Part shown: piece after piece, positions 1 through 64,000 of the stretch
How the letters are laid out: each line of letters starts with the position of its first letter
How positions within the stretch are numbered: the stretch's first letter is position 1
Origin: Firmicutes bacterium HGW-Firmicutes-1
GTDB lineage: Bacteria; Bacillota; Clostridia; Lachnospirales; Vallitaleaceae
Direction: 5' to 3'
Assembly: GCA_002841625.1 (NCBI GenBank)
Contig: PHAG01000004.1
Location: 1 to 64,000 of the forward strand
DNA: 64,000 nt
Program-made: the position numbers and the translations under genes
Notes under the pieces: generated by a model
Database searches by the model: none
What the model was told of the DNA's origin: nothing
The model's input: only the letters and a program-made list of their open reading frames with translations

Positions 1-2
1 AC

Positions 3-92
3 TTATCAGAAAAAATGCTTTTATCGACAGTCAGCGCACCAACTATAACTGGTGCTTATGTTTTGGATTTATTGGGACATTTTCACAAATAA
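3..92 (+). CDS. C-terminal end of an unidentified gene (partial)
   Basis: An open frame enters from the left edge and runs 29 codons to TAA, ending in LLGHFHK. The composition (Ser, Thr, Ala, Gly and Leu rich) is protein-like and no other frame is open here. It lies about 165 bp upstream of the CdaR-like gene on the same strand. Too little is present to name a family. It could also be a chance open frame. Confidence 0.4.
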   Translation, partial: LSEKMLLSTVSAPTITGAYVLDLLGHFHK

Positions 93-256
93 TTGACAGT
101 AGTTTTTTACTTCAAAAATTAAATTACTTTATGCTTTTGCATAATTATTATAAATTATTAGTTAATATCAACTTTAGTGTACCCTTTTTACTTAATTCGT
201 TGTATAATATAAATCAATGAGATACTTTTTAAGCACATATTGAAGGGGGTTCAATT

Positions 257-1432
257 ATGCTGTTAAATAAAGATATCGCGCAAAAGCTTGTGAATAATAT
301 TATGGATAACTTGGGGTATAACATTAATATTATGAACGAAGATGGTATTATTATTGCTAGTGGCTCTGCTGAGCGCCTAGGTTCCTATCATCAAATTGCT
401 GCAGAAGTTATAAGTAAGAAGAAACGAGTTGATATATTTGAAGGAAACACCTCTGATTTTGTTGGTGTTAAAGAAGGGATTAATATGCCCTTTTATTTTC
501 ATAACAAAATAGCTGGTGTAATAGGAATAACCGGAAATCCAGCAGAGTTGGAAAATACTGCAATGCTAGTAAAAATGACCGCTGAAATTATGATGGAGCA
601 GGAGTTTTTAAAGGAAAGAACGCAATCACATCAAAGTCAAAAAACTTTCTTTGTAAATCGCCTTTTAACTACCTTAAATTCTGATGATCTATTAGAAGTA
701 TCACAATGGGCATTAAGACTAGGCTATGACTTAACTCTTAGACGAATTTCTTGTTTATTCTCAATAAAGTGCTTATCTTCAAATAATAATAACAAATCCG
801 CACATAATCTTGATATTATAAAGAAGTATGTCCTGGAGGCCATTAAAGCATCACCCTTTCATTCAAAACAAGATATATCTTCCTCGATAGATGTTAATAA
901 AATTGTAGTCTTAAAAACAATTCAAAACACAGATCAAAAAACAATCAGGGACCAAGTAACCTGCTACCTGACTCCAATATTAAAAACAATACATGACAAA
1001 TATTCGATTCATGTTTTAATTGGTATTGGTAGTTATCACGAAGAACTTATTCATCTTAGTGACAGCTTTTCGGAATCTCAAGCAATGATTGAATTTGCAG
1101 AGAAAATGAGATCTTCTGATGGCTATTACTTCATTTACGATTACATCTTAGAATACTTTTTCTATAAAATCCCGAAGAATTACCACGATCATTTTTTAGA
1201 CAATTATAGAGAAGAACTAAAAGATCGGCCTGAAATTGCTGAAACGATAAATGCACTAACTAAAAACAATATGAACATTGCAGATACTGCAAAGGAATTA
1301 TATGTCCATCGAAATACCGTACTTTTTAGAATCAACAAAATAAAGGAGCTTTTTGATATTGATCCATTGCATCAAGATAAAGATCGAATGTTGCTGAAAC
1401 TAATCGATTTTTATATAAAATATTATATGTAG
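257..1432 (+). CDS. CdaR/PucR-type transcriptional regulator
   Basis: A 391-residue protein with the architecture of sugar-diacid regulators. Residues about 3-135 match the putative diacid recognition domain (LNKDIAQKLVNNIMDN start, an IIASG core and GVIGITG near 87). Residues about 320-385 form the PucR C-terminal helix-turn-helix, with NIADTAKELYVHRNTVLFRI. Known relatives (CdaR, PucR) activate uptake or catabolic genes for small organic acids, purines or amino acids. The start has a GGGGG ribosome site 7 bases upstream. Upstream lie a TATAAT box at 203-208 without a clear -35 and a 6-bp dyad at 129-144. The next gene is a membrane protein on the same strand and is a plausible target. The inducer is unknown. 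Confidence 0.85.
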   Translation: MLLNKDIAQKLVNNIMDNLGYNINIMNEDGIIIASGSAERLGSYHQIAAEVISKKKRVDIFEGNTSDFVGVKEGINMPFYFHNKIAGVIGITGNPAELENTAMLVKMTAEIMMEQEFLKERTQSHQSQKTFFVNRLLTTLNSDDLLEVSQWALRLGYDLTLRRISCLFSIKCLSSNNNNKSAHNLDIIKKYVLEAIKASPFHSKQDISSSIDVNKIVVLKTIQNTDQKTIRDQVTCYLTPILKTIHDKYSIHVLIGIGSYHEELIHLSDSFSESQAMIEFAEKMRSSDGYYFIYDYILEYFFYKIPKNYHDHFLDNYREELKDRPEIAETINALTKNNMNIADTAKELYVHRNTVLFRINKIKELFDIDPLHQDKDRMLLKLIDFYIKYYM

Positions 1433-1474
1433 GTAGAAATTGTATTCTCAACACAATTTCTACCTTATTTTTTA
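1432..1474 (+). terminator. Intrinsic terminator after the CdaR-like gene
   Basis: Inverted repeat GGTAGAAATTGT / ACAATTTCTACC with a 9-base loop, followed by TTATTTTTTATAT. It starts on the last base of the stop codon. Confidence 0.8.
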
Positions 1475-1550
1475 TATATTTAAATATATATTTAATCCAA
1501 GTTCTTTTGTATGATTAACCTACCACCACATACATAAAAGTTAATATAAG

Positions 1551-1576
1551 GGGGGAGGCTTATCATCATGACTTGA
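1551..1576 (+). promoter_or_regulatory. Strong Shine-Dalgarno followed by a start-stop mini-ORF in the leader of the membrane protein gene
   Basis: GGGGGAGG (1551-1558) lies 9 bases before ATG-ACT-TGA (1568-1576), so ribosomes could initiate and stop after two residues, 70 bases upstream of the real start at 1647. The 1475-1646 leader holds no other recognisable element. It could be a regulatory leader ORF or a chance match. Confidence 0.3.
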
Positions 1577-1646
1577 TTGAAACCTTTATTAGGGGGAACT
1601 TTTTAAATATTCTAAGTAAATATTTTACTTAAAGGAGGATTACAAT

Positions 1647-2489
1647 ATGGAGTTAATCTCGATTTTGATTGCCATTGCAGGCGGTATTTTTGGCGCTGCA
1701 ATTGGAGCATTACCAGCTTTTATTTTTACAGGGGTAACTGCCCTTATCGGATGGGCAATTGTTTTAGCTGGCGGAGATAATACAGTTCTAAATGAAATTG
1801 CTTTTGGTTCATTCTTTGGTCCACATATTGCATTTGCAGGTGGTGTTGCTGCCGCTGCTTTTGCAGGTAATAAGAGAAAAAATATTGAATCTGGAACCTC
1901 AATTACTATTCCATTAGGAACAACAAACGATGTTTCTGTCTTGTTAATTGGCGGAGTTTTTGGAGGACTTGGTTTTGCCCTCAATTATTTATATGGAAGT
2001 GTTTTAGGATGGACTTTCGATACGATCGCTCTTACTGTTGCAACTTCTGGGATAATAGCCAGATTGGTATTTGGCTCAACCGGATTAATCGGTAAATTTA
2101 CTCCAAGTCAAACCGAAAGCAAAAGAAGTTTTATTCCTGATGCAAAATCTTTTATGTTCATGCTTGTATTTGCAGCCGCTACAGCTCTTGTTACATCACA
2201 TGTTGCAGATATAACGCAATCGGGAATTGTTTTTGCTATTAGTGCTGCGTCTCTTCTGTTTGCCCAAATGGGCTTTGGGATCCCCACCACTCACCATATT
2301 ACTGCAGTTGCAGGTACCGCAACTTTAGTGACTGGAAACATCTGGTACGGCGTACTATTCGGTATCATATCTGCTATTGTTCTAGATTTAACTGGAAGGA
2401 CCGTCAATAGTCATGTAGATACACACATCGATCCTCCGGCAGTTGCAATTGCAACCTGTACTTGCATTATTATGGTATTGTTTACATAA
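1647..2489 (+). CDS. Polytopic membrane protein of unknown function
   Basis: A 280-residue, very hydrophobic and glycine/alanine-rich protein with about eight predicted membrane segments separated by one polar loop near residues 73-85 and another near 150-167. Conserved-looking polar patches inside the membrane part are FGIPTTHH (about 210) and HVDTHIDPPAVAI (about 257-269), which could line a substrate path. The start follows an excellent AAAGGAGG ribosome site 8 bases away. It sits directly downstream of the CdaR-like regulator on the same strand, so a transporter or permease role controlled by that regulator is an inference. I do not recognise the family by name. Confidence 0.75.
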   Translation: MELISILIAIAGGIFGAAIGALPAFIFTGVTALIGWAIVLAGGDNTVLNEIAFGSFFGPHIAFAGGVAAAAFAGNKRKNIESGTSITIPLGTTNDVSVLLIGGVFGGLGFALNYLYGSVLGWTFDTIALTVATSGIIARLVFGSTGLIGKFTPSQTESKRSFIPDAKSFMFMLVFAAATALVTSHVADITQSGIVFAISAASLLFAQMGFGIPTTHHITAVAGTATLVTGNIWYGVLFGIISAIVLDLTGRTVNSHVDTHIDPPAVAIATCTCIIMVLFT

Positions 2490-2654
2490 AAAAGAGACAT
2501 TTTAAAAAAATAAAATTATGATTTGAGCCTCCCAACTAAAAACATAATTAAGTTCTTCTCCAAATGCCTCTCGGTAATGTAATTATACCTTAAAATGTAT
2601 CGAAAGTCGATATAAAATGTTTAATACATTAAAATAATGCATAGTACTAACTTG

Positions 2655-2732
2655 GCTCTCTAAGTCGATTATCTTACGATACACCTACATATCATTGTGA
2701 GATAAACCAATTGATTTAGAGAGCTTTTATTT
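2655..2732. terminator. Long hairpin between convergent genes
   Basis: Arms 2655-2670 (GCTCTCTAAGTCGATT) and 2709-2724 pair along 16 bp with two G-U type mismatches, and inner arms ATCTTAC/GTGAGAT extend the stem. TTTTATTT follows on the plus strand. It lies between the ends of the membrane protein gene and the rsgI-like gene. The intervening 2490-2654 bases show nothing else. Confidence 0.5.
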
Positions 2733-3872
2733 AAATATCTGTTCTAGCCCATTTACAACATTGTTTACTGCATCATCTTTCACTTGATTCACTTCGTTTA
2801 TAACGCTATCCGCTGCATCATTAATTTCATCTACTGTAACATCAATTGCATTATTCATTTCATCTACAGCTTCCTCTACAACATGATTGACGTCTTCTTT
2901 GATTTCAACTACTGCATCATCAACTTCATTTAACATTTCTTTTACTACACTATCAACTTCTTCAACAACAATTTTAACTGAACTGTCAACTTCATTAACT
3001 ACACCATCGACTACTTTATTTACATCTTCATTTGTTACTGTTCTATCTAAGACTTCATCAACCTTTTTTACACCTTTATTTATATTGCTCTTAATGTTAG
3101 TTGGTTCCAAGATTTGTTCTTCTATTATAATGTTTATAGTATCCTTTAACTTTTTGTATTCCTTCATCAAATCGGTTATTGTAGTGTTTCTTACTAAATC
3201 CGTATCTTTTCCATACTGTTTAGCAAGTTCATACTTTCCAATTGACAGATTTTCCTTTGATGAAGCTTTCATATCAGCATTGGTTATTTCTAAGGAATAT
3301 ATATTAATCTTTTGAGTAGCAGAAACCGCAATCGCTTGTGTTACAATAGAATGAATCTTATCAATCTTTATAGCCTCACTATTTTTTATGATTGACGTTG
3401 CTACCAAAATCCCGTTATTTCGTTCGGTCAAATACTTTTTATCTTGAGCACTTATTACTATTCTAGATACTACATCACTTAGTGACATTCCAATGTATTC
3501 ATTATTAATAATGCTTTCACCTTCATAATTATGTGCATCTAATTGTGTTACTCTTAGCATCTTATCGACATGTATATCAATACTCGGGTTAATATCAAGT
3601 GAAACAATTGCATATGTTGTAGAAGGCGAAACTAATCTGATATAACCAAAGATAATCACTAAAATTAATGAAGCAACCATAGCTGACTTTGAAAAAATAA
3701 AGCCTTTTTTGGTTTTTCTATTGATTTTAACAAAATCATAATCAGTATATATTACTTCAGATGATACAACCATCTTTCCTTTGATACCAATAGCATGAAA
3801 TTCACCTGTATCAGCAAGTACAATGGCATACTCCTCTGTAACTTTAAATATTTTGCCTTTATATGTTTTCAT
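2727..3872 (-). CDS. rsgI: RsgI-like membrane anti-sigma factor
   Basis: The N-terminal about 50 residues match the RsgI anti-sigma domain that holds SigI (KTYKGKIFKVTEEYAIVL). A single membrane helix follows at about 60-80, then the extracytoplasmic RsgI domain beginning YAIVSLDINPSIDI. The C-terminal about 120 residues are an acidic, valine-rich helical repeat (many V-x-E/D-V-D/N-x-V units) instead of the carbohydrate-binding or glycosidase modules found on many clostridial RsgI proteins. I place the start at the second ATG (position 3872), because GAGGG lies 9 bases upstream; the ATG at 3881 would touch that site. It overlaps the sigI end by 14 bases, so the two are translationally coupled. 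The overlap and order match known sigI-rsgI operons. Confidence 0.88.
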   Translation of the reverse strand: MKTYKGKIFKVTEEYAIVLADTGEFHAIGIKGKMVVSSEVIYTDYDFVKINRKTKKGFIFSKSAMVASLILVIIFGYIRLVSPSTTYAIVSLDINPSIDIHVDKMLRVTQLDAHNYEGESIINNEYIGMSLSDVVSRIVISAQDKKYLTERNNGILVATSIIKNSEAIKIDKIHSIVTQAIAVSATQKINIYSLEITNADMKASSKENLSIGKYELAKQYGKDTDLVRNTTITDLMKEYKKLKDTINIIIEEQILEPTNIKSNINKGVKKVDEVLDRTVTNEDVNKVVDGVVNEVDSSVKIVVEEVDSVVKEMLNEVDDAVVEIKEDVNHVVEEAVDEMNNAIDVTVDEINDAADSVINEVNQVKDDAVNNVVNGLEQIFK

Positions 3873-4527
3873 GTTGATCATCCCTCAAGGTGCCTTGCAC
3901 CCAATATTTAATTGCTTCAAAATTTTTATAAAAAATAATAATTAAACAAGTGATATACGATTTATTTCTATACAAAAATCTCTTTGTTTCAAGAAATTTA
4001 ATTATCATTTCTTTTACTGGTAGATTATATTGTTTATACATAAGCTTCACAATTGGTTCGTCCTCGCTGGATTGCTCTGATATCCTGAAACATCTTGCTC
4101 GTGTATCATAATGATTTGGGCTAGCTTCGACTAAATCTTCAAAACATATACTAAACTTCTCGAGCTCTATACTCATTTCTTCAATTTCTTCTTTTAACTC
4201 AAGGTCTGATGATCGAACTTCAATGATGTCTTGATAATCATCAATTGAAACAACATTCAATTGATTCTCCTTTCTCATTTCATCAATTACTCTATTTCTA
4301 ATTACTAATGTTGCAAAATTCGAAAAAGAACCCTTATCAGGGTTATATTTATTGATTGCTTCATCAAGGGCAATAAGCCCCGTGCTATATTCATTTGAAT
4401 TTTCTGTGCAAATATACCTTCCTAATATATTAGAAAGTGTATGAATAACCAAAGGTATATGCGCTTCGATTACTTGGTTTTTAATTGTTTGATCCTTTTG
4501 AGCTGAAATAATTATTTCAATATCCAT
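3859..4527 (-). CDS. sigI: RNA polymerase sigma factor SigI
   Basis: About 222 residues. The sigma-70 region 2 signature is clear: ALDEAINKYNPDKGSFSNFA then RNRVIDEMRKE, which is the SigI pattern. The C-terminal half holds the SigI-specific domain that contacts RsgI and -35 DNA. The start at 4527 (MDIEII) is preferred over the in-frame ATG at 4551, because GAGGG lies 7 bases before it. In Bacillus and Clostridium thermocellum SigI responds to heat or extracellular polysaccharide through RsgI. Here the neighbours are surface-layer proteins, so an envelope regulon is likely but inferred. Confidence 0.88.
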   Translation of the reverse strand: MDIEIIISAQKDQTIKNQVIEAHIPLVIHTLSNILGRYICTENSNEYSTGLIALDEAINKYNPDKGSFSNFATLVIRNRVIDEMRKENQLNVVSIDDYQDIIEVRSSDLELKEEIEEMSIELEKFSICFEDLVEASPNHYDTRARCFRISEQSSEDEPIVKLMYKQYNLPVKEMIIKFLETKRFLYRNKSYITCLIIIFYKNFEAIKYWVQGTLRDDQHENI

Positions 4528-4564
4528 TTTCCCACCCTCACTAGTAACCATTGATACCTAAACT

Positions 4565-4593
4565 ATAGTAATACATTCCTTCATAATTATCAA
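4565..4593 (-). promoter_or_regulatory. Sigma-A type promoter of sigI-rsgI
   Basis: Read on the minus strand: TTGATA, 17 bases, TACTAT. Predicted transcription start near 4558, about 30 bases before the chosen SigI start. Confidence 0.55.
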
Positions 4594-4629
4594 TATTAAA
4601 TTGGCATTATTGCTTACCTATTAGTAATC

Positions 4630-4678
4630 GTAGCTAAAGCCTTATGACTTGTAACTCTCCCCATATGACCTTAGCTAC
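4630..4678 (-). terminator. Hairpin downstream of the secreted peptide gene
   Basis: Perfect 8-bp arms GTAGCTAA (4630-4637) and TTAGCTAC (4671-4678), with a partly pairing interior. It lies just after the stop at 4690 and before the sigI promoter. There is no T-tract, so termination is not certain. Confidence 0.4.
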
Positions 4679-4689
4679 TTCTTATACAA

Positions 4690-4929
4690 CTAGAATCTTT
4701 TTTTAAAGAAATCGCTTAATCTGCCATTTAAAAATCTATCTGCATCTTCAAGATCACATTCATCAATTAATTCATCAATAAGGTTATTCTTTTGTGCACT
4801 GGTAATAGTTGTACTCGTTTCTTGTCTTGGTGCTATTGCTACATTTGTTTCTGTTGCGATCGCTGGCGCTCCAACCACCACTTGTAACGTTACTAACCCT
4901 GCTGTAACTACTTTTAATGCTGATACCAT
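4690..4929 (-). CDS. Small secreted protein of unknown function
   Basis: 79 residues. The first about 26 form a signal peptide (VSALKVVTAGLVTLQVVVGA, likely cleavage after an APAIA type site). The mature part is short: a Thr/Ser/Ala stretch and then an acidic helix (LIDELIDECDLEDADRFL) with a basic end (FFKKRF). One Cys is present. The start has GGAGGT 6 bases upstream. It lies immediately upstream of sigI-rsgI on the same strand. A candidate SigI promoter precedes it, so it may belong to the SigI regulon. No family recognised. Confidence 0.7.
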   Translation of the reverse strand: MVSALKVVTAGLVTLQVVVGAPAIATETNVAIAPRQETSTTITSAQKNNLIDELIDECDLEDADRFLNGRLSDFFKKRF

Positions 4930-4971
4930 AATAATACCTCCGAAAATTTAATATTTTTTTACGCTATGTTA

Positions 4972-4996
4972 TTCGCAGGTAAACTAATTTTTGGGT
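4972..4996 (-). promoter_or_regulatory. Candidate SigI-type promoter for the small secreted protein
   Basis: Minus strand reads ACCCAA, 15 bases, CGAATA. Published SigI promoters have an ACCC-rich -35 and CGAA -10. No TTGACA/TATAAT pair is visible in this gap. A single match, so tentative. Confidence 0.35.
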
Positions 4997-5024
4997 AACT
5001 ATTTGAAAAATAATAAATCTCAAT

Positions 5025-5054
5025 AAAATAGGACTACTTTAAGCAGCCCTATTT
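5025..5054 (-). terminator. Terminator after the FN3-SLH gene
   Basis: On the minus strand AAATAGG and CCTATTTTATT pair around a partly self-pairing GCTGCTT/AAGTAGT interior. It starts about 30 bases after the stop. Confidence 0.65.
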
Positions 5055-5084
5055 CTAAATTTGAATTAGCTTTCTCTACATAGC

Positions 5085-6854
5085 TTATTTATATTCTTCA
5101 AAGGTTCGTTTTATTATAGAAATTGCTTCTTCTCTTTTTGTATTAGCTAATGGAGCTATATTCCCATTACCAACTCCATGAATGATATTATTTTTAAAGC
5201 AAAATTTCATTGCATCTAGTGCCCATAAATCAATGCTACTTGCATCATTAAATGTAAAATTATCACCTAGGCTTTTATCAAGCTGTGAATCCGCCTTGCT
5301 TAAACATCTCCAAATCATAAGGCATAACTCTTCTCTTTTAATATAGTCATAGGGAGAAAATGTATCAGTCGCTTTCCCTTCAACAATTCCGAGATTAACA
5401 GCTTTTATGATCTCTGGATTTGTTGTATCATTAAAAGGATTTGTTCCTGCTAGTGCTGATGTTCCACTCAATTTTTCATAAAGCATTACTACAATCGTAC
5501 AAAACTCTTCTCTTGTTATTGGCTTTTTGTAGCTTCCAATAACTCCTGGGTATGTTAGACCGTAATTGAATGCTTGTTGTATTTCGCTTTCAGCCCAACC
5601 ACTTTGAGTACCGTCAAAAAGACTTTGATTAGATCCATTTGGAATCGTAACTGATGATGTATTGGACCACGCTGATGATATAACCGCACCTTTTGCTCTT
5701 ACCTTATAACTATAAGTCTTTCCTACAGTATGACTAGCTGTATCTGCATAGGTATTCATATTTGGTCCAACTACCGTTGAAGTTCCCCCACTTCCATCAG
5801 AAATATCTATCTCAAAAGATACTTCGTTTGTTGAATTGTCAGTCCAACTCAAATTAATCGTTCCATTATTCTCAAGAGTAGCAATTAGATTTGATGGTGC
5901 CGTAGGTGACAGCACCAGCTGGGCAGGAATTACAACTGTACCTATATTTGACCAATTTGAAGTCCCAAATGCATTCTTTGATCTTATTTTATAGGCATAC
6001 GTCTTCCCTACGACATGGTTCATTGTGTCTATATAAGTTGTAATGTTTATGGGTAATGATACAACATTACCACTACTACCTTCTGTTATGCTAACTTCAA
6101 AAGCAGTTTCATTACTTGAATTGTCATTCCATTTTACTGTTATGTTCCCATTTGCTTCTAGTATAGCAGTTAATGCTGATGGTGCTGCAGGCTTTGCAGG
6201 AGACATGTCAAGTTGTCCTGTCCATGAGGAGTTACCAAATGCATTTATTGCTCTTACTGAATAGGTATATGTTTTTCCTAGTGAGTGGGCTACGGTATCT
6301 TTATATGTGGTTACATTAGAACCTACTTTTACTGAACCCCCATTTCCACCTTCTTCCATTGATACCTCAAATTGAAATTCGTTATTTGAATTATCATTCC
6401 AGGTTAGTGTAACACTACCGTCTGCTTCAAACTTACCCTTTAAATTTGATGGCGCTGTTGGTTTTGAACATGAAAAAGATACGATATTTGACCATGCAGA
6501 AGTTCCAAATGTATTTTTTGCTCTTATCTTAAATATAAATGTCTCTCCAATGGGATGTTGTGTTTCATCTTTAATTGTAGTTAGATTAGCCCCAACAGTA
6601 ATACTAAGTTGGTCACTACCATTTTCCCTGAGGATCTCATAGCTTGTTTCATTCGTACAATCATTCCAAGTAAGAATAATATTCCCCTCAGCATCAAAGG
6701 TTCCAGTTAGATTAGTTGGAGCAGATGGGCCAAAGTTAATTGGCGGAATTACTGGGTCAAGTGGTACGAGTCCATTTGATACTTGTGAAGATGCCATTAA
6801 AACAATTGATAAAAATGTTACTACCGTTTTTGATATTACCTTATTTACTTTCAT
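5085..6854 (-). CDS. Secreted surface protein: four fibronectin type III repeats and three SLH domains
   Basis: 589 residues. Signal peptide at 1-28. Four consecutive FN3-like repeats lie at about 43-131, 132-220, 221-315 and 316-408, each opening with P-x-A-P-S/T-x-L and carrying a L-x-W-x-D-x-x-x-N-E motif and a closing A-K-x-x-x-G-x-S-x-W. The C-terminal about 180 residues hold three SLH repeats (for example FNDTTNPEIIKAVNLGIVEG), which anchor proteins to secondary cell-wall polymers. It is probably displayed on the envelope as an adhesion or polysaccharide-binding protein. The start follows GGGAGG. A clear promoter lies 50 bases upstream. The repeats are similar but not identical in DNA, so they are old internal duplications. 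Confidence 0.88.
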   Translation of the reverse strand: MKVNKVISKTVVTFLSIVLMASSQVSNGLVPLDPVIPPINFGPSAPTNLTGTFDAEGNIILTWNDCTNETSYEILRENGSDQLSITVGANLTTIKDETQHPIGETFIFKIRAKNTFGTSAWSNIVSFSCSKPTAPSNLKGKFEADGSVTLTWNDNSNNEFQFEVSMEEGGNGGSVKVGSNVTTYKDTVAHSLGKTYTYSVRAINAFGNSSWTGQLDMSPAKPAAPSALTAILEANGNITVKWNDNSSNETAFEVSITEGSSGNVVSLPINITTYIDTMNHVVGKTYAYKIRSKNAFGTSNWSNIGTVVIPAQLVLSPTAPSNLIATLENNGTINLSWTDNSTNEVSFEIDISDGSGGTSTVVGPNMNTYADTASHTVGKTYSYKVRAKGAVISSAWSNTSSVTIPNGSNQSLFDGTQSGWAESEIQQAFNYGLTYPGVIGSYKKPITREEFCTIVVMLYEKLSGTSALAGTNPFNDTTNPEIIKAVNLGIVEGKATDTFSPYDYIKREELCLMIWRCLSKADSQLDKSLGDNFTFNDASSIDLWALDAMKFCFKNNIIHGVGNGNIAPLANTKREEAISIIKRTFEEYK

Positions 6855-6906
6855 TTTTTAATCCTCCCAATTATTATTCAAAAAACAGTTCCTTGATTCT
6901 ATTGTT

Positions 6907-6935
6907 ATTGTATTCCCTTCAAATTAATTTGTCAA
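6907..6935 (-). promoter_or_regulatory. Sigma-A promoter of the FN3-SLH gene
   Basis: Minus strand TTGACA, 17 bases, TACAAT, predicted start near 6900. The box and its flanks closely resemble the promoter at 7286-7314. Confidence 0.8.
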
Positions 6936-7034
6936 TTAATTTATTACATTATTGTTCTGTATTTGTCATATTAATATATAATATTTCCTTAATGAAAATT
7001 ATACTTTTGTTATTTTTGTTATTTTGCAAGAAAT

Positions 7035-7070
7035 ATGACTCTGGTCATTCCTTAGAATGACCAGAGTCAT
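7035..7070. terminator. Perfect 16-bp hairpin, tetraloop CTTA
   Basis: ATGACTCTGGTCATTC and its exact complement, 4-base loop, flanked by A/T-rich sequence on both sides. It lies in the 603-base gap 6855-7457 upstream of the FN3-SLH promoter and carries the same ATGACT...AGTCAT ends as the hairpin at 7415-7452. Confidence 0.6.
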
Positions 7071-7164
7071 TTACATCAATGTATAAAGTAATTCAAAAGA
7101 ATGACTCAAGTATGAAAAATGTTATTATCTACTTATCTACTTCATTACACATCCTTTAACACAT

Positions 7165-7280
7165 AAAATGCACCCCGTCCTAATATTCACTAATATATAG
7201 TGTAAATAGTGGGGTGCACCTCAATTTAAGGTAGGTTATCTGAAATTTGACAGATTGTTAAACAAGTAATCTTAATTCTA
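7165..7280 (-). ncRNA. Possible short orphan transcript (promoter to terminator, no ORF)
   Basis: A strong promoter at 7286-7314 points into a stretch of about 110 bases without a credible reading frame. The stretch ends in a hairpin: TGCACCCC (7169-7176) pairs with GGGGTGCA (7211-7218), with an inner TATTCACTA/TAGTGTAAATA stem, followed on the minus strand by TTTTATGTGTT. It could be a small RNA, the scar of a lost gene, or an upstream start for the FN3-SLH transcript with an attenuator. No known RNA family recognised. Confidence 0.4.
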
Positions 7281-7285
7281 TTGTC

Positions 7286-7314
7286 ATTGTATTCCTTACC
7301 TATTAGTTTGTCAA
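7286..7314 (-). promoter_or_regulatory. Sigma-A promoter without an immediate downstream gene
   Basis: Minus strand TTGACA, 17 bases, TACAAT. The -10 box and the bases just after it (ACAATAGAAT) match the FN3-SLH gene promoter closely, which suggests duplication. Confidence 0.75.
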
Positions 7315-7414
7315 TCCCTTTTTTGTTTGTATTGTTCAATATAAACCATTTTAGTATACAATAATTATATGTGTATACGTTTGTAGGAATTAATTTTTGT
7401 TATTTTTCAATATA

Positions 7415-7452
7415 AATGACTTAAGTCATCGATTGCAATGACTTAAGTCATT
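7415..7452. terminator. Hairpin made of two copies of a palindrome
   Basis: ATGACTTAAGTCAT, itself a 14-bp palindrome, occurs at 7416-7429 and 7438-7451. Together they form a 15-bp stem with an 8-base loop. It directly follows the stop of the SLH gene (minus strand) and is followed by TTTATATT, so it probably ends that transcript. The two palindromes could also bind a dimeric protein. Confidence 0.6.
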
Positions 7453-7457
7453 TATTT

Positions 7458-8018
7458 TTATGGCTTTACCATTAAGGTACTCCATACGATTACTGCCATT
7501 TCTCCACGGGTTACTATTTTATTCGGAGTTACTGTTGAATTGCTTGGAATAATACCCAATGCCTTTCCTTTATTTAAATAATTATCAGGCCAGTTTCCTT
7601 CCAAATCTTTTCCTTTTCCTAAAGCATTTACCATGATTGCAACTACCTCTGCGTATGTGATATCACTACCAGGTTTAAATTCACCAGAAGGATATCCTTG
7701 CATTACTTTAAGTTTAAAGGCGTTTTGAACGTTGCTATAACCCCAAAAGCTTTTATTAACATCTGTAAAGGACTTTTCTTCCCCAACAACAACGGTATTT
7801 TCATAGCCAAGGATTCTAACAGTAAGCGTTGCGACTTCGGCTCTTGTAATATTACTATCTAATTTTAAGGAGCCATCGGAATATCCTTTTAAAATTCCTA
7901 ACACGCTCAATTGATTACCAGTATAAATTTCTTCTTCTGTTGCGGCAAATAAACCGATAGAAGAAAATTGGATCGCTAGTACTATTGTTAACAACAATAC
8001 TTTAATTTTTCTTTTCAT
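7458..8018 (-). CDS. Small secreted SLH-domain protein
   Basis: 186 residues. Signal peptide at 1-25 (KRKIKVLLLTIVLAIQF then ATEEE). The rest is three SLH repeats at about 30-75, 85-135 and 140-186 (LGILKGYSDGSLKLDSNITRAE, with FTDVNKSFWGYSNVQNAFKL opening the second) and no other domain. It can bind cell wall on its own and may be an S-layer accessory or the anchor partner of another protein. The ribosome site AAGGTGG lies 7 bases before ATG. It is transcribed apart from the FN3-SLH gene, with a terminator in between. Confidence 0.85.
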   Translation of the reverse strand: MKRKIKVLLLTIVLAIQFSSIGLFAATEEEIYTGNQLSVLGILKGYSDGSLKLDSNITRAEVATLTVRILGYENTVVVGEEKSFTDVNKSFWGYSNVQNAFKLKVMQGYPSGEFKPGSDITYAEVVAIMVNALGKGKDLEGNWPDNYLNKGKALGIIPSNSTVTPNKIVTRGEMAVIVWSTLMVKP

Positions 8019-8121
8019 TTCTCTACCACCTTTTGTTCATTTTTTTTAATCATACCACAATTAATACTCTAACAATATTACATATCTGTTAAGTTTTACT
8101 ATATGGAAAAGGTCTTTGTCG

Positions 8122-8150
8122 TTGACACTATTGATTATATACAGTATATT
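8122..8150 (+). promoter_or_regulatory. Sigma-A promoter of pheA
   Basis: TTGACA, 17 bases, TATATT, predicted start near 8157. The leader is only about 38 bases, too short for a T-box or riboswitch. Confidence 0.75.
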
Positions 8151-8194
8151 TATGAATAAGAATATTAAACCCTCAGTATAGGAGTTGAAAAATT

Positions 8195-9022
8195 ATGTTA
8201 TCCTTAACCGTTGGCTATCAAGGAGTTGCTGGTTCTTTTAGTGAAGAAGCGCTTTATAATTATTTTCCGAATGATGTAGATACAAAAAATTTCGAACAGT
8301 TTGAAGATGTTTTTATTGGATTAGACAAAGGTGTCATCCACTACGGCGTTCTACCAATCGAAAACTCTTCAACAGGTGCAATATCAGCAGTTTATGACTT
8401 GCTAAATCAATATGACTGTTTTATAGTAGGCGAAACGTATGTAAAACCTATTCAGAATCTTCTTGGAATTAAAGGTTCAAAAATGACTGACTTGAAGGAA
8501 GTCTACTCTCACCCTCAAGGCTTTGAACAGAGTAAAACATTTCTTTCTAGCTATCAGTGGAAACTGATTCCTTATTACAACACTGCTCGAAGTGCTGAAT
8601 ACATTAAGGAGCAAAATAATATTACCATTGGTGCAATTGCAAGCAAGAAGGCTGCTGAATTATACGGTCTAGATATTCTTGCCGAAAATATCAATTGCAA
8701 TCAACACAACACAACAAGATTTGTGATCATCGGAAAATCTTTAAAGGTAAATAATGTATGCGATAAAATTAGCGTTGTATTATCTACAAAGCACCAAGCT
8801 GGCGCTCTATACAATACTTTGAAGCATTTTGCATCAAATAATATTAACCTTTTAAAAATCGAATCTAGACCAGTTCAACATACCCCCTGGGAATATTATT
8901 TTTACATCGATTTTGAGGGAAATGTTGACGAACCCTATGTAGCGAAGACAATCGAACAAATGAAAATTGATTGTCATCATTTCAAGCTATTAGGTAATTA
9001 TAAAAAACAAATAAAAGACTAA
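8195..9022 (+). CDS. pheA: Prephenate dehydratase
   Basis: 275 residues, the normal length of the monofunctional enzyme. It converts prephenate to phenylpyruvate, the committed step of phenylalanine synthesis. The catalytic domain (about 4-180) opens GYQGVAGSFSEEA and holds LPIENSSTGAI and the NTTRF motif near residue 170, whose Thr-Arg-Phe is catalytic. The C-terminal ACT domain (about 190-270) contains the ESRP motif (IESRPVQHTPWEY), which binds phenylalanine for feedback inhibition. There is no chorismate mutase domain. It has its own promoter and no aromatic-pathway neighbours here. Confidence 0.93.
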   Translation: MLSLTVGYQGVAGSFSEEALYNYFPNDVDTKNFEQFEDVFIGLDKGVIHYGVLPIENSSTGAISAVYDLLNQYDCFIVGETYVKPIQNLLGIKGSKMTDLKEVYSHPQGFEQSKTFLSSYQWKLIPYYNTARSAEYIKEQNNITIGAIASKKAAELYGLDILAENINCNQHNTTRFVIIGKSLKVNNVCDKISVVLSTKHQAGALYNTLKHFASNNINLLKIESRPVQHTPWEYYFYIDFEGNVDEPYVAKTIEQMKIDCHHFKLLGNYKKQIKD

Positions 9023-9024
9023 TA

Positions 9025-9126
9025 TTATACCATATAAGGTAATACTGCCGAAGCTAGTAGCGCAACTATCATAACAATTGTAATAAAAATAGAAATCTTT
9101 TTTAGCAATGCCCTATTATTAAACAT
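9025..9126 (-). CDS. Very small membrane protein (33 residues)
   Basis: A 33-codon frame convergent with pheA and only 2 bases from its end. It opens MFNNRALLKKISIF, has one membrane helix (IFITIVMIVALLASAVLP) and ends in YMV. A basic N-terminus followed by one helix is the plan of the tiny DUF4044 and Prli42-type proteins of Firmicutes. Prli42 tethers the stressosome in Listeria, but this match is only in general shape. An AAAGG ribosome site lies about 12 bases upstream. It was identified by eye from the raw sequence. Confidence 0.5.
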   Translation of the reverse strand: MFNNRALLKKISIFITIVMIVALLASAVLPYMV

Positions 9127-9273
9127 ATTATATTCACAACCTTTTATTTTTTTAAGTTGTACTTTCGTACGAAGCATACTCTTTCATTATAAAGTATTTA
9201 ATTTGATTTCTCAATACCAATATAGTGTTCATTTTCCACAATTAACATATAAAATTTTTGCAGGAGTGATACA

Positions 9274-9906
9274 ATGGTTATTCCATCTATATTTGTCCTA
9301 TTCTTAATCTTTATTTTTATTTTTCAACATAATTTAAGAAAGTCTGATAAAATGTTAAATAAATCCAGGAAAATATTTTGGGAAAAAGAAGAAAAGTCTT
9401 TATTCGCCAGGAAAGCTCCTATAGATACTAACATATATATTATACCTTCTATTGAAGCGCTACCTAACTTTTCTTTTGAAGAGTTCAAAGCTTTTGGAAA
9501 TGAAGATCTTTTTAAAACGCAAGAACTTTGCTTTGATATAGCAAAATCCCCTATGGTAAATCTTTCTGACATGCTCAACAGTGATATTAGAATCAAATAT
9601 GGAACATCAAATTTAAGTACTATAGAATCCTATGAAATCAATTATAACCACTACATTAAAATTCTTTATCAACTTGCTAAAGGATATTATGAACTTAACA
9701 TGTATGATGAAGCCATCTGTGTTTTAGAAGAAGGGATCCGCGTACATACAGAGATTGGGGACCACATTCTTCTATTAGCTACTTTATACTGTCAATTTCA
9801 GAATAAAGCTAAATTTGACGAGCTTTATGAAAAATCCTTAACTTTAAACACCCTAACAAAGAATACAATAATCAGAAATTTAGATAAATTAAAAGAGGCT
9901 CATTAG
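9274..9906 (+). CDS. Membrane-anchored protein with TPR-like C-terminus
   Basis: 210 residues. One N-terminal membrane helix (IPSIFVLFLIFIFIF, about 3-18) is followed by a basic stretch and a cytoplasmic or extracellular part. The C-terminal half (about 120-205) looks like two to three tetratricopeptide-type helical pairs (QLAKGYYELNMYDEAICVLEEGI), which normally mediate protein contacts. The start has CAGGAG 8 bases upstream. Its last codons form the left arm of its own terminator. Function unknown. Confidence 0.7.
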   Translation: MVIPSIFVLFLIFIFIFQHNLRKSDKMLNKSRKIFWEKEEKSLFARKAPIDTNIYIIPSIEALPNFSFEEFKAFGNEDLFKTQELCFDIAKSPMVNLSDMLNSDIRIKYGTSNLSTIESYEINYNHYIKILYQLAKGYYELNMYDEAICVLEEGIRVHTEIGDHILLLATLYCQFQNKAKFDELYEKSLTLNTLTKNTIIRNLDKLKEAH

Positions 9907-9920
9907 CCTCTTGTTTATTT
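9894..9920 (+). terminator. Terminator overlapping the stop codon
   Basis: AGAGGCT, loop CATT, AGCCTCT, then TGTTTATTT. The stop codon TAG lies at the junction of the loop and right arm. Confidence 0.75.
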
Positions 9921-9946
9921 AGAAAAGTTCCACACAAATAGTTTTC

Positions 9947-10663
9947 TTATATTGCTGATAGATTTCCATATTGATTAATGATTAAATCTATTTGTCTACT
10001 TGCTTCACTTTTAGTGTATTCATTTATTGGTTTTGCTAATTTAATTTTGTTTTTATGAACAAGCTGTTCAAGGAATCTTTCTTGTTTTAGTGTAATCGGT
10101 TCAACCTTTTGAGGTTTCCAATGTAAGGGTCTGGGTAAAAATAAATCTTTACTTTCATCGCTATAAAACTCTTCCTTCATTCTTAAAAATAATTCATAGG
10201 TTGCCACGGCATCATCATAAGCACGATGTTCATTTATTCTAACTATTCCATAATGATTACAAAGAAATTCCAAGCTTCTCTTCTCTAATCTACTTAATAA
10301 TGCTCTCGCGATTAACAAGGTATCTATTCCTGCTTTGTCAAATCTTAACCGTTGTTGGAGTGCATTCGCTTTAATAAAGGAAAAATCAAACATGATATTA
10401 TGACCCATAATATCATATCCTTCACAAAATTCAATGAATTTAGGAAGCACTTCATGAATGGTAGGCATTTCTATAACCAACTCATCAGATATTCCTGTTA
10501 GCTCAATAATTTCCTTTGGAATCTTAACTTCTGGATTAATCAACTGACTGAAGAATTCAACAGGCTTTCCATTTTCAATCTTAATTGCACCAATTTCAGT
10601 AATCTTATTTGTTTCTGGTTGAAATCCAGTAGTTTCTATATCAAATACTATACAATGGTCCAT
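9947..10663 (-). CDS. DEDDh 3'-5' exonuclease (DnaQ/RNase T family)
   Basis: 238 residues. All exonuclease motifs are visible: FDIETTG at about 7 (first Asp and Glu), HNIMFDFSFIKAN near 93-105 (second Asp), and HRAYDDAVATYEL near 147-159 (catalytic His and last Asp). This is the domain of the polymerase III epsilon proofreader and related stand-alone nucleases. The last about 60 residues (ITLKQERFLEQLV to SRQIDLIINQYG) are an extra helical segment, probably a binding domain. It is encoded alone, downstream of the HD-GYP/HPt pair on the same strand with a 24-base gap, so co-transcription is possible. Substrate unknown. Confidence 0.85.
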   Translation of the reverse strand: MDHCIVFDIETTGFQPETNKITEIGAIKIENGKPVEFFSQLINPEVKIPKEIIELTGISDELVIEMPTIHEVLPKFIEFCEGYDIMGHNIMFDFSFIKANALQQRLRFDKAGIDTLLIARALLSRLEKRSLEFLCNHYGIVRINEHRAYDDAVATYELFLRMKEEFYSDESKDLFLPRPLHWKPQKVEPITLKQERFLEQLVHKNKIKLAKPINEYTKSEASRQIDLIINQYGNLSAI

Positions 10664-10687
10664 ACCAAACCCCCGATTATAAATCTC

Positions 10688-11290
10688 TTATTTTTTATTT
10701 ATGAAATCCAACAATACATCTATTTGAATTCTTGCTTCATTATAATCATATAGGTCAATTAATTCGTTAATCTCACCTGCAATTACTTGTGCTTCCTCAG
10801 TAAAATTATAATTTTTAAAGCTTGCTCGTGCATCCCTTATCCGTCCATACTCAAAGCTTTCTAGGGCCTCAACTAAATGATGAATAACACCAACATCTGA
10901 CCCGTCTATCTCTTCTAACACTGGCGCAGCCTCACTAGTAGCTTCCTTGTATTCTTCTAATCTGTATTTAACCTCTTTTACAACTTCACTTAATTCTAAA
11001 CTGAAGCTATTTAAAGTAGCTTCATAATGAATGGGATCATTTTTATAAATATCTTCTAATTTAAGTGCACATATTCTTAATTTTTCTGCTCCCAAATTTC
11101 CAGATAGCCCCTTTATACTATGGGCTAATCTCTGCGCTTCATCAAAGCTACCTTCCATAGAAAATGTGCGAATTTCTTGATCAACCTTTGCGTATTTTAA
11201 TGAAAATCCTACCAATAGTATTTTATATAGTTTATGAGAACCACCTAATTTTTTCAATGCTTTTTCTACGTTCAGCCTAGAATCCTTCAT
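10688..11290 (-). CDS. HPt (histidine phosphotransfer) domain protein
   Basis: About 200 residues. An HPt domain spans about 1-100, with the phosphorylatable His in AHSIKGLSGNLG. The second half (about 120-200) is a helical extension (RIRDARASFKNYNF) common in orphan HPt proteins that follow receiver genes. The ATG at 11290 is preferred over an upstream TTG at 11311 because AGGAGG lies 4 bases before it. It follows the REC-HD-GYP gene by 23 bases, so it probably relays phosphate to that receiver from one of the hybrid kinases. Partners are inferred. Confidence 0.8.
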   Translation of the reverse strand: MKDSRLNVEKALKKLGGSHKLYKILLVGFSLKYAKVDQEIRTFSMEGSFDEAQRLAHSIKGLSGNLGAEKLRICALKLEDIYKNDPIHYEATLNSFSLELSEVVKEVKYRLEEYKEATSEAAPVLEEIDGSDVGVIHHLVEALESFEYGRIRDARASFKNYNFTEEAQVIAGEINELIDLYDYNEARIQIDVLLDFINKK

Positions 11291-11313
11291 AAAGCCTCCT
11301 ATGTCATACAAGT

Positions 11314-12393
11314 CTATTTCCCTAAAATTGTTAGTAAGGCTTTTATTTCATCTAATGCTTTCATAAAAGCATCAACCACTGATGGGTCAAAGTGTTCACC
11401 ACTTTCTTCCAATATGATATCAATTGCTGTATCACATGAAAATGCTTTTTTATATGGCCTTTCCGAGGTAAGCGCATCAAATACGTCTGATACCGCAACA
11501 ATTCTACTCACTTTAGGTATTTGTTCTCCTACCAATCCTAGTGGATAGCCTCTTCCATTCCATTTTTCATGATGCGTATATGCGATAAGCTCTGCCATAT
11601 TAACAATCGATGAGCTCGAATTTTTTAAAATATTTCTTCCAATCGTTGTATGGGTTTTCATAATCTCCCATTCTTCATCGTCAAGTTTTCCTTTTTTCAA
11701 AAGAATGCTTTCTGGCACACCAATTTTGCCTATATCGTGAAGTGGTGCAGCATGCTCGATTGCATATACTACTTGGGGGTCCATATCTAAATACCTAGCT
11801 ATAGATGAAGAAATCTTACCAACTCTTTTAACATGTAAGCCAGTATTGTCATCCTTATACTCCGCTGCTCTTGAGAGTCTATCCATTGTTTCTAGATAGG
11901 CAAATTCAAGCTTTTGATATGCTTCCTCTAATTGAGCATCCCTTTCGTATACCTCAAGTTGAAGAAATTTATTTTCATATTTTACTATGTTACGTTTCTT
12001 AACAATTGAAATTTGAGTATGTACTCTGGCTTGAACCTCTTCTACATCAAAAGGTTTCGTAATATAGTCAACTGCACCTAACGAAAATCCCTTTTTCTTA
12101 TCATACTTACTTGTCATGCCAGAAATAAAAATGATTGGAATATCCTTTAACTTTTCATTTTCTTTCAGATATGAACACACCTTATATCCATCCATTTCAG
12201 GCATAATAATATCTAATAAAACTAGATCAGGCATATGTTTTTCAATAATATCAATTGCTGCCCTTCCATTATTTGCAATCATGATATCGTATTGATCATT
12301 TAACGCTTCAACTAAGATATCAACATTTTCTTGCGTATCCTCACAAATAATAATTGTCAATCGTTCTCTCAAAAAATCTTCGTTTTTATACAA
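11314..12393 (-). CDS. Response regulator with HD-GYP cyclic-di-GMP phosphodiesterase domain
   Basis: 359 residues. A receiver domain at about 12-130 (CEDTQENV acidic pocket, VLLDIIMPEMDGY phospho-acceptor Asp near 58, KPFD) is followed by a coiled linker and an HD-GYP domain at about 165-345 (HAAPLHDIGKIGVPESILLK and NGRGYPLGL). HD-GYP enzymes hydrolyse cyclic-di-GMP, so phosphorylation here probably changes that second messenger. The start codon appears to be TTG at 12393, with AGGTGG 6 bases upstream; no in-frame ATG fits. The HPt gene downstream probably serves it. No GGDEF protein is encoded in the window. Confidence 0.87.
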   Translation of the reverse strand: MYKNEDFLRERLTIIICEDTQENVDILVEALNDQYDIMIANNGRAAIDIIEKHMPDLVLLDIIMPEMDGYKVCSYLKENEKLKDIPIIFISGMTSKYDKKKGFSLGAVDYITKPFDVEEVQARVHTQISIVKKRNIVKYENKFLQLEVYERDAQLEEAYQKLEFAYLETMDRLSRAAEYKDDNTGLHVKRVGKISSSIARYLDMDPQVVYAIEHAAPLHDIGKIGVPESILLKKGKLDDEEWEIMKTHTTIGRNILKNSSSSIVNMAELIAYTHHEKWNGRGYPLGLVGEQIPKVSRIVAVSDVFDALTSERPYKKAFSCDTAIDIILEESGEHFDPSVVDAFMKALDEIKALLTILGK

Positions 12394-12567
12394 TATTAGC
12401 CACCTACTTTTGTGTAATTATAAAAACACTCTTCTAATCCCTTCTCCTTTTCTGATTATACCAAATATTTTCTATCATTACAAATAAATTATCTGTTATT
12501 TGAAGGAATTTTCTACTATTTTGTCGAATAATAAATGCTCTAAAAACACTCCTCTATTCAAAAGATA

Positions 12568-12596
12568 TTGACAGCATTTATAAGTCGAGTTATAAT
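12568..12596 (+). promoter_or_regulatory. Sigma-A promoter of amt-glnK
   Basis: TTGACA, 17 bases, TATAAT: a consensus match with ideal spacing. Transcription would begin near 12603, leaving a leader of about 120 bases. The rest of the 12394-12567 gap shows nothing else. Confidence 0.85.
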
Positions 12597-12602
12597 AACC
12601 TT

Positions 12603-12690
12603 GAATTCAATGACGAATTCTTATATCATATCGTAAAACAAGACAAAGAGGTCTGTACATCACCTAGCGTGAAGTGCGGTCTTTTTTATT
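12603..12690 (+). promoter_or_regulatory. Probable ANTAR-type antiterminator and overlapping terminator in the amt leader
   Basis: Hairpin P1: GAATTC (12603-12608), six-base loop AATGAC, GAATTC (12615-12620). Hairpin P2: AGAC (12641-12644), six-base loop AAAGAG, GTCT (12651-12654). Both loops have A at position 1 and G at position 4, the signature of ANTAR-protein target RNAs. P2 overlaps the left arm of a terminator hairpin (12645-12687: core GTACaTCAC, loop CTAGC, GTGAaGTGC, then a T run), so the two folds exclude each other. Such RNAs control nitrogen genes in clostridia, where binding by a phosphorylated ANTAR regulator permits read-through. The ANTAR protein itself is not in this window. 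Confidence 0.72.
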
Positions 12691-12725
12691 TTTGTTTATA
12701 ATTATTTTTAGGAGGAAATTATACT

Positions 12726-13946
12726 ATGGATACGTTTATCATCAATTCTATGTGGGTATTAATTGCAAGTATTCTTGTATTTCTTATGCATGCAGGCTTT
12801 GCTATGGTTGAGGTAGGGTTTACCCAATCTAAGAACGCCGTTAATATCATCATGAAAAATTTCATTACAGTATCAATCGGTGTTCTTTGCTATTTCTTTA
12901 TTGGATATGCTTTCATGTATGGAAAAGACTTCGGAGGTATTATTGGAACTGATACTTTCATGCTTATGAATAAACCAGTAGAAATCGCCGGAATTTCTTT
13001 TGACATCTTTTTCTTTTTTCAAGCCATTTTTGCTGCTACCTGCGCTACTATTGTATCTGGTGCTATGGCTGAGCGAACTAAGTTCGGTGCTTACATCATT
13101 TTTTGTTTTGCTGCTACTCTCGTAATTTATCCATTAATCGGACATTGGATATGGGGCGGTGGATTCTTGGCTACGAAAATAGGCTTTTTAGATTTTGCTG
13201 GAGGAACTGCAGTTCATGCAGTTGGAGGCTTTTGCGCATTGGTTGGTGCATATATGGTAGGCCCTAGAAATGGTAAATATAAAAAGGGTGTTGCTCAAGC
13301 AATCCCCGGACACAACATTCCCCTAGGCGCTTTAGGTGTTTTGATTTTATGGTTTGGTTGGTTTGGTTTTAATCCAGGCAGTACTTTAGATATTACGTCT
13401 CCTGCAACAGCACATGCAGCAATAACTACCCTTCTTAGTGGTGCAGCGGCAACCTTTGCAACACTTGTCGCTAGTAATATCAAATATGGCAAGCCTGACG
13501 CTGCTTTAACTTTGAATGGAGCTCTTGCAGGCTTAGTTGGAATTACTGCCGGCGCCAATGTCATTACCTTTATCGGGGCGCTGATAGTCGGAACAATCAG
13601 TGGTGTTATTATGATGTTTGCTGTAGAATTTATTGATCAAAAGCTTAGAATCGATGATCCTGTTGGTGCCATTTCAGTACATGGTGTTTGTGGTGTCTTC
13701 GGAACGATTGCTATAGGCTTATTTGGTTCAACAGAGAGTGCTCGTGGCCTCTTTTATGGTGGTGGTTTCTCATTACTAGGAAGCCAAGCAATTGGTGTTC
13801 TCATTGCTGGTGCTACCGCAACAACATTAGCATTCATCACCTTCAAAGTTTTAAAGTCAACATGCGGCTTAAGAGTTGAAGAACATGAAGAATTACATGG
13901 ATTAGATGCTATGGAGCATGGTATTTCTGCATACATTAATTTATAA
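12726..13946 (+). CDS. amt: Ammonium transporter
   Basis: 406 residues with about 11 membrane segments, the Amt/MEP/Rh plan. The pore signature is present: AGFAMVEVGFTQSKNA near the N-terminus, FAGGTAVHAVGGF around residue 155-170 with the first pore His, and SVHGVCGVFG near 318 with the second pore His. It moves ammonium into the cell at low external nitrogen. GlnK follows 62 bases downstream and would block the channel when nitrogen is plentiful. Expression appears to be set by the antiterminator leader. The start has TAGGAGG 8 bases upstream. Confidence 0.95.
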   Translation: MDTFIINSMWVLIASILVFLMHAGFAMVEVGFTQSKNAVNIIMKNFITVSIGVLCYFFIGYAFMYGKDFGGIIGTDTFMLMNKPVEIAGISFDIFFFFQAIFAATCATIVSGAMAERTKFGAYIIFCFAATLVIYPLIGHWIWGGGFLATKIGFLDFAGGTAVHAVGGFCALVGAYMVGPRNGKYKKGVAQAIPGHNIPLGALGVLILWFGWFGFNPGSTLDITSPATAHAAITTLLSGAAATFATLVASNIKYGKPDAALTLNGALAGLVGITAGANVITFIGALIVGTISGVIMMFAVEFIDQKLRIDDPVGAISVHGVCGVFGTIAIGLFGSTESARGLFYGGGFSLLGSQAIGVLIAGATATTLAFITFKVLKSTCGLRVEEHEELHGLDAMEHGISAYINL

Positions 13947-14008
13947 TTGATTTTTGCATGATATTAATGTAAAATTAAACAATCAATACTGAATAAGGGG
14001 GGTTTTTC

Positions 14009-14359
14009 ATGGCTGATAAAATGACTAAAATTGATATCATTACACGTCCTTCTAAGTTTGAAGCATTAAAAGAAGCACTCAATGATATTGGAATTACTGG
14101 CATGACAGTTACTCAAGTTCTTGGTTGTGGTATGCAAAAAGGTGTCACCGAAATGTATCGTGGTGTTCCAGTATCTATTAATTTATTGCCCAAAATAAAA
14201 GTGGAAATGGTGGTTTGTGAAGTTCCAGTTCAAACTGTTATTGATACGGCAACCGAGGTACTAAGAACAGGCGAAATTGGTGATGGAAAGATTTTTATTT
14301 ATCCCGTCGAAAATGTTATTAAAATTAGAACTGGCGAAGAAGGCGTACGTGCCTTGTAG
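14009..14359 (+). CDS. glnK: PII nitrogen regulatory protein
   Basis: 116 residues, PII family. It contains KFEALKEALNDIGITGMTV, the pre-T-loop sequence GCGMQKGVTEMYRG, and the ATP/2-oxoglutarate site near RTGEIGDGKIFIYPVE. In the T-loop the uridylylated Tyr of enteric PII (position 51) is not present: the segment reads GVPVSINLLPK. Covalent uridylylation is therefore unlikely, and control would be by ADP/ATP and 2-oxoglutarate binding, as in many Firmicutes. Linkage to amt makes it the GlnK type that gates the transporter. The ribosome site is GGGGGG. Confidence 0.93.
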   Translation: MADKMTKIDIITRPSKFEALKEALNDIGITGMTVTQVLGCGMQKGVTEMYRGVPVSINLLPKIKVEMVVCEVPVQTVIDTATEVLRTGEIGDGKIFIYPVENVIKIRTGEEGVRAL

Positions 14360-14382
14360 TTACATAGAACCTAACATATACA

Positions 14383-14407
14383 AACAGCCATCCATAGGAT
14401 GGCTGTT
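14383..14407 (+). terminator. Terminator of amt-glnK
   Basis: Perfect 11-bp stem AACAGCCATCC / GGATGGCTGTT with loop ATA, followed by ACTTTAATTATTT. Confidence 0.85.
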
Positions 14408-14424
14408 ACTTTAATTATTTGGAA

Positions 14425-14778
14425 TTACTGCTTACATTTACAGGAATGACAACTATCACAAGAAGGTGCATCTGTAGTTAAGGAACCGTTTAAATAATTT
14501 TTAATTACATCCTCTATCTCCCCTTCTACTTCTGGGAAGACTAGAATCTTCAAAGCCTCTATTTTTTCCAATGCCCCACTGCCCATACTACCAGCAATTA
14601 TCACATCTGCACCTTGATCTTTTAGATATTGTGCTAATTCACCATGTAAATGTTCTCTGGTGTCTACCTCTACTTTATTTATTAATTCTCCTTCGACGAT
14701 TTCACAAAGAGTAAATACCTCACATTTTCCAAAATGTTTAGAAACTTGTTGTCCATCTGTTGCAATTGCTAATTTCAT
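14425..14778 (-). CDS. NifX/NifB-family dinitrogenase cofactor-binding domain protein
   Basis: 117 residues, mostly one domain of the NifX / NifB C-terminal type (MKLAIATDGQQVSKHFGKCE, then ADVIIAGSMGSGALEKI). The fold carries iron-molybdenum cofactor precursors in nitrogen fixers, but most stand-alone clostridial members are of unknown role, and no nif genes lie here. The last 15 residues are Cys-rich (CDSCHSCKCK), which suggests metal binding. It overlaps the end of nth by 4 bases, so it is co-translated with that iron-sulfur enzyme. A role in iron-sulfur or metal handling is an inference. Confidence 0.85.
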   Translation of the reverse strand: MKLAIATDGQQVSKHFGKCEVFTLCEIVEGELINKVEVDTREHLHGELAQYLKDQGADVIIAGSMGSGALEKIEALKILVFPEVEGEIEDVIKNYLNGSLTTDAPSCDSCHSCKCKQ

Positions 14779-15455
14779 TTTTTATCCTCCGTTTTATGTT
14801 TTGATGACTGGTATACCACATTTTCCTGACCCCAAGGGCAATGACCTAACAAAAAGCACTGAGAGCATTTTGGATTTCTCGCTGTACAGATAGCCCGTCC
14901 ATGGGCGATAATTTGAGTATTATATCGAATCCAAACCTCTTTAGGCAACACTTCCATTAAATCAAATTCAATCTTAGTAGGGTCCTCATGCACTGTTAAT
15001 CCTAACTTTTTAGATAATCGTTTCACGTGTGTATCTACTACAATACTTTCAATCTCATAAATATTACCCCTAATAACATTTGCCGTTTTTCTACCTACAC
15101 CCGGTAAGGATGTTAGCAAATCAATTTCACTCGGTACTTCTCCACCAAAATCAGTTAAGAGTTTACTACAACAAGCTTTAATATGATTGGCTTTATTTCT
15201 ATAAAACCCTGTAGTTTTAACATCTTTTTCTAATTCTATGATATCAGCATTTGCAAAAGCCTCAACACTCGTATATTTCTCGAATAATGTTTTAGTCACG
15301 ATATTCACTCTCGCATCTGTACATTGCGCACTTAATATCGTTGCAATCAGCAACTGCCAAGGCGTTTCATGGTCTAAATAGCACTTTGTATTATCGACAT
15401 AATACGTATTAAGCAATTCTATAATTTTCGAAATTCTCTCATAATTAGACATCAT
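14775..15455 (-). CDS. nth: Endonuclease III
   Basis: 226 residues, normal for Nth. It removes oxidised pyrimidines from DNA and nicks the abasic site. The helix-hairpin-helix and catalytic Lys are in LPGVGRKTANVI (about 113-124), and the catalytic Asp is in VVDTHVKRLSKKLGL. The C-terminal four-cysteine cluster has the C-x6-C-x2-C-x5-C spacing of the [4Fe-4S] site. The ribosome site AAGGAGG lies 6 bases before ATG. Two phased palindromes lie directly upstream and may regulate it. The nifX-like gene overlaps its end. Confidence 0.94.
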   Translation of the reverse strand: MMSNYERISKIIELLNTYYVDNTKCYLDHETPWQLLIATILSAQCTDARVNIVTKTLFEKYTSVEAFANADIIELEKDVKTTGFYRNKANHIKACCSKLLTDFGGEVPSEIDLLTSLPGVGRKTANVIRGNIYEIESIVVDTHVKRLSKKLGLTVHEDPTKIEFDLMEVLPKEVWIRYNTQIIAHGRAICTARNPKCSQCFLLGHCPWGQENVVYQSSKHKTEDKK

Positions 15456-15468
15456 ATCCTCCTTATGT

Positions 15469-15506
15469 TATTTCCATGGAAATATGTTTATTTCCGCGGA
15501 AATAAA
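15469..15506. promoter_or_regulatory. Two phased palindromes before nth
   Basis: TATTTCCATGGAAATA (15469-15484) and TTTATTTCCGCGGAAATAAA (15487-15506) share TATTTCCnnGGAAATA. Their centres are 20 bp apart, about two helical turns. They fill the gap between the radical SAM stop and the nth ribosome site. They could be tandem operators for a dimeric repressor or an RNA hairpin ending the upstream transcript; no T run follows. Confidence 0.5.
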
Positions 15507-17255
15507 CTAGACTAGCTGGACTTCAAAAACACGTGGATTATGTCGCATCCTATCTCTATCAAAGTAATTAAATAGGAGCGCAGTCCTTTTTTTGTCGATT
15601 TCAATCCCTATTGAATTTTGATATTTTGTCATATCATAGTCAAAAATCTCAATATGCACCATTCTACTAACCTGTTTTGAAGAATATTCCCTAAGTTGAG
15701 GTATATAATGGGAAATATTATTTTCATCTCTATAAAAATTGTTTATTTCCTTTGAATAGGCTTCAGTACATTCAAGCCAATCAGGGAATTTTTTAATCTT
15801 TTCCTGTAAACACCAATCTAATTTAATGACATTTTTTAAAAAAATGATATCTATATCCTTATACTGATGGCCAAAATCCTTCATAATTGTTGCTATGCTT
15901 GTCTTTGAATGACTTATTTTATGATAATGGTTGTCTTCCCAAAAACTTGCTAGTGCCTCATAAAATCCAAAAGAAGTATCGAAAAATCTCTCTAAGTATA
16001 AAACGGTATTATCATAATGTCCACTATTGTAATACAATTCTACCATTTCCTCAATCATCTTCAATTTTTCTATCTCTAAGTAATCCAGATCCTTTGTGCA
16101 TAGAACTTCATAAGGCGCGTAATCTCTATATTTGATCTTGTATTCTTCACATTTTTCGTGCATTCCAGATCCCTTTAGAACCTTTAAAAAGCCAATTTGA
16201 AGCTGTTCTGGTTTGAGACAGTAGACATCATTAAAAGACCTTGCAAAAGTAGCGTATGCCTCATGAGGTAGCCCAACAATAAGGTCTAAGTGTAAATGTA
16301 TATTTTGACTACTCTTTAAAGCTTTCACATTTTCAACAATTTGAATAAAATTTGTTTTTCTTTTTATAGCTTCTATTGTTGCTTCATGAGTGGATTGAAC
16401 CCCTATTTCAAATTGAAACAAACCCGGCCTAACTGTATTTAAAAAAGCAATCATTTCATCATCTAATAAATCTGCTGATATTTCAAAATGAAAGTTGGTT
16501 GTCCCATTATCTTTTAAATGTAAAAAGGACCATATATTCATAGCATGATCTTTTTTACAATTAAACGTACGATCTACAAACTTTACTTGCACCACTTTTT
16601 GATCCAAAAAAAACTGCAACTCTTTCTTGACCTTTTCAAAACTCCTAAACCTTACACCCTTTTCGATAGAGGATAAGCAATATTGGCAATTAAAAGGACA
16701 ACCTCTTGATGATTCATAGTAAATAATTCTATTTTCAAGATCCCCAATACCTTCTTCATAAACAAACGGCAATTCATCCATGAAAAGAGGTTCTCTAGAT
16801 GTATTTTTAATAATGTTATTGTTTTTTCTATATACAAGACTCTGGATATTGTCTAGTGAAGTATTTTGCTTTTCCAAACTCGTTAATAATGCTTTAAAAG
16901 GTTCTTCTCCTTCACCACAAATAATAGCATCAATTTCCAATTCTTCTGCCATTATTTTCTCTGCTTCATATGATACTTCTGGGCCACCTAAAATAATAAA
17001 GGTACCTTTTGCAATTTTCTTATACGCATTCATTATTTTAATTACCATCTCTATGTTCCATAAATAGCAAGAAAAACCAAGCACATCTGGCTTTTGTTTA
17101 TAAATATCTGATAATATTGTGTCAATATTTTGATTGATGGTATATTCAGCAATGTCCACTCGATAACCATCTCTATTTGCATATTTTTGCATATACCTAA
17201 TTGCAAGATTAGAATGAATGAATTTTGCGTTAATACCTACTAATAATACCTTCAT
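15507..17255 (-). CDS. B12-binding domain radical SAM protein
   Basis: 582 residues. The N-terminal about 130 residues are a cobalamin-binding fold (KVLLVGINAKFIHSNLAIRYM; LGFSCYLWNIE). The radical SAM core (about 170-400) carries SRGCPFNCQYC with the CxxxCxxC cluster. The C-terminal about 150 residues (ending FNYFDRDRMRHNPRVFEVQLV) match the DUF4080 extension seen on this family. Such enzymes usually methylate or rearrange unactivated carbons, but members of this subfamily have no assigned substrate. The neighbouring nth and nifX-like genes on the same strand do not reveal one. The ATG at 17255 has only a weak ribosome site (AGGTG). Confidence 0.88.
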   Translation of the reverse strand: MKVLLVGINAKFIHSNLAIRYMQKYANRDGYRVDIAEYTINQNIDTILSDIYKQKPDVLGFSCYLWNIEMVIKIMNAYKKIAKGTFIILGGPEVSYEAEKIMAEELEIDAIICGEGEEPFKALLTSLEKQNTSLDNIQSLVYRKNNNIIKNTSREPLFMDELPFVYEEGIGDLENRIIYYESSRGCPFNCQYCLSSIEKGVRFRSFEKVKKELQFFLDQKVVQVKFVDRTFNCKKDHAMNIWSFLHLKDNGTTNFHFEISADLLDDEMIAFLNTVRPGLFQFEIGVQSTHEATIEAIKRKTNFIQIVENVKALKSSQNIHLHLDLIVGLPHEAYATFARSFNDVYCLKPEQLQIGFLKVLKGSGMHEKCEEYKIKYRDYAPYEVLCTKDLDYLEIEKLKMIEEMVELYYNSGHYDNTVLYLERFFDTSFGFYEALASFWEDNHYHKISHSKTSIATIMKDFGHQYKDIDIIFLKNVIKLDWCLQEKIKKFPDWLECTEAYSKEINNFYRDENNISHYIPQLREYSSKQVSRMVHIEIFDYDMTKYQNSIGIEIDKKRTALLFNYFDRDRMRHNPRVFEVQLV

Positions 17256-17319
17256 TTGTTCACCTACTTCTATGCTGTAATTCTATTGATTATACCTCAT
17301 TTCCTTTGGCAATGCAAAG

Positions 17320-17835
17320 CTAATCATGAATAACCACCATCGTGTCATCAGGTACATTAAAGTAAAACCATTTTGCATCTTCTTCTAATAATCGTATACA
17401 TCCATGACTAGCAGCTTTACCTATTAAATTCTTTTCTTCTTCAATTACATTAAATTTTTTATCTACTGGAACACTATGAAACAAATACTGCTCATAAAAC
17501 CTTACCCAATACAATGCACCTTCATCAAAACGTTCTGAGTAAAACCACTCACCACGGTTTTCTAAATAAAAAACACCCATTACTGTAGGTTCTTCATCTG
17601 TACCTCCTGAACAAGGCATTTCCTTTAAAATAGTCTCTCCTTCTCTAATCACTACCATATGTTTATGATCTTCTAAAGCTACTTCTACCCATAATTGGTT
17701 TTCTTCAATTTGCACCCCTGCAATTTTAATAACTCTTTTTAAATTGGCATTTTTGTTAAATGATAACACGCTGATCATAAGAAGTAGGACAATAAAAGAT
17801 GTCCATAGAAATCCAAGTTTTCTTTTCATATCCAC
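17320..17835 (-). CDS. L,D-transpeptidase (YkuD family)
   Basis: 171 residues with an uncleaved N-terminal membrane anchor (about 7-25). The YkuD catalytic domain (about 50-171) holds the active-site pattern ASHGCIRL near residue 145, with catalytic Cys, and an upstream YLFHSVP that provides the conserved His. These enzymes cross-link peptidoglycan (3-3 bonds) or attach proteins to it. It acts outside the membrane. The domain is minimal, with no LysM or SH3 module. It is divergent from the CAP lipoprotein gene, with about 150 bases between them. Confidence 0.88.
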   Translation of the reverse strand: MDMKRKLGFLWTSFIVLLLMISVLSFNKNANLKRVIKIAGVQIEENQLWVEVALEDHKHMVVIREGETILKEMPCSGGTDEEPTVMGVFYLENRGEWFYSERFDEGALYWVRFYEQYLFHSVPVDKKFNVIEEEKNLIGKAASHGCIRLLEEDAKWFYFNVPDDTMVVIHD

Positions 17836-17986
17836 CTGCTAACCTTATTTATTATATTCTTATTAGTATTTTGAGGGATTTATTCTATTTAAGCCATTAT
17901 CTTACAAGGTCAATCTGTTATAAAAATCTCAGAACTACTCATACTAACTATACTTGTTCACAATGATTTTTTATGGAGGTATGAAT

Positions 17987-18871
17987 ATGAAATTAAAAAA
18001 TATTGTTCTAATCGCAGTTTTTCTTTTTGTTTTAACTTCCTGTAAAGAAGAAGCTGTTCTTGATGGAACGGAATCCTCAGTTTCTCAAACCGGTGATATT
18101 AAGAAAATACAAGTTATCACCCCAACAGCAGATATACGTTCAGGTTGTTCTAACAATGCAGCAGTACTCGATACTGCCGATCAAAATGCTAAATATGAAG
18201 TGATTAATAAGGTTAACGACTGGTATGCAGTTCAACTACCAGATAATAGTATTGGGTTTATTCCTGAAAAACAAGCTAAACCAATAGTCGATGCAACTAC
18301 ACCCGTTGATATGCCCTCTGTAGCGCAAAGAACCCCTGCTGCTCCAACTACTCCTAGGAACCCTACAACTGTTGGCACGAAACAAAACAATGCTAATACA
18401 AACGGAAATGGTACCACAGCCCCTAACAACAATAATAACAACACTAATAATAAAGATGCCGCGAACACAAATACGAATTCAACTTCTCTTAGCGCTGCTG
18501 AGCAGCAAATGGTAACCTTAGTTAATAAAGCAAGAGAAGAAAATAATTTGCCAGCTTTAAAAGTGGATACAACTTTGGCTAATGTTGCAAGAACGAAAGC
18601 AAAGGATATGATTGACAATAACTATTTCAGTCACAATTCACCAACTTATGGAAGCCCCTTTGATATGATGAAAAGTTTTTCAATTAAATATATAAAAGCA
18701 GGTGAAAATATCGCTGGCAATCAAACCGTTCAAGCTGCTCACGATGCATTAATGAAATCACCAGGACACCGAGCTAATATATTAAGTTCAGATTATACTC
18801 ACATCGGAATTGGTATTGTTGAAGGTGGTAGCTACGGTAATATGTTTACTCAAATGTTTATAAGCAAATAA
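17987..18871 (+). CDS. CAP-domain lipoprotein with SH3-like domain
   Basis: About 294 residues. I take ATG at 17987 as start because GGAGG lies 7 bases upstream; earlier ATGs overlap that site. A lipoprotein signal ends in LTSC (Cys about residue 20). An SH3-type segment (about 45-100: ADIRSGCSNNAAVL, DWYAVQL) precedes a low-complexity Asn/Thr/Pro linker (about 115-165) and a C-terminal CAP/SCP domain (about 170-294; HNSPTYGSPFDMM, AGENIAG, SPGHRANIL). This is the YkwD-like plan of Firmicutes. SH3 probably binds the wall; the CAP role is unknown. A strong hairpin ends the gene. Confidence 0.87.
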   Translation: MKLKNIVLIAVFLFVLTSCKEEAVLDGTESSVSQTGDIKKIQVITPTADIRSGCSNNAAVLDTADQNAKYEVINKVNDWYAVQLPDNSIGFIPEKQAKPIVDATTPVDMPSVAQRTPAAPTTPRNPTTVGTKQNNANTNGNGTTAPNNNNNNTNNKDAANTNTNSTSLSAAEQQMVTLVNKAREENNLPALKVDTTLANVARTKAKDMIDNNYFSHNSPTYGSPFDMMKSFSIKYIKAGENIAGNQTVQAAHDALMKSPGHRANILSSDYTHIGIGIVEGGSYGNMFTQMFISK

Positions 18872-18928
18872 TATTTTATTATACACCTCCTAATAGGTGT
18901 TCCTATAGGGGGTGTATTATAAAATATA
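18871..18928. terminator. Long bidirectional hairpin after the CAP lipoprotein
   Basis: ATATTTTATtATACACC and GGTGTATtATAAAATAT arms flank an inner CCTAATAGG/CCTATAGGG pair. The AT-rich ends give U runs on either strand. Confidence 0.65.
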
Positions 18929-19064
18929 TGAATTTTTCACATAAACATAGATATATACAAACTATATCTGTATTACTTGTCCATTGCATTATTCTGCATT
19001 TAGTAGTACACTATAGGCTTGGGTAAAAAATTATTTTAAGCAATGAAAGTAGAGGTTTTTTAAA

Positions 19065-20879
19065 ATGGCTAAGAAAAAAATTATTAATATAGCAGTCATC
19101 GCTCACGTAGATGCAGGAAAGTCAACCCTGGTTGATGCTTTTTTAAGTCAAAGTGGTGTTTTCAGAGAAAACGAAGAAGTAATTGACTGTGTAATGGACA
19201 GTAATGATTTAGAAAGAGAACGTGGCATCACAATATATTCAAAAAATTGCTCTATTCAATACGGAGATTACAAAATTAACATCGTAGATACCCCTGGTCA
19301 CTCCGATTTCTCATCTGAAGTAGAGCGTATTATTAAAACAGTAGATACTGTTATTCTATTAGTCGATTCTAGCGAAGGGCCGATGCCTCAAACCAGATTT
19401 GTTCTCCAAAAATCATTAGAACACAACTTAAGACCAATCTTATTTATAAATAAAATAGATAAAAAAGACCAACGTGCAACGGAAGTTGTAAATATGACTT
19501 TTGATTTATTTGTTGATTTAGATGCATCCGATGAACAACTAGATTTCCCTGTTCTTTATGGTGTTGGTAGAGATGGTATCGCACTCCATGAACTAGAACA
19601 TGAAAATGAAGATTTAGGTCCTTTATTTGATACAATTATTAATCACGTGGACCCATATCCTGATAAAGATGAGGAACCACTTCAATTTCAAGTTTCAGCA
19701 TTAGGCTATGATGATTACATTGGTAGATTAGGTATTGGTAGAGTATATAGTGGAACGCTTAAAGAAGGCCAACAAGTTGCTATCTCAAAGTTTGACGGAT
19801 CCGTTGTTACTGCTAAGGTATCTAAGCTATATAATTATGCAGGCTTAAAGCAAGTTCCTCAAAAGGAAATATTTAGTGGTGATATCGCAGTAATTTCAGG
19901 TATTCCTGATATTTCTATTGGTGAGACAATTTGTAATATTGATAATGTTATTCCATTACCATTAATTCAAATCGAAGAACCAACATTATCAATGAATTTT
20001 CTTGTTAATAGCTCTCCTTTTGCTGGTAGATCAGGAAAATTCGTTACATCTAGACACTTAAAGGAACGATTAGATAAAGAGCTTGAAATTAACGTGGGCT
20101 TGAAAATCGAAGAGCTTGGTGGCGTTGATGGTTTTAAGGTATCTGGTAGAGGTGAACTCCATTTATCAGTATTAATTGAGTATATGAGAAGAGAAGGTTA
20201 TGAAATTAGCGTCTCCAAACCTGAAGTTATTATGCATAGAGACGGAGATACTTTGGTAGAACCAGTAGAGCGAGTAATTGTCTCCTTACCTGACGAATAT
20301 GTTGGCGCAGCAATTTCTAGCCTAAGTATGAGAAAAGGTCAAATGGAACATATGGAATCCGATAAAGGCTTTACTAAGCTGGAATATGTTGTTCCTACAA
20401 GAGGCTTGTTAGGTTTTAGAACTGAAATGATTACGGATTCTCGTGGTGAAGCAACCATACTTCGTACTTTAATTGGCTTCGAACCTTTTAAAGGCGAAAT
20501 ACCACAAAGAAATAATGGTGTTCTTGTCTCTGGAGAACAAGGTACTTCAACTCCATATGCGTTGAACAGTCTTTCTGAAAGAGCAATTATGATTATTCCA
20601 CCTGGTACTGAAGTTTATGAAGGAATGCTCATTGGTATTAACTCTAGAAAGGATGACATGACTGTTAATCCTTGCAAAGAGAAGAAAATGACCAATACTA
20701 GATCATCCGGTAATGATGATGCGGTTAAACTTGCTCCACCTAGAACATTTTCATTAGAAGAGGCCTTAGAGTTTATTGCAGAGGACGAGTTGGTTGAAGT
20801 GACACCTGATTCAGTTAGATTGAGGAAAAAGATGCTTAGAGAAGCGGATAGAAATAGATATAATAAAAGCAGAGCATAG
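19065..20879 (+). CDS. typA: Ribosome-associated GTPase TypA/BipA
   Basis: 604 residues, standard length. The GTPase domain (1-200) has AHVDAGKSTLVDA (P-loop), DTPGHSDF and NKIDKKD. Translation-factor domains II, III and V follow, then the TypA-specific C-terminal domain (RGLLGFRTEM; NPCKEKKMTNTR). It binds the ribosome and helps 50S assembly and growth at low temperature or under stress. Preceded by AGAGG 11 bases from ATG and possibly by a TTGCAT-N17-TACACT promoter near 18984. Monocistronic, with its own terminator. Confidence 0.95.
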   Translation: MAKKKIINIAVIAHVDAGKSTLVDAFLSQSGVFRENEEVIDCVMDSNDLERERGITIYSKNCSIQYGDYKINIVDTPGHSDFSSEVERIIKTVDTVILLVDSSEGPMPQTRFVLQKSLEHNLRPILFINKIDKKDQRATEVVNMTFDLFVDLDASDEQLDFPVLYGVGRDGIALHELEHENEDLGPLFDTIINHVDPYPDKDEEPLQFQVSALGYDDYIGRLGIGRVYSGTLKEGQQVAISKFDGSVVTAKVSKLYNYAGLKQVPQKEIFSGDIAVISGIPDISIGETICNIDNVIPLPLIQIEEPTLSMNFLVNSSPFAGRSGKFVTSRHLKERLDKELEINVGLKIEELGGVDGFKVSGRGELHLSVLIEYMRREGYEISVSKPEVIMHRDGDTLVEPVERVIVSLPDEYVGAAISSLSMRKGQMEHMESDKGFTKLEYVVPTRGLLGFRTEMITDSRGEATILRTLIGFEPFKGEIPQRNNGVLVSGEQGTSTPYALNSLSERAIMIIPPGTEVYEGMLIGINSRKDDMTVNPCKEKKMTNTRSSGNDDAVKLAPPRTFSLEEALEFIAEDELVEVTPDSVRLRKKMLREADRNRYNKSRA

Positions 20880-20892
20880 ATTGATTGATAGG

Positions 20893-20942
20893 AGCTATTT
20901 TGAAGTAGGATGTAAAATTCCTATGGAGAGATAGCTTTTTTA
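20893..20942 (+). terminator. Terminator of typA
   Basis: AGCTAT (20893-20898) pairs with ATAGCT (20931-20936). Inner TAGGAT/TCCTAT arms extend it, followed by TTTTTTAA. Confidence 0.75.
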
Positions 20943-21049
20943 ATTCATCAAGAAAATCAGCTGCTCCGAATTAAAATTCTCGTTACCTTCCTGCCGCTTT
21001 TCCAATTGTTTATGCAGAACTTTCCTAGTAAATTAAAAAATCGTCGGAT

Positions 21050-21148
21050 AGAACAAAGCGCTTGTCAGCGCGTTACATAATAATTTATGCTATCTAACGC
21101 TTTGTTCTATGCTTCGTGAAAAGTAGAGCTTTCCTACTGGATTAAAAA
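21050..21148. repeat. Dispersed intergenic repeat, copy 1
   Basis: About 99 bp, nearly identical to 43919-44017. It has two parts: an imperfect palindrome (GAACAAAGCG...CGCTTTGTTC) and a small hairpin (AGTAG...CTACT) ending in GGATTAAAAA. The last A run coincides with the T-tract of the tRNA operon terminator. A degraded partial copy (AGAACTTTCCTAGTAAATTAAAAAA) precedes it at about 21014-21040. The rest of the 20943-21181 gap holds nothing else. Confidence 0.75.
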
Positions 21149-21178
21149 ACAGCATACTATTTATATGCTGTACTTTTT
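21144..21178 (-). terminator. Terminator of the tRNA operon
   Basis: CAGCATA / TATGCTG stem (21150-21156, 21164-21170), loop of 7. On the minus strand it is followed by TTTTTTAAT; on the plus strand by TACTTTTTAT, so it can act in both directions. Confidence 0.8.
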
Positions 21179-21181
21179 ATA

Positions 21182-21253
21182 CTGGGTAGGAAGGATTTGA
21201 ACCTTCGAATGCAGGAGTCAAAGTCCTGTGCCTTACCGCTTGGCGACTACCCA
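21182..21253 (-). tRNA. tRNA-Gln (anticodon TTG)
   Basis: 72 bases. Acceptor TGGGTAG/CTACCCA, D-arm GCC-AAGCGGTAA-GGC, anticodon stem CAGGA/TCCTG with loop CTTTGAC, T-loop TTCAAAT, discriminator G. CCA is not encoded. Last gene of the operon. Confidence 0.95.
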
Positions 21254-21330
21254 TCAAGTTTCTTTAATTCACAATAAAATCCAAAAAAAAAGCTTATTGT
21301 ATTTATCCATTTGAAAGATTAAATACAATA

Positions 21331-21402
21331 AGCGCGAGACGAGATTCGAACTCGCGACCCTCGCCTTGGCAAGGCGATGCTCTACCACTGAGCCACTCGC
21401 GC
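21331..21402 (-). tRNA. tRNA-Gly (anticodon GCC)
   Basis: 72 bases. Acceptor GCGCGAG/CTCGCGC, anticodon stem TCGCC/GGCGA with loop TTGCCAA, T-arm with GTTCGAATC, discriminator T, no encoded CCA. Five bases separate it from the second tRNA-Gly. Confidence 0.95.
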
Positions 21403-21407
21403 GCAAA

Positions 21408-21478
21408 AGCGGGTGATGGGAATCGAACCCACGTATTCAGCTTGGAAGGCTGATGTTCTACCATTGTACCACACCCGC
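21408..21478 (-). tRNA. tRNA-Gly (anticodon TCC)
   Basis: 71 bases. Acceptor GCGGGTG/CACCCGC, anticodon stem TCAGC/GCTGA with loop CTTCCAA, T-arm GTGGGTTCGATTCCCAT, no encoded CCA. Confidence 0.95.
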
Positions 21479-21481
21479 ATG

Positions 21482-21557
<76 letters not shown>

Positions 21558-21656
21558 AAACATTTTTGCAACTTCATGATTATATCAACAAAACTAATTT
21601 TAGTCAAGTCTTTTTGTTCTTAAAGTGACAAGCAAATTTTACTTATTTCATAATGA

Positions 21657-21740
21657 TGCCCGAGACCGGAATCGAACCGGTACGATCTCGCGATCGCAGG
21701 ATTTTAAGTCCTGTGCGTCTGCCAGTTCCGCCACTCGGGC
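21657..21740 (-). tRNA. tRNA-Leu (anticodon TAA)
   Basis: 84 bases with a long variable arm (GCGATCGCGAGATCGT). Acceptor GCCCGAG/CTCGGGC, anticodon loop CTTAAAA, discriminator A, no encoded CCA. Separated from tRNA-Phe by a 99-base spacer. Confidence 0.95.
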
Positions 21741-21746
21741 ATACAA

Positions 21747-21828
21747 TGGAGGGAGAAGGATTCGAACCTTCGAAGGCGGTGCCAACAGATTTACAGTCTG
21801 CCCCCTTTGGCCACTCGGGAATCCCTCC
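21747..21828 (-). tRNA. tRNA-Tyr (anticodon GTA)
   Basis: 82 bases, class II with a long variable arm. Acceptor GGAGGGA/TCCCTCC, anticodon loop CTGTAAA, T-loop TTCGAAT, discriminator A. First gene of the operon, 6 bases from tRNA-Leu. Confidence 0.95.
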
Positions 21829-21844
21829 AAAAGTGACAAGATAT

Positions 21845-21872
21845 ATAATACCATAAATAGAAGATTTGTCAA
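21845..21872 (-). promoter_or_regulatory. Promoter of the tRNA operon
   Basis: Minus strand TTGACA, 16 bases, TATTAT with an extended TGG before the -10. The predicted start lies about 10 bases before tRNA-Tyr. Confidence 0.8.
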
Positions 21873-21910
21873 TAGCATTTTGGTAACTTATAAAATACTA
21901 TCATTATCTC

Positions 21911-22090
21911 TTATTTATCTATCTGTTCTCCCTTTCTTTTTCTTCTTGCATACTCTGCTTGTATCTCTAAACAGTCGTGGCATCTTAAAAACCCAGTCTG
22001 ATGGGGACGACTACAATCTATGCATAACCCTAATGCCTTTCTCTTTTCTTTTAGCTTTCTAGTATTTTTTGTACTTTTAGGTTTGTTCAT
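21911..22090 (-). CDS. Small basic zinc-ribbon-like protein
   Basis: 59 residues, found in the raw sequence. A very basic N-terminus (NKPKSTKNTRKLKEKRKALG) precedes two CxxC pairs, CIDC and CHDC, 14 residues apart, which could bind one zinc ion. A basic tail (EYARRKRKGEQ) follows. The ribosome site AGAGGTG lies 5 bases before ATG. The composition suggests nucleic acid or ribosome binding. It lies between the tRNA operon promoter and the receiver gene. No named family recognised. Confidence 0.65.
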   Translation of the reverse strand: MNKPKSTKNTRKLKEKRKALGLCIDCSRPHQTGFLRCHDCLEIQAEYARRKRKGEQIDK

Positions 22091-22168
22091 CTTGCACCTC
22101 TAATAACGGAGTTTTTTCTCTCCCTTATTATTGTCAAGAATAATTAGGTTATCCATTTTTTTTATCTT

Positions 22169-22582
22169 CTAGGTAAGTTCTTCGCTATTAAGTAACCCTA
22201 ATTTCTCCATTACCTCAAATAATTTAGCTGTGTCTATTGGTTTTGAAGCATATGCATCACAACCATATTCAAAAGCAGTTTGCACCACTTGCGTTTCTCC
22301 AAGTGCAGTTGTCATAATTATTTTAACTCTTTTTTCTGGTGGTATTTCATTTTGAACCTCTAGATCTCTAATCGCTTTCAAAACCTTTACGCCATCAACC
22401 TTAGGCATCATAATATCAAGACAAATCAAATCATATTGCTCTTCTTCTCTAATTGACATTAAATAAGCATCAATCGCCTCTAAACCATCAACAACAAGGT
22501 CGCATTCACCATACTTACAGAGCACTTTATTCAAAAATTTTCTACTTACCAAATCATCTTCTGCGATTAAAATTTTTTTCAT
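22169..22582 (-). CDS. Stand-alone receiver (CheY-like) response regulator
   Basis: 137 residues, a single receiver domain: acidic residues in [11 protein letters not shown], phospho-acceptor Asp in [14 protein letters not shown] near 55, Thr in IMTTALGE, Lys in ASKPID. There is no output domain, so it acts through protein contact or as a phosphate sink. It overlaps the end of the hybrid kinase gene by 4 bases and is its likely partner. It is the last gene of the chemosensory operon. Its name by function is open; it is distinct from the CheY at the other end. Confidence 0.87.
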
Positions 22583-24870
22583 AATAATTGCCTCCTCAAT
22601 AATTCTTGTTCTACCTTTTCAATATTTTCAATGACTTGCTCTAAATTTTCGCGCCTTGCGGCTAGTTCAATTTTAAAAGCCAAGGACTTTAATTCAATTT
22701 CATCCATTTTCTCAAACAATCCTTTTAGTTGATGGGCCTTTTTCTCAATCTTTACAACCTGCTTGCCATCATCAATAGCCTTTAATTCTGCAAATACCTT
22801 TTCTACCATCTGAACATTATTAAAATCCATTTTTTCTATATTAGTCCTTTGCACTTCAACCCCAAGCATAAGACTTTCCTTATGATAAATAAAAGCATCT
22901 AAAAGTAAAATTAATTTCTCTATCTTTACTGGTTTAGAAATATATTCATCCATTCCTATGTTTAAAAATTTTTCTCTATCCCCTAACAGCGCAAATGCTG
23001 TTAAGGCGATAATCGGCGTGTGCTTTAAGCTTCCTTCACTTTTACGAATATATTTTGTAGCTTCAATTCCATCCATTTCCGGCATTTGAATATCCATTAA
23101 AATTACATCATATGTATTGTTACTATGCAAAGAAAGTGCCTGAATTCCATTACAAGCAGTATCTAATGTATATCCCAATTCTTGTAGCATTCTTGTTACA
23201 ACAGTTCGATTGATTTTATCATCTTCAACCAACAAAATATGTCCTGATCGCTTATTTTTCATTTCTTTAATTGCAATCCTTGGTGTAGTCTGGTTAGGTT
23301 GTCCAATCTTAAACTTTAAGGAAAAGTAAAACGTACTGCCTTTATCCTTTTCGCTTTCCAACCATATTTTCCCACCCATTATTTCAATTAATTGTTTGCT
23401 TATGATTAATCCTAACCCTGTTCCACCATATTGCTTAGTGAAAGAACTATCTATCTGACTAAAACTTTTAAATAGTTTTGTCATACCTTCAGATGAAATC
23501 CCTATTCCAGTATCTGAAACTGAAAACTTTAGTTCAAGGAATTCTGTAGTTCTTGAGAGTTCTTGTACCTTTATAAAAATTTCACCATATTCTGTAAACT
23601 TCAATCCATTGCTTACAAGATTATTGATTACCTGCTTAAGCCTATTCGAATCTCCAATCAAATCATTTGGAATATCGCCTACTAATTCTGCATGAATATG
23701 TAATCCCTTCTCTTGCGCATGCCCATAATGAGCCTTGATTACATCATCAAGAACGTGATTCATATTAAAAGCTTGTGAATTAATCGTAAGCTTACCAGCT
23801 TCTAGCTTAGAGAAATCCAAAATATCATTGATAATATTAAGAAGCGCATCAACACATGTCTTTGCTGTATGTAAGTTGTCCTTCTGTTCCTCATCTAAGC
23901 CAGTTTGCAATGTCAAGTCAATCATACCTACAATACCATTCAATGGTGTTCTAATTTCATGACTCATGTTAGCTAAAAATTCACTTTTGGCTTTATTTGC
24001 TGATTCTGCCTGTTCCATTGCACTTTGTAGTTCAAGCTCTGCTTTCTTTATATTAGTAATGTCTTCAATAATTATAATTAGATTGTTATCCTTTTCTGTT
24101 CTTATTGGTGCAAAATTAACCTTATACCAAGCACTTACAGTCATTTCATTAATTGAGAATCTCATGTTAATAATTAAATCCTTTGTGTATTCCCCAGTAA
24201 TGAAAACATTATTCAATTCTTTTCTAAGTCCACAATAATGACATTTGGGACCTTTTCCACATCCCATTTGGAAACTATTCAGACATTGAAGCCCATCCCC
24301 AATCAATTGGTCAATCGTCTGTTCTTTTTCAATTTCAAACATATCAAGTAAAGTTTGATTCACTCTTTGTACCACTCTATCTTGATTAACGACTATCATA
24401 CCTAAGGGCATAAGCTCAAACATTGTCTGTAGATTGTTTTTTTCCCTAAGAAGATCCATTTCCATGTTTTTAATTCTGGTAATGTCTCTAAATACAACAA
24501 CTACACCAATCACTTCTTCTTCACTATTTTTTATCGCTGAAAAGCTCGCCGATAAGCCATATCTATCACCATTTTTGGAAATAAGCTCAGAGTCTTTTGT
24601 TAAACCGATAACCTCGCACGAATTTATTACATCAAATAATTTTGTTTCTATTATATCCTCTGTACTACTGTTAATAATACAAAAAACCTCACTAAACGGT
24701 CTCCCAATTGCAGATTCGTCTTTCCAGCCAGTAATTAATTGCGCTTTTCTGTTAATAAAACCTATAACGCCATTCATGTCTGTTGAAATTACACCATCAC
24801 CAATACAAGCTAATGTTGTTGCTAATCTTTCTTGATTGTTTTCTTTTAGCTTATATGTAAATTCCGGCAT
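22579..24870 (-). CDS. Hybrid sensor histidine kinase PAS-PAS-HisKA-HATPase-REC-HPt
   Basis: About 763 residues, no membrane segment. PAS 1 at about 15-125 ([15 protein letters not shown]). PAS 2 at about 140-265, with a cysteine cluster C-x7-C-x5-C-x2-C near residues 195-213. HisKA at about 295-360 ([15 protein letters not shown]). HATPase at about 405-525 (DTGIGIS; GGTGLGL). Receiver at about 545-665 ([18 protein letters not shown]). HPt at about 690-763 (AHQLKGLF). The start at 24870 has GGAGG 8 bases upstream; an earlier in-frame ATG would remove that site. It follows cheD by 15 bases. The Cys cluster suggests redox or metal sensing, which is inference. Confidence 0.88.
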
Positions 24871-24885
24871 ATGATTTACCTCCAT

Positions 24886-25362
24886 TTATACTTTAATCGG
24901 TTGAGCATACACCTTAACGGCTCCTGATGCTACATCCATCTCTATAGTTCGGCTTATGTTGCCTCCAACCTCAGATAAAAAGTAATTCAACTTCATTTCA
25001 TCTAAAATATTCGTAATGGCTTCTATATTTTTATTGCCAATATTAAATACATCATTTTTTTCAATTGAACTTGCACCTCCAAAGAGACGAATAACTAGTT
25101 CGTGCTTTAAACAACCGAAATCATTCAATATTTTCTGCACAAGATAAGGTAGACCCAAGGTTGCATAATAACCAGCACTAGTTTGTGGACTGTCACTCAT
25201 TTTGTGATCTGGTAATACAATATGAATCATTCCACCAACTTGTCTCAAGGGACTATGGACAGTCACCGCCACACACGACGACAGTGCATAGGTCTTAATG
25301 ACATCTTCCTTGCTTTTTGAAATGGCATATTCGCCAAGACCAATTATGATTTCCATAGGCAT
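24886..25362 (-). CDS. cheD: Chemoreceptor glutamine deamidase CheD
   Basis: 158 residues, normal length. It deamidates glutamines in chemoreceptors and, with CheC, adjusts adaptation in Firmicutes. The catalytic Cys is in YALSSCVAVTVH and the His in GGMIHIVLPDH; the conserved IRLFGGAS follows. Its ATG overlaps the cheB stop (TAATG), so the two are coupled. No cheC is present in this cluster. Confidence 0.93.
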   Translation of the reverse strand: MPMEIIIGLGEYAISKSKEDVIKTYALSSCVAVTVHSPLRQVGGMIHIVLPDHKMSDSPQTSAGYYATLGLPYLVQKILNDFGCLKHELVIRLFGGASSIEKNDVFNIGNKNIEAITNILDEMKLNYFLSEVGGNISRTIEMDVASGAVKVYAQPIKV

Positions 25363-26378
25363 TACTTTAACATATTACAAAGTGTCTCTGGAATATTGTC
25401 CAGAGAAACTTGTTTTTCAACTGCACCAACATCAAAAGCGACTTTTGGCATACCATAAACAACACTAGATTCTTCATCCTGTCCTATCGTCCTTGCTCCT
25501 TTTCGTCTCATAGATAGTAGTCCTTTCGCTCCATCATATCCCATACCTGTAAGAATAATTCCTAAAGCGTTCGTTTTGCACTCTTTTGCAACAGCTTCAA
25601 ATAGGACATCAACTGATGGGCAATGTCCATTAACCCTATCTCCATAAAATACTTCGACCTTGTATCTATCACCAATTTTCTTCACCGCCATATGTTGGTC
25701 TCCTGGAGCTACCAGCACAATACCCGGTTCTAAATAATCTCCCGATGCTGCTTCCTTTACAGAAAAATGAGTTTGATCATTAAGTCTATCTGCAAACATT
25801 TTAGAAAACACCGGCGGGATATGCTGTACAATCAATATGCCAGGCATTTGTGCCGGTAATTGTTTTAAAACCTTGTAAATAGCCTCTGTACCACCTGTAG
25901 ATGCACCAATTGTTATCACCTTATTCATATCCATACTGCCGTTACGTTCTAAACAACCCCGAGAAGAAGATATTGATTTGATTACCTTCGAAGCTGCTGC
26001 TATTTTAATCTTCGTTATTAAATCTTTGATAAATAATTCCACACTTTGTGGAGATTGAACATTTGGTTTTGTCACAAAGTCCACGGCACCTGCATTCATA
26101 GCGTCAAATACAGAATCACTTATAGCACTCACAACTATAACAGGAAGTGGATATTGCGGTAATAAACGCTTAATAAATTCAATTCCATTCATCTTAGGCA
26201 TCTCAACGTCGCAGGTCATTACATCTGGATTATATTCCAATATTTTATCTCTAGCATCAAAAGGGTCAACTGCCTTGGCTACTACCTCTATTGAGGGATC
26301 TGTTGAAATTCCTCTCGACAACACCTCTCTAAACATCAGGCTATCGTCTAAAACAAGCACTCTTATTTTCTTATTCAT
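25362..26378 (-). CDS. cheB: Chemotaxis methylesterase CheB
   Basis: 338 residues. A receiver domain (LVLDDSLMFREVL; VMTCDVEMPKMNG) is linked to a methylesterase domain from about 150. Catalytic Ser lies in IGASTGGTEA, His in IVQHIPPVF, and Asp in LTGMGYDGAKG. It demethylates or deamidates the receptors when phosphorylated by CheA. Downstream of cheR by 38 bases. Confidence 0.95.
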   Translation of the reverse strand: MNKKIRVLVLDDSLMFREVLSRGISTDPSIEVVAKAVDPFDARDKILEYNPDVMTCDVEMPKMNGIEFIKRLLPQYPLPVIVVSAISDSVFDAMNAGAVDFVTKPNVQSPQSVELFIKDLITKIKIAAASKVIKSISSSRGCLERNGSMDMNKVITIGASTGGTEAIYKVLKQLPAQMPGILIVQHIPPVFSKMFADRLNDQTHFSVKEAASGDYLEPGIVLVAPGDQHMAVKKIGDRYKVEVFYGDRVNGHCPSVDVLFEAVAKECKTNALGIILTGMGYDGAKGLLSMRRKGARTIGQDEESSVVYGMPKVAFDVGAVEKQVSLDNIPETLCNMLK

Positions 26379-26416
26379 AGGCTACATCACCTCACTATTG
26401 CTCATTCCATTCTATT

Positions 26417-27232
26417 CTATTCTTTTCTATATACCGCAGGACAAACATACTTAAATTTTGTCGTTTCTCTATTTAATGATTCTGAATGTCCAACAAATAA
26501 ATATCCACCCGGTTCCAGCATATCATAAAACTTCTCTGTTAATATCTCTTTTGTCTTACTATCAAAATATATCATTACATTTCTACAAAAAATGATATGA
26601 AATCTCTTTTTAAATGGAAACACATTCTCCACAAGGTTAAACTTTCTAAATATTACTTCATTTCTGATTTTATCAGTTATGGTTGAATTTTCATTGTCAC
26701 ATTTATTAAAATAAGTATTTTTCCACAGAATTGGTAATGGAGCTATTTTTTCATTACTATATATGCCTTTTTGAGCAGTATCCAAAACACTATTTGAAAT
26801 ATCTGTTGCCAATACTTTTGTATCCCACCACATTTTTTCTGATTTAAAAAACTCATCTATTATCATTGCTAAGGTATATGCTTCTTCTCCTGATGAACAA
26901 GCTGCACACCAAATGCGAAGATCCTTTTCTCTTAAGTTTTTCTTAAAATAAGGTAACACCCGGTCTCTAAAATAGTAAAAGTGCTCTGCTTCTCTCATGA
27001 AATAAGTATGATTCGTTGTTATTTTATCTACTAGTGTAACTACAGCATCCCCACTTTTATCAGATACAACATACTTATAGTACTCAGTAAAGGTATTAAA
27101 TCCCATTTGTGCAACAACATTGTTTAATCTCCCTTGAACAAGCGTTTGCTTTTCGGCCTTTAAATGAATACCATAGTTTTCTTTTATATACTCTGCTAAT
27201 TGTTTAAATTCTTTTTCAGTAATATTCATCAT
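26417..27232 (-). CDS. cheR: Chemotaxis methyltransferase CheR
   Basis: About 271 residues. The N-terminal helical domain is followed by a SAM-binding fold with WCAACSSGEEAYTLAM and FCRNVMIYFDSKTKE. It methylates receptor glutamates. The start at 27232 has AGAGGA 8 bases upstream; the ATG at 27241 would sit on that site. It follows the first receptor gene by about 70 bases, across a hairpin. Confidence 0.94.
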   Translation of the reverse strand: MMNITEKEFKQLAEYIKENYGIHLKAEKQTLVQGRLNNVVAQMGFNTFTEYYKYVVSDKSGDAVVTLVDKITTNHTYFMREAEHFYYFRDRVLPYFKKNLREKDLRIWCAACSSGEEAYTLAMIIDEFFKSEKMWWDTKVLATDISNSVLDTAQKGIYSNEKIAPLPILWKNTYFNKCDNENSTITDKIRNEVIFRKFNLVENVFPFKKRFHIIFCRNVMIYFDSKTKEILTEKFYDMLEPGGYLFVGHSESLNRETTKFKYVCPAVYRKE

Positions 27233-27250
27233 CGTAAACATCCTCTTTTT

Positions 27251-27285
27251 ATATAAGGAGGGTTAAGACAAACCCCTCCTTATTA
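27251..27285. terminator. Hairpin between mcp and cheR
   Basis: AAGGAGGGTT (27255-27264) pairs with AACCCCTCCTT (27271-27281) in the 73-base gap. On the minus strand no clear U run follows (ATATAAAAAG), so it may act as a stabiliser or weak attenuator rather than a full stop. Confidence 0.45.
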
Positions 27286-27305
27286 TGGAGTTCAACACTA
27301 TTCTC

Positions 27306-29480
27306 TTAATACTTTCCAAATTCCTTATCACTTAAAGATATTTTCTTAGAATTTGTTGTTACGGCTACTTCATTATATTCATCCTGATTACCATGATTAT
27401 AATTTTTACTATTCATGCTTTCTAGCATTTTGATAACTTCTGGATTAAGTGATTCTAATCCTTTATAAGAACCGTTACCATTCAATTTCTTTAATTTAAA
27501 TTTTTCTACTTGTTTTTTAAGCATTTCTGCTTGGCCTGAAAGTTCTTCACTTGCTGCTGCTGTTTCTTCAGAGGTCGCTGAGGTCGTCTGCACAACTTCG
27601 GATATTTGCGTAAGCCCTTGATTTACTTGATCAACTCCTAAGGCTTGCTCATTAGATGCTACAGCAATTTGATTCACTAAATTTGCAACCTTAGATATAC
27701 CTTCAACAATGTTTGTTAATGCATTCGCTGTTTGATTTGCAATTTTAGTTCCATCTTCAACCTTTTTAATAGAGCCCTCTATCATCACCGTTGTTTCCTT
27801 CGCAGCGTTAGCAGAACGAGCCGCTAAATTTCTTACCTCCTCTGCAACTACTGCAAAGCCTTTTCCATGTTGTCCAGCTCTTGCTGCTTCTACTGCTGCA
27901 TTAAGGGCAAGTATATTTGTTTGAAAGGCTATTTCATCTATAACCTTAATAATCTTCGAAATATTACTTGAAGATTCATTGATTTCATCCATTGCCTTTA
28001 ACATCTTCTTCATTTGCTCGTTGCCTTCTGATGCGTTTGTTTTGGCTGTTTCAGAAATATCATTCGCTTGATTCGCATTTCCCGCATTTTGTCTTGTTTG
28101 TGAAGCAATTTCTTCCACGGAAGCTGTTAATTCTTCTATGGAGCTTGCTTGCTCTGTTGCGCCTTGAGAGAGAGACATACTAGATACTGATACTTGTCTT
28201 GAGCCAGATGCAACTTGTTCAGAAGCACTATTGATATCTGAGAGCACCTGAGAAAGCGATTCTATTGTTTCATTTAAGGCATTTTTTATATCGGCATGAT
28301 CGCCTTTATAATCACCAGTTACGCTTACTTGGAGATTTCCATTGGACATTTCCTTCAAGACAGCTGCCGCTTCCTGAACAGGTTTTATGATTGCATCTAA
28401 TGTCTGATTTACGCCCTCTATAATATTCTTATATCCACCTTTAAATTTATCTGAATCTCCTCTTGTATTAAGCTTTCCAGCGATGGCTGCTTGAGATAAT
28501 ATATTCGTCTCATCAATCAAAGCTTTTATCGCGTCAATGGTCATCTTTAGCGCTGGAGAGATTTCATCTTTATCATCTTTTTGTACCACTACTGCACTCA
28601 TATCTCCATCTGAGATTTGCTTCATTGTAGCAATGACAATGTTTTGAAGATCATCGGCAAAACCATCCATAGCAATTGCCATTTGTCCAATTTCATCCTT
28701 CGTGTCTATATTCAATCGCAACCCCAAGTGCCCCATGCTCATTTCCTTCATCATGAGAACCGCCTTGTTGATAGGCCTTTTAATGATTGTACTTATAAAT
28801 AATCCCAATAAAATAGAAATAACAATTGCTGCTACAATAACGACTATTAGTATTATATTTGCACGTTCACTAGCTACATTGGCTTCTATTTCTGATTGAT
28901 GAGCTATTTCAATGTTTATATCAACAATTTCGTTCAATACTGCCTCTGCAGCTAGAAACGTTGTTCTCGCATTTAGTGATGCCTGATATTCTTTACCATC
29001 AAGCTCCTTGATTTCTGGACTTTCTAATGTTAATCCGCTTTTCAGAAGCTTATCCTTTTCTTTAGCAAACTCTATAACTATATTATGATCTGACACCCAC
29101 TTATCCCATTTGGGTACAAATTCTTCCCACTTAACTTCTTCTTCTGCAGACATTGGCAGTGGCAAATAAGTTTTCCTTGCCTCATCTGCTCTTATAAATG
29201 CACTTTCAATATATGCATACTGCGCTTTTCTTATATCCTCATTCATCATTTTATTGTTTGTAAGACCTCTTTCACCTACAAGTACAGCAGTTTGCGCTTC
29301 ACTCATAATCAAAAGGCTCTGTATACTTGGCAACCTGACTATAGCAATTTCTTCCTCTGCTTTTTTAATCTCTGACATTCCGCTATATCCTACAATGCCA
29401 ACAATCCCTGCAATCATTGCAACTATGATAAATCCACTAATGAGTTTAGCTCCTACCTTCAAGTTATAATACCATTTCAT
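27306..29480 (-). CDS. Methyl-accepting chemotaxis protein (4HB type, several HAMP units)
   Basis: 724 residues. Membrane helix at 10-30, extracellular four-helix-bundle sensor at about 35-190 ([18 protein letters not shown]), membrane helix at about 205-228, then HAMP and two further HAMP-like units (about 230-410; [37 protein letters not shown]). The cytoplasmic signalling hairpin contains [21 protein letters not shown]. The C-terminal tail ends in [13 protein letters not shown], identical to that of the second receptor. The signal sensed is unknown. It is larger than the other receptor because of the extra HAMP segment. Confidence 0.93.
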
Positions 29481-29502
29481 ATTTGTTCCTCCCTAAAATT
29501 GG

Positions 29503-29997
29503 TTATCGGATTTCATGAAGCATTTCAGCATCTTCTTCATTTAATAGTTTCTCACAGTCTAAGATTAACGTTACATCTTTGCCTGTTTTGCCAATACCCT
29601 TAATATACTTCTTACCACCCTTATTGATATCTGGTGGTGAAACAATTTCATCATCGGGAATAGAGATTACTTCTGATACACAGTCAATAATCAATCCAAT
29701 AGATATTTCTTGTATATCTATAACGATGATACATGTTCGATCATTATATTCGATAGAAGGCTTCTTAAATCTTAATCTTATATCCATTACTGGGATTATC
29801 TTTCCTCGTAAATTAATAATTCCTTTTATATACTCAGGAAGCTCTGGCACCTCAGTTATGGGCTGAATACCAACTATTTCAGTAACATACATAATACCAA
29901 TTCCATAGAACTCTTTGCCTAATGAAAAGGTAAGAAACTTACCCTTCTGAGTATCTTCTTCCTCTTCAGATAAATTCTGCACGACAGTCTCCCTCAT
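29503..29997 (-). CDS. cheW: CheW coupling protein 1
   Basis: 164 residues, CheW fold (FLTFSLGKEFYGIGIMYVTEI; IKGIINLRGKIIPVMDIRLRF). It links receptors to CheA. The start follows AAAGGAG. About 75% of the residues are shared with the other CheW at 31828-32325. It lies 22 bases upstream of the first receptor gene. Confidence 0.94.
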   Translation of the reverse strand: MRETVVQNLSEEEEDTQKGKFLTFSLGKEFYGIGIMYVTEIVGIQPITEVPELPEYIKGIINLRGKIIPVMDIRLRFKKPSIEYNDRTCIIVIDIQEISIGLIIDCVSEVISIPDDEIVSPPDINKGGKKYIKGIGKTGKDVTLILDCEKLLNEEDAEMLHEIR

Positions 29998-30042
29998 TTT
30001 TTCAGCTCCTTTAAAGTCTCTTTTTTATTTTACTCCTAGACT

Positions 30043-31809
30043 CTAATACTTACCAAATTCCTTGTCACTTAAAGATATTTTCTTTGGATTTGATGTTGCG
30101 GCTACTTCATCATGTACTTCATTATTTTTATAACTTTGGTTTTTTCCATTCATGCTTTCTAACATTTTGATAACTTCCGGATTAAGCGTTTCTAACCCTT
30201 TATATGTACTATTTACATTTTGTTTTTTTAAACTAAATTTTGAAACTTGATTCTTAAGCATTTCAGCTTGACCTGATAACTCTTCACTCGCTGCAGCTGT
30301 TTCCTCAGAGGTTGCCGAGGTTGTTTGAACAACTTCTGATATTTGAGTTAGCCCTTGATTCACCTGATCAACCCCTAGCGCCTGCTCATTCGAAGCTACT
30401 GCGATTTGGCTTACTAAGGTTGCAACCTTAGTAACACCTTCAACAATGTTATTTAATGCATCTGCCGTTTGATTAGCAATTTTAGTTCCATCTTGAACCT
30501 TTTTAATAGACCCTTCTATCATAGCTGTCGTTTCCTTAGCCGCATTAGCAGAACGAGCTGCTAGATTTCTTACTTCCTCTGCAACAACTGCAAAGCCTTT
30601 ACCATGTTGCCCCGCTCTTGCGGCTTCAACAGCTGCATTAAGTGCAAGTATATTTGTTTGGAAGGCTATTTCATCAATAACCTTGATTATTTTAGAAATG
30701 TTACTTGAAGATTCATTAATCTCATCCATTGCTTTTAGCATTAAGTTCATTTGTTCATTACCATCTGTAGCATTGGTTTTAGCTGTTTCAGAAATATCAT
30801 TAGCTAAATTAGCGTTTTGTGCATTTTGTCTTGTTTGTGAAGCAATTTCTTCTATAGAAGCAGTTAATTCCTCAATGGAACTTGCTTGCTCCGTAGCCCC
30901 TTGGGATAGGGACATACTCGATACTGACACTTGTCTTGATCCCGAAGCTACTTGCTCTGAAGCAGCACTTATATTGGACATTACCTCGTTAATGTTATCT
31001 GTCATTTTAATAAATGCACTACCAAGAACACCTACTTCATCTTTGGAATCAATCACTAAGTTGATGTCTAAATCACCATCTGCCATACGTTTTGCAGCAT
31101 CAACCATTTTGTTGATTGGTTTTTTAATGATTCTCGTAATAAATAAACCTAATAACATCGAAATGATAACACCTGCTAATGAAATACCAATTAATAATGC
31201 TGTTACCCTTTTTATGGCTTCCTCTGCATCCATACTAGCTTGACGAGCTAGCTCTCCATTTATATCATTGACTATGAGTAACGACGTTTCTGCAGGTTTA
31301 AATGCTTCTGCAGAAATCCTATTACTTTCTCTAATATTCTGAAATAGCACTTCTTGATTAGCAGACTTGTTTACAACAGCCTCATCATATTTTCTAGCTA
31401 TCGCCAAAACATTGTTTACTGTTGTTAACCACTCATTCCATAGCGGTACAAATTTGTTCCATTCTTCAGCCTCTTCACTACTTTGTGGTAATGGTTCATA
31501 GACTGCCCAATATTCTTCACTCCTTTTTATAGCATCCTCAATATATTGATATTCTACTTTTCTCTGCTCTGATGTCGTTTCAACATTTCCTAAATTCCTT
31601 AATCCAGCTCTTACCGCAGTTTGTGCTTCGCTCATTATTAGCAATGCATTGATACTAGGTAGTCTTACTTCCGCAACCTCATTCAAGTGCCTGTCAACAG
31701 TATTTATTCCACTATAACCAACAACTCCAATACTTCCTGCTATTAAAGCTACAATCAAAAATCCTAATATCAACTTAACACCAATTTTCATATTTAAGAA
31801 CCATTTCAT
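30043..31809 (-). CDS. Methyl-accepting chemotaxis protein (4HB type, one HAMP)
   Basis: 588 residues. Membrane helix at about 10-30, 4HB sensor at about 35-190 ([18 protein letters not shown]), second membrane helix at about 195-215, one HAMP domain ([18 protein letters not shown]) and a signalling domain almost identical to that of the first receptor ([20 protein letters not shown]). The tail again ends [13 protein letters not shown]. The start at 31809 has AGGAGGG 6 bases upstream. The sensor halves of the two receptors differ clearly, while the signalling halves do not. Confidence 0.93.
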
Positions 31810-31827
31810 ATACAACCCTCCTCATGA

Positions 31828-32325
31828 TTAGTTATCTATTTTTGCTAACACTTCTACTTCTTCCTCGTCTATGAGTTTTTCGCAATCCAAAATTAATGTA
31901 ACTTCACTACCTGTTTTTCCAATTCCTTTTATGTATTTCTTGCCCCCTTTATTAATATCTGGGGGGGGTACAATCTCCTGTTCTGGTATAGAAAGCACTT
32001 CTGCTACAGTATCAACAATCAAACCAATAGATATTTCTAGTATATCAACTACTACTATACAGGTTCTGTCATTGTAATCCATCGGGGGTTTGTTAAATCT
32101 CACCCTCACGTCCATGACGGGAATAATCTTACCACGCAGATTAATAATGCCTTTTATATATTTAGGAAGTTCCGGAACTTCAGTAATCGGTTGTATACCA
32201 ACTATTTCAGTGACATACAGGATTTCAATACCATAAGATTCATTACCTAACGAGAACGTTAGGAATTTGCCTTTTTGGGTATCTTCCTCCTCTTCAAATA
32301 AATCCTGAACCATAGTAGTCTTCAT
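31828..32325 (-). CDS. cheW: CheW coupling protein 2
   Basis: About 165 residues, CheW fold (FLTFSLGNESYGIEILYVTEI; IPVMDVRVRF). The start at 32325 has AAAGGAG 7 bases upstream; the ORF start at 32364 would overlap cheA. It follows cheA directly. Closely related to the other CheW. Confidence 0.94.
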   Translation of the reverse strand: MKTTMVQDLFEEEEDTQKGKFLTFSLGNESYGIEILYVTEIVGIQPITEVPELPKYIKGIINLRGKIIPVMDVRVRFNKPPMDYNDRTCIVVVDILEISIGLIVDTVAEVLSIPEQEIVPPPDINKGGKKYIKGIGKTGSEVTLILDCEKLIDEEEVEVLAKIDN

Positions 32326-32365
32326 GTTTCCATCTCCTTTAATTACGTATTTTTGGTTATCCATA

Positions 32366-34432
32366 TCATTTTAAGTTGGTTAAACCTCCAATATCAAGGA
32401 TTAAACTAATACTTCCATCTCCAAGAAGTGTACAACCACCTAAACCACCTATTACTTTTGTCTTTTTGATATATCCAGGTAATGCTTTAACAACGACCTG
32501 CTGTTGTCCAATGAGCTCATCCGCAAATAAACAACAAGCTTTATCATCTTGTTCAACCATTATTAAAATTCCTTCAGTAAACTCAGTTATTTTAGTAGCT
32601 ACCTTATAATGCTGATGAAGCCTTAGGATAGGATAACACCGTCCTCTAACCATTATCATTTCATTTCCATCAGGATCTGAAATGACATCTCCTTCTTTAG
32701 GACGGAAGGATTCTTTTATTGTGATGATTGGAATCGTATACCTTGAGTTGCCCACCTTAATATTCATTCCATCTATAATTGCTAAGGTGAGTGGTATTTT
32801 CAACGTAATTGTAGTCCCCACCTCTTCTATACTATCTACTGATACAGAACCACCTACTGCCTCAATGTTTTTCGTTACGACGTCCATACCAACGCCTCTA
32901 CCCGAGAATTCAGTTATGTTGTCTTTCGTAGAAAAGCCTGGTAATAAGATTAAGTTGTAAATTTCCTTTTCAGACATTTCACTTTCATTTTTTTCTAATA
33001 TTCCATTTTCTCTTGCTTTACTTAGAATTCGTTCCTTCTTCAAGCCTTTCCCATCATCTTTTATAATTACAAGTACATCACTACCTGAATTCTTAGCCTC
33101 TAAGATGATTCTACCTACTTTTTCTTTGCCTTTTTTTACTCTCTCATCACTTTCTTCAATCCCATGGTCAATCGCATTTCTAATCAAATGCATTAATGGA
33201 TCAGAGATATTCTCAATAATGTTTTTATCAACCTCTGTTTCTTCTCCAATAACATCTAGCTTTACCTCTTTGCCAAGCTTCTTACACATATCTCTCATAA
33301 TACGTTGCATCTTAAGAAATGTTGTTGAAAGAGGTACCATTCTGATTGCCATTACCATATCTTGAAGCTCACTGGTAATTTTGTGTAATTGCCTTGCAGC
33401 CTTTTGGAAGTTTTCAAGCTCTAAATTTTCTACCTCTGGGTTCTGCGTTACCATAGCCTCTGCTATTACCATTTCCCCAACTAAATCCATTAATTTGTCT
33501 AATTTATCAACATTAACACTAATGATTGTTTGGTTACTAGAGCTAGACATTTCTTTAATTATTTGTTCCTTTTGAACTGTGAGCTCTATTTGTGGCACCT
33601 TGATTTCTTTTTTTTCTACTACAGGTTTGTTCGTCGTATTAAATTGTTGAAATTTGTCATTTTTTTCTAGCTGCACCAGATCTAAACTTTTCAGGAAAAT
33701 CGTCTGCATAAAAAACTGATGCATTTCTTCGTAGCTAGCCTCTGTTGAAAAATATATTTCAAAACCATTTTCTCTAATCAATAATACACTATCATCATTT
33801 TCAGATATGTCTTCTGGAATATAGCAAATGTCATTTGCTATATCAATTAGACTGTGAATAACTGTATATGCTCTAATATTTTCCATTTGACAATCTTCTT
33901 TGAAAAATATGATTGCTCTAAACTTATTTCTTAGAGTATCGTCTATCTTTTTATCCGGTGCAATATAGTACTGTTGTTTCTTGGTAGATAAAGGCTTTAC
34001 GATTTCAATCTCAGATGAATTTTCTGACTTAAGAATTAATAAAAACTCTCTAATTTTATCAATTAATTGTTGTGCTTCTCCATCTGGTATATCACCTGCT
34101 TTGATTTTTTCAAGCTCAATCTTAATAAAATCTACGCCTTCTAAAACCAAATCAGATAAAGTAGAATAGTCTACTGATTCAGGCTTTTGCTCTCTGAGAT
34201 AATAGAATAAATCTTCGATAGAATGTGCAAGAGCTCCAATGTTGTTAAAGAGCATCATAGCTGAAGAACCTTTTATCGTATGCATGAATCGAAAAATTTC
34301 ATTAATCGCATCTTTTGAATAAAAATTTGCTTTTTCACATGTGATAATGGCTTGTTCAAGCTGTTCAAGTAATTGAGATGTCTCAAATATATACATTTCT
34401 AACATTGGTTCATTAGAATATTTCTCCGACAA
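32366..34432 (-). CDS. cheA: Chemotaxis histidine kinase CheA
   Basis: 688 residues. HPt domain P1 at about 5-110 with His in MHTIKGSSAMM; a CheY-binding P2-like segment at about 165-260; dimerisation P3 near 305-365; ATP-binding P4 (LIRNAIDHGIEESDE; IIKDDGKGL; GRGVGMDVV); CheW-like P5 from about 545. The start appears to be TTG at 34432, with AAAGGTGG 8 bases upstream. Its substrates here are CheY, CheB and probably the terminal receiver protein. Confidence 0.94.
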   Translation of the reverse strand: MSEKYSNEPMLEMYIFETSQLLEQLEQAIITCEKANFYSKDAINEIFRFMHTIKGSSAMMLFNNIGALAHSIEDLFYYLREQKPESVDYSTLSDLVLEGVDFIKIELEKIKAGDIPDGEAQQLIDKIREFLLILKSENSSEIEIVKPLSTKKQQYYIAPDKKIDDTLRNKFRAIIFFKEDCQMENIRAYTVIHSLIDIANDICYIPEDISENDDSVLLIRENGFEIYFSTEASYEEMHQFFMQTIFLKSLDLVQLEKNDKFQQFNTTNKPVVEKKEIKVPQIELTVQKEQIIKEMSSSSNQTIISVNVDKLDKLMDLVGEMVIAEAMVTQNPEVENLELENFQKAARQLHKITSELQDMVMAIRMVPLSTTFLKMQRIMRDMCKKLGKEVKLDVIGEETEVDKNIIENISDPLMHLIRNAIDHGIEESDERVKKGKEKVGRIILEAKNSGSDVLVIIKDDGKGLKKERILSKARENGILEKNESEMSEKEIYNLILLPGFSTKDNITEFSGRGVGMDVVTKNIEAVGGSVSVDSIEEVGTTITLKIPLTLAIIDGMNIKVGNSRYTIPIITIKESFRPKEGDVISDPDGNEMIMVRGRCYPILRLHQHYKVATKITEFTEGILIMVEQDDKACCLFADELIGQQQVVVKALPGYIKKTKVIGGLGGCTLLGDGSISLILDIGGLTNLK

Positions 34433-34463
34433 TTTTCATACCACCTTTCGTACTTAACTTACT

Positions 34464-34826
34464 CTACATTCCTGCAATTTGTTTCAGTGTTTGAACCACA
34501 TGATCTTCCTTAAACGGCTTTACTATAAACGTTTTAGCACCACTTATAATTGCTTCCTTTACCAAACATTCTTGACCCATTGCTGATACCATAACAACCT
34601 TTGCATTAGGATCTTGTTTCCTGATTGCTTTTAGTGCTTCAATTCCAGTCAAATTAGGCATTGTAATATCCATTGTTACAATGTCTGGTTTGCAAACTAC
34701 ATACTGTTTAATTGCTTCCACTCCATCCGCTGCTTCCCCAACAACCTCAAAACCATTACTTTCAAGCATCATTTTAATTGATAGACGCATAAAGGCCGCA
34801 TCATCAACGATTAATACTGTTGCCAT
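34464..34826 (-). CDS. cheY: Chemotaxis response regulator CheY
   Basis: 120 residues, receiver only: VLIVDDAAFMR, VTMDITMPNLTG, VMVSAMGQ, VKPFKEDHV. The length and features match CheY, which binds the flagellar switch when phosphorylated. It lies 31 bases upstream of cheA, just after the TetR gene. The ribosome site is AAAGGAG. Confidence 0.92.
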   Translation of the reverse strand: MATVLIVDDAAFMRLSIKMMLESNGFEVVGEAADGVEAIKQYVVCKPDIVTMDITMPNLTGIEALKAIRKQDPNAKVVMVSAMGQECLVKEAIISGAKTFIVKPFKEDHVVQTLKQIAGM

Positions 34827-34861
34827 TTTCCCATCACTCCTTTGATTTTTTTAGTATCCTA

Positions 34862-35446
34862 TTAATATAAAGCTTCTAAAATCATTTGTGTTGCTTGCAG
34901 ACTATTTTTCTTAAGTGAAAACTCATAATTGTCAACTCTCCACCTTAAGCAAATACCTTGTAACGTTCCAAAGATTATATCAGCTAAAGTAACCTTATCT
35001 ACATCTTTTTTTATGTCCCCGTTAAACTGTCCTTGTTCAATGATCTTAGTCAAAAACTCTAATCGATTATTTAAAATACTTTTCACTATTTCCTCTAGTT
35101 CTGGATTATATCTCATTTCATCCAGTGCCTGTGCTATAGATGTTATTGCGGGATAGTTTTGATAATAGGTTGTATATATATCCACAAAGTTGAGGATTGC
35201 CTCCTTTGATTCTAGCTTTTCAATTTTTGTTGAGCTAAAAATATCATCATCATATTTTGAAAAATATTCAAGGACGGCAATCATTAAATCTTTCTTTTTT
35301 GAAAAATGTTTAAATATAGCACCCTCTGATATGCCTTCTCTTCTTGCAACCTCTCTTGTGGATAAGGCTTGCACTCCATACTCATTCATAACATCTATTG
35401 TTGTTAATACTATACTTTCTCTTCTATGGATTACTCCTAATCCCAT
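34862..35446 (-). CDS. TetR-family transcriptional regulator
   Basis: 194 residues. The N-terminal helix-turn-helix (about 10-55: TTIDVMNEYGVQALSTREVA and ISEGAIFKHFSKKKDLM) is followed by a helical ligand-binding domain. It has its own promoter and an 8-bp palindromic operator between promoter and gene, so autoregulation is likely. Only 35 bases and no terminator separate it from cheY, so it heads the chemosensory operon and may control it. The ligand is unknown. Confidence 0.88.
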   Translation of the reverse strand: MGLGVIHRRESIVLTTIDVMNEYGVQALSTREVARREGISEGAIFKHFSKKKDLMIAVLEYFSKYDDDIFSSTKIEKLESKEAILNFVDIYTTYYQNYPAITSIAQALDEMRYNPELEEIVKSILNNRLEFLTKIIEQGQFNGDIKKDVDKVTLADIIFGTLQGICLRWRVDNYEFSLKKNSLQATQMILEALY

Positions 35447-35462
35447 TTATACACCTCTAAAC

Positions 35463-35482
35463 GTAAGTAACCATTTACTTAC
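35463..35482. promoter_or_regulatory. TetR-type operator
   Basis: GTAAGTAA (35463-35470), spacer CCAT, TTACTTAC (35475-35482): a perfect dyad just downstream of the predicted transcription start and 17 bases before the TetR start codon. Confidence 0.65.
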
Positions 35483-35492
35483 TTTTCTAAGT

Positions 35493-35522
35493 ATTATAAC
35501 GTTCAAAGTCGTTTAGTGTCAA
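35493..35522 (-). promoter_or_regulatory. Promoter of the tetR-chemotaxis operon
   Basis: Minus strand TTGACA, 18 bases, TATAAT, predicted start near 35486, next to the operator. Confidence 0.75.
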
Positions 35523-35654
35523 ATACTGTTTATTTATGTAATTTTAGATTTTATATCGATTTTTACATTATTTATACATGTTTTATTTATGTTTTTCCAG
35601 TGTTTTATTTATGTTCTTTGTGTGTTTTTTGTGTGTTCTCTCTTCTTTACTGCA

Positions 35655-35692
35655 TATAAAAAAACCCTATAGGCCTTTATACCTATAGGGTT
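35655..35692 (-). terminator. Terminator in the asnA-tetR gap
   Basis: AACCCTATAGG / CCTATAGGGTT, 11 bp, 8-base loop, followed on the minus strand by TTTTTTTATATG. It probably ends the asnA transcript 220 bases after the stop. The rest of 35523-35909 is AT-rich with short tandem TGTTTTATTTATGTT-like units and no gene. Confidence 0.75.
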
Positions 35693-35909
35693 GGGTATGC
35701 TAACAGCGATTCGTTTTTTAGAATATCAGCAAAAACGATATGACCGTTTTGTGGTTAGAATTTACCAGTTTGTCATTTTTTAACGCCTTTCAATAAAAAT
35801 CACGAATTGGTTTTACTAAAATAATACGCTTATATCTTTGATATTTTATCAATTAAATTCCATTATTATCTCCTTATCTTGCGTATGTATAATTATGCAT
35901 TGTTACTTC

Positions 35910-36932
35910 CTACAACAACTGAATATTATTTTTGCTACATTCCTCTATCATTTCATCTGGCCAAATAGATGCTTGAACTTCACCAATATGTGCTTTTTGT
36001 AAAAAGTACATACATAGTCTAGATTGACCAATTCCACCGCCTATTGTGTATGGAAGCTCGCCTCGAAGTAACTCTTTGTGGAAAGGATACTGCAATCTTT
36101 CTTCACAATTAGCAATCTTCAACTGTTCAATAAGGGTAGTCTCGTCAACACGAATACCCATAGATGATAATTCTACAGCCCTATCTAATGTTGGGAACCA
36201 AAAAATGATATCACCATTTAAGTTCCAATCGTCATAATCAGGAGCTCTTCCATCATGTTTCTTTCCAGACTTAAGCGAACCTCCAATTTGCATTAAAAAT
36301 ACTGCTCCTTTATCTTTTGCAATCAAATCTTCTCTTTCTTTTGAAGAAAGCTCTGGATACTTATCTTCTAATTCCTGGGTAGTGATAAAGAAAATTTTCT
36401 CAGGTAATACTTTTTGGATACTTGGATAATGATTACAAACAAATTCTTCAGTATTTTTAAAAGCTTCGTAAATGCCTCCAACAATACCCTTTAATGTATC
36501 AATTGTCCGCGCTTCTTTCTTAATGATTTTTTCCCAATCCCATTGATCCACATAAATTGAGTGTAAGTTATCAGTATCTTCATCTCTACGAATAGCATTC
36601 ATATCCGTATACAAGCCTTCTCCCGTTGTAAACTTATATCTTTTTAACGCCATTCTTTTCCATTTTGCTAAGGAATGTACAATCTCAACAACATCCCCAT
36701 CAATCGTTTTGACATCAAAAGCTACTGGACGTTCTATACCATTTAAGTTATCATTCATCCCTGTTTCTGGTCTAACAAACAGTGGTGCAGATACTCTAGA
36801 TAAGTTTAATTGTTTCGAGAGATCCCTTTCAAAAAAATCCTTAATAAGCTTAATCGCATTTTCTGTTTCTCTAATATTCAAGCTTGTTTGATAATTATCT
36901 GGAAGTATTAAATTGTCTAATTTCTGTATCAT
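35910..36932 (-). CDS. asnA: Aspartate-ammonia ligase (asparagine synthetase A)
   Basis: About 340 residues, near the 330 of E. coli AsnA. It makes asparagine from aspartate, ammonia and ATP, using a class II aminoacyl-tRNA synthetase-like fold. Recognisable motifs: [52 protein letters not shown] and [12 protein letters not shown] (motif 3). The start at 36932 has AAGGTGG 9 bases upstream, better than the ATG at 36968. No T-box is visible in the short leader. It fits with ammonium uptake by Amt. Confidence 0.93.
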
Positions 36933-37047
36933 ATCAATTAACCACCTTTTTAAAATATTATAATTCATTCTTCTTGTATCAATATTTTAACCAAAATTAT
37001 TCATTTATGCAAGTGTTTAATTTAATCTTACATTTTCCACAATCCCA

Positions 37048-38661
37048 CTACCCCTTAGTTGCAGCCAATACCACCTTTCGTAGTCTATCATCCCTTATTA
37101 ATTGTTCAAAGGTCAAGCCATAACTAATCGCTATATCTTGTGCATAACTCTGACCCAAGGGCTCTCCTTCATATACCGCAAAAGATTGATGTACTTCCTC
37201 CGTTCCCGTAACTAAGCTCACACATTTTGTTTTATTTTCTCCTACATAATTCAAATCTATAATCATGCGTCCAAGTTCGTGAAGATGGGTATTGAAAATC
37301 GTAGTTACCCCAACTTCCTTTAGTGCTTTTACAGCCTCAAAAGCTACTGTTAAGCTCTCTAAGTGACTTGTTGCAGAAAAGGACTCGTTCATCAAAAGCA
37401 AACTATTTGGTGTCAGCTTTTTATAGATTTCCGAAAAACATTTACAATCATTACCAAACCTACCATGATGACATGTTGATTCCTCATGACTTGGAAAATG
37501 CATAAATATTCCATCAAGAATCCTGAGGGCAGCTTTTTTTGCAGGAACGAATAAACCTAGCTGTGCCAACCAAAATATTTGCCCAATTGCTTGCGTGAAA
37601 GTGGTTTTTCCACCTCTATTTGCTCCAGTTAAAATATATATATTTCCATCCTGATTAGCTGTAAATGAATTATAAATCATGTCACTTACAGTACTGTTTT
37701 TATCACCAATCATTTTATATGCCAAATTAATATTATAAGCTGAATCAATAATTGTTTTACCTTGTTCAAACATAAGTGGTTGACACAAATAATACCCATT
37801 TTGTTTGAGTACATCATACATTTCAATACCCAAATCATAAAATTCAAACTCTTCATTGAGACCAGCATGCATAGCCAGTAATCCTTCAATAAATTGATCA
37901 CAAAAAGTAATTAGTTGATAAACTGCAGGTTCAAGCAACTTTTCAATGTTAGATAATGGATTATTCTTTGATGCTGTGTGGGGTAGAATTAACTCTTTAG
38001 GCATTGATGTGATTGCATTTGGATCATAATTAAATCTATAATTTGCTCTTCTTATCGTCCTTGTTAATTTTAGGGATTTCTCATGAAAGGATAACAACAT
38101 TGCTGCTTCAGGACGGAGATTATCATCAAGATTAATCCCAATCTTAAGACTTGCTATATCTGAAGTCAATGCTTTCATATTTCTAACATCAGACTTAAAG
38201 CTTTTATATAGGTGATGGTAAACTCCTTTTTCTAATTCCTCTTTATAATGTATAAGCCCCATCGATTTGACTTTCATATTCATTAATGTCGCATGAATAT
38301 CTTCAATCAAGTCCATTACTTGGCTTACACTATCTATTAAATATAGTAAGTTGTAAAGCGTAGGCTCCTTATCCTTGGTAAAGCATACTCTTCTATATAT
38401 ATTATGGCACTTATTAACAAAGCTCTTTATTGCGGCCAAAAGAGGCCTATTGTCAGCAAACTCTTCTAATATGCCTTGCCTATAATTAATATCCTCTATA
38501 TTTATTGGTACTTCTTTTAAATAATGAAATAAAGCTTGTCCTTTACTTGAATCCAATTGAATCATCTCAGATATATTAAGGTCTTCAATGGTTTTTTCAT
38601 CTAGATGGTAAGACCTTCTCTCTTTACTTAACCACAACAAACTGAAGATTTGATTTTCCAT
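37048..38661 (-). CDS. MutS-like ATPase, second of a tandem pair
   Basis: 537 residues. The C-terminal about 230 residues form a MutS-type ABC ATPase: Walker A GANRGGKTT, Walker B region LLLMNESFSATSHLES, and a switch His in FNTHLHELG. The N-terminal about 300 residues are helical, like the MutS core/lever region, without the mismatch-binding domain. In both members of the pair the Walker B Asp is replaced by Asn (NES instead of DEI), and the P-loop Ser/Thr is kept. The start has AGGAGG 9 bases upstream and overlaps the end of the upstream paralogue by 38 bases. It is not a standard mismatch repair protein; function unknown. Confidence 0.82.
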   Translation of the reverse strand: MENQIFSLLWLSKERRSYHLDEKTIEDLNISEMIQLDSSKGQALFHYLKEVPINIEDINYRQGILEEFADNRPLLAAIKSFVNKCHNIYRRVCFTKDKEPTLYNLLYLIDSVSQVMDLIEDIHATLMNMKVKSMGLIHYKEELEKGVYHHLYKSFKSDVRNMKALTSDIASLKIGINLDDNLRPEAAMLLSFHEKSLKLTRTIRRANYRFNYDPNAITSMPKELILPHTASKNNPLSNIEKLLEPAVYQLITFCDQFIEGLLAMHAGLNEEFEFYDLGIEMYDVLKQNGYYLCQPLMFEQGKTIIDSAYNINLAYKMIGDKNSTVSDMIYNSFTANQDGNIYILTGANRGGKTTFTQAIGQIFWLAQLGLFVPAKKAALRILDGIFMHFPSHEESTCHHGRFGNDCKCFSEIYKKLTPNSLLLMNESFSATSHLESLTVAFEAVKALKEVGVTTIFNTHLHELGRMIIDLNYVGENKTKCVSLVTGTEEVHQSFAVYEGEPLGQSYAQDIAISYGLTFEQLIRDDRLRKVVLAATKG

Positions 38662-40252
38662 AGGTGTTCACCTCCTCTTTGCCTGTTAATTGCTCATATG
38701 TAATCCCATATTTATATGCCTCGTCTCTTGCATAGCTCATGCCTAGAGGTTCACCTATTTTTATTTTATAAGATAAGATATCTCTTTTATCCCCAATAAG
38801 AATGCTAATAATATGCGTATCATTATTAAAAATATCGTTATAGTTACAAGCCGTGGCTGCAAGTTCATGCAAATGAGTATTATAAACCATACGTAATCTT
38901 TTATATTTAGCAGCCATCACAGCTTCTTCAGCGATTTTCAAGCTTTCCAAATGGCTTGTCCCAGAAAAGGATTCATTTAGCAGCAGCAAGCTTTTATCAC
39001 TAGACTGATGAAATATTGTACTGAACATTTCGCATTCCTTACCTAACCTTCCAAGGTCAACAGTTTCTTTTTCTTCAACTGAAAAATGAGTAAAAATATT
39101 ATCAGCTAAGCTAATACTTGCTTGCTCAGCAGGTACAAGCAATCCTAATTGTGCAAATATTTGTATTTGACCTATTGCTTGTGTTATTGTTGTTTTGCCA
39201 CCCATATTGGGACCTGTTAAAATAAATATTCTCGCTTCGTTATTCATTGTAATATCATTCAGAATGATCGATTTATTTGGAAGACTTTCCATTGTGTTCA
39301 TCTTTTCAAATGCAGTATTCACATTATAAAAATTATTTAAATACATTGCTCTTTCATTTGCATTTAAGAGCTTTGGAACGCACTGGGGTAGGCCTAATCT
39401 TTTTAATTGATTTGACATTTCATAACTAGCTTGATAAAAGGTAAGTTCTTCCAAAAGTGTTATAAACGGCTTAATATCTACTTTTTGATACCTTTTAACA
39501 AATTGATTAAATACATCCTTATGTGATTTAAATGCATTCGCTAGTTCATCTAAAATATCCCAATCAACATTTTCAAGATTAAATAATGGCACATAGCTGT
39601 TCATGTCTAACCCTAGAAACTTTTCAGATACCCCTACGGATTCTGATATCATCCTAAATGCGAGTGGAAAACGATAACTATTGTCATTTATTTCAGTAAC
39701 TCTTACTTCTTCAGGTCTCATATCAACTGACATATTAATAGAAACCTCCACACTCTTTATTTTACTTAAGATATATCTTACTTCATTCAAATCTCTCTTC
39801 ATATCCTTAAAGCTATTCATTGATGTCTTAGTAATTACAGCTTCTTTAAGTTCACTTAAGCCTTCTGACTTAATTTCATAATGAAGTAATGTTTTATGAA
39901 GCGCTTCCAAACTTAAAATGATAGCTTCAACAATAATTACTAGATTCACCAAACAGAATAAATTGGTTTCTTCTTTTCCTTGATTTAAGTGACCCTTTAA
40001 TTGAATAATTCCACTTAATCCTTCCATTAAATTTGATAATAGTTCAGGAGAATTCATAAAATCCTTTAAAACCTCTTGACGATAATAAATGGTTTTCTGA
40101 TCTAGACAAAGCTCATTAATAATAAGGTCATTGCTACCTATAATTGACATTAGACTTCGATAAATCGTATTTAGTCCTAAATCGATAATAACTCTAGCAT
40201 CGATTTTTTGTTTCATAGAATCTTCTAGCCATATCAAGCTATTAAATACCAT
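38624..40252 (-). CDS. MutS-like ATPase, first of a tandem pair
   Basis: 542 residues. ATPase domain at about 310-540 with Walker A LTGPNMGGKTTITQAIGQ, Walker B variant LLLLNESFSGTSHLES and YNTHLHELA. The N-terminal part is helical, with no mismatch-recognition or connector domain. The first ATG with a good ribosome site (GGGGGG, 6 bases) is at 40252. About 30% similar to its partner by eye. Co-translation suggests a heterodimer in which each subunit supplies one composite ATP site, as in MutS homologues; this is inference. No mutL lies nearby. Confidence 0.82.
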   Translation of the reverse strand: MVFNSLIWLEDSMKQKIDARVIIDLGLNTIYRSLMSIIGSNDLIINELCLDQKTIYYRQEVLKDFMNSPELLSNLMEGLSGIIQLKGHLNQGKEETNLFCLVNLVIIVEAIILSLEALHKTLLHYEIKSEGLSELKEAVITKTSMNSFKDMKRDLNEVRYILSKIKSVEVSINMSVDMRPEEVRVTEINDNSYRFPLAFRMISESVGVSEKFLGLDMNSYVPLFNLENVDWDILDELANAFKSHKDVFNQFVKRYQKVDIKPFITLLEELTFYQASYEMSNQLKRLGLPQCVPKLLNANERAMYLNNFYNVNTAFEKMNTMESLPNKSIILNDITMNNEARIFILTGPNMGGKTTITQAIGQIQIFAQLGLLVPAEQASISLADNIFTHFSVEEKETVDLGRLGKECEMFSTIFHQSSDKSLLLLNESFSGTSHLESLKIAEEAVMAAKYKRLRMVYNTHLHELAATACNYNDIFNNDTHIISILIGDKRDILSYKIKIGEPLGMSYARDEAYKYGITYEQLTGKEEVNTYGKSNLQFVVVK

Positions 40253-40406
40253 AATCAACCCCCCTAGTATGAACTGCAGTTAAATAATATACATATACTT
40301 TACCACTTTTTATCTGTTATTACTATATATTTATTCTATTTTATATGAATATTATTTAATTTATATTTTGATATCAAATGTTGTCGAAAATAAAGAACTG
40401 AACAAA

Positions 40407-40452
40407 AAAAACCTCTAATCTTAGATTTTCTTCTACGATAAGAGGTTTTTAT
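40407..40452 (-). terminator. Terminator of the liv operon
   Basis: AAAACCTCT / AGAGGTTTTT arms, 8 bases after the livF stop; on the minus strand it ends in eight T residues. The remaining 40259-40406 bases hold only the undefined promoter of the MutS-like pair. Confidence 0.75.
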
Positions 40453-40459
40453 GGTTACT

Positions 40460-41164
40460 CTATGTTCCTAAATATGCCTTTTTCACTTCTTCATTATTTA
40501 ATAATTCTAATCCCTTGCCCTGCATAAATACTTGCCCAGTCTCAAGAACATATGCATAGTCAGAAATTTCAAGAGATGCCTTTGCATTTTGTTCTATTAA
40601 TAGTATCGTTACACCTTCTTGATTAATCTTTTTAATGATTTCAAAAATATTTTTCACAATTAATGGCGCGAGCCCTAGGGAAGGTTCATCCATCATTAAC
40701 AACTTCGGTTTTGTCATCAACGCTCGTCCTACAGCTAACATTTGTTGCTCGCCACCTGACATAGTACCAGCCTTTTGCTGTTGTCTATTTTTTAGTATTG
40801 GAAAAAGATCAAAAACCCATTTCATATCTTCATCGATACTTTCTTGATTCTTTCTTAAGTAAGCACCTAGCACCAAGTTTTCCTTTACTGTCAAATTCGT
40901 GAATACTCTTCTGCCTTCAGGTACTAAAACTAGATTAGACTTCACAATTTCTTTCGTTGCTTTACCTGTTATATCTTGATCTTGGTAAATAATTTTTCCG
41001 TCAGAAGGCTTTTCAAGTCCCATAACAGCTCTTAAAGTTGTACTCTTACCTGCACCATTTGCACCTATAAGGCTAATGATTTTTCCTTCTTCTACATTAA
41101 GCGATATCCCTCTTAAAGCATGTATACCACCATAATGAACATTTAAATTTTCTACTCTTAGCAA
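40460..41164 (-). CDS. livF: Branched-chain amino acid ABC transporter ATP-binding protein LivF
   Basis: 234 residues. Walker A GANGAGKSTTLRA, signature MSGGEQQMLAVGRAL, Walker B LLMMDEPSLGLAP. It is the second ATPase of the HAAT importer family and powers uptake with LivG. Its start abuts the livG stop. Confidence 0.93.
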   Translation of the reverse strand: MLRVENLNVHYGGIHALRGISLNVEEGKIISLIGANGAGKSTTLRAVMGLEKPSDGKIIYQDQDITGKATKEIVKSNLVLVPEGRRVFTNLTVKENLVLGAYLRKNQESIDEDMKWVFDLFPILKNRQQQKAGTMSGGEQQMLAVGRALMTKPKLLMMDEPSLGLAPLIVKNIFEIIKKINQEGVTILLIEQNAKASLEISDYAYVLETGQVFMQGKGLELLNNEEVKKAYLGT

Positions 41165-41935
41165 CTAGTCCACCCCCAAATAAGCTTCTATAACTTTTGG
41201 ATCATTTTGTATTTCACTTGGAATACCTTTTGCAATGGTTACGCCGTAATCAAGAACATAAATTCTTTCACATACACCCATTACCACCTGCATGTGATGT
41301 TCTATCATTAAGATCGCTATATTGAACTTATCTCTGATATGTCTAATAAGGCCCATTAACTCCATAGATTCCTGGGGGTTCATACCAGCTGCTGGTTCGT
41401 CAAGTAGTAATATTTTTGGATCTGTTGCAAGTGCCCTAGCAATTTCCAGTCTTCTTTGCTTACCATAAGGTAGGTTCGAAGACTTTTCATCCTTCAAATC
41501 TTCAAGTCCAAGCTCCGCAAGTAAGCTTAAAGATTTTTCATAAATATGTTTCTCTTCTCTTCTATACCTTGGTGTTCTGAAAACCGAATCAAATAAATTA
41601 GATTTTAATCTCAAATGATTTGCAATAACTACATTCTCAAGCACTGTCAATTCCTTAAATAATCTAATGTTTTGAAAGGTCCTAGAAACACCATAATGCG
41701 CTATTTCATGAGCTTTAAGACCCGTAATTTTTTTTTCATTATAGAATACATCACCCGTTGTCGGTTTATAAACACCAGTAATCATATTAAAGGCAGTTGT
41801 TTTGCCAGCGCCATTTGGACCTATTAATCCAATTATTTCATTATTATCTATTGATATACTCAACTCAGATACTGCAGTTAATCCACTAAATTGCATCGTC
41901 ATATTTTCTGTTCTTAGTAACGCCATCTGCTTCAC
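41165..41935 (-). CDS. livG: Branched-chain amino acid ABC transporter ATP-binding protein LivG
   Basis: 256 residues. Walker A GPNGAGKTTAFN, signature LPYGKQRRLEIARAL (Pro in place of the usual Ser), Walker B LLLDEPAAGMNP, and the LivG-type C-terminus (PSEIQNDPKVIEAYLG). The gene follows livM by 5 bases. Confidence 0.93.
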   Translation of the reverse strand: MKQMALLRTENMTMQFSGLTAVSELSISIDNNEIIGLIGPNGAGKTTAFNMITGVYKPTTGDVFYNEKKITGLKAHEIAHYGVSRTFQNIRLFKELTVLENVVIANHLRLKSNLFDSVFRTPRYRREEKHIYEKSLSLLAELGLEDLKDEKSSNLPYGKQRRLEIARALATDPKILLLDEPAAGMNPQESMELMGLIRHIRDKFNIAILMIEHHMQVVMGVCERIYVLDYGVTIAKGIPSEIQNDPKVIEAYLGVD

Positions 41936-41940
41936 ATCCT

Positions 41941-42987
41941 TTAAACTGATTTCTTTCTGCTCTTAAGAAATTTCTTTTTTATAAAATAATCCCAGTTAAA
42001 TTCATTTCTTCCCATCAATCCTTTTGGATAAAACAGGATAACCCCCATTAGCATCAGGGAGAATATAACCATTCTCATCCCTGGTATTCCGGGAATCTGA
42101 ATTGCTCCAAGTGAAATAGGCTTTTCAATAAACCGTAATACCTCCATTAGAATCGTAACTGTACTTGCAGCGATAATGGTACCAGTAATGCTACCAATGC
42201 CACCAAGAACAACGATTAATACAATATTGAATGTTAAAATAAACGTAAATACTTTTGGCTCTATAGATCCAATTTGATGTCCTAATAAACCTCCACCAAT
42301 ACCAGCAAAAAAAGCGCCAATTACAAAGGACATAATTTTGTGCTTAAACAAATTAATTCCCATAGCTTCTGCAGCAATTTCATCCTCTCTAATTGCCTTA
42401 AAAGCTTTACCGTACATACCCTTAATAAGCCATACCATAAAAAATATTGTTGCAATCGCAATCCCCCAGCTCCAAAATACGTTTGTGTATCTTGTGATTT
42501 TGGTAAGTCCAAGAGAACCATTTGTTATAGTCTGTGCATTCATTATAATGACTCTAATTATTTCACTAAAGCCAAGCGTAGCTATAGCTAAGTAATCATC
42601 ATTTAGACGTAAGACAGGTGCCCCTATCAAGAACGCAATTATGCCAGCACAAATGCCACCTATTAAGAGCGCAATAGGAAATGGTGCATGAAGCATCTTA
42701 ATAAATGGATTTATAGGTTCTGCATAAAAAACTGCACCTTTTAATGCTGGACTCATCGTTAGCAATGCAGATACATAAGCACCAACTGCCATAAATCCTG
42801 CATGACCTAATGAAAATAAGCCTGTAAATCCATTTATTAAATTCATAGATAATCCAAGTATGACATAAATCCCACATAAAGAGAATATTTTCAACTTGTA
42901 AGGATCTAAAGTAAAATTAGCTATTACAATTGCAGCAATCGTAACAATTAAAAGAATTATTGTTAAAAATTTTTTTCTATCTCTCAT
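41941..42987 (-). CDS. livM: Branched-chain amino acid ABC transporter permease LivM
   Basis: 348 residues, about ten membrane segments. Typical LivM motifs: LGLSMNLINGFTGLFSLGHAGF near residue 45-66 and RAIREDEIAAEAMGIN (cytoplasmic coupling helix). It forms the channel with LivH. Confidence 0.92.
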   Translation of the reverse strand: MRDRKKFLTIILLIVTIAAIVIANFTLDPYKLKIFSLCGIYVILGLSMNLINGFTGLFSLGHAGFMAVGAYVSALLTMSPALKGAVFYAEPINPFIKMLHAPFPIALLIGGICAGIIAFLIGAPVLRLNDDYLAIATLGFSEIIRVIIMNAQTITNGSLGLTKITRYTNVFWSWGIAIATIFFMVWLIKGMYGKAFKAIREDEIAAEAMGINLFKHKIMSFVIGAFFAGIGGGLLGHQIGSIEPKVFTFILTFNIVLIVVLGGIGSITGTIIAASTVTILMEVLRFIEKPISLGAIQIPGIPGMRMVIFSLMLMGVILFYPKGLMGRNEFNWDYFIKKKFLKSRKKSV

Positions 42988-42989
42988 AG

Positions 42990-43883
42990 TTACACCTTCT
43001 CCGCAATATTTTTGCCCATAATACCAGTTGGTTTTATTAATAAAATAACAATTAATAGAACAAATGCAAATGCATCCCTATAACCTGTAAGTGAAGGAAA
43101 CGTTGCAACCAACATGATCTCAATGATACCAAGTAAAAATCCACCTATTACTGCACCTTTAATATTCCCAATACCGCCAATAACCGCAGCAATAAAGCAT
43201 TTTAATCCTGGCATAACTCCCATTAGCGGTAGTAAGCTTGGATATTTTAGTCCCCACATAATACCACCAATAGCTGCTAATCCAGAGCCAAGTGCAAAGG
43301 TAATTGTGATTACCCAATTTACATCAATACCCATTAGCCTAGCTGCCTCATAATCCTTTGATACGGCTCTCATTGCCATGCCTGTTTTAGTCTTATCAAC
43401 TATATAAAGCAAAAGCGCTAAAACAATCATCGTAATAATAGGCGTAATAAAGATAATTCTTACAACTGAAACATTTCCCAACTGAATTACTGTATTAAAT
43501 AAATCTGGTACAGGGAGTGTTTTTGGTCTCCCTCCAAAAATAACAATCGCTAAATTCTCAATTAGAAAAGAAGCCCCAATAGCTGAAATCATAACAGACA
43601 TACGAGGCGAATTTCTAAGTGGCTTATATGCTGCTCTTTCAACCAATAAACCAAATGCTATCGTTAAAATGATGGCAAGCAAAAAAGCTGCACCCCAAGG
43701 TAAATGAAAGCTTGTCATCGCATAAAAAGCCATATATGTTCCAAACATAAAGATGTCACCATGCGCAAAGTTTATCAATCTGAGAATACCATATACCATC
43801 GTATATCCAATTGCTATAAGAGCATATAAGCTTCCAAGGGAAATTGCATTAGCTAATTGTTGAAAAAATAATGTTGTATCCAT
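42990..43883 (-). CDS. livH: Branched-chain amino acid ABC transporter permease LivH
   Basis: 297 residues, about eight membrane segments, with LINFAHGDIFMFGTYMAF and the coupling motif RAVSKDYEAARLMGIDV. I start it at 43883 (MDTTLFF), with GGGAG 7 bases upstream. The longer frame to 43952 runs into a dispersed repeat and is not real. Confidence 0.92.
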   Translation of the reverse strand: MDTTLFFQQLANAISLGSLYALIAIGYTMVYGILRLINFAHGDIFMFGTYMAFYAMTSFHLPWGAAFLLAIILTIAFGLLVERAAYKPLRNSPRMSVMISAIGASFLIENLAIVIFGGRPKTLPVPDLFNTVIQLGNVSVVRIIFITPIITMIVLALLLYIVDKTKTGMAMRAVSKDYEAARLMGIDVNWVITITFALGSGLAAIGGIMWGLKYPSLLPLMGVMPGLKCFIAAVIGGIGNIKGAVIGGFLLGIIEIMLVATFPSLTGYRDAFAFVLLIVILLIKPTGIMGKNIAEKV

Positions 43884-43918
43884 AAGCTTCTCCCTTAATT
43901 CATATTTTTTCCTTATCA

Positions 43919-44017
43919 AGAACAAAGCGCTTGTCAGCGCATTACATAACATTTATGCATATCTAATGCTTTGTTCTATGCTTCGTGGAAAGTAGAACTT
44001 TCCTACTGGATTAAAAA
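43919..44017. repeat. Dispersed intergenic repeat, copy 2
   Basis: About 99 bp, nearly identical to 21050-21148: palindrome GAACAAAGCG...TGCTTTGTTC, then the AGTAG/CTACT hairpin and GGATTAAAAA. It lies between livH and the binding-protein gene. Its end coincides with the T-tract of the adjacent terminator. Confidence 0.75.
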
Positions 44018-44048
44018 TCAATGCATAGGGAAAACCCCATGCATTGAT
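44017..44048 (-). terminator. Hairpin between the binding-protein gene and livH
   Basis: Minus strand ATCAATGCATGGGG, loop TTTT, CCCTATGCATTGAT, then TTTTTAAT. It probably reduces transcription from the binding-protein gene into livHMGF, giving more binding protein than membrane parts. Confidence 0.75.
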
Positions 44049-44057
44049 TAAAAATAT

Positions 44058-45230
44058 TTACTTGATTGGATCTATAGTAGCCATGTACTTGAATACGCCA
44101 TTTTCAACTTTCTTAATAACCGCACTCTTAATTGCATCTCCATTAGCATCTAAGGAAATCATACCTGCTGCACCTTCAAAATCTGTTGTTTGTGCAAGCG
44201 CCTTTTGAATTTCAACTGGATCAGTAGAACCAGAACGTTCAATTGCATCTAAAATAACTAAATATGCATCATAACCTAGTGCTGTTACAGAAGCAGGTTC
44301 TTTGTTATATTTATCTCTATAAGCCTTTAAGAAGGTTTCTGATTCTTTTGTAATTGGTACATCACTAGTAAAGAACGTTGAGAAAGCTGCGCCTTCAACT
44401 GCTGCTCCACCAATTTCTAAGAACTCAGGTGCTTCCCATGTATCACCACCAATGATTGGTGTTGTGATACCTAATTCTCTTGCTTGTTTAATAAGTAACG
44501 CTGATTCAGTATAGTTTCCTGGTGCAAAAATAACATCAGCATTTAACTTCTTAATATTACTTAATTGTGCAGAAAAATCTTGATCGCCAGTGTTGTAGCT
44601 AGCAGTACCTAAAATTGCATCTTTATCGCCAGTCAAGCCAATAAAGGATTCATTGAAATAATTAACTAAGCCTACAGAATAGTCACTAGAAATTTCTTGA
44701 ATAATAGCTGCTTTTGTTGCTCCCAAGTTTTCAAATGCATACTTAGCCATAACAGTACCTTGGAATGAATCAATAAAGCAAACACGTTGATAATATTCAT
44801 TATCAAGAGTTACTAAAGGATTTGTACAAGAAGCACCTACCGTAGGAATTTTAGCATCTTGAATAATAGGACCAGCTGCCATTGACAATCCAGAGCCCCA
44901 GCTACCAATAATAGCCGTAACTTTTTCTTGATCAACAAGCATTGATGCAGCGTTAGCCGCTTCTACCTTATCTGATTTGTTATCAGCAAGTACTAATACA
45001 ACCTTCATTCCATTTACTTCAGGATAAAGTTCATTAGCTAATTGAATACCTTCTACTTCCATTGCTCCACCAGCTGCGTTAGCACCTGTCATTGGTTCAA
45101 ATACACCAATTTTAATTTCTTTTGCTGCATCTGTCTCAGCAGGAGTTGTACCATCTTCTGTCTTAGTACCTGCACAAGCAACGCTTAATAGCATCACTGC
45201 CAACATTAATAATGATAAAATCTTTTTCAT
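44058..45230 (-). CDS. livK: Branched-chain amino acid ABC transporter substrate-binding lipoprotein
   Basis: 390 residues. Signal peptide with lipobox LSVAC (Cys about residue 19), then a periplasmic-binding type I fold (KIGVFEPMTGANAAGGAMEVEG; GSWGSGLSMAAGPI; IGGDTWEAPEFLEIGG). The start at 45230 (MKKILS) has AGGAGG 7 bases upstream. The family binds Leu/Ile/Val but also other amino acids, amides or urea, so the ligand is not certain. It is first in the operon and has its own promoter and a long leader. Confidence 0.9.
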   Translation of the reverse strand: MKKILSLLMLAVMLLSVACAGTKTEDGTTPAETDAAKEIKIGVFEPMTGANAAGGAMEVEGIQLANELYPEVNGMKVVLVLADNKSDKVEAANAASMLVDQEKVTAIIGSWGSGLSMAAGPIIQDAKIPTVGASCTNPLVTLDNEYYQRVCFIDSFQGTVMAKYAFENLGATKAAIIQEISSDYSVGLVNYFNESFIGLTGDKDAILGTASYNTGDQDFSAQLSNIKKLNADVIFAPGNYTESALLIKQARELGITTPIIGGDTWEAPEFLEIGGAAVEGAAFSTFFTSDVPITKESETFLKAYRDKYNKEPASVTALGYDAYLVILDAIERSGSTDPVEIQKALAQTTDFEGAAGMISLDANGDAIKSAVIKKVENGVFKYMATIDPIK

Positions 45231-45338
45231 GTTCTTTCCTCCTAGAATTAGTTGTTTTGTTTTGTAGTAGTAATCCTTTTTCCCTCCAGATTGCAAACAC
45301 TACTGTACCACTTTATACAAGAAAAGTCTGCAAGAAAC

Positions 45339-45410
45339 AGGTTCTTAGCATGCGTTTCTCGTAGAGTAGGAAATATAATATGGCTCAACTTTCCTACTCT
45401 ATAAAAAAAA
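45339..45410. repeat. Hairpin in the livK leader, possible divergent copy of the dispersed repeat
   Basis: AGAGTAGGAAA (45363-45373) pairs exactly with TTTCCTACTCT (45390-45400). The flanks (GTTCTTAGCATGCG and CTATAAAAAAAA) resemble the second half of the 99-bp repeat. It lies within the 245-base transcribed leader of livK. No T run follows on the coding strand. The remainder of 45231-45481 shows no riboswitch I can name. Confidence 0.4.
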
Positions 45411-45481
45411 TGTGCCCTATTATTATTCGTTAGCAATGGCTAATTAATAACACACTTAAGACAATTCTCTTCTAATTAATA

Positions 45482-45510
45482 ATAATAATGATATTGTATT
45501 AATTTGTCAA
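45482..45510 (-). promoter_or_regulatory. Sigma-A promoter of livK
   Basis: Minus strand TTGACA, 17 bases, TATTAT, start near 45475. The remaining 45511-45748 bases hold only the plus-strand promoter of the iron-sulfur gene, with an extended TGCTATGAT -10. Confidence 0.75.
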
Positions 45511-45748
45511 TCACGTACTTTACCTTGCTAAATCATTTGAATGGTTCAATAATTTTAACTTGCAAATACTTACCAAATACTCGAAAAAATAACAAACACA
45601 AGTTATTTACTCCATATACCGAACCAACTCTTTGTGTCTATTTCATCTTACTAGTTGAATTCCTGCACAATCATCTATTGATTTAATCTTTCTTTTTCTC
45701 ATAAATCTATGCTATGATAGGACTAATCGTACTAAAGGAGGCATACAT

Positions 45749-46999
45749 ATGTCACATATTGTTGCAAAATCTGCCTATAAATCCCTAGAAGAGCGAATTA
45801 ACCGTTTGCCTCTTGGAGCGCCACCATCTCAAACGCTCTATCAAATTCTTGGATTATTATTTTCAGAAAAAGAAGCCAGTTTAGTAGCTCAATTGCCCAT
45901 CAAACCTTTTACAATCAAAAAAGCCTCTCAGATATGGAATGTCCCCTATGGAGAAGCTCTTATTATTCTTGATAAATTAGCTGGCCGTTGTATTTTATTA
46001 GATATGGAAGTAGATGGAGATAAAAAATATCTCTTGCCACCTCCAATGGCTGGATTTTTAGAATTTTCATTAATGAGAGTGCGTAATGACATAGATCAAA
46101 AGCTATTGTCTGAGTTATTTTATCAATATCTTAACGTTGAAGAAGACTTCGTAAAGGATTTGTTTTTTGGAACAGAGACAAAACTAGGCCGTGCGTTTGT
46201 CAATGAAAGTGTCCTTTCAACTGAACAGACGGTTCAAATTCTTGATTTTGAAAAAGCCTCTCATGTTATTGCAACCGCTTCACATATTGGTATTAGCATG
46301 TGTTATTGCAGACACAAAGCAGCTCATTTGGGTGAAAATTGTGATGCACCCATGGATATTTGTATGACTTTCAATGGAACTGCTGACTCGTTAATTCGTC
46401 ATAGTTATGCCAAAAAGGTTGAAGCTTCAGAATGCCTTGAACTTCTTCATAAGGCTTATGAAAGTAATTTAGTTCAATGTGGAGAAAATTCTAGAAATCA
46501 TGTTGCTTTTATATGCAATTGCTGTGGTTGCTGTTGTGAAGCCTTGATAGCTGCAAAAAAATTCGGTAATCTTCACCCTGTAGAAACAACAAACTATTTG
46601 CCAAAAATCATTGCGGAAGCATGTATCAACTGTGGAAAGTGTGAAAGGATATGTCCTATTGAAGCCATTTCCCAAAATGATAGTGGTGATAAGCCCCTAA
46701 TCAATAATGATATTTGCCTAGGTTGTGGTCTCTGTGTAAGATCTTGTCCGAAAAAAGCCATGTTTTTAGAAACAAGAGAAAAAAAGATCATTACGCCCGC
46801 TAATTCTGTTCATAGAATTGTTGTTCAAGCGATTGAAAAAGGGATGCTCCAAGAGCTAATCTTTGATAACAAGGCCCTTTTTAGTCACAGAGCAATGGCC
46901 GCCATTTTAGCAGCCATATTAAAGCTTTCTCCAGTCCAAAAAATAATGGCAAGTCAGCAAATGAAATCTGTGTATTTAGATAAATTATTAAATAAGTAA
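45749..46999 (+). CDS. 4Fe-4S dicluster protein with extra cysteine clusters
   Basis: 416 residues. The N-terminal about 110 residues look like a winged-helix type fold (FSEKEASLVAQLP then IWNVPYGEALIILDKLAG). The middle has Cys clusters (CYCRHKAA..ENC..PMDIC near 190-210, and CNCCGCCCEAL near 250-260). The C-terminal ferredoxin part has CINCGKCERICP and CLGCGLCVRSCP, two [4Fe-4S] sites. The family occurs in anaerobes as uncharacterised 4Fe-4S proteins that may sense or carry electrons. The ribosome site is AAAGGAGG. Monocistronic with its own terminator. Confidence 0.83.
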   Translation: MSHIVAKSAYKSLEERINRLPLGAPPSQTLYQILGLLFSEKEASLVAQLPIKPFTIKKASQIWNVPYGEALIILDKLAGRCILLDMEVDGDKKYLLPPPMAGFLEFSLMRVRNDIDQKLLSELFYQYLNVEEDFVKDLFFGTETKLGRAFVNESVLSTEQTVQILDFEKASHVIATASHIGISMCYCRHKAAHLGENCDAPMDICMTFNGTADSLIRHSYAKKVEASECLELLHKAYESNLVQCGENSRNHVAFICNCCGCCCEALIAAKKFGNLHPVETTNYLPKIIAEACINCGKCERICPIEAISQNDSGDKPLINNDICLGCGLCVRSCPKKAMFLETREKKIITPANSVHRIVVQAIEKGMLQELIFDNKALFSHRAMAAILAAILKLSPVQKIMASQQMKSVYLDKLLNK

Positions 47000-47035
47000 A
47001 CCACCTATGTTTTGTTATGCAAATGTATATAACTA

Positions 47036-47068
47036 AAATATAACGCCCCGATGAAGGACGTTATATTT
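47036..47068 (+). terminator. Terminator of the iron-sulfur protein gene
   Basis: AATATAACG / CGTTATATT with a 13-base loop, then TTATTG. It lies about 37 bases after the stop. Confidence 0.7.
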
Positions 47069-47093
47069 TATTGCAAAGTCAATTTTTGTTGAT

Positions 47094-47594
47094 TTATTTA
47101 TCGATACAACATTTTTTATACTTCTTTCCACTTCCACAAGGACATGGATCATTTCTGCTTATCTTATTATCATTTTTAACTATACGTGATTCATTATATT
47201 CTTTCTTAATTTCTTTTCTTTTTTCTACTGAAAATATTTGATCCCATTGTGGCAAATTAAATAACCAATCTGCTTTGGCAGACAACATATTGAAATAAAG
47301 CTTTTCTAAATCAATGGAAAGTGTAATTATGCTTTTTTCTGTTAAGCTCTCAATGTCTAAGGCATTTTTGAGGCTTGTGTTAATTCCATCTAAAAACCCA
47401 ACAAAAACCACTTTATCCATATTAAACCTTTTTGCAAGTTCTGGTATAGTTCCTTCTATTGTTTCTTCTACGTTTTCTAGAATAACCTCATAGTTCTTTT
47501 GTTCTTTTGGAAAATAGGAATCCCAAAACTTTTTATCCTCTTCTTCTGTACGTGCTGCTTGGGCTAAATCTAGCCATTTTTTGTATAAAGACAT
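47094..47594 (-). CDS. SEC-C motif protein
   Basis: 166 residues. The C-terminal 20 residues are a SEC-C zinc motif ([16 protein letters not shown]), as at the end of SecA and in many small proteins. The N-terminal about 140 residues are helical and acidic ([20 protein letters not shown]), without a named domain. The SEC-C motif in SecA binds SecB and ribosomes; here it suggests nucleic acid or ribosome contact. Its own promoter precedes it. Confidence 0.85.
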
Positions 47595-47651
47595 ATTTAT
47601 ATTCCTTTCTTAAACTATTAAGATGATGGTATTACCCTGATTTCAAAATTT

Positions 47652-47680
47652 ATTATACCATAACGGGTCACAATTGTCAT
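47652..47680 (-). promoter_or_regulatory. Promoter of the SEC-C gene
   Basis: Minus strand ATGACA, 17 bases, TATAAT with an extended TGG before the -10. Start near 47645. Confidence 0.7.
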
Positions 47681-47741
47681 AATCTCTTGTCAAATAGTCT
47701 ATTAATCTCAAGTTAACTCAAAAATTATTTAAGAATGCACT

Positions 47742-47770
47742 TTGACAATTAAGCCATTTTATGTTACGTT
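47742..47770 (+). promoter_or_regulatory. Possible promoter of the small protein at 47799
   Basis: TTGACA, 17 bases, TACGTT: perfect -35, weak -10. Confidence 0.4.
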
Positions 47771-47798
47771 TAAAAAAATAACTGTGGGAGGTGTTTTT

Positions 47799-48044
47799 AT
47801 GTTTTTTGGACGTGGCAATCTTGCTGTAGAGTTAGACAAAAAGTGTTTTAATGTTGATGATTTGATTGAAGAAGTTATTAAAAAAATGGATATAGATCAA
47901 AAAAAATGTATTGTTGTATCAAAATCATCCGTACCTATGATCAATGTTGACGGCATTGACTATTGGGTTATAATTAGAAGTGTTTTTGGTGCCTTTATCG
48001 GTACGCAAACAGCCGTATTGAAAAAAGTAAAGTCCCCAAAATAG
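47799..48044 (+). CDS. Small protein of unknown function
   Basis: 81 residues, no signal peptide or membrane segment. The start at 47799 has GGGAGG 7 bases upstream; the longer frame from 47742 begins inside a promoter-like sequence. It contains VELDKKCFNVDDLIEEVIKK and a hydrophobic C-terminal half (WVIIRSVFGAFIGTQTAV). It has its own terminator. I recognise no family. Confidence 0.65.
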   Translation: MFFGRGNLAVELDKKCFNVDDLIEEVIKKMDIDQKKCIVVSKSSVPMINVDGIDYWVIIRSVFGAFIGTQTAVLKKVKSPK

Positions 48045-48055
48045 TCAGAACATAG

Positions 48056-48110
48056 AAAATCCCAGTAACACTAGTGTTCCTACGAACATCATGATTTACT
48101 GGGATTTTTA
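48056..48110 (+). terminator. Terminator of the small protein gene
   Basis: AAAATCCCAGTAA / TTACTGGGATTTTT around a 27-base loop that contains a further small dyad (CTAGTGTTC region). It lies 11 bases after the stop. Confidence 0.75.
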
Positions 48111-48162
48111 TATCACACATATCAAATCTTTCCTTACATAGCCTTTCGGCTAACACCCTAGC

Positions 48163-51100
48163 TTAAATCTTGATCCACTTTTTCAATGTATCTATCATCT
48201 TTGAGACCTCAAAGGGCTTAGTAATGTAGTCATTCATTCCCGCTTCACTTACTTTTTCTTTGATGCCTTTTATTGCATGTGCGGACATTGCTATGATTGG
48301 AAGATCTTTTGAGGAATCTAAAGCTCTTATTCTTCTAGATGCTTCATAGCCGTCCATAATAGGCATCTGCAAATCCATTAGCACTAGATCATACTTTTCA
48401 ATTAAAATCATATCCACTGCCTTACTACCGTTGTCTGCAATATGAATGACAATATTATACTCTTCTAAAATTGCCGTTACTAATTCTTGATTAATTTCAT
48501 TGTCATCTACAAGTAATATCTTTGCGTTGCTTAACGTATTGTAGCTTTCCATTCTAAATTCTTCATAAGTATTGACTTCTCTATCTACGCTTTCGGCAAA
48601 AATATGTGTTAATTTTTTATATAGCTGCGCTTTACCCATTGGATAATAGAATATGCCATGAATGACTTTGTCATTTTCCAGTAACTCAATATCATCATAT
48701 CCTCTATAATGACTTGCTAACATAATAAGTGGTGTTGATGGTCCTAGCGCGGTTTTTATTTGTTTTGCTACTTGTTTGACCTCAACTGTTAAAAGTTTAC
48801 AACTAATAAGTACTAAATGAAAGTCTTCTTCCCTTAATATTTGAATTGCATCAACTATACTTTTCACTAACTTAACCGTGACATCAAATTGTTCAAGTTC
48901 CTTTTTCAAAATGGAGGACTTAAATCTATTATCACTAATGAGAAGTACCTTTAAAAACATCAATTTTGAATAAGCATTTTTATCCGCCTTTAATTTATTA
49001 CTCCATTCAAAACCTGCCGTAAACTCAAACTGGGTGCCTTGTCCCAACTCACTCTTAACTTGAATGGTTCCCCCCATAAGTTCTATTAAACTCTTCGAAA
49101 TTGATAGCCCAAGTCCTGTGCCACCGTATTTACGAGTAGTTGACATATCACCTTGCGAAAACGATTCAAAAAGCTTTGTTTGCTGCTCTTGGCTCATACC
49201 GATTCCTGTATCCTCTATTATAAACTTCAATTGTATATGCTTCTCACTTATACTTTCCGCTTCAAGAATAATTGCAATTTCACCTTGCTCAGTAAATTTA
49301 ATTGAATTGTTTATAAGATTAAGAAGCACTTGATTGAGTCTAAATGCATCCCCTCTTAAAAATTTAGGAATACTGGGATCAATAGAATAAAAGAGCTTTA
49401 ACTTCTTCTCCTGTAAATTAAAACTTACAATATGAGAAATATTATTTAAAACCTCATACAAATCAAATACATCGTATTCAAGTGCAATTTTATTTGCTTC
49501 AATCTTGGAAAAATCAAGAACATTGTTGACAAGACCTAAGAGATTCTTAGCAGACAAAATAGTCTTTTCCACATAATCTCTTTGAGTATCAGTCAGCTGT
49601 GTTTTTTGTATTAAATAACTAAACCCAATAATCGCATTGATTGGTGTTCGTATTTCGTGGCTCATATTCGCAAGAAACGTACTTTTCGCTTCACTTGCCG
49701 CTTCTGCCTGTGCTTTTGCATCTTCTATTCGTTTTCTTTCTGTGATATCTTGAGCTATACCCGTTATTAAAATAGGGGAATCTTCCTCATCATAAATAAC
49801 ATCTCCTACTTTAGTCCAAATATAGTGAATGGATTCATCTGGCCATATAATTCTATATAAAATGGGTTCTTTTTCTACAAAAGAAATCATATTAATGGGT
49901 GGGAGAAGATTTAAATCCTCTGGATGTAAGGCTTTCTTAATAAAATCTTCCAATTCACCTACAAAACCATCCCTACTAATGCCAAAGATATTATACATCC
50001 CTTCCGAAAACACTATTTTATTAGCCGATAAATCCCACATCCAATTCCCAATATGCGCTACTTTCTGAGCTTTCTTTAAACTTTCTTCAGATAGTCTATA
50101 TTTCTCTTCGCTTTTTCTGAGCTCTTCTTCATCTTTTTTTTCCTTAGTAATATCTATTCCGACGCCTGTGAAATATTTTTTTCCCTCATTTATCAAAAGA
50201 ACTCCGTTAACTTTTATATGTAATTTCTTGCCACCCTTCATTATTAGGTGTGCTTCCACTTCACCATAGCCCGTTTTAAAAACCTCAGCAACTCCTGCCG
50301 CTATTCTTATGGCATCATCCCCTTCATACCAATCCGCAAGGGTCATTTTTGATAGCTCTTCAGCTGAATAGCCTGTCATTTCTTCATGCTTTTTATTCCA
50401 TCTTATTAGTCTTCCTTCTTCATCATAAACATAAAGAAAACCTGGTATACCTTCAAACAAAGCTTCTGTAAAGATCTTTTCTTGCGTAAGAATCTCTTCA
50501 ACCTTAATTCTCTCAGAAATTTCTTCTTCAAGTGAAGTGTTCATTTCCTGTAATTGAGAAGTTCTTTCGATAACTTTGTTCTCTAACTCCTTATTTAATT
50601 GTTTGATCTCTTCTTCAACTCTTTGACGTTCTGCAATTTCTTTTTCTAGTATTGCATTTGTTTCTTCAAGCTCTGCGTTAATCTCTTCTAATTCTGCGTT
50701 CGCTTCTTCTGCTCGTGCATTGGCAATTTCTAATTGCGTATTGGACTCTTCTAACTGTGCATTCACTTCTTCTAATTGTATATTCGATTCTTCTAACTGT
50801 ACATTCGTATCTTTTAGCTGCGTTGTTCTTAGCTGTACATTTAATTCTAATTCTTCATTTAAACGATTTATTTTCTTCTCGTTTATATTTTTTTCATTGA
50901 TTTCATTTGTTAAAAAAACATTCTTTATTGCATACTTTGATAACTTCTTTGCATTAAAAAACAAAAAATCACATATACCTTCAAACTGCTGAACTGGCAT
51001 ACGTTTTATCTTGCGTAATTCCTTCAGATACAAGTCCCGATCTACTCCGATCAAGTCAGCATACGGTAACAACTCTTCGATTTCGAACTTTTCATCTAGA

Positions 51101-51468
51101 ACTTGACCAATTAACCAATTTGCAACATGCTTACCATCAAAGATAATGCTTGCTCCCCCATCTAAGAGCCCTCCACTCAAACATTTTTGCATGCGTGGTC
51201 CATCAAATTTAGGACTTCCTATTATTGAATCGGATAAAAGGCAATTTTTTAAACCAATGTCTGTTTTCCTTACAATATCACTGCAAAATGTTGAAAAGCC
51301 ACTTGGTTGAGTTATCGGCGTTCCATCAGGTTCTGTTATTATACATGCTACTCCAGTAGCCACAGAAAATAAATCTTGAAGCTTTTGTATTTCATCTAAA
51401 TCAAAAATCTCTGAAAACTTATACTGGGGCGCAGAACTTTTATGTTCATAAGAACTTGTTTCTCGCAT
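48163..51468 (-). CDS. PocR-type hybrid sensor histidine kinase
   Basis: About 1101 residues, cytoplasmic. A PocR ligand-sensing domain at about 15-175 (FDLDEIQKLQDLFSVATGVA) is followed by a long coiled coil at about 185-330 made of LEE-x-N-x-Q repeats, PAS at about 345-460, PAS at about 480-595, HisKA ([15 protein letters not shown]), HATPase ([15 protein letters not shown]), a degenerate receiver (about 840-960) and a true receiver (about 975-1095: LVDDNEIN; VLMDLQMPIMDGY). In the degenerate receiver the acceptor site reads LVLISCKLL, so Ser replaces Asp. The start is placed at 51468 (MRETSS) with AGGTG upstream. PocR domains sense small hydrocarbon derivatives such as propanediol; the ligand here is unknown. 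No paired regulator is adjacent. Confidence 0.87.
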   Translation of the reverse strand: MRETSSYEHKSSAPQYKFSEIFDLDEIQKLQDLFSVATGVACIITEPDGTPITQPSGFSTFCSDIVRKTDIGLKNCLLSDSIIGSPKFDGPRMQKCLSGGLLDGGASIIFDGKHVANWLIGQVLDEKFEIEELLPYADLIGVDRDLYLKELRKIKRMPVQQFEGICDFLFFNAKKLSKYAIKNVFLTNEINEKNINEKKINRLNEELELNVQLRTTQLKDTNVQLEESNIQLEEVNAQLEESNTQLEIANARAEEANAELEEINAELEETNAILEKEIAERQRVEEEIKQLNKELENKVIERTSQLQEMNTSLEEEISERIKVEEILTQEKIFTEALFEGIPGFLYVYDEEGRLIRWNKKHEEMTGYSAEELSKMTLADWYEGDDAIRIAAGVAEVFKTGYGEVEAHLIMKGGKKLHIKVNGVLLINEGKKYFTGVGIDITKEKKDEEELRKSEEKYRLSEESLKKAQKVAHIGNWMWDLSANKIVFSEGMYNIFGISRDGFVGELEDFIKKALHPEDLNLLPPINMISFVEKEPILYRIIWPDESIHYIWTKVGDVIYDEEDSPILITGIAQDITERKRIEDAKAQAEAASEAKSTFLANMSHEIRTPINAIIGFSYLIQKTQLTDTQRDYVEKTILSAKNLLGLVNNVLDFSKIEANKIALEYDVFDLYEVLNNISHIVSFNLQEKKLKLFYSIDPSIPKFLRGDAFRLNQVLLNLINNSIKFTEQGEIAIILEAESISEKHIQLKFIIEDTGIGMSQEQQTKLFESFSQGDMSTTRKYGGTGLGLSISKSLIELMGGTIQVKSELGQGTQFEFTAGFEWSNKLKADKNAYSKLMFLKVLLISDNRFKSSILKKELEQFDVTVKLVKSIVDAIQILREEDFHLVLISCKLLTVEVKQVAKQIKTALGPSTPLIMLASHYRGYDDIELLENDKVIHGIFYYPMGKAQLYKKLTHIFAESVDREVNTYEEFRMESYNTLSNAKILLVDDNEINQELVTAILEEYNIVIHIADNGSKAVDMILIEKYDLVLMDLQMPIMDGYEASRRIRALDSSKDLPIIAMSAHAIKGIKEKVSEAGMNDYITKPFEVSKMIDTLKKWIKI

Positions 51469-51765
51469 GATTTTGCACCTGACCTTTTTATATAGTACTA
51501 TTTTTGATTGAAGAGTCGTTCTGATTTTTAGAACTAACCATCTGTTCATATATCTATCTCTATTCTAGTAAATAATACCTACTTACACAAGATAATTTTA
51601 CAAAATAATTCATATTTCTTACTCTACTTCTCTAACCTCCAGAATAGACTTATCGTATTGGTATAAAGACCACAATATCAATCTATAAATTATCGTAAGG
51701 ACAACGAATTGATTTTAGGATATAATGAGATAAAAGAATGAATATAAGGATAGGGGCTTTTAAAA

Positions 51766-53043
51766 ATGAATTTTTTCAAGAATTACTCAGGTTTACCAAA
51801 AACTGTTTATGTATTATTTATTGCACAAGTTATTAATCGATTTGGGGATTTTGTCATGCCCTTTCTTACCTTGTTTTTAACAAGGCATTTAGGTATGAGT
51901 AATAAATCAGCTGGTGCCGCGGTTATGTTGACCATTCTAGCCTCTATACCAGGAGCATTTGCAGGCGGAAAGATAGCCGATCATTATGGCCGCAAAAAAA
52001 CACATATGATTTTTCAAGGATTAGCAGGTGTTGCTATATTTCTATGTACGTTCACAAGGAGTCCTTGGGTTATTATTCTTCTACTAGCCATTTCTGCATT
52101 TTTCAATGGAGGTGTCAGGCCAATTATGACAGCCATTATGACTGATGTTTTGGAACCTGATCAAAGAAAACTGGGTTTTTCATTGACTTATTTAGGTATC
52201 AATATTGGCGTTGCACTTGGTCCACTAGTTGCTGGCTTCTTATTTAATGAATACTTATATATGATTTTTATTGGGGATGCGATTACGACAGTTATAGCCG
52301 TTACTTTGGTCGGCTTCTACATAAAAGAGACATTACCTAGTCATTTAGCTACTGAATCTGATCTAGATCGGGTGATTGAAAATGCACCATTAGAAGAGGT
52401 TGAATCTGGAACTATTATCTCGGTTTTAGCAAGAAGACCTCAAGTAGTATTATTTTTAGTGTTTAATACTTTTTATAGTGCCACTTATACTCAACTCTTA
52501 TTTTCCTTACCCATAATGATGAATCATGTTTTTGGTGATAGCGGGCCTACTTTTTTCGGAACCTTGATGACCATCAATGCCATCACAGTGTTAGCTTTTA
52601 CTATGATTATTGCACATTTCACACATAAATGGCGCCCGATTACGGGAGTTGTACTAGGAGGCATTGCTTACTTCATTGGATTTGGTATGATCAGCTTTTC
52701 TCGAATCTTGCCACTCTTTTGGATATCTACATTTATTTGGACAATTGGTGAAATTTTGGTTGTCACTAACTTTGGTGTATATATATCCAACAACACCCCT
52801 CAAAATTTTAGAGCTAGAATTAGTGCAGTTACAAGCTTAAGCTGGGCAATCGGTTCTATGTTAGGTACCTATTGTATCGGAATCTATATGGATGCGACAA
52901 GCGTGGAAGCTGTATGGCCATTCGTTTCTGTAATTGTAATGATAGGCGTCTTGGGCATGATGGGAATTCGTTGGTATGACAGTAGACCCACGAAAGAACA
53001 CTCTAGGATTGCCACAATATATTGTGATGAAATCGAAGAATGA
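51766..53043 (+). CDS. Major facilitator superfamily transporter
   Basis: 425 residues with 12 predicted membrane segments. The MFS motif A is seen as GGKIADHYGRKKTH after segment 2, and the second half repeats the plan. The closest type is the drug/proton antiporter (DHA1-like) group. The substrate is unknown. It is transcribed alone; a weak TATAAT at 51722 and AGGGGCTTTTA ribosome site precede it. Convergent with the ABC exporter through a shared terminator. Confidence 0.85.
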   Translation: MNFFKNYSGLPKTVYVLFIAQVINRFGDFVMPFLTLFLTRHLGMSNKSAGAAVMLTILASIPGAFAGGKIADHYGRKKTHMIFQGLAGVAIFLCTFTRSPWVIILLLAISAFFNGGVRPIMTAIMTDVLEPDQRKLGFSLTYLGINIGVALGPLVAGFLFNEYLYMIFIGDAITTVIAVTLVGFYIKETLPSHLATESDLDRVIENAPLEEVESGTIISVLARRPQVVLFLVFNTFYSATYTQLLFSLPIMMNHVFGDSGPTFFGTLMTINAITVLAFTMIIAHFTHKWRPITGVVLGGIAYFIGFGMISFSRILPLFWISTFIWTIGEILVVTNFGVYISNNTPQNFRARISAVTSLSWAIGSMLGTYCIGIYMDATSVEAVWPFVSVIVMIGVLGMMGIRWYDSRPTKEHSRIATIYCDEIEE

Positions 53044-53094
53044 TCTTCATCATACCTACACCAATATTTTTTTGCTACTGAATTCGTATAAAAC

Positions 53095-53120
53095 AAAAAA
53101 GTCTGGCAACAGACTTTTTT
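53095..53120. terminator. Bidirectional terminator
   Basis: AAAAAAGTCTG, loop GCAA, CAGACTTTTTT: a strong stem with U runs on both strands, between the MFS and ABC exporter genes. Confidence 0.85.
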
Positions 53121-53161
53121 AATTAGCAAAACTATTCAATGCATAAAATACAACGCTATTA

Positions 53162-53998
53162 CTAACTCCATATATCAGCTTCTTTACTTTTTGAGCGATT
53201 AATTTTAGAAAAATCCACTTTAGAAAAGACAAAAGTTGATAATAGTAAAAATACAAGACCAAAAACCATTACAATCGCCATACTGATTGGTGGCGTAATT
53301 ACAAAATTTCCTATTTTAAAAGCAAGCTGTTCTGCAATCAACTGCTCAGTTGTTAAAGACGTCTTTTCTAGTATGATGGTTCTAAAAAATGCTGTTGTAT
53401 AGGTCATTGGATTAAAATAAGCAACATATTGCAATGATTTTGGCAACAATGAAAGCGGAATATATGCCCCACAAAGAAATGTCAATGGCATTGATATAGC
53501 CGTAATGACAATCTGAAATGTTTGTGAATTCTTAACCAGAGCCGCTAAAAACAATCCTAACCCCGAAAATACGAGTCCAACAACAATCATCACTCCGATT
53601 ACCGCAAATGGTGTAATCAAAGATGTAAATCTAAGACCTATAAAATAACCAATGATTAAAATAATGATGCCTTGTAAGGTTGCGATTGTTGCTGCTGATA
53701 ATAGCTGACCTGCAGCAATCTGGATTCGTTTCACGGGACTAACCAACACTTCCTTCATAAATCCCGAAACAATATCTTCAATCGTACTAGTCGCAATGGT
53801 AAGTGAGGTTTGGAAGACCGTTGTGATCACAATACCTGCAAGCATATAGTTTACCGGATTGGTAATATTGTCATTTTTAAATATAGCACTAAACACATAT
53901 AAAAAGAAGAACGGCATAATAATCGTAAAAACAAGTTGAACACGATTACGTGCGAAAATTTTAATATTTCTAAACCATAACGCTATTATAATATTCAT
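53162..53998 (-). CDS. ABC-2 type exporter permease
   Basis: 278 residues with six membrane segments, of the ABC-2 (DrrB/NodJ) type: VQLVFTIIMPFFFLYVFSAIF near the start and MTYTTAFFRTIILE late. It pairs with the ATPase gene 7 bases upstream. Such pairs export drugs, antibiotics or lipid-linked sugars; the substrate is not predictable. Confidence 0.87.
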   Translation of the reverse strand: MNIIIALWFRNIKIFARNRVQLVFTIIMPFFFLYVFSAIFKNDNITNPVNYMLAGIVITTVFQTSLTIATSTIEDIVSGFMKEVLVSPVKRIQIAAGQLLSAATIATLQGIIILIIGYFIGLRFTSLITPFAVIGVMIVVGLVFSGLGLFLAALVKNSQTFQIVITAISMPLTFLCGAYIPLSLLPKSLQYVAYFNPMTYTTAFFRTIILEKTSLTTEQLIAEQLAFKIGNFVITPPISMAIVMVFGLVFLLLSTFVFSKVDFSKINRSKSKEADIWS

Positions 53999-54005
53999 AA
54001 ATCTA

Positions 54006-54920
54006 TCACTTCCTTATGTCTTTTCCGGTAATTTCTAAGAATACATCATTCAATGTTCCTTTTTTAACTTCCAAATTGGTAATCGCAGATTTCTGCTCAC
54101 TTAATATCTGCATCAATTTTGGTAAATTATCAACTTCAATCGAATAATAACCGGTTTTTTTCTTGTAAATGAATCCTGCCTTATCCAGTAGCGTCTCTAG
54201 ACCTTGCTCGTCACTGGTTGAAATATTTGCTTTATCCTTTGTATATTGTTGTTTCAAACGATACGGAGTATCCATCGCAACAATTTTACCCGCATCCATA
54301 ATAGCAACTTTGCTGCAAATTTCGGCTTCATCCATGTAATGTGTTGTTAGGAAAATAGTAATATTCTTTTCCTTTTGCAACTTCACAATATAATCCCACA
54401 TATGTGCCCTTGTTTGAGGGTCAAGACCAGTGGTTGGCTCATCTAAGAACAAAACTTTTGGGTAGTGCAGTAGAGATCTGGCAATTTCCACGCGACGTTT
54501 CATCCCGCCTGACAAACTGCTTACCATTGCTTTTTTCCAATCCAGTAAATCTACTAAATTTAAAACAAATTGGATACGCTCTCCTGCTTCACTTTTTGGG
54601 ATACCATAAAAATGACAATGCATAATTAAATTTTCTACAACGGTCATTTTATTATCAAGTGTCGGTTCCTGAAAAACAACTCCAATAACACTTCTAACGG
54701 CATCCTTTTCATGGGAAACGTCTTTTCCGTCAATCATTAAGGTTCCTGAGGTCTTATCGAATATGGTGCACAATGTATTGATGGTTGTGCTTTTACCCGC
54801 TCCATTTGGCCCTAAAAACGCAAAAATGCTTCCTTCTTCTACTTCAAATGAAACATTGTCAACTGCTGTAAATTTATTGTATTTCTTTACAAAATTCCGT
54901 ACTTCTATTATATTTCTCAT
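54006..54920 (-). CDS. ABC exporter ATP-binding protein
   Basis: 304 residues. Walker A GPNGAGKSTTINTL, signature LSGGMKRRVEIARSL, Walker B VLFLDEPTTGLDPQ, switch His in TTHYMDEAE. The C-terminal about 80 residues are the DUF4162-type extension seen in DrrA-like proteins. The promoter with an overlapping dyad at 55000-55028 suggests regulated expression. Confidence 0.9.
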   Translation of the reverse strand: MRNIIEVRNFVKKYNKFTAVDNVSFEVEEGSIFAFLGPNGAGKSTTINTLCTIFDKTSGTLMIDGKDVSHEKDAVRSVIGVVFQEPTLDNKMTVVENLIMHCHFYGIPKSEAGERIQFVLNLVDLLDWKKAMVSSLSGGMKRRVEIARSLLHYPKVLFLDEPTTGLDPQTRAHMWDYIVKLQKEKNITIFLTTHYMDEAEICSKVAIMDAGKIVAMDTPYRLKQQYTKDKANISTSDEQGLETLLDKAGFIYKKKTGYYSIEVDNLPKLMQILSEQKSAITNLEVKKGTLNDVFLEITGKDIRK

Positions 54921-54999
54921 TGTATCATCCTATCTTTTTTTAGCTTTTGCGTCGCCACTTTGTCATATACTCCAATTGGTCGACTTTTTTGTATATTGA

Positions 55000-55028
55000 A
55001 TTATATCAAGTATTTGTCTGTAAGACAA
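55000..55028 (-). promoter_or_regulatory. Promoter of the ABC exporter with an overlapping dyad
   Basis: Minus strand TTGTCT, 17 bases, TATAAT. The -35 overlaps a perfect dyad TTGTCT-gta-AGACAA (55014-55028), a likely repressor site. The regulator is not adjacent. Confidence 0.6.
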
Positions 55029-55040
55029 CTTTGTTTCATA

Positions 55041-55664
55041 CTATTTATATTTTACCTTAAGCACATCGCCAACGCTTACAATATAAATATTTAGTTCATC
55101 CGTTAATTTTCTAAGGCTTCTAATCTTATTTATAAACTTAATATTGTTCTTACTAACTGCTATTTCAATTATTTCTACTATATCTTTTTTCTGATTAGAA
55201 TTCAGACTAAGATTATTATTTAAACACTCTCTGTTAATATAGACTAAAGTTGTCCATATCTGGTCCTCTGATATTTTATTGATATCCATTAAAACCCGTG
55301 TATAATCATTTCTTCTATGATTTTCAGGGTATGCCGCCTTAAAGAATTCAATAAAGTCATTGATTTGCTTTGGATCCTTTTCTTTGACATATTTTCCAAG
55401 TTGTGCTTTTAGACTATTCTTTAAAAACATCATTGTATTTGGTTTTATACAATCCTTTAATCCCTCTATATGTTCATAAATATAATTATACGTATCTTTA
55501 AGCTGCTCCTGGGTTAAATTTTCCTTTTTTAGCAGCCTTACTATATCAATATATTCTACAATGTGCTTCTTGCAGTTCATTTCCTTACCGTTAAGCTTCT
55601 CCCAAATTTCAGCTGCAGTTAATTGTGTAAATAGGTTGTTGTTTTCTAATTCTTCTTTGTCCAT
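55041..55664 (-). CDS. Hypothetical helical protein
   Basis: 207 residues, charged and predicted all-helical, soluble. The N-terminal half (about 15-100) and the second half (100-205, ending LNIYIVSVGDVLKVKYK) show no motif I recognise. The start is supported by AGGAGT. It follows the hybrid-kinase operon on the same strand after about 100 bases. Its stop lies 13 bases from the ABC exporter promoter. Confidence 0.6.
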   Translation of the reverse strand: MDKEELENNNLFTQLTAAEIWEKLNGKEMNCKKHIVEYIDIVRLLKKENLTQEQLKDTYNYIYEHIEGLKDCIKPNTMMFLKNSLKAQLGKYVKEKDPKQINDFIEFFKAAYPENHRRNDYTRVLMDINKISEDQIWTTLVYINRECLNNNLSLNSNQKKDIVEIIEIAVSKNNIKFINKIRSLRKLTDELNIYIVSVGDVLKVKYK

Positions 55665-55766
55665 CTATACTCCTTTAGTTCTCAATCCTCATATTGTACC
55701 ACAAATTCCATCATTTCTTCCTATAATTTATTTATACTAAATAAGACGGTTCCTATAACCTTTACA

Positions 55767-58247
55767 TTATTTTGATTTAATTTTGTTCAGCCATCCGTTT
55801 AATGTATTGATCATTTTTAAAACCTCAAACGGCTTACTAATATAATCATTCATACCAGCCTCATATACTTTTTCTTTAATCCCTATCAATGCGTGTGCAG
55901 ACATTGCTATGATTGGTATTTCCTTATAGTCGTCTAAAGATCTGATTTTTCTTGCAGCTTCATATCCATCCATAACTGGCATCTGCAAATCCATTAGAAT
56001 AAGGTCATATTTCTCCTTTTTAACCATCTCCAAAGCCATACTACCATTATCAGCGATGTTAATGTTGATCCCATTCTCTTCTAATATAGCCCTAGCTAAC
56101 TCCTGATTAATCTCATTATCTTCGACAAGTAATACTTTTGCATTATGAAACTTACTTTGATCTTGCAATTTAAAAGTTTCGTTAGAAATTAAATTCTTCT
56201 CTAAATGCTTATCAAAAATATGGGCCAATTTTTTGTAAAATTGTAGCTGACCCATAGGATAATAAAAAATACCATTGACACAATCATCGTATTCTATTGT
56301 CTCAAGTTCATACTCTCTATAGGCACTTAATATCATTAAGAATGACTGAGTACCTAGCGCATCCTGTACTTTTGAAATTTTTTGTATAAATTTGTCTTTC
56401 AATAACTGCCAATCAATAAGCACTAAATGGTAGTCCTTTTTTTCATGTAAAGCATGAATCGCATCAGATATACTTTCAACCTGCTTATGTTTTATATCAA
56501 ATTGATTCAGTTCCTTCATAATAATCGATGTCATATCACTTTTCCCACCTACTAATAGTACTTTAAGAAACTCAAGATTTGCGTAGGTATGGTCTTTAAC
56601 TTTCGCCTCATAATCTCTTTCAAATTGAGCAGTAAAAACAAATCGGCTACCTTGCCCTAATTTGCTTTCTACATAAATGGTACCTCCCATTAGTTCAATC
56701 AAACTTTTAGAGATTGAAAGTCCAAGACCCGTACCACCATATTTACGTGTTGTGGACATATCCCCTTGCGTAAATGCATCAAAAAGATTTGATTGATACT
56801 CTTGACTCATTCCAATCCCTGTATCCTCTACAATGATTCTTAATGTAATTTGCTTCTCACTCATATTTTCCATTTCTAAAATGATGTTAATCTCACCTTT
56901 CTCAGTAAATTTTACTGAGTTATTAATGAGATTAAGGAGCACTTGATTGAATCGAACGGCATCACCTATTAAAAATTGAGGTATCTCAGAGTTAAGTCTG
57001 TAATGGAGCGTTAATTTTTTCTTACATAAATTGTAACTAACGATATTAGAAACGTTATTTAAAACTTCATACAGATCAAACAAATTATATTCAAGTGTTA
57101 TTTTATTGGCTTCAATTTTAGAAATATCCAAGACATCATTTACTAGATCCAGAAGGTTTTGGGCTGATAAAATTGTTTTCTCTACATAATCTAATTGTAT
57201 AGACGATAGTTGTGTTTTCTGAATCAAATAATTGAATCCTATAATCGCATTGATTGGGGTACGAATTTCATGACTAATATTTGCAAGAAAGTTGCTTTTA
57301 GCAAAACTTGCAGCTTCTGCCTGGATCCTTGCATCTTCAGTCAATTTTCTTTCTTCAATATTACGAATCACGCCTACCATTTCGATATCACCATCTAAAT
57401 TGTATCGATACTTGGTGGACATTTCAACCCATATAATGTCTCCATTTTTACAGAACTGTTGAACCTCAATAATATAGTGTTTTGGCTCTTCAGGCATTTC
57501 TATGAAATCGTTCATATGTTTTGCTATCTCATCTTTAGCCATTGCTAAAGAATCAGGAACCAATGTTTCTTCCATTGTTTCATTCAAAGCTTCTTCTACA
57601 GTGAGTCCTCTTAACTGTAATATAGATGGACTTACATAAGTAGTCTTGTTTTTGGATAAATTTAAAATCCAGATCACATCGGATACATTTTCTGCTATCA
57701 GTCGATATTTTTCCTCCCTAATTCTAAGTTCTTGCTCCATTTGCTTACGATCTTCTAGCAACTGCAAAGTAGCCATATGAGCTCTTTTTAACTCGAAGGT
57801 TTTTTCTTCAACCAATCTAGCAAGTCTTTCCTTTTCATCTCGCTTTTGGAGATTCGCATTTTTGATTTTCAGCATAGCACGTATCTGCGCAGTGAGCTCG
57901 CTTTCGTCGATCGGCTTTGCAAGGAATGCTTCCGCACCGCATTCTAAAGCAAGTATTCGGCTTTCTTTATCTTGTTTTATTGCAGTGAGAAAAACCACTG
58001 GTATTTCGCTTACCCAAGAGTCTAATTTCAATCTCCTACAGGTTTCAAAACCATCCATTACTGGCATGATAATGTCAAGAAGGATAACATCTGGATTCAC
58101 CTCTATAGCTAGTTCAAGTCCTTTTTGACCATTCGTCGCTGTAAATACAACACACTTAGGAAAAGCATCCCTTAACAGTGCTTTTAAACTGATGAGATTA
58201 TCTTGATTATCATCAATAGCTAAAATTTTAATGTCTCTATTTTCCAT
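55767..58247 (-). CDS. Hybrid kinase REC-PAS-HisKA-HATPase-REC-REC
   Basis: 826 residues, no membrane segment. N-terminal receiver at 5-130 ([24 protein letters not shown]). PAS at about 185-300. HisKA ([19 protein letters not shown]), HATPase ([15 protein letters not shown]). A degenerate receiver-like domain at about 560-680 retains an Asp (LVLIDWQLL) but has no acidic pair. A final true receiver at about 700-820 ([22 protein letters not shown]). From HisKA onward it resembles the PocR kinase strongly. It overlaps the upstream kinase gene by 11 bases, so it is co-translated with it. Confidence 0.9.
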
Positions 58248-61188
58248 AGATTACCTCACTAATTTTCTCAAAAAGTTCATTCGCAACGATTGGCTTTGCA
58301 ACAAAAGCATCAAATCCATAGGATAAAATAGCATCTCGATCATGGTCCATGGCACTTGCAGTAAGGGCTATAACTGGAATATGTTCCAACTCAGACATCT
58401 TTCTAATCTTAAGAAATGCTTCTATTCCACTCATTCCTGATAATGCAATATCCATTAAAATTAAATGAGGTACATTTTCTTTTGCCATTTCTATCCCTTC
58501 ATAAGCATTGACTGCTTCGATTACAGTATAATGATTGGAAAGCAGCGCCTTTGCTGTAATCATATTATCTGGATTATCTTCTACAATCAGAACCACTGGT
58601 TTACCTTTAATGGGTTTCATATCACGTTGCTGCAGTTTTGTTTCAATCGTTTCTGGATATAACATGTTAAATACTGCACTTTGAAGCTTCATACGATCTA
58701 CATCACCCTTTTGAATCAATTGATGAATATTGTTTCGTTTTAAGAATTTTAATTCTTCTTTTGTAATATGTTTAGCTGTTAGAACGAGTACTGGGATATG
58801 TGCCGTAAGTTCTGCGTTTCGTAGCATCTCCAGAACTTTAAACCCATCAATATCGGGCATCATCAAATCGAGTATCATGGCATCGGGTATCACTCGATCA
58901 ATCATCCCGAAGGCTTCGACGGCATCGTGTGCAACTAAGACCTCATATCCCATTTCTTCAACTAAATCCTTAATTTGAATAACTGCCGATTCATTGTCTT
59001 CAACTAGTAAAATAGTTTTATTAGAAGAATTTGACATAGGCCTTGGAGGCTGTTGTTTGGTTGGATATTTGACTTCTGTTGCTCTTTCTTCTTCTTGTAC
59101 TATCCTATTTTCAGCTTTATATTGACGGGGTAAAGAAAAGATAAATTCTGATCCCACTTCCGGGGTGCTGTTTACCGAAATAGTACCTCCTAGTAAATTC
59201 GCATATCTTTTTGCTATGGCTAACCCTAATCCGGTACCACCAAACCTTCTGGAACTGCTACCATCTGCTTGTCTGAATTCTTCGAAAATATGCTCTAAAT
59301 AATCTTTTGCAATACCTATGCCAGTATCAGTTACTCTGATTTCAACACTGTTTTCATTTTTTACAGCCGAAACAACAACTTTGCCTTCATCCGTAAATTT
59401 TACCGCATTCCCTATGAGATTTTGTAATACGTGACGACATTTCTCGGTATCACTACTAATCAATAAATCAAAACCACTTGATTCATGGAGTAATTCAATA
59501 TTTTTTTGTTTTGACTGCGGTTGTATCATAATTACAACATCTGCAATCAAGTTATTGACATTAAATTGGGAGATTTCGATTTCTTCACGTCCAGCTTCGA
59601 TGCGGGAAATGTCGAGAACGTCGTTAATAAGCTTCAAAAGATTTTTACCATTGCGCTCAATAATCTCTAAATAGCTATATTCCTCTTCCGGTATTTGGTT
59701 GACAAGTCTACGGTTAAGTACCCCCGAAAGCGCAATGACTGAGTTAAGTGGCGTACGTAGTTCATGGCTCATGTTGGATAAGAAATTTGTTTTGAGTCGG
59801 CTAGCTTCATCTAATTGCTTTTTCTGCATTTCCAGCTCTGCATTTTGTTGTACTAACTCTACAGTTTGAGCTGACAATTCAGATTTGTGAGCAGTCAATT
59901 CACGGTTTTGTTGCTCCACTTCTTCCTTAAACTCTTTGATTTTGCGATATGCCAATATTCCCTCAATACGAGTACTAAGGGTAACCATAATATTATCGAT
60001 CATTTCAATAGATTTAGCTGCAAACTTAGTAAGCGTGGCCAAAGAAATAACAGCTATGACCTGATTGCCAGAAATAATGGGAATTGTGATGATTTCTCTT
60101 GGAATAAATTTACCCCCAACTGTATTAAACTCAAAACGTGTATCTTCCGGAATATTTTGAATGTATTGAAGCTTACGCGTTAACAGAACAGCACCAAATT
60201 CTCCTTCAAAACAATTTGCCTCAAACGATGGTTTGGCATTGTGAGCCATGCCTAGGGATTCAAAGTGTTCAAAGGTCTGTTGATTGTCCTTCAATAAATA
60301 AACGGCTGCCATTTGCGATCCTGTATGTTCTGCGAGTGCACCAAGTGTCGACTGAAAGAATTTTCTAGCATCCTCATCCCTCAGCATAGCTTCTGCAAGA
60401 TTTGATGCCATTTTACTTAAAATAGTATTCTCTTGAACCAAATCTGCCAAATTATTAATAGACGCAGATAAAACGCCAAACTCATTTTTAGATATGTAAA
60501 GACTACGCGCCTTCAAATCACCATCATTAAAACTCAGAACAGCATCATTCATTGCATTCAATGGCTTACGGATATTTTGCAGCACCCTATGGCCGATGAT
60601 AGCAGAGAGCAGAATTATTACTAGAATCATGCTTAGGAGCTGCTTGTGGAACTCGTTTTTCAAATCATTAGAAGCTCTATACAGCTCATTTCCTTTATTA
60701 ATGGCGAATTCATCTATTTTACTGATGCTAGAAAGCATTTTTTCTCTAGATGAACCTTCTGTTTCTATCATTGTTACAATTTCTCCTGAAAGTATTGCCC
60801 TATCGGTCTCTTCATGAATTGTTTTCCATACGATGTAATCTTGATATGCTTGTTCCACATCAGCGGAGGCTCCTAAATATCTCTCTTTAATTATTCCAAA
60901 TTGTTTCTCCGCATCTAATGCAAACAATTTCATTTTTTGAATATAATCTTGTTTTTCCAGATCAGTTTTTGCCACCATTAAATCCTTCTGGATCATACGA
61001 ATATTTAAAACATCCGTATTGAGAGCACCAATTGCTCTTCTAACTTGTAATGGATGCTCATATATATTTTCTGTCTGCTGATTGAGTTGATCTGTTTGCA
61101 CATAGGCTACGACGCCCACAACAATAACAAAAAAAAGTATGACTGTAAAGCCAATTATAAGCTGTGTTCCAATTCTAACATTTTTCAT
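58237..61188 (-). CDS. Membrane hybrid kinase 4HB-HAMP-GAF-HisKA-HATPase-REC-REC
   Basis: 983 residues. Membrane helices at about 9-30 and 185-205 flank a receptor-like four-helix sensor; HAMP to about 260; GAF at about 265-415; coiled coil 420-470 (VELVQQNAELEMQKKQL); HisKA (FLSNMSHELRTPLNS near 478); HATPase ([18 protein letters not shown]); two true receivers at about 728-850 (LLVEDNES; MILDLMMPDIDGF) and 865-980 (LIVEDNPDN; LILMDIALSGMSG). It starts 4 bases after the cheR-like gene stop. The sensor half resembles a chemoreceptor, which the CheR might methylate. That is inference. Confidence 0.9.
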   Translation of the reverse strand: MKNVRIGTQLIIGFTVILFFVIVVGVVAYVQTDQLNQQTENIYEHPLQVRRAIGALNTDVLNIRMIQKDLMVAKTDLEKQDYIQKMKLFALDAEKQFGIIKERYLGASADVEQAYQDYIVWKTIHEETDRAILSGEIVTMIETEGSSREKMLSSISKIDEFAINKGNELYRASNDLKNEFHKQLLSMILVIILLSAIIGHRVLQNIRKPLNAMNDAVLSFNDGDLKARSLYISKNEFGVLSASINNLADLVQENTILSKMASNLAEAMLRDEDARKFFQSTLGALAEHTGSQMAAVYLLKDNQQTFEHFESLGMAHNAKPSFEANCFEGEFGAVLLTRKLQYIQNIPEDTRFEFNTVGGKFIPREIITIPIISGNQVIAVISLATLTKFAAKSIEMIDNIMVTLSTRIEGILAYRKIKEFKEEVEQQNRELTAHKSELSAQTVELVQQNAELEMQKKQLDEASRLKTNFLSNMSHELRTPLNSVIALSGVLNRRLVNQIPEEEYSYLEIIERNGKNLLKLINDVLDISRIEAGREEIEISQFNVNNLIADVVIMIQPQSKQKNIELLHESSGFDLLISSDTEKCRHVLQNLIGNAVKFTDEGKVVVSAVKNENSVEIRVTDTGIGIAKDYLEHIFEEFRQADGSSSRRFGGTGLGLAIAKRYANLLGGTISVNSTPEVGSEFIFSLPRQYKAENRIVQEEERATEVKYPTKQQPPRPMSNSSNKTILLVEDNESAVIQIKDLVEEMGYEVLVAHDAVEAFGMIDRVIPDAMILDLMMPDIDGFKVLEMLRNAELTAHIPVLVLTAKHITKEELKFLKRNNIHQLIQKGDVDRMKLQSAVFNMLYPETIETKLQQRDMKPIKGKPVVLIVEDNPDNMITAKALLSNHYTVIEAVNAYEGIEMAKENVPHLILMDIALSGMSGIEAFLKIRKMSELEHIPVIALTASAMDHDRDAILSYGFDAFVAKPIVANELFEKISEVIYGK

Positions 61189-61192
61189 CTTT

Positions 61193-62029
61193 TCAAACTC
61201 CTCTCCCTATTTTATTTTCAAAAACAGTGGTGGGTATTTCTATATTCTGTACCTTTGCACAATTTTGAACAAGCATTTTTTCCGACTCATCTGTCACTAA
61301 ATACCCGAAGGTTGACAGTGCTTGCTGTAATTTTTTAATAATAAGCTGCTGCAAATTAGGTTTGTAATATATTAATACATTACAACAAATCACAATATCA
61401 AAATCTCCATAAATACTCTCTGGCGGGTTGGCTGTTGATGGATCCAGCAAGTCATAGGTAGAAAAATTAACGCATTGCCTCAATTCGGGAATAATTGTAT
61501 AAGTGTTTCCCTGCTTGGTAAAGTACTTATTAAGTTGCTTGAGTTTTACATTTTGAACCGCGTGCTGGTCGTATACACCGGCTATTCCATCAGCAAGTGC
61601 CTCCTTAGAAATATCGGTAGCAAAGATACGAAAGCGGATTTGGTGACCCCTAGCTTCAGAAATTTCAGAAAGCAACATGGCTATGGAATAAGCTTCTTGT
61701 CCGCTAGAACATCCTGCCGACCAGATTCGAATTTCACTACCTTCTGGTTTATGAGCTATAATGTTATGAAAAACGTTCTGTTCTAGCGCAGCAAATGTAA
61801 TGGAATCTCTAAAAAACTGACTAAAGGTAATGTGTAAAGAGCCAAAAAAATGATCTGCTTCATTTTTGTTTTTTTCTAGGAAGTTACAATACTGGTCAGC
61901 ATTGATAGCCCCGATTACAATACATCTTCGTTCTAGAGCATTCATAATAAATGCTTCATCATATATGGATATATCTCTTTCATAAGTTAGTTTCATCACC
62001 GTTATTATTTTACTTAACTCCTTGTTCAT
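61193..62029 (-). CDS. CheR-type methyltransferase linked to a hybrid kinase
   Basis: 278 residues. SAM-binding motif WSAGCSSGQEAYSIAM near 106; the late motif reads ICCNVLIYY, where canonical CheR has CRNVLIYF, so the Arg is replaced by Cys. N-terminal CheR helical domain present. The start follows GGGAGAC. The gene lies directly before two large hybrid kinases in one operon, separate from the main chemotaxis operon. It probably modifies the adjacent receptor-like kinase. Confidence 0.88.
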   Translation of the reverse strand: MNKELSKIITVMKLTYERDISIYDEAFIMNALERRCIVIGAINADQYCNFLEKNKNEADHFFGSLHITFSQFFRDSITFAALEQNVFHNIIAHKPEGSEIRIWSAGCSSGQEAYSIAMLLSEISEARGHQIRFRIFATDISKEALADGIAGVYDQHAVQNVKLKQLNKYFTKQGNTYTIIPELRQCVNFSTYDLLDPSTANPPESIYGDFDIVICCNVLIYYKPNLQQLIIKKLQQALSTFGYLVTDESEKMLVQNCAKVQNIEIPTTVFENKIGRGV

Positions 62030-62288
62030 TTGTCTCCCATTTGGCTTCTATTCCCTTAAACTTTTATAAGCATCAGCAAGCAAACCGACATCTGCGGATT
62101 GATTTAATCTTTACTTATTTGTTACATTTCTTAAGTTATCAATTCGTATATACTTATAGTACATCTTTACAAAAAGTATATATCACCTTTCTGCATGATG
62201 CAAGAAGTTGTTATAAAATATGACTGTTTTCAACATTTTACGGGTTATATCTTACTCAAAAAAAGACTTGCCCCTGCTGGGCACACAA

Positions 62289-62321
62289 TAAAAAAGCCAT
62301 TATTCCCAGGGATAATGGCTT
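62289..62321 (-). terminator. Strong terminator in the cheR-deoR gap
   Basis: Minus strand AAGCCATTATCCC, one-base loop T, GGGAATAATGGCTT, then TTTTATTG. It lies about 100 bases after the DeoR terminator with no ORF between. The 62030-62288 segment is AT-rich with only the unassigned cheR promoter. Confidence 0.8.
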
Positions 62322-62396
62322 AATTGGTTCTCTTACTGGTGCATGAGGACTTTCCTCTCTACAACTTTGGTTTGTTACTACCCCGTCTAGCATTAG
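62322..62396 (-). ncRNA. Possible small structured RNA between two terminators
   Basis: On the minus strand this 75-base stretch contains GAGGA-AAG-TCCTC (a 5-bp hairpin) and GGTAGTAACAAACC, and runs into the strong terminator at 62289-62321. There is no reading frame of note and no visible promoter. It might be a small RNA, or the terminators might simply be stacked. It is not RNase P RNA, although GGAAAGTCC is a motif of it. Confidence 0.25.
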
Positions 62397-62446
62397 AAAA
62401 AACGCCCCTGGAAACCCATCATTCCTCCTAGGTTTCCAAGGACGTC
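62397..62446 (-). terminator. Terminator of the DeoR gene
   Basis: Minus strand ACGTCCTTGGAAACC pairs with GGTTTCCAGGGGCGT (two G-U pairs), then TTTTTTC. It starts immediately after the stop. Confidence 0.8.
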
Positions 62447-63199
62447 CTACTCCTTAGCTTCCTCAGCTATAATGTAGGTTGCATACTTTTCCAGTGTTTC
62501 TGTCAGTTTATCTGATATTATGATGCATTCATTTATTTCAAAAGCTTTAGACAACGCTCTTTTATCACATTTAGAATGATCTGCTAATACATAGGTTTTT
62601 TTAGAATTGTTTTTAACAATTCTTTTTTTATTTGATTCTCTAAAATCGTGGGTGTTGATTCCACCATCATAGCTATATCCACTCGTTCCTAAAAATGCTT
62701 TGTCAAAAAACATCTCCGAAAGGAGTCTATCCGTTATGGGCCCTGAAACAGAGCTTAATGTATTGGTAACCTCTCCTCCTAACATTATGCACTTTATTTT
62801 TGTTTCTGATAAACATGTAAGTATTTGAGTATTTGAGGTTACTACTGTAATTTGTTTGTTCTTTAAATAATGAATCATTTGAAAGGTTGTTGTTCCAGAA
62901 TCAAGGTAAATCACTTCACCGTCATTTACAAGGGACGCCGCATACTCTGCGATGATATTCTTTTCTTTTTTATAGTACAATTCTTTTGTTTTAATTGGCA
63001 AATCAAATACGCCTAATTTAAGCCTAGCTGCTCCACCTCTTAACAAAACGATCTGACCCTCTTCTTCGAGAGTTCTTAGATCTCTTCTAATCGTTGATAG
63101 CGAACTATCTTTTAAAGACTCAACTAGTTCTTCTACATATATAACTTCTTTTTTTTCAAATTCATCTAATATTTTTTTTCTTCTAATATAAGGTATCAT
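62447..63199 (-). CDS. DeoR/GlpR-family transcriptional regulator
   Basis: 250 residues. The N-terminal DeoR helix-turn-helix (RRKKILDEFEKKEVIYVEEL; LSTIRRDLRTLEEEGQIVLLRGGA) is followed by the sugar-phosphate sensing domain (IYLDSGTTTFQM; LGGEVTNTLSSVSGP; DHSKCDKRALSKAF). It normally represses a sugar catabolic operon until a phosphorylated sugar binds. The upstream PfkB kinase gene, 66 bases away on the same strand, is a likely target. The inducer is unknown. Confidence 0.92.
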   Translation of the reverse strand: MIPYIRRKKILDEFEKKEVIYVEELVESLKDSSLSTIRRDLRTLEEEGQIVLLRGGAARLKLGVFDLPIKTKELYYKKEKNIIAEYAASLVNDGEVIYLDSGTTTFQMIHYLKNKQITVVTSNTQILTCLSETKIKCIMLGGEVTNTLSSVSGPITDRLLSEMFFDKAFLGTSGYSYDGGINTHDFRESNKKRIVKNNSKKTYVLADHSKCDKRALSKAFEINECIIISDKLTETLEKYATYIIAEEAKE

Positions 63200-63265
63200 A
63201 GCCCACCTCGAATTGTTTTATACTACAAATTATAACACGTTCTTCATTAAAATCAAGGTTTCTAT

Positions 63266-64000
63266 CTAGTATTTTGTTATTTCATCTATACTTGGCATAG
63301 ATTCTTGTGTTCCAATTTTAGTAACAGTAATTGAACTCACTTGGGTTGCAAACTTTGCTGCCTCAATATAATTACTATCCTTTAATATTTTATATGCAAA
63401 GGCTCCGATAAAAGAATCTCCAGCCCCAGTAGTATCTATTGCATGAACCTTTTTTGCCGGAATATGGACTATATTTTCTTTATCGTATAAAATTGAACCC
63501 TTTGCACCTAACGTAATGATTAATAAATGATCGAATATGTCATCGAATAAATGTGCATGGATCCTCGCGCTTTCTTCATCAAAAATGGGTTGTTTTGCGT
63601 AAAAAGATGCTTCGGGTTCATTGACAACAAAATAATCTACTTTTCTAAGAACTTTTTCACTCATTAAATTGGCAGGTGCACCATTTAAGATGACAACGCA
63701 ATCGCATTCTTTTGCTAATCGTATTCCAGCTTCTACAACCTCCACTGGTATTTCAAGTTGAAAAATGACGATTGAGCTTTTTTCTAGTAACGGCTTAATA
63801 ACATTCAATCTATCAATTGTAATTTCACCATTTGCTCCCGAGACGATGTTCGCATAAACGCTACCATCATGTAACGCATTTACAATACCTAGTCCAGTTG
63901 TGCCCCGAACTTTTTCTAAATAATCAAGATTTACTTTATATTCCTTAAGACTATTAGATATATGTTCACCAAAGAAATCATTACCAATGGTTCCAACAAA
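63266..64000 (-). CDS. PfkB-family carbohydrate kinase (5' part outside the window)
   Basis: 244 residues up to the right edge; the N-terminus of about 50 residues is missing. The reading frame continues without a stop to position 64000; a start at 63808 would be an internal TTG. The substrate/ATP motifs are visible: FVGTIGNDFFGEHI at the edge, and HAIDTTGAGDSFIGAFAYKI with the catalytic Asp. Together with the DeoR regulator downstream it probably phosphorylates a sugar or nucleoside. It is closest in shape to ribokinase, but the substrate cannot be assigned. Confidence 0.9.
   Translation of the reverse strand, partial: FVGTIGNDFFGEHISNSLKEYKVNLDYLEKVRGTTGLGIVNALHDGSVYANIVSGANGEITIDRLNVIKPLLEKSSIVIFQLEIPVEVVEAGIRLAKECDCVVILNGAPANLMSEKVLRKVDYFVVNEPEASFYAKQPIFDEESARIHAHLFDDIFDHLLIITLGAKGSILYDKENIVHIPAKKVHAIDTTGAGDSFIGAFAYKILKDSNYIEAAKFATQVSSITVTKIGTQESMPSIDEITKY

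What the first reader, a model, noticed from the sequence alone, without database searches (positions are those of the whole stretch)
12603..12690. ANTAR-type antiterminator controls amt-glnK
The leader after a consensus promoter holds two hairpins with six-base loops, AATGAC (stem GAATTC) and AAAGAG (stem AGAC/GTCT). Each has A at loop position 1 and G at position 4. The second overlaps the left arm of an intrinsic terminator just before amt. This is the known layout of ANTAR target RNAs, here predicted on the ammonium uptake operon. The cognate ANTAR regulator is not in the window.
Basis: partly seen in the sequence, partly recalled or inferred. Interest (0 to 1): 0.72.

Follow-up and report, generated by a model that had tools for sequence, protein, structure and literature searches.

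The report
RNA switch on ammonium-uptake operon
In front of this clostridial bacterium's ammonium-uptake genes lies an RNA on/off switch of a known type (an ANTAR-protein antiterminator target); its likely partner protein is the only such protein in the genome and is encoded beside glutamine synthetase.

Summary
A perfect promoter (TTGACA-17-TATAAT) is followed by hairpin P1 (12603-12620, loop AATGAC), a 20-nt linker, hairpin P2 (12641-12654, loop AAAGAG) and an intrinsic terminator (about 12645-12687) that contains P2's loop and 3' arm, before amt-glnK. Dinucleotide shuffles of the window give 0.007 such arrangements per 64 kb. The genome has exactly one ANTAR protein, encoded between glnA and a type III-like glutamine synthetase gene: a NitR-like antiterminator. 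Leaders of amt-glnK, glnK-amt and glnN in relatives carry the same hexaloops, with covarying stems, invariant G4 in both loops and A1 in P2. One relative that lost amt keeps the leader with G4 mutated. I correct three points: (1) the regulator's receiver lacks the acidic pair in all 40 glnA-linked relatives, so phosphorylation is unlikely to be its switch; (2) linkers here (20 nt; 3-40 in relatives) exceed what EutV tolerates; (3) P1 loop position 1 may be G. ANTAR targets upstream of ammonium transporters were predicted in 2012, so this is a new member of a known kind. A side observation may be new: many amt leaders outside this family have only one hexaloop. Nothing was tested experimentally.

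The parts
12568..12596 (+). sigma-70 type promoter TTGACA-N17-TATAAT, perfect consensus
   Evidence: the same 12/12 promoter precedes P1 in most family orthologues
12603..12620 (+). P1 hairpin, stem GAATTC/GAATTC, hexaloop AATGAC; begins at the expected transcription start
   Evidence: conserved and covarying in relatives
12621..12640 (+). 20-nt linker between P1 and P2
   Evidence: 15 nt in the nearest relative, 3-40 nt across relatives
12641..12654 (+). P2 antiterminator hairpin, stem AGAC/GTCT, hexaloop AAAGAG
   Evidence: loop AANG and closing C-G invariant in 24 leaders
12645..12687 (+). intrinsic terminator hairpin and U-tract; its left arm contains the loop and 3' arm of P2
   Evidence: terminator alone -15.8 kcal/mol
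12726..13946 (+). amt, ammonium transporter (controlled gene)
   Evidence: TIGR00836, E 1.5e-127
14009..14359 (+). glnK, P-II signalling protein (second gene of the operon)
   Evidence: P-II models E 2e-35

Best explanation
It is an ANTAR-type transcription attenuator on the amt-glnK operon. A strong promoter starts RNA at about 12603 (inferred). Without regulator the nascent leader folds into the terminator and transcription stops at about 12687. When the single ANTAR protein of the genome (NitR-like, between glnA and glnN) is active, a dimer binds the P1 and P2 hexaloops and holds P2. This blocks the terminator's left arm and lets polymerase read into amt-glnK. By analogy with Clostridium saccharobutylicum NitR, the active state should come with nitrogen limitation. 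The protein probably senses this through its degenerate receiver by binding a partner or metabolite, not by phosphorylation. Shown here: the RNA anatomy, its conservation, a single ANTAR gene and the receiver residues. Inferred: binding, direction of control and signal.
For: Exact anatomy and rarity. One ANTAR gene in the genome, REC plus ANTAR, flanked by glnA and a GSIII-like gene; the glnA link was seen in 40 ANTAR loci across the order. Aligned leaders show 97% standard pairs, with covariation above all 500 shuffles. In a curated set of 24 leaders (amt-glnK, glnK-amt, glnN) every stem pair is standard, G4 is 24/24 in both loops, A1 24/24 in P2, and A2, not selected for, is 24/24 in both loops. 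The model finds a second target in this genome before glnK-amt (E 3e-6; it was in the seed), and a P2-plus-terminator also precedes glnN. In 22 family genomes, all 17 with amt have an ANTAR gene and all 4 without an ANTAR gene lack amt. G018, which lost amt, keeps a leader with P2 loop AATAAA (G4 lost) and a broken U-tract. EutV RNA-contact residues K149, E160 and M172 are kept. Mechanism and NitR precedent: PMC3369931, PMC8934654, PMC6316151.
Against: The 20-nt linker is longer than EutV tolerates (5-12 natural; 14 nt strongly impaired). P2 has only 4 bp. The EutV G4-stacking Tyr164 is His here, and Arg142, Arg175 and Arg177 are not kept. Loops were collected partly by searching for A1/G4, so those two frequencies are biased upward, and the covariation partly reflects lineages. 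The glnA leader of this genome lacks a recognisable target. No expression or binding data.
Confidence: 0.93

Rival explanations
1. The leader is an attenuator sensed by something else: a riboswitch, T-box or small RNA, or leader translation, with the hexaloops incidental.
For: A promoter-leader-terminator layout is shared by all these mechanisms.
Against: No Rfam family matches the leader even at E<=1. There is little room for an aptamer: P1 starts at the expected +1 and the leader is about 85 nt to the terminator end. What is conserved is exactly the ANTAR loop signature.
Confidence: 0.04
2. A plain constitutive leader terminator with no regulator; the hairpins are chance.
For: Single short hairpins of this kind are weak (P1 -3.8, P2 -2.2 kcal/mol).
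Against: Chance rate 0.007 per 64 kb; conservation and covariation in relatives; enrichment specific to amt/glnN leaders.
Confidence: 0.02
3. The target is bound by a different protein than the glnA-linked ANTAR, for example one missed in gaps of the assembly.
For: The assembly is in 33 contigs, about 99% complete. Some relatives have a second, EutV-like ANTAR.
Against: Only one ANTAR match here and in several other amt-bearing family genomes; the same hexaloops precede glnN, adjacent to this ANTAR gene.
Confidence: 0.04

Closest known systems
EutV/EutW-controlled eut leaders of Enterococcus faecalis (dual-hexaloop ANTAR targets; PMC3369931, PMC8934654)
   Same: Two hexaloop hairpins with A1/G4, the second overlapping an intrinsic terminator; REC-ANTAR protein.
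   Different: Operon is amt-glnK; linker 20 nt instead of 5-12; the candidate regulator has a degenerate receiver and His in place of Tyr164; some relatives have G at P1 loop position 1.
NitR of Clostridium saccharobutylicum (ANTAR antiterminator of GS/GOGAT genes; cited in PMC6316151)
   Same: ANTAR protein acting in nitrogen assimilation; from my own knowledge also encoded next to glnA.
   Different: Here targets are seen on two ammonium-transporter operons and on glnN; no direct sequence comparison with that NitR was made.
Predicted ANTAR targets upstream of ammonium transporters and P-II genes (Ramesh et al. 2012, PMC3369931)
   Same: Same RNA motif, same gene class.
   Different: That prediction lists gene classes; whether this lineage is in its tables could not be checked (supplements not available).
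AmiR of Pseudomonas aeruginosa (pseudo-receiver ANTAR)
   Same: Receiver lacks phosphorylation residues; control by a partner is likely.
   Different: No AmiC-like partner was identified here; different operon.

Membership tests
ANTAR dual-hexaloop antiterminator target | Two hairpins with six-base loops, A at 1 and G at 4 | tested here: met
ANTAR dual-hexaloop antiterminator target | Second hairpin overlaps the left arm of an intrinsic terminator and is mutually exclusive with it | tested here: met
ANTAR dual-hexaloop antiterminator target | Variable linker between the hairpins (the covariance search of PMC3369931 allows a variable linker; 5-12 nt in eut leaders) | tested here: inconclusive
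   20 nt here, 3-40 nt in relatives: outside the EutV range, but that range was measured for one protein and is not a fixed definition of the class
ANTAR dual-hexaloop antiterminator target | Conserved in related genomes with covarying stems | tested here: met
ANTAR dual-hexaloop antiterminator target | ANTAR protein encoded in the genome | tested here: met
ANTAR dual-hexaloop antiterminator target | Binding and antitermination by the ANTAR protein | not testable with these tools
   needs in vitro or in vivo work
NitR-like (glnA-linked) ANTAR regulators | ANTAR protein encoded directly beside glnA | tested here: met
NitR-like (glnA-linked) ANTAR regulators | Induces nitrogen-assimilation genes under nitrogen limitation | not testable with these tools
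   expression data needed; reported for C. saccharobutylicum (PMC6316151)
Phosphorylation-controlled response regulators (EutV type) | Acidic pair, phospho-Asp, Thr/Ser and Lys in the receiver | tested here: not met
   acidic pair is Ser-Ser here and absent in all 40 glnA-linked relatives; Asp, Ser and Lys are present in this protein

The most novel reading that the evidence does not exclude
The glnA-linked pseudo-receiver ANTAR proteins form a distinct branch with relaxed RNA rules. P2 with loop AANGNN is the conserved core. P1 is lineage-specific, may start with G and may sit up to 40 nt away. In other families of the same order a single hexaloop at the transcript start (7-12 nt after the -10 box) is enough, against the two-hairpin rule derived from EutV.
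Probability: 0.45. Interest if true: 0.6.

Novelty: new member of a known kind. Interest (0 to 1): 0.42.

Why it matters
It assigns a regulator, a target motif and a small regulon (amt-glnK, glnK-amt and probably glnN) to nitrogen control in a clostridial lineage where the switch was not described. It also gives a test bed for two open points: how a receiver without its acidic pair senses nitrogen status, and whether both hexaloops are always needed.

Tried and rejected
Rfam search of the window and leader: no match to the leader. Strict dual-hexaloop scan of amt leaders from 80 named, mostly distant genomes: only this genus was found, since distant leaders fail the criteria. A first chance estimate was discarded because its terminator rule missed the real site; one search replaces it. 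Weak model hits in this genome (C25, C6, C12, C10) lie inside or at the start of coding regions (several hits here and in relatives sit at flagellin-type gene starts) and were rejected as chance. A wider alignment with glnN leaders (A2) misaligned P1, so stems were counted anchored on the loops instead. A target upstream of glnA in this genome was looked for and not found. Dual hexaloops are rare before amt in two other families of the order (2 of 48); single hexaloops are common there.

Full report
Observation. The leader reads exactly as described: promoter TTGACA (12568-12573), 17 nt, TATAAT (12591-12596), then P1 at 12603-12620, a 20-nt linker, P2 at 12641-12654, and a terminator whose U-tract ends at 12687, 39 nt before the amt start. 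The neighbouring gene on the left is divergent, so the terminator lies inside the amt transcript. The minimum-energy fold of 12603-12697 is P1 plus the terminator (-27.1 kcal/mol). The P1+P2 fold is 10.7 kcal/mol weaker, and the RNA ending at 12660 folds as P1 plus a P2-type hairpin. This is the geometry of an attenuator that needs a protein to hold P2. The window has no other such arrangement, and shuffles give 0.007 per 64 kb.

Regulator. A whole-genome search finds one ANTAR domain. It belongs to a 192-residue protein with a receiver and an ANTAR domain, encoded between glnA (TIGR00653) and a second glutamine synthetase gene that looks like the large type III enzyme (type judged by size and weak family matches). 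The glnA link was seen in 40 of the ANTAR loci examined across the order, and the order glnA-ANTAR-glnN in all 11 loci of the family that were read in full. Clostridium saccharobutylicum has an ANTAR antiterminator, NitR, that induces GS/GOGAT genes in nitrogen limitation (PMC6316151); that it too sits beside glnA is from my own knowledge. In all 40 glnA-linked proteins the two acidic residues that bind Mg2+ in true receivers are absent (Ser-Ser here); the EutV-like proteins found in the same order keep them. The Asp is kept in the family but lost in many other lineages. Activation by phosphorylation is therefore unlikely; AmiR is a known ANTAR protein with a pseudo-receiver (PMC3369936). Of the EutV contacts to RNA, K149, E160 and M172 are kept by the alignment; Tyr164 is His in the glnA-linked group.

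Comparative evidence. Leaders of amt-glnK and glnK-amt operons in the family were read in both orientations. Fourteen aligned leaders give 97.4% standard pairs and a covariation score above every one of 500 shuffles and every slid control. In 24 curated leaders, including five of glnN, no pair is non-standard, the P2 loop is always AANGNN, and the P1 loop has G4 always, A2 always, and A1 in 18 and G1 in 6. The EutV structure paper finds that A1 makes no specific protein contact while G4 does, so G1 is plausible. A1/G4 were partly search criteria; A2 was not. The covariance model ranks this site first in the genome and a second glnK-amt leader next; both were in the seed. glnN in this genome has a clear P2 (AGAAC-AATGGG-GTTCT) over a terminator, with no certain P1.

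Presence and loss. Among 22 family genomes, all 17 with amt have an ANTAR gene, and all four without an ANTAR gene lack amt; the four are not independent (three are one genus). G018 has the ANTAR gene but no amt; its old amt leader survives before an unrelated gene with P2 loop AATAAA and an interrupted U-tract. This is what loss of selection on the switch would look like.

Differences from the textbook case. EutV leaders have linkers of 5-12 nt, and 3 or 14 nt were strongly impaired; adding 20 nt abolished activity in vitro. Here the linker is 20 nt, and 4 to 40 nt in amt-glnK orthologues; some of the long ones can fold into a hairpin of their own (read from the sequences), but the window's linker has no obvious one. 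Outside the family, 27 of 48 amt loci have an AANG hexaloop over a terminator before amt (32 of 57 terminators, against 4 of 92 in the rest of the same loci and 1 of 90 in other ANTAR loci). In several it starts 7-12 nt after a near-perfect promoter, leaving no room for P1.

Judgement. The finding is real and its interpretation is very likely right. ANTAR targets upstream of ammonium transporters and P-II genes were already predicted in 2012 (PMC3369931), so the element is a new member of a known kind. The single-hexaloop leaders and the pseudo-receiver branch are the parts a specialist may find new. Binding, direction of control and the signal remain inferred.

Noticed in passing
L222, L243, L240, L252, L235, L218 (also L242, L244, L245 by eye), upstream of amt: In other families of the order, amt leaders carry one AANG hexaloop hairpin over the terminator, 7-12 nt after the promoter, with no space for P1; some have two such attenuators in tandem (L252, L240).
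   Followed up: partly
L170-L179, L164 and L002 (glnN leaders); L172-L175, L180, L181, L186 (upstream of glnA): glnN, and in some relatives glnA, have the same P2-type hexaloop over a terminator, suggesting one regulon with amt.
   Followed up: partly
L002:3715-4293 (-) and 39 glnA-linked relatives: The ANTAR protein's receiver lacks the acidic pair and has His where EutV has the G4-stacking Tyr164.
   Followed up: yes
L154:1501-1569: A relic of an amt-type leader in a genome (G018) that lost amt: P2 loop AATAAA, broken U-tract, now before an unrelated gene.
   Followed up: yes
L005, L006, L087, L101, L170, L178: P1 loops with G instead of A at position 1 (GAAGAC, GATGAC, GACGGT, GAAGAA).
   Followed up: partly
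L088, L089, L090, L093: Long P1-P2 linkers (34-40 nt) appear able to fold into an extra hairpin that would bring P1 and P2 together.
   Followed up: no
window 27306-31815: Two very similar chemoreceptor genes within a chemotaxis gene cluster, a possible recent duplication.
   Followed up: no
window 14383-14407: An 11-bp inverted repeat between glnK and the convergent gene 14425-14778, possibly a shared two-way terminator.
   Followed up: no
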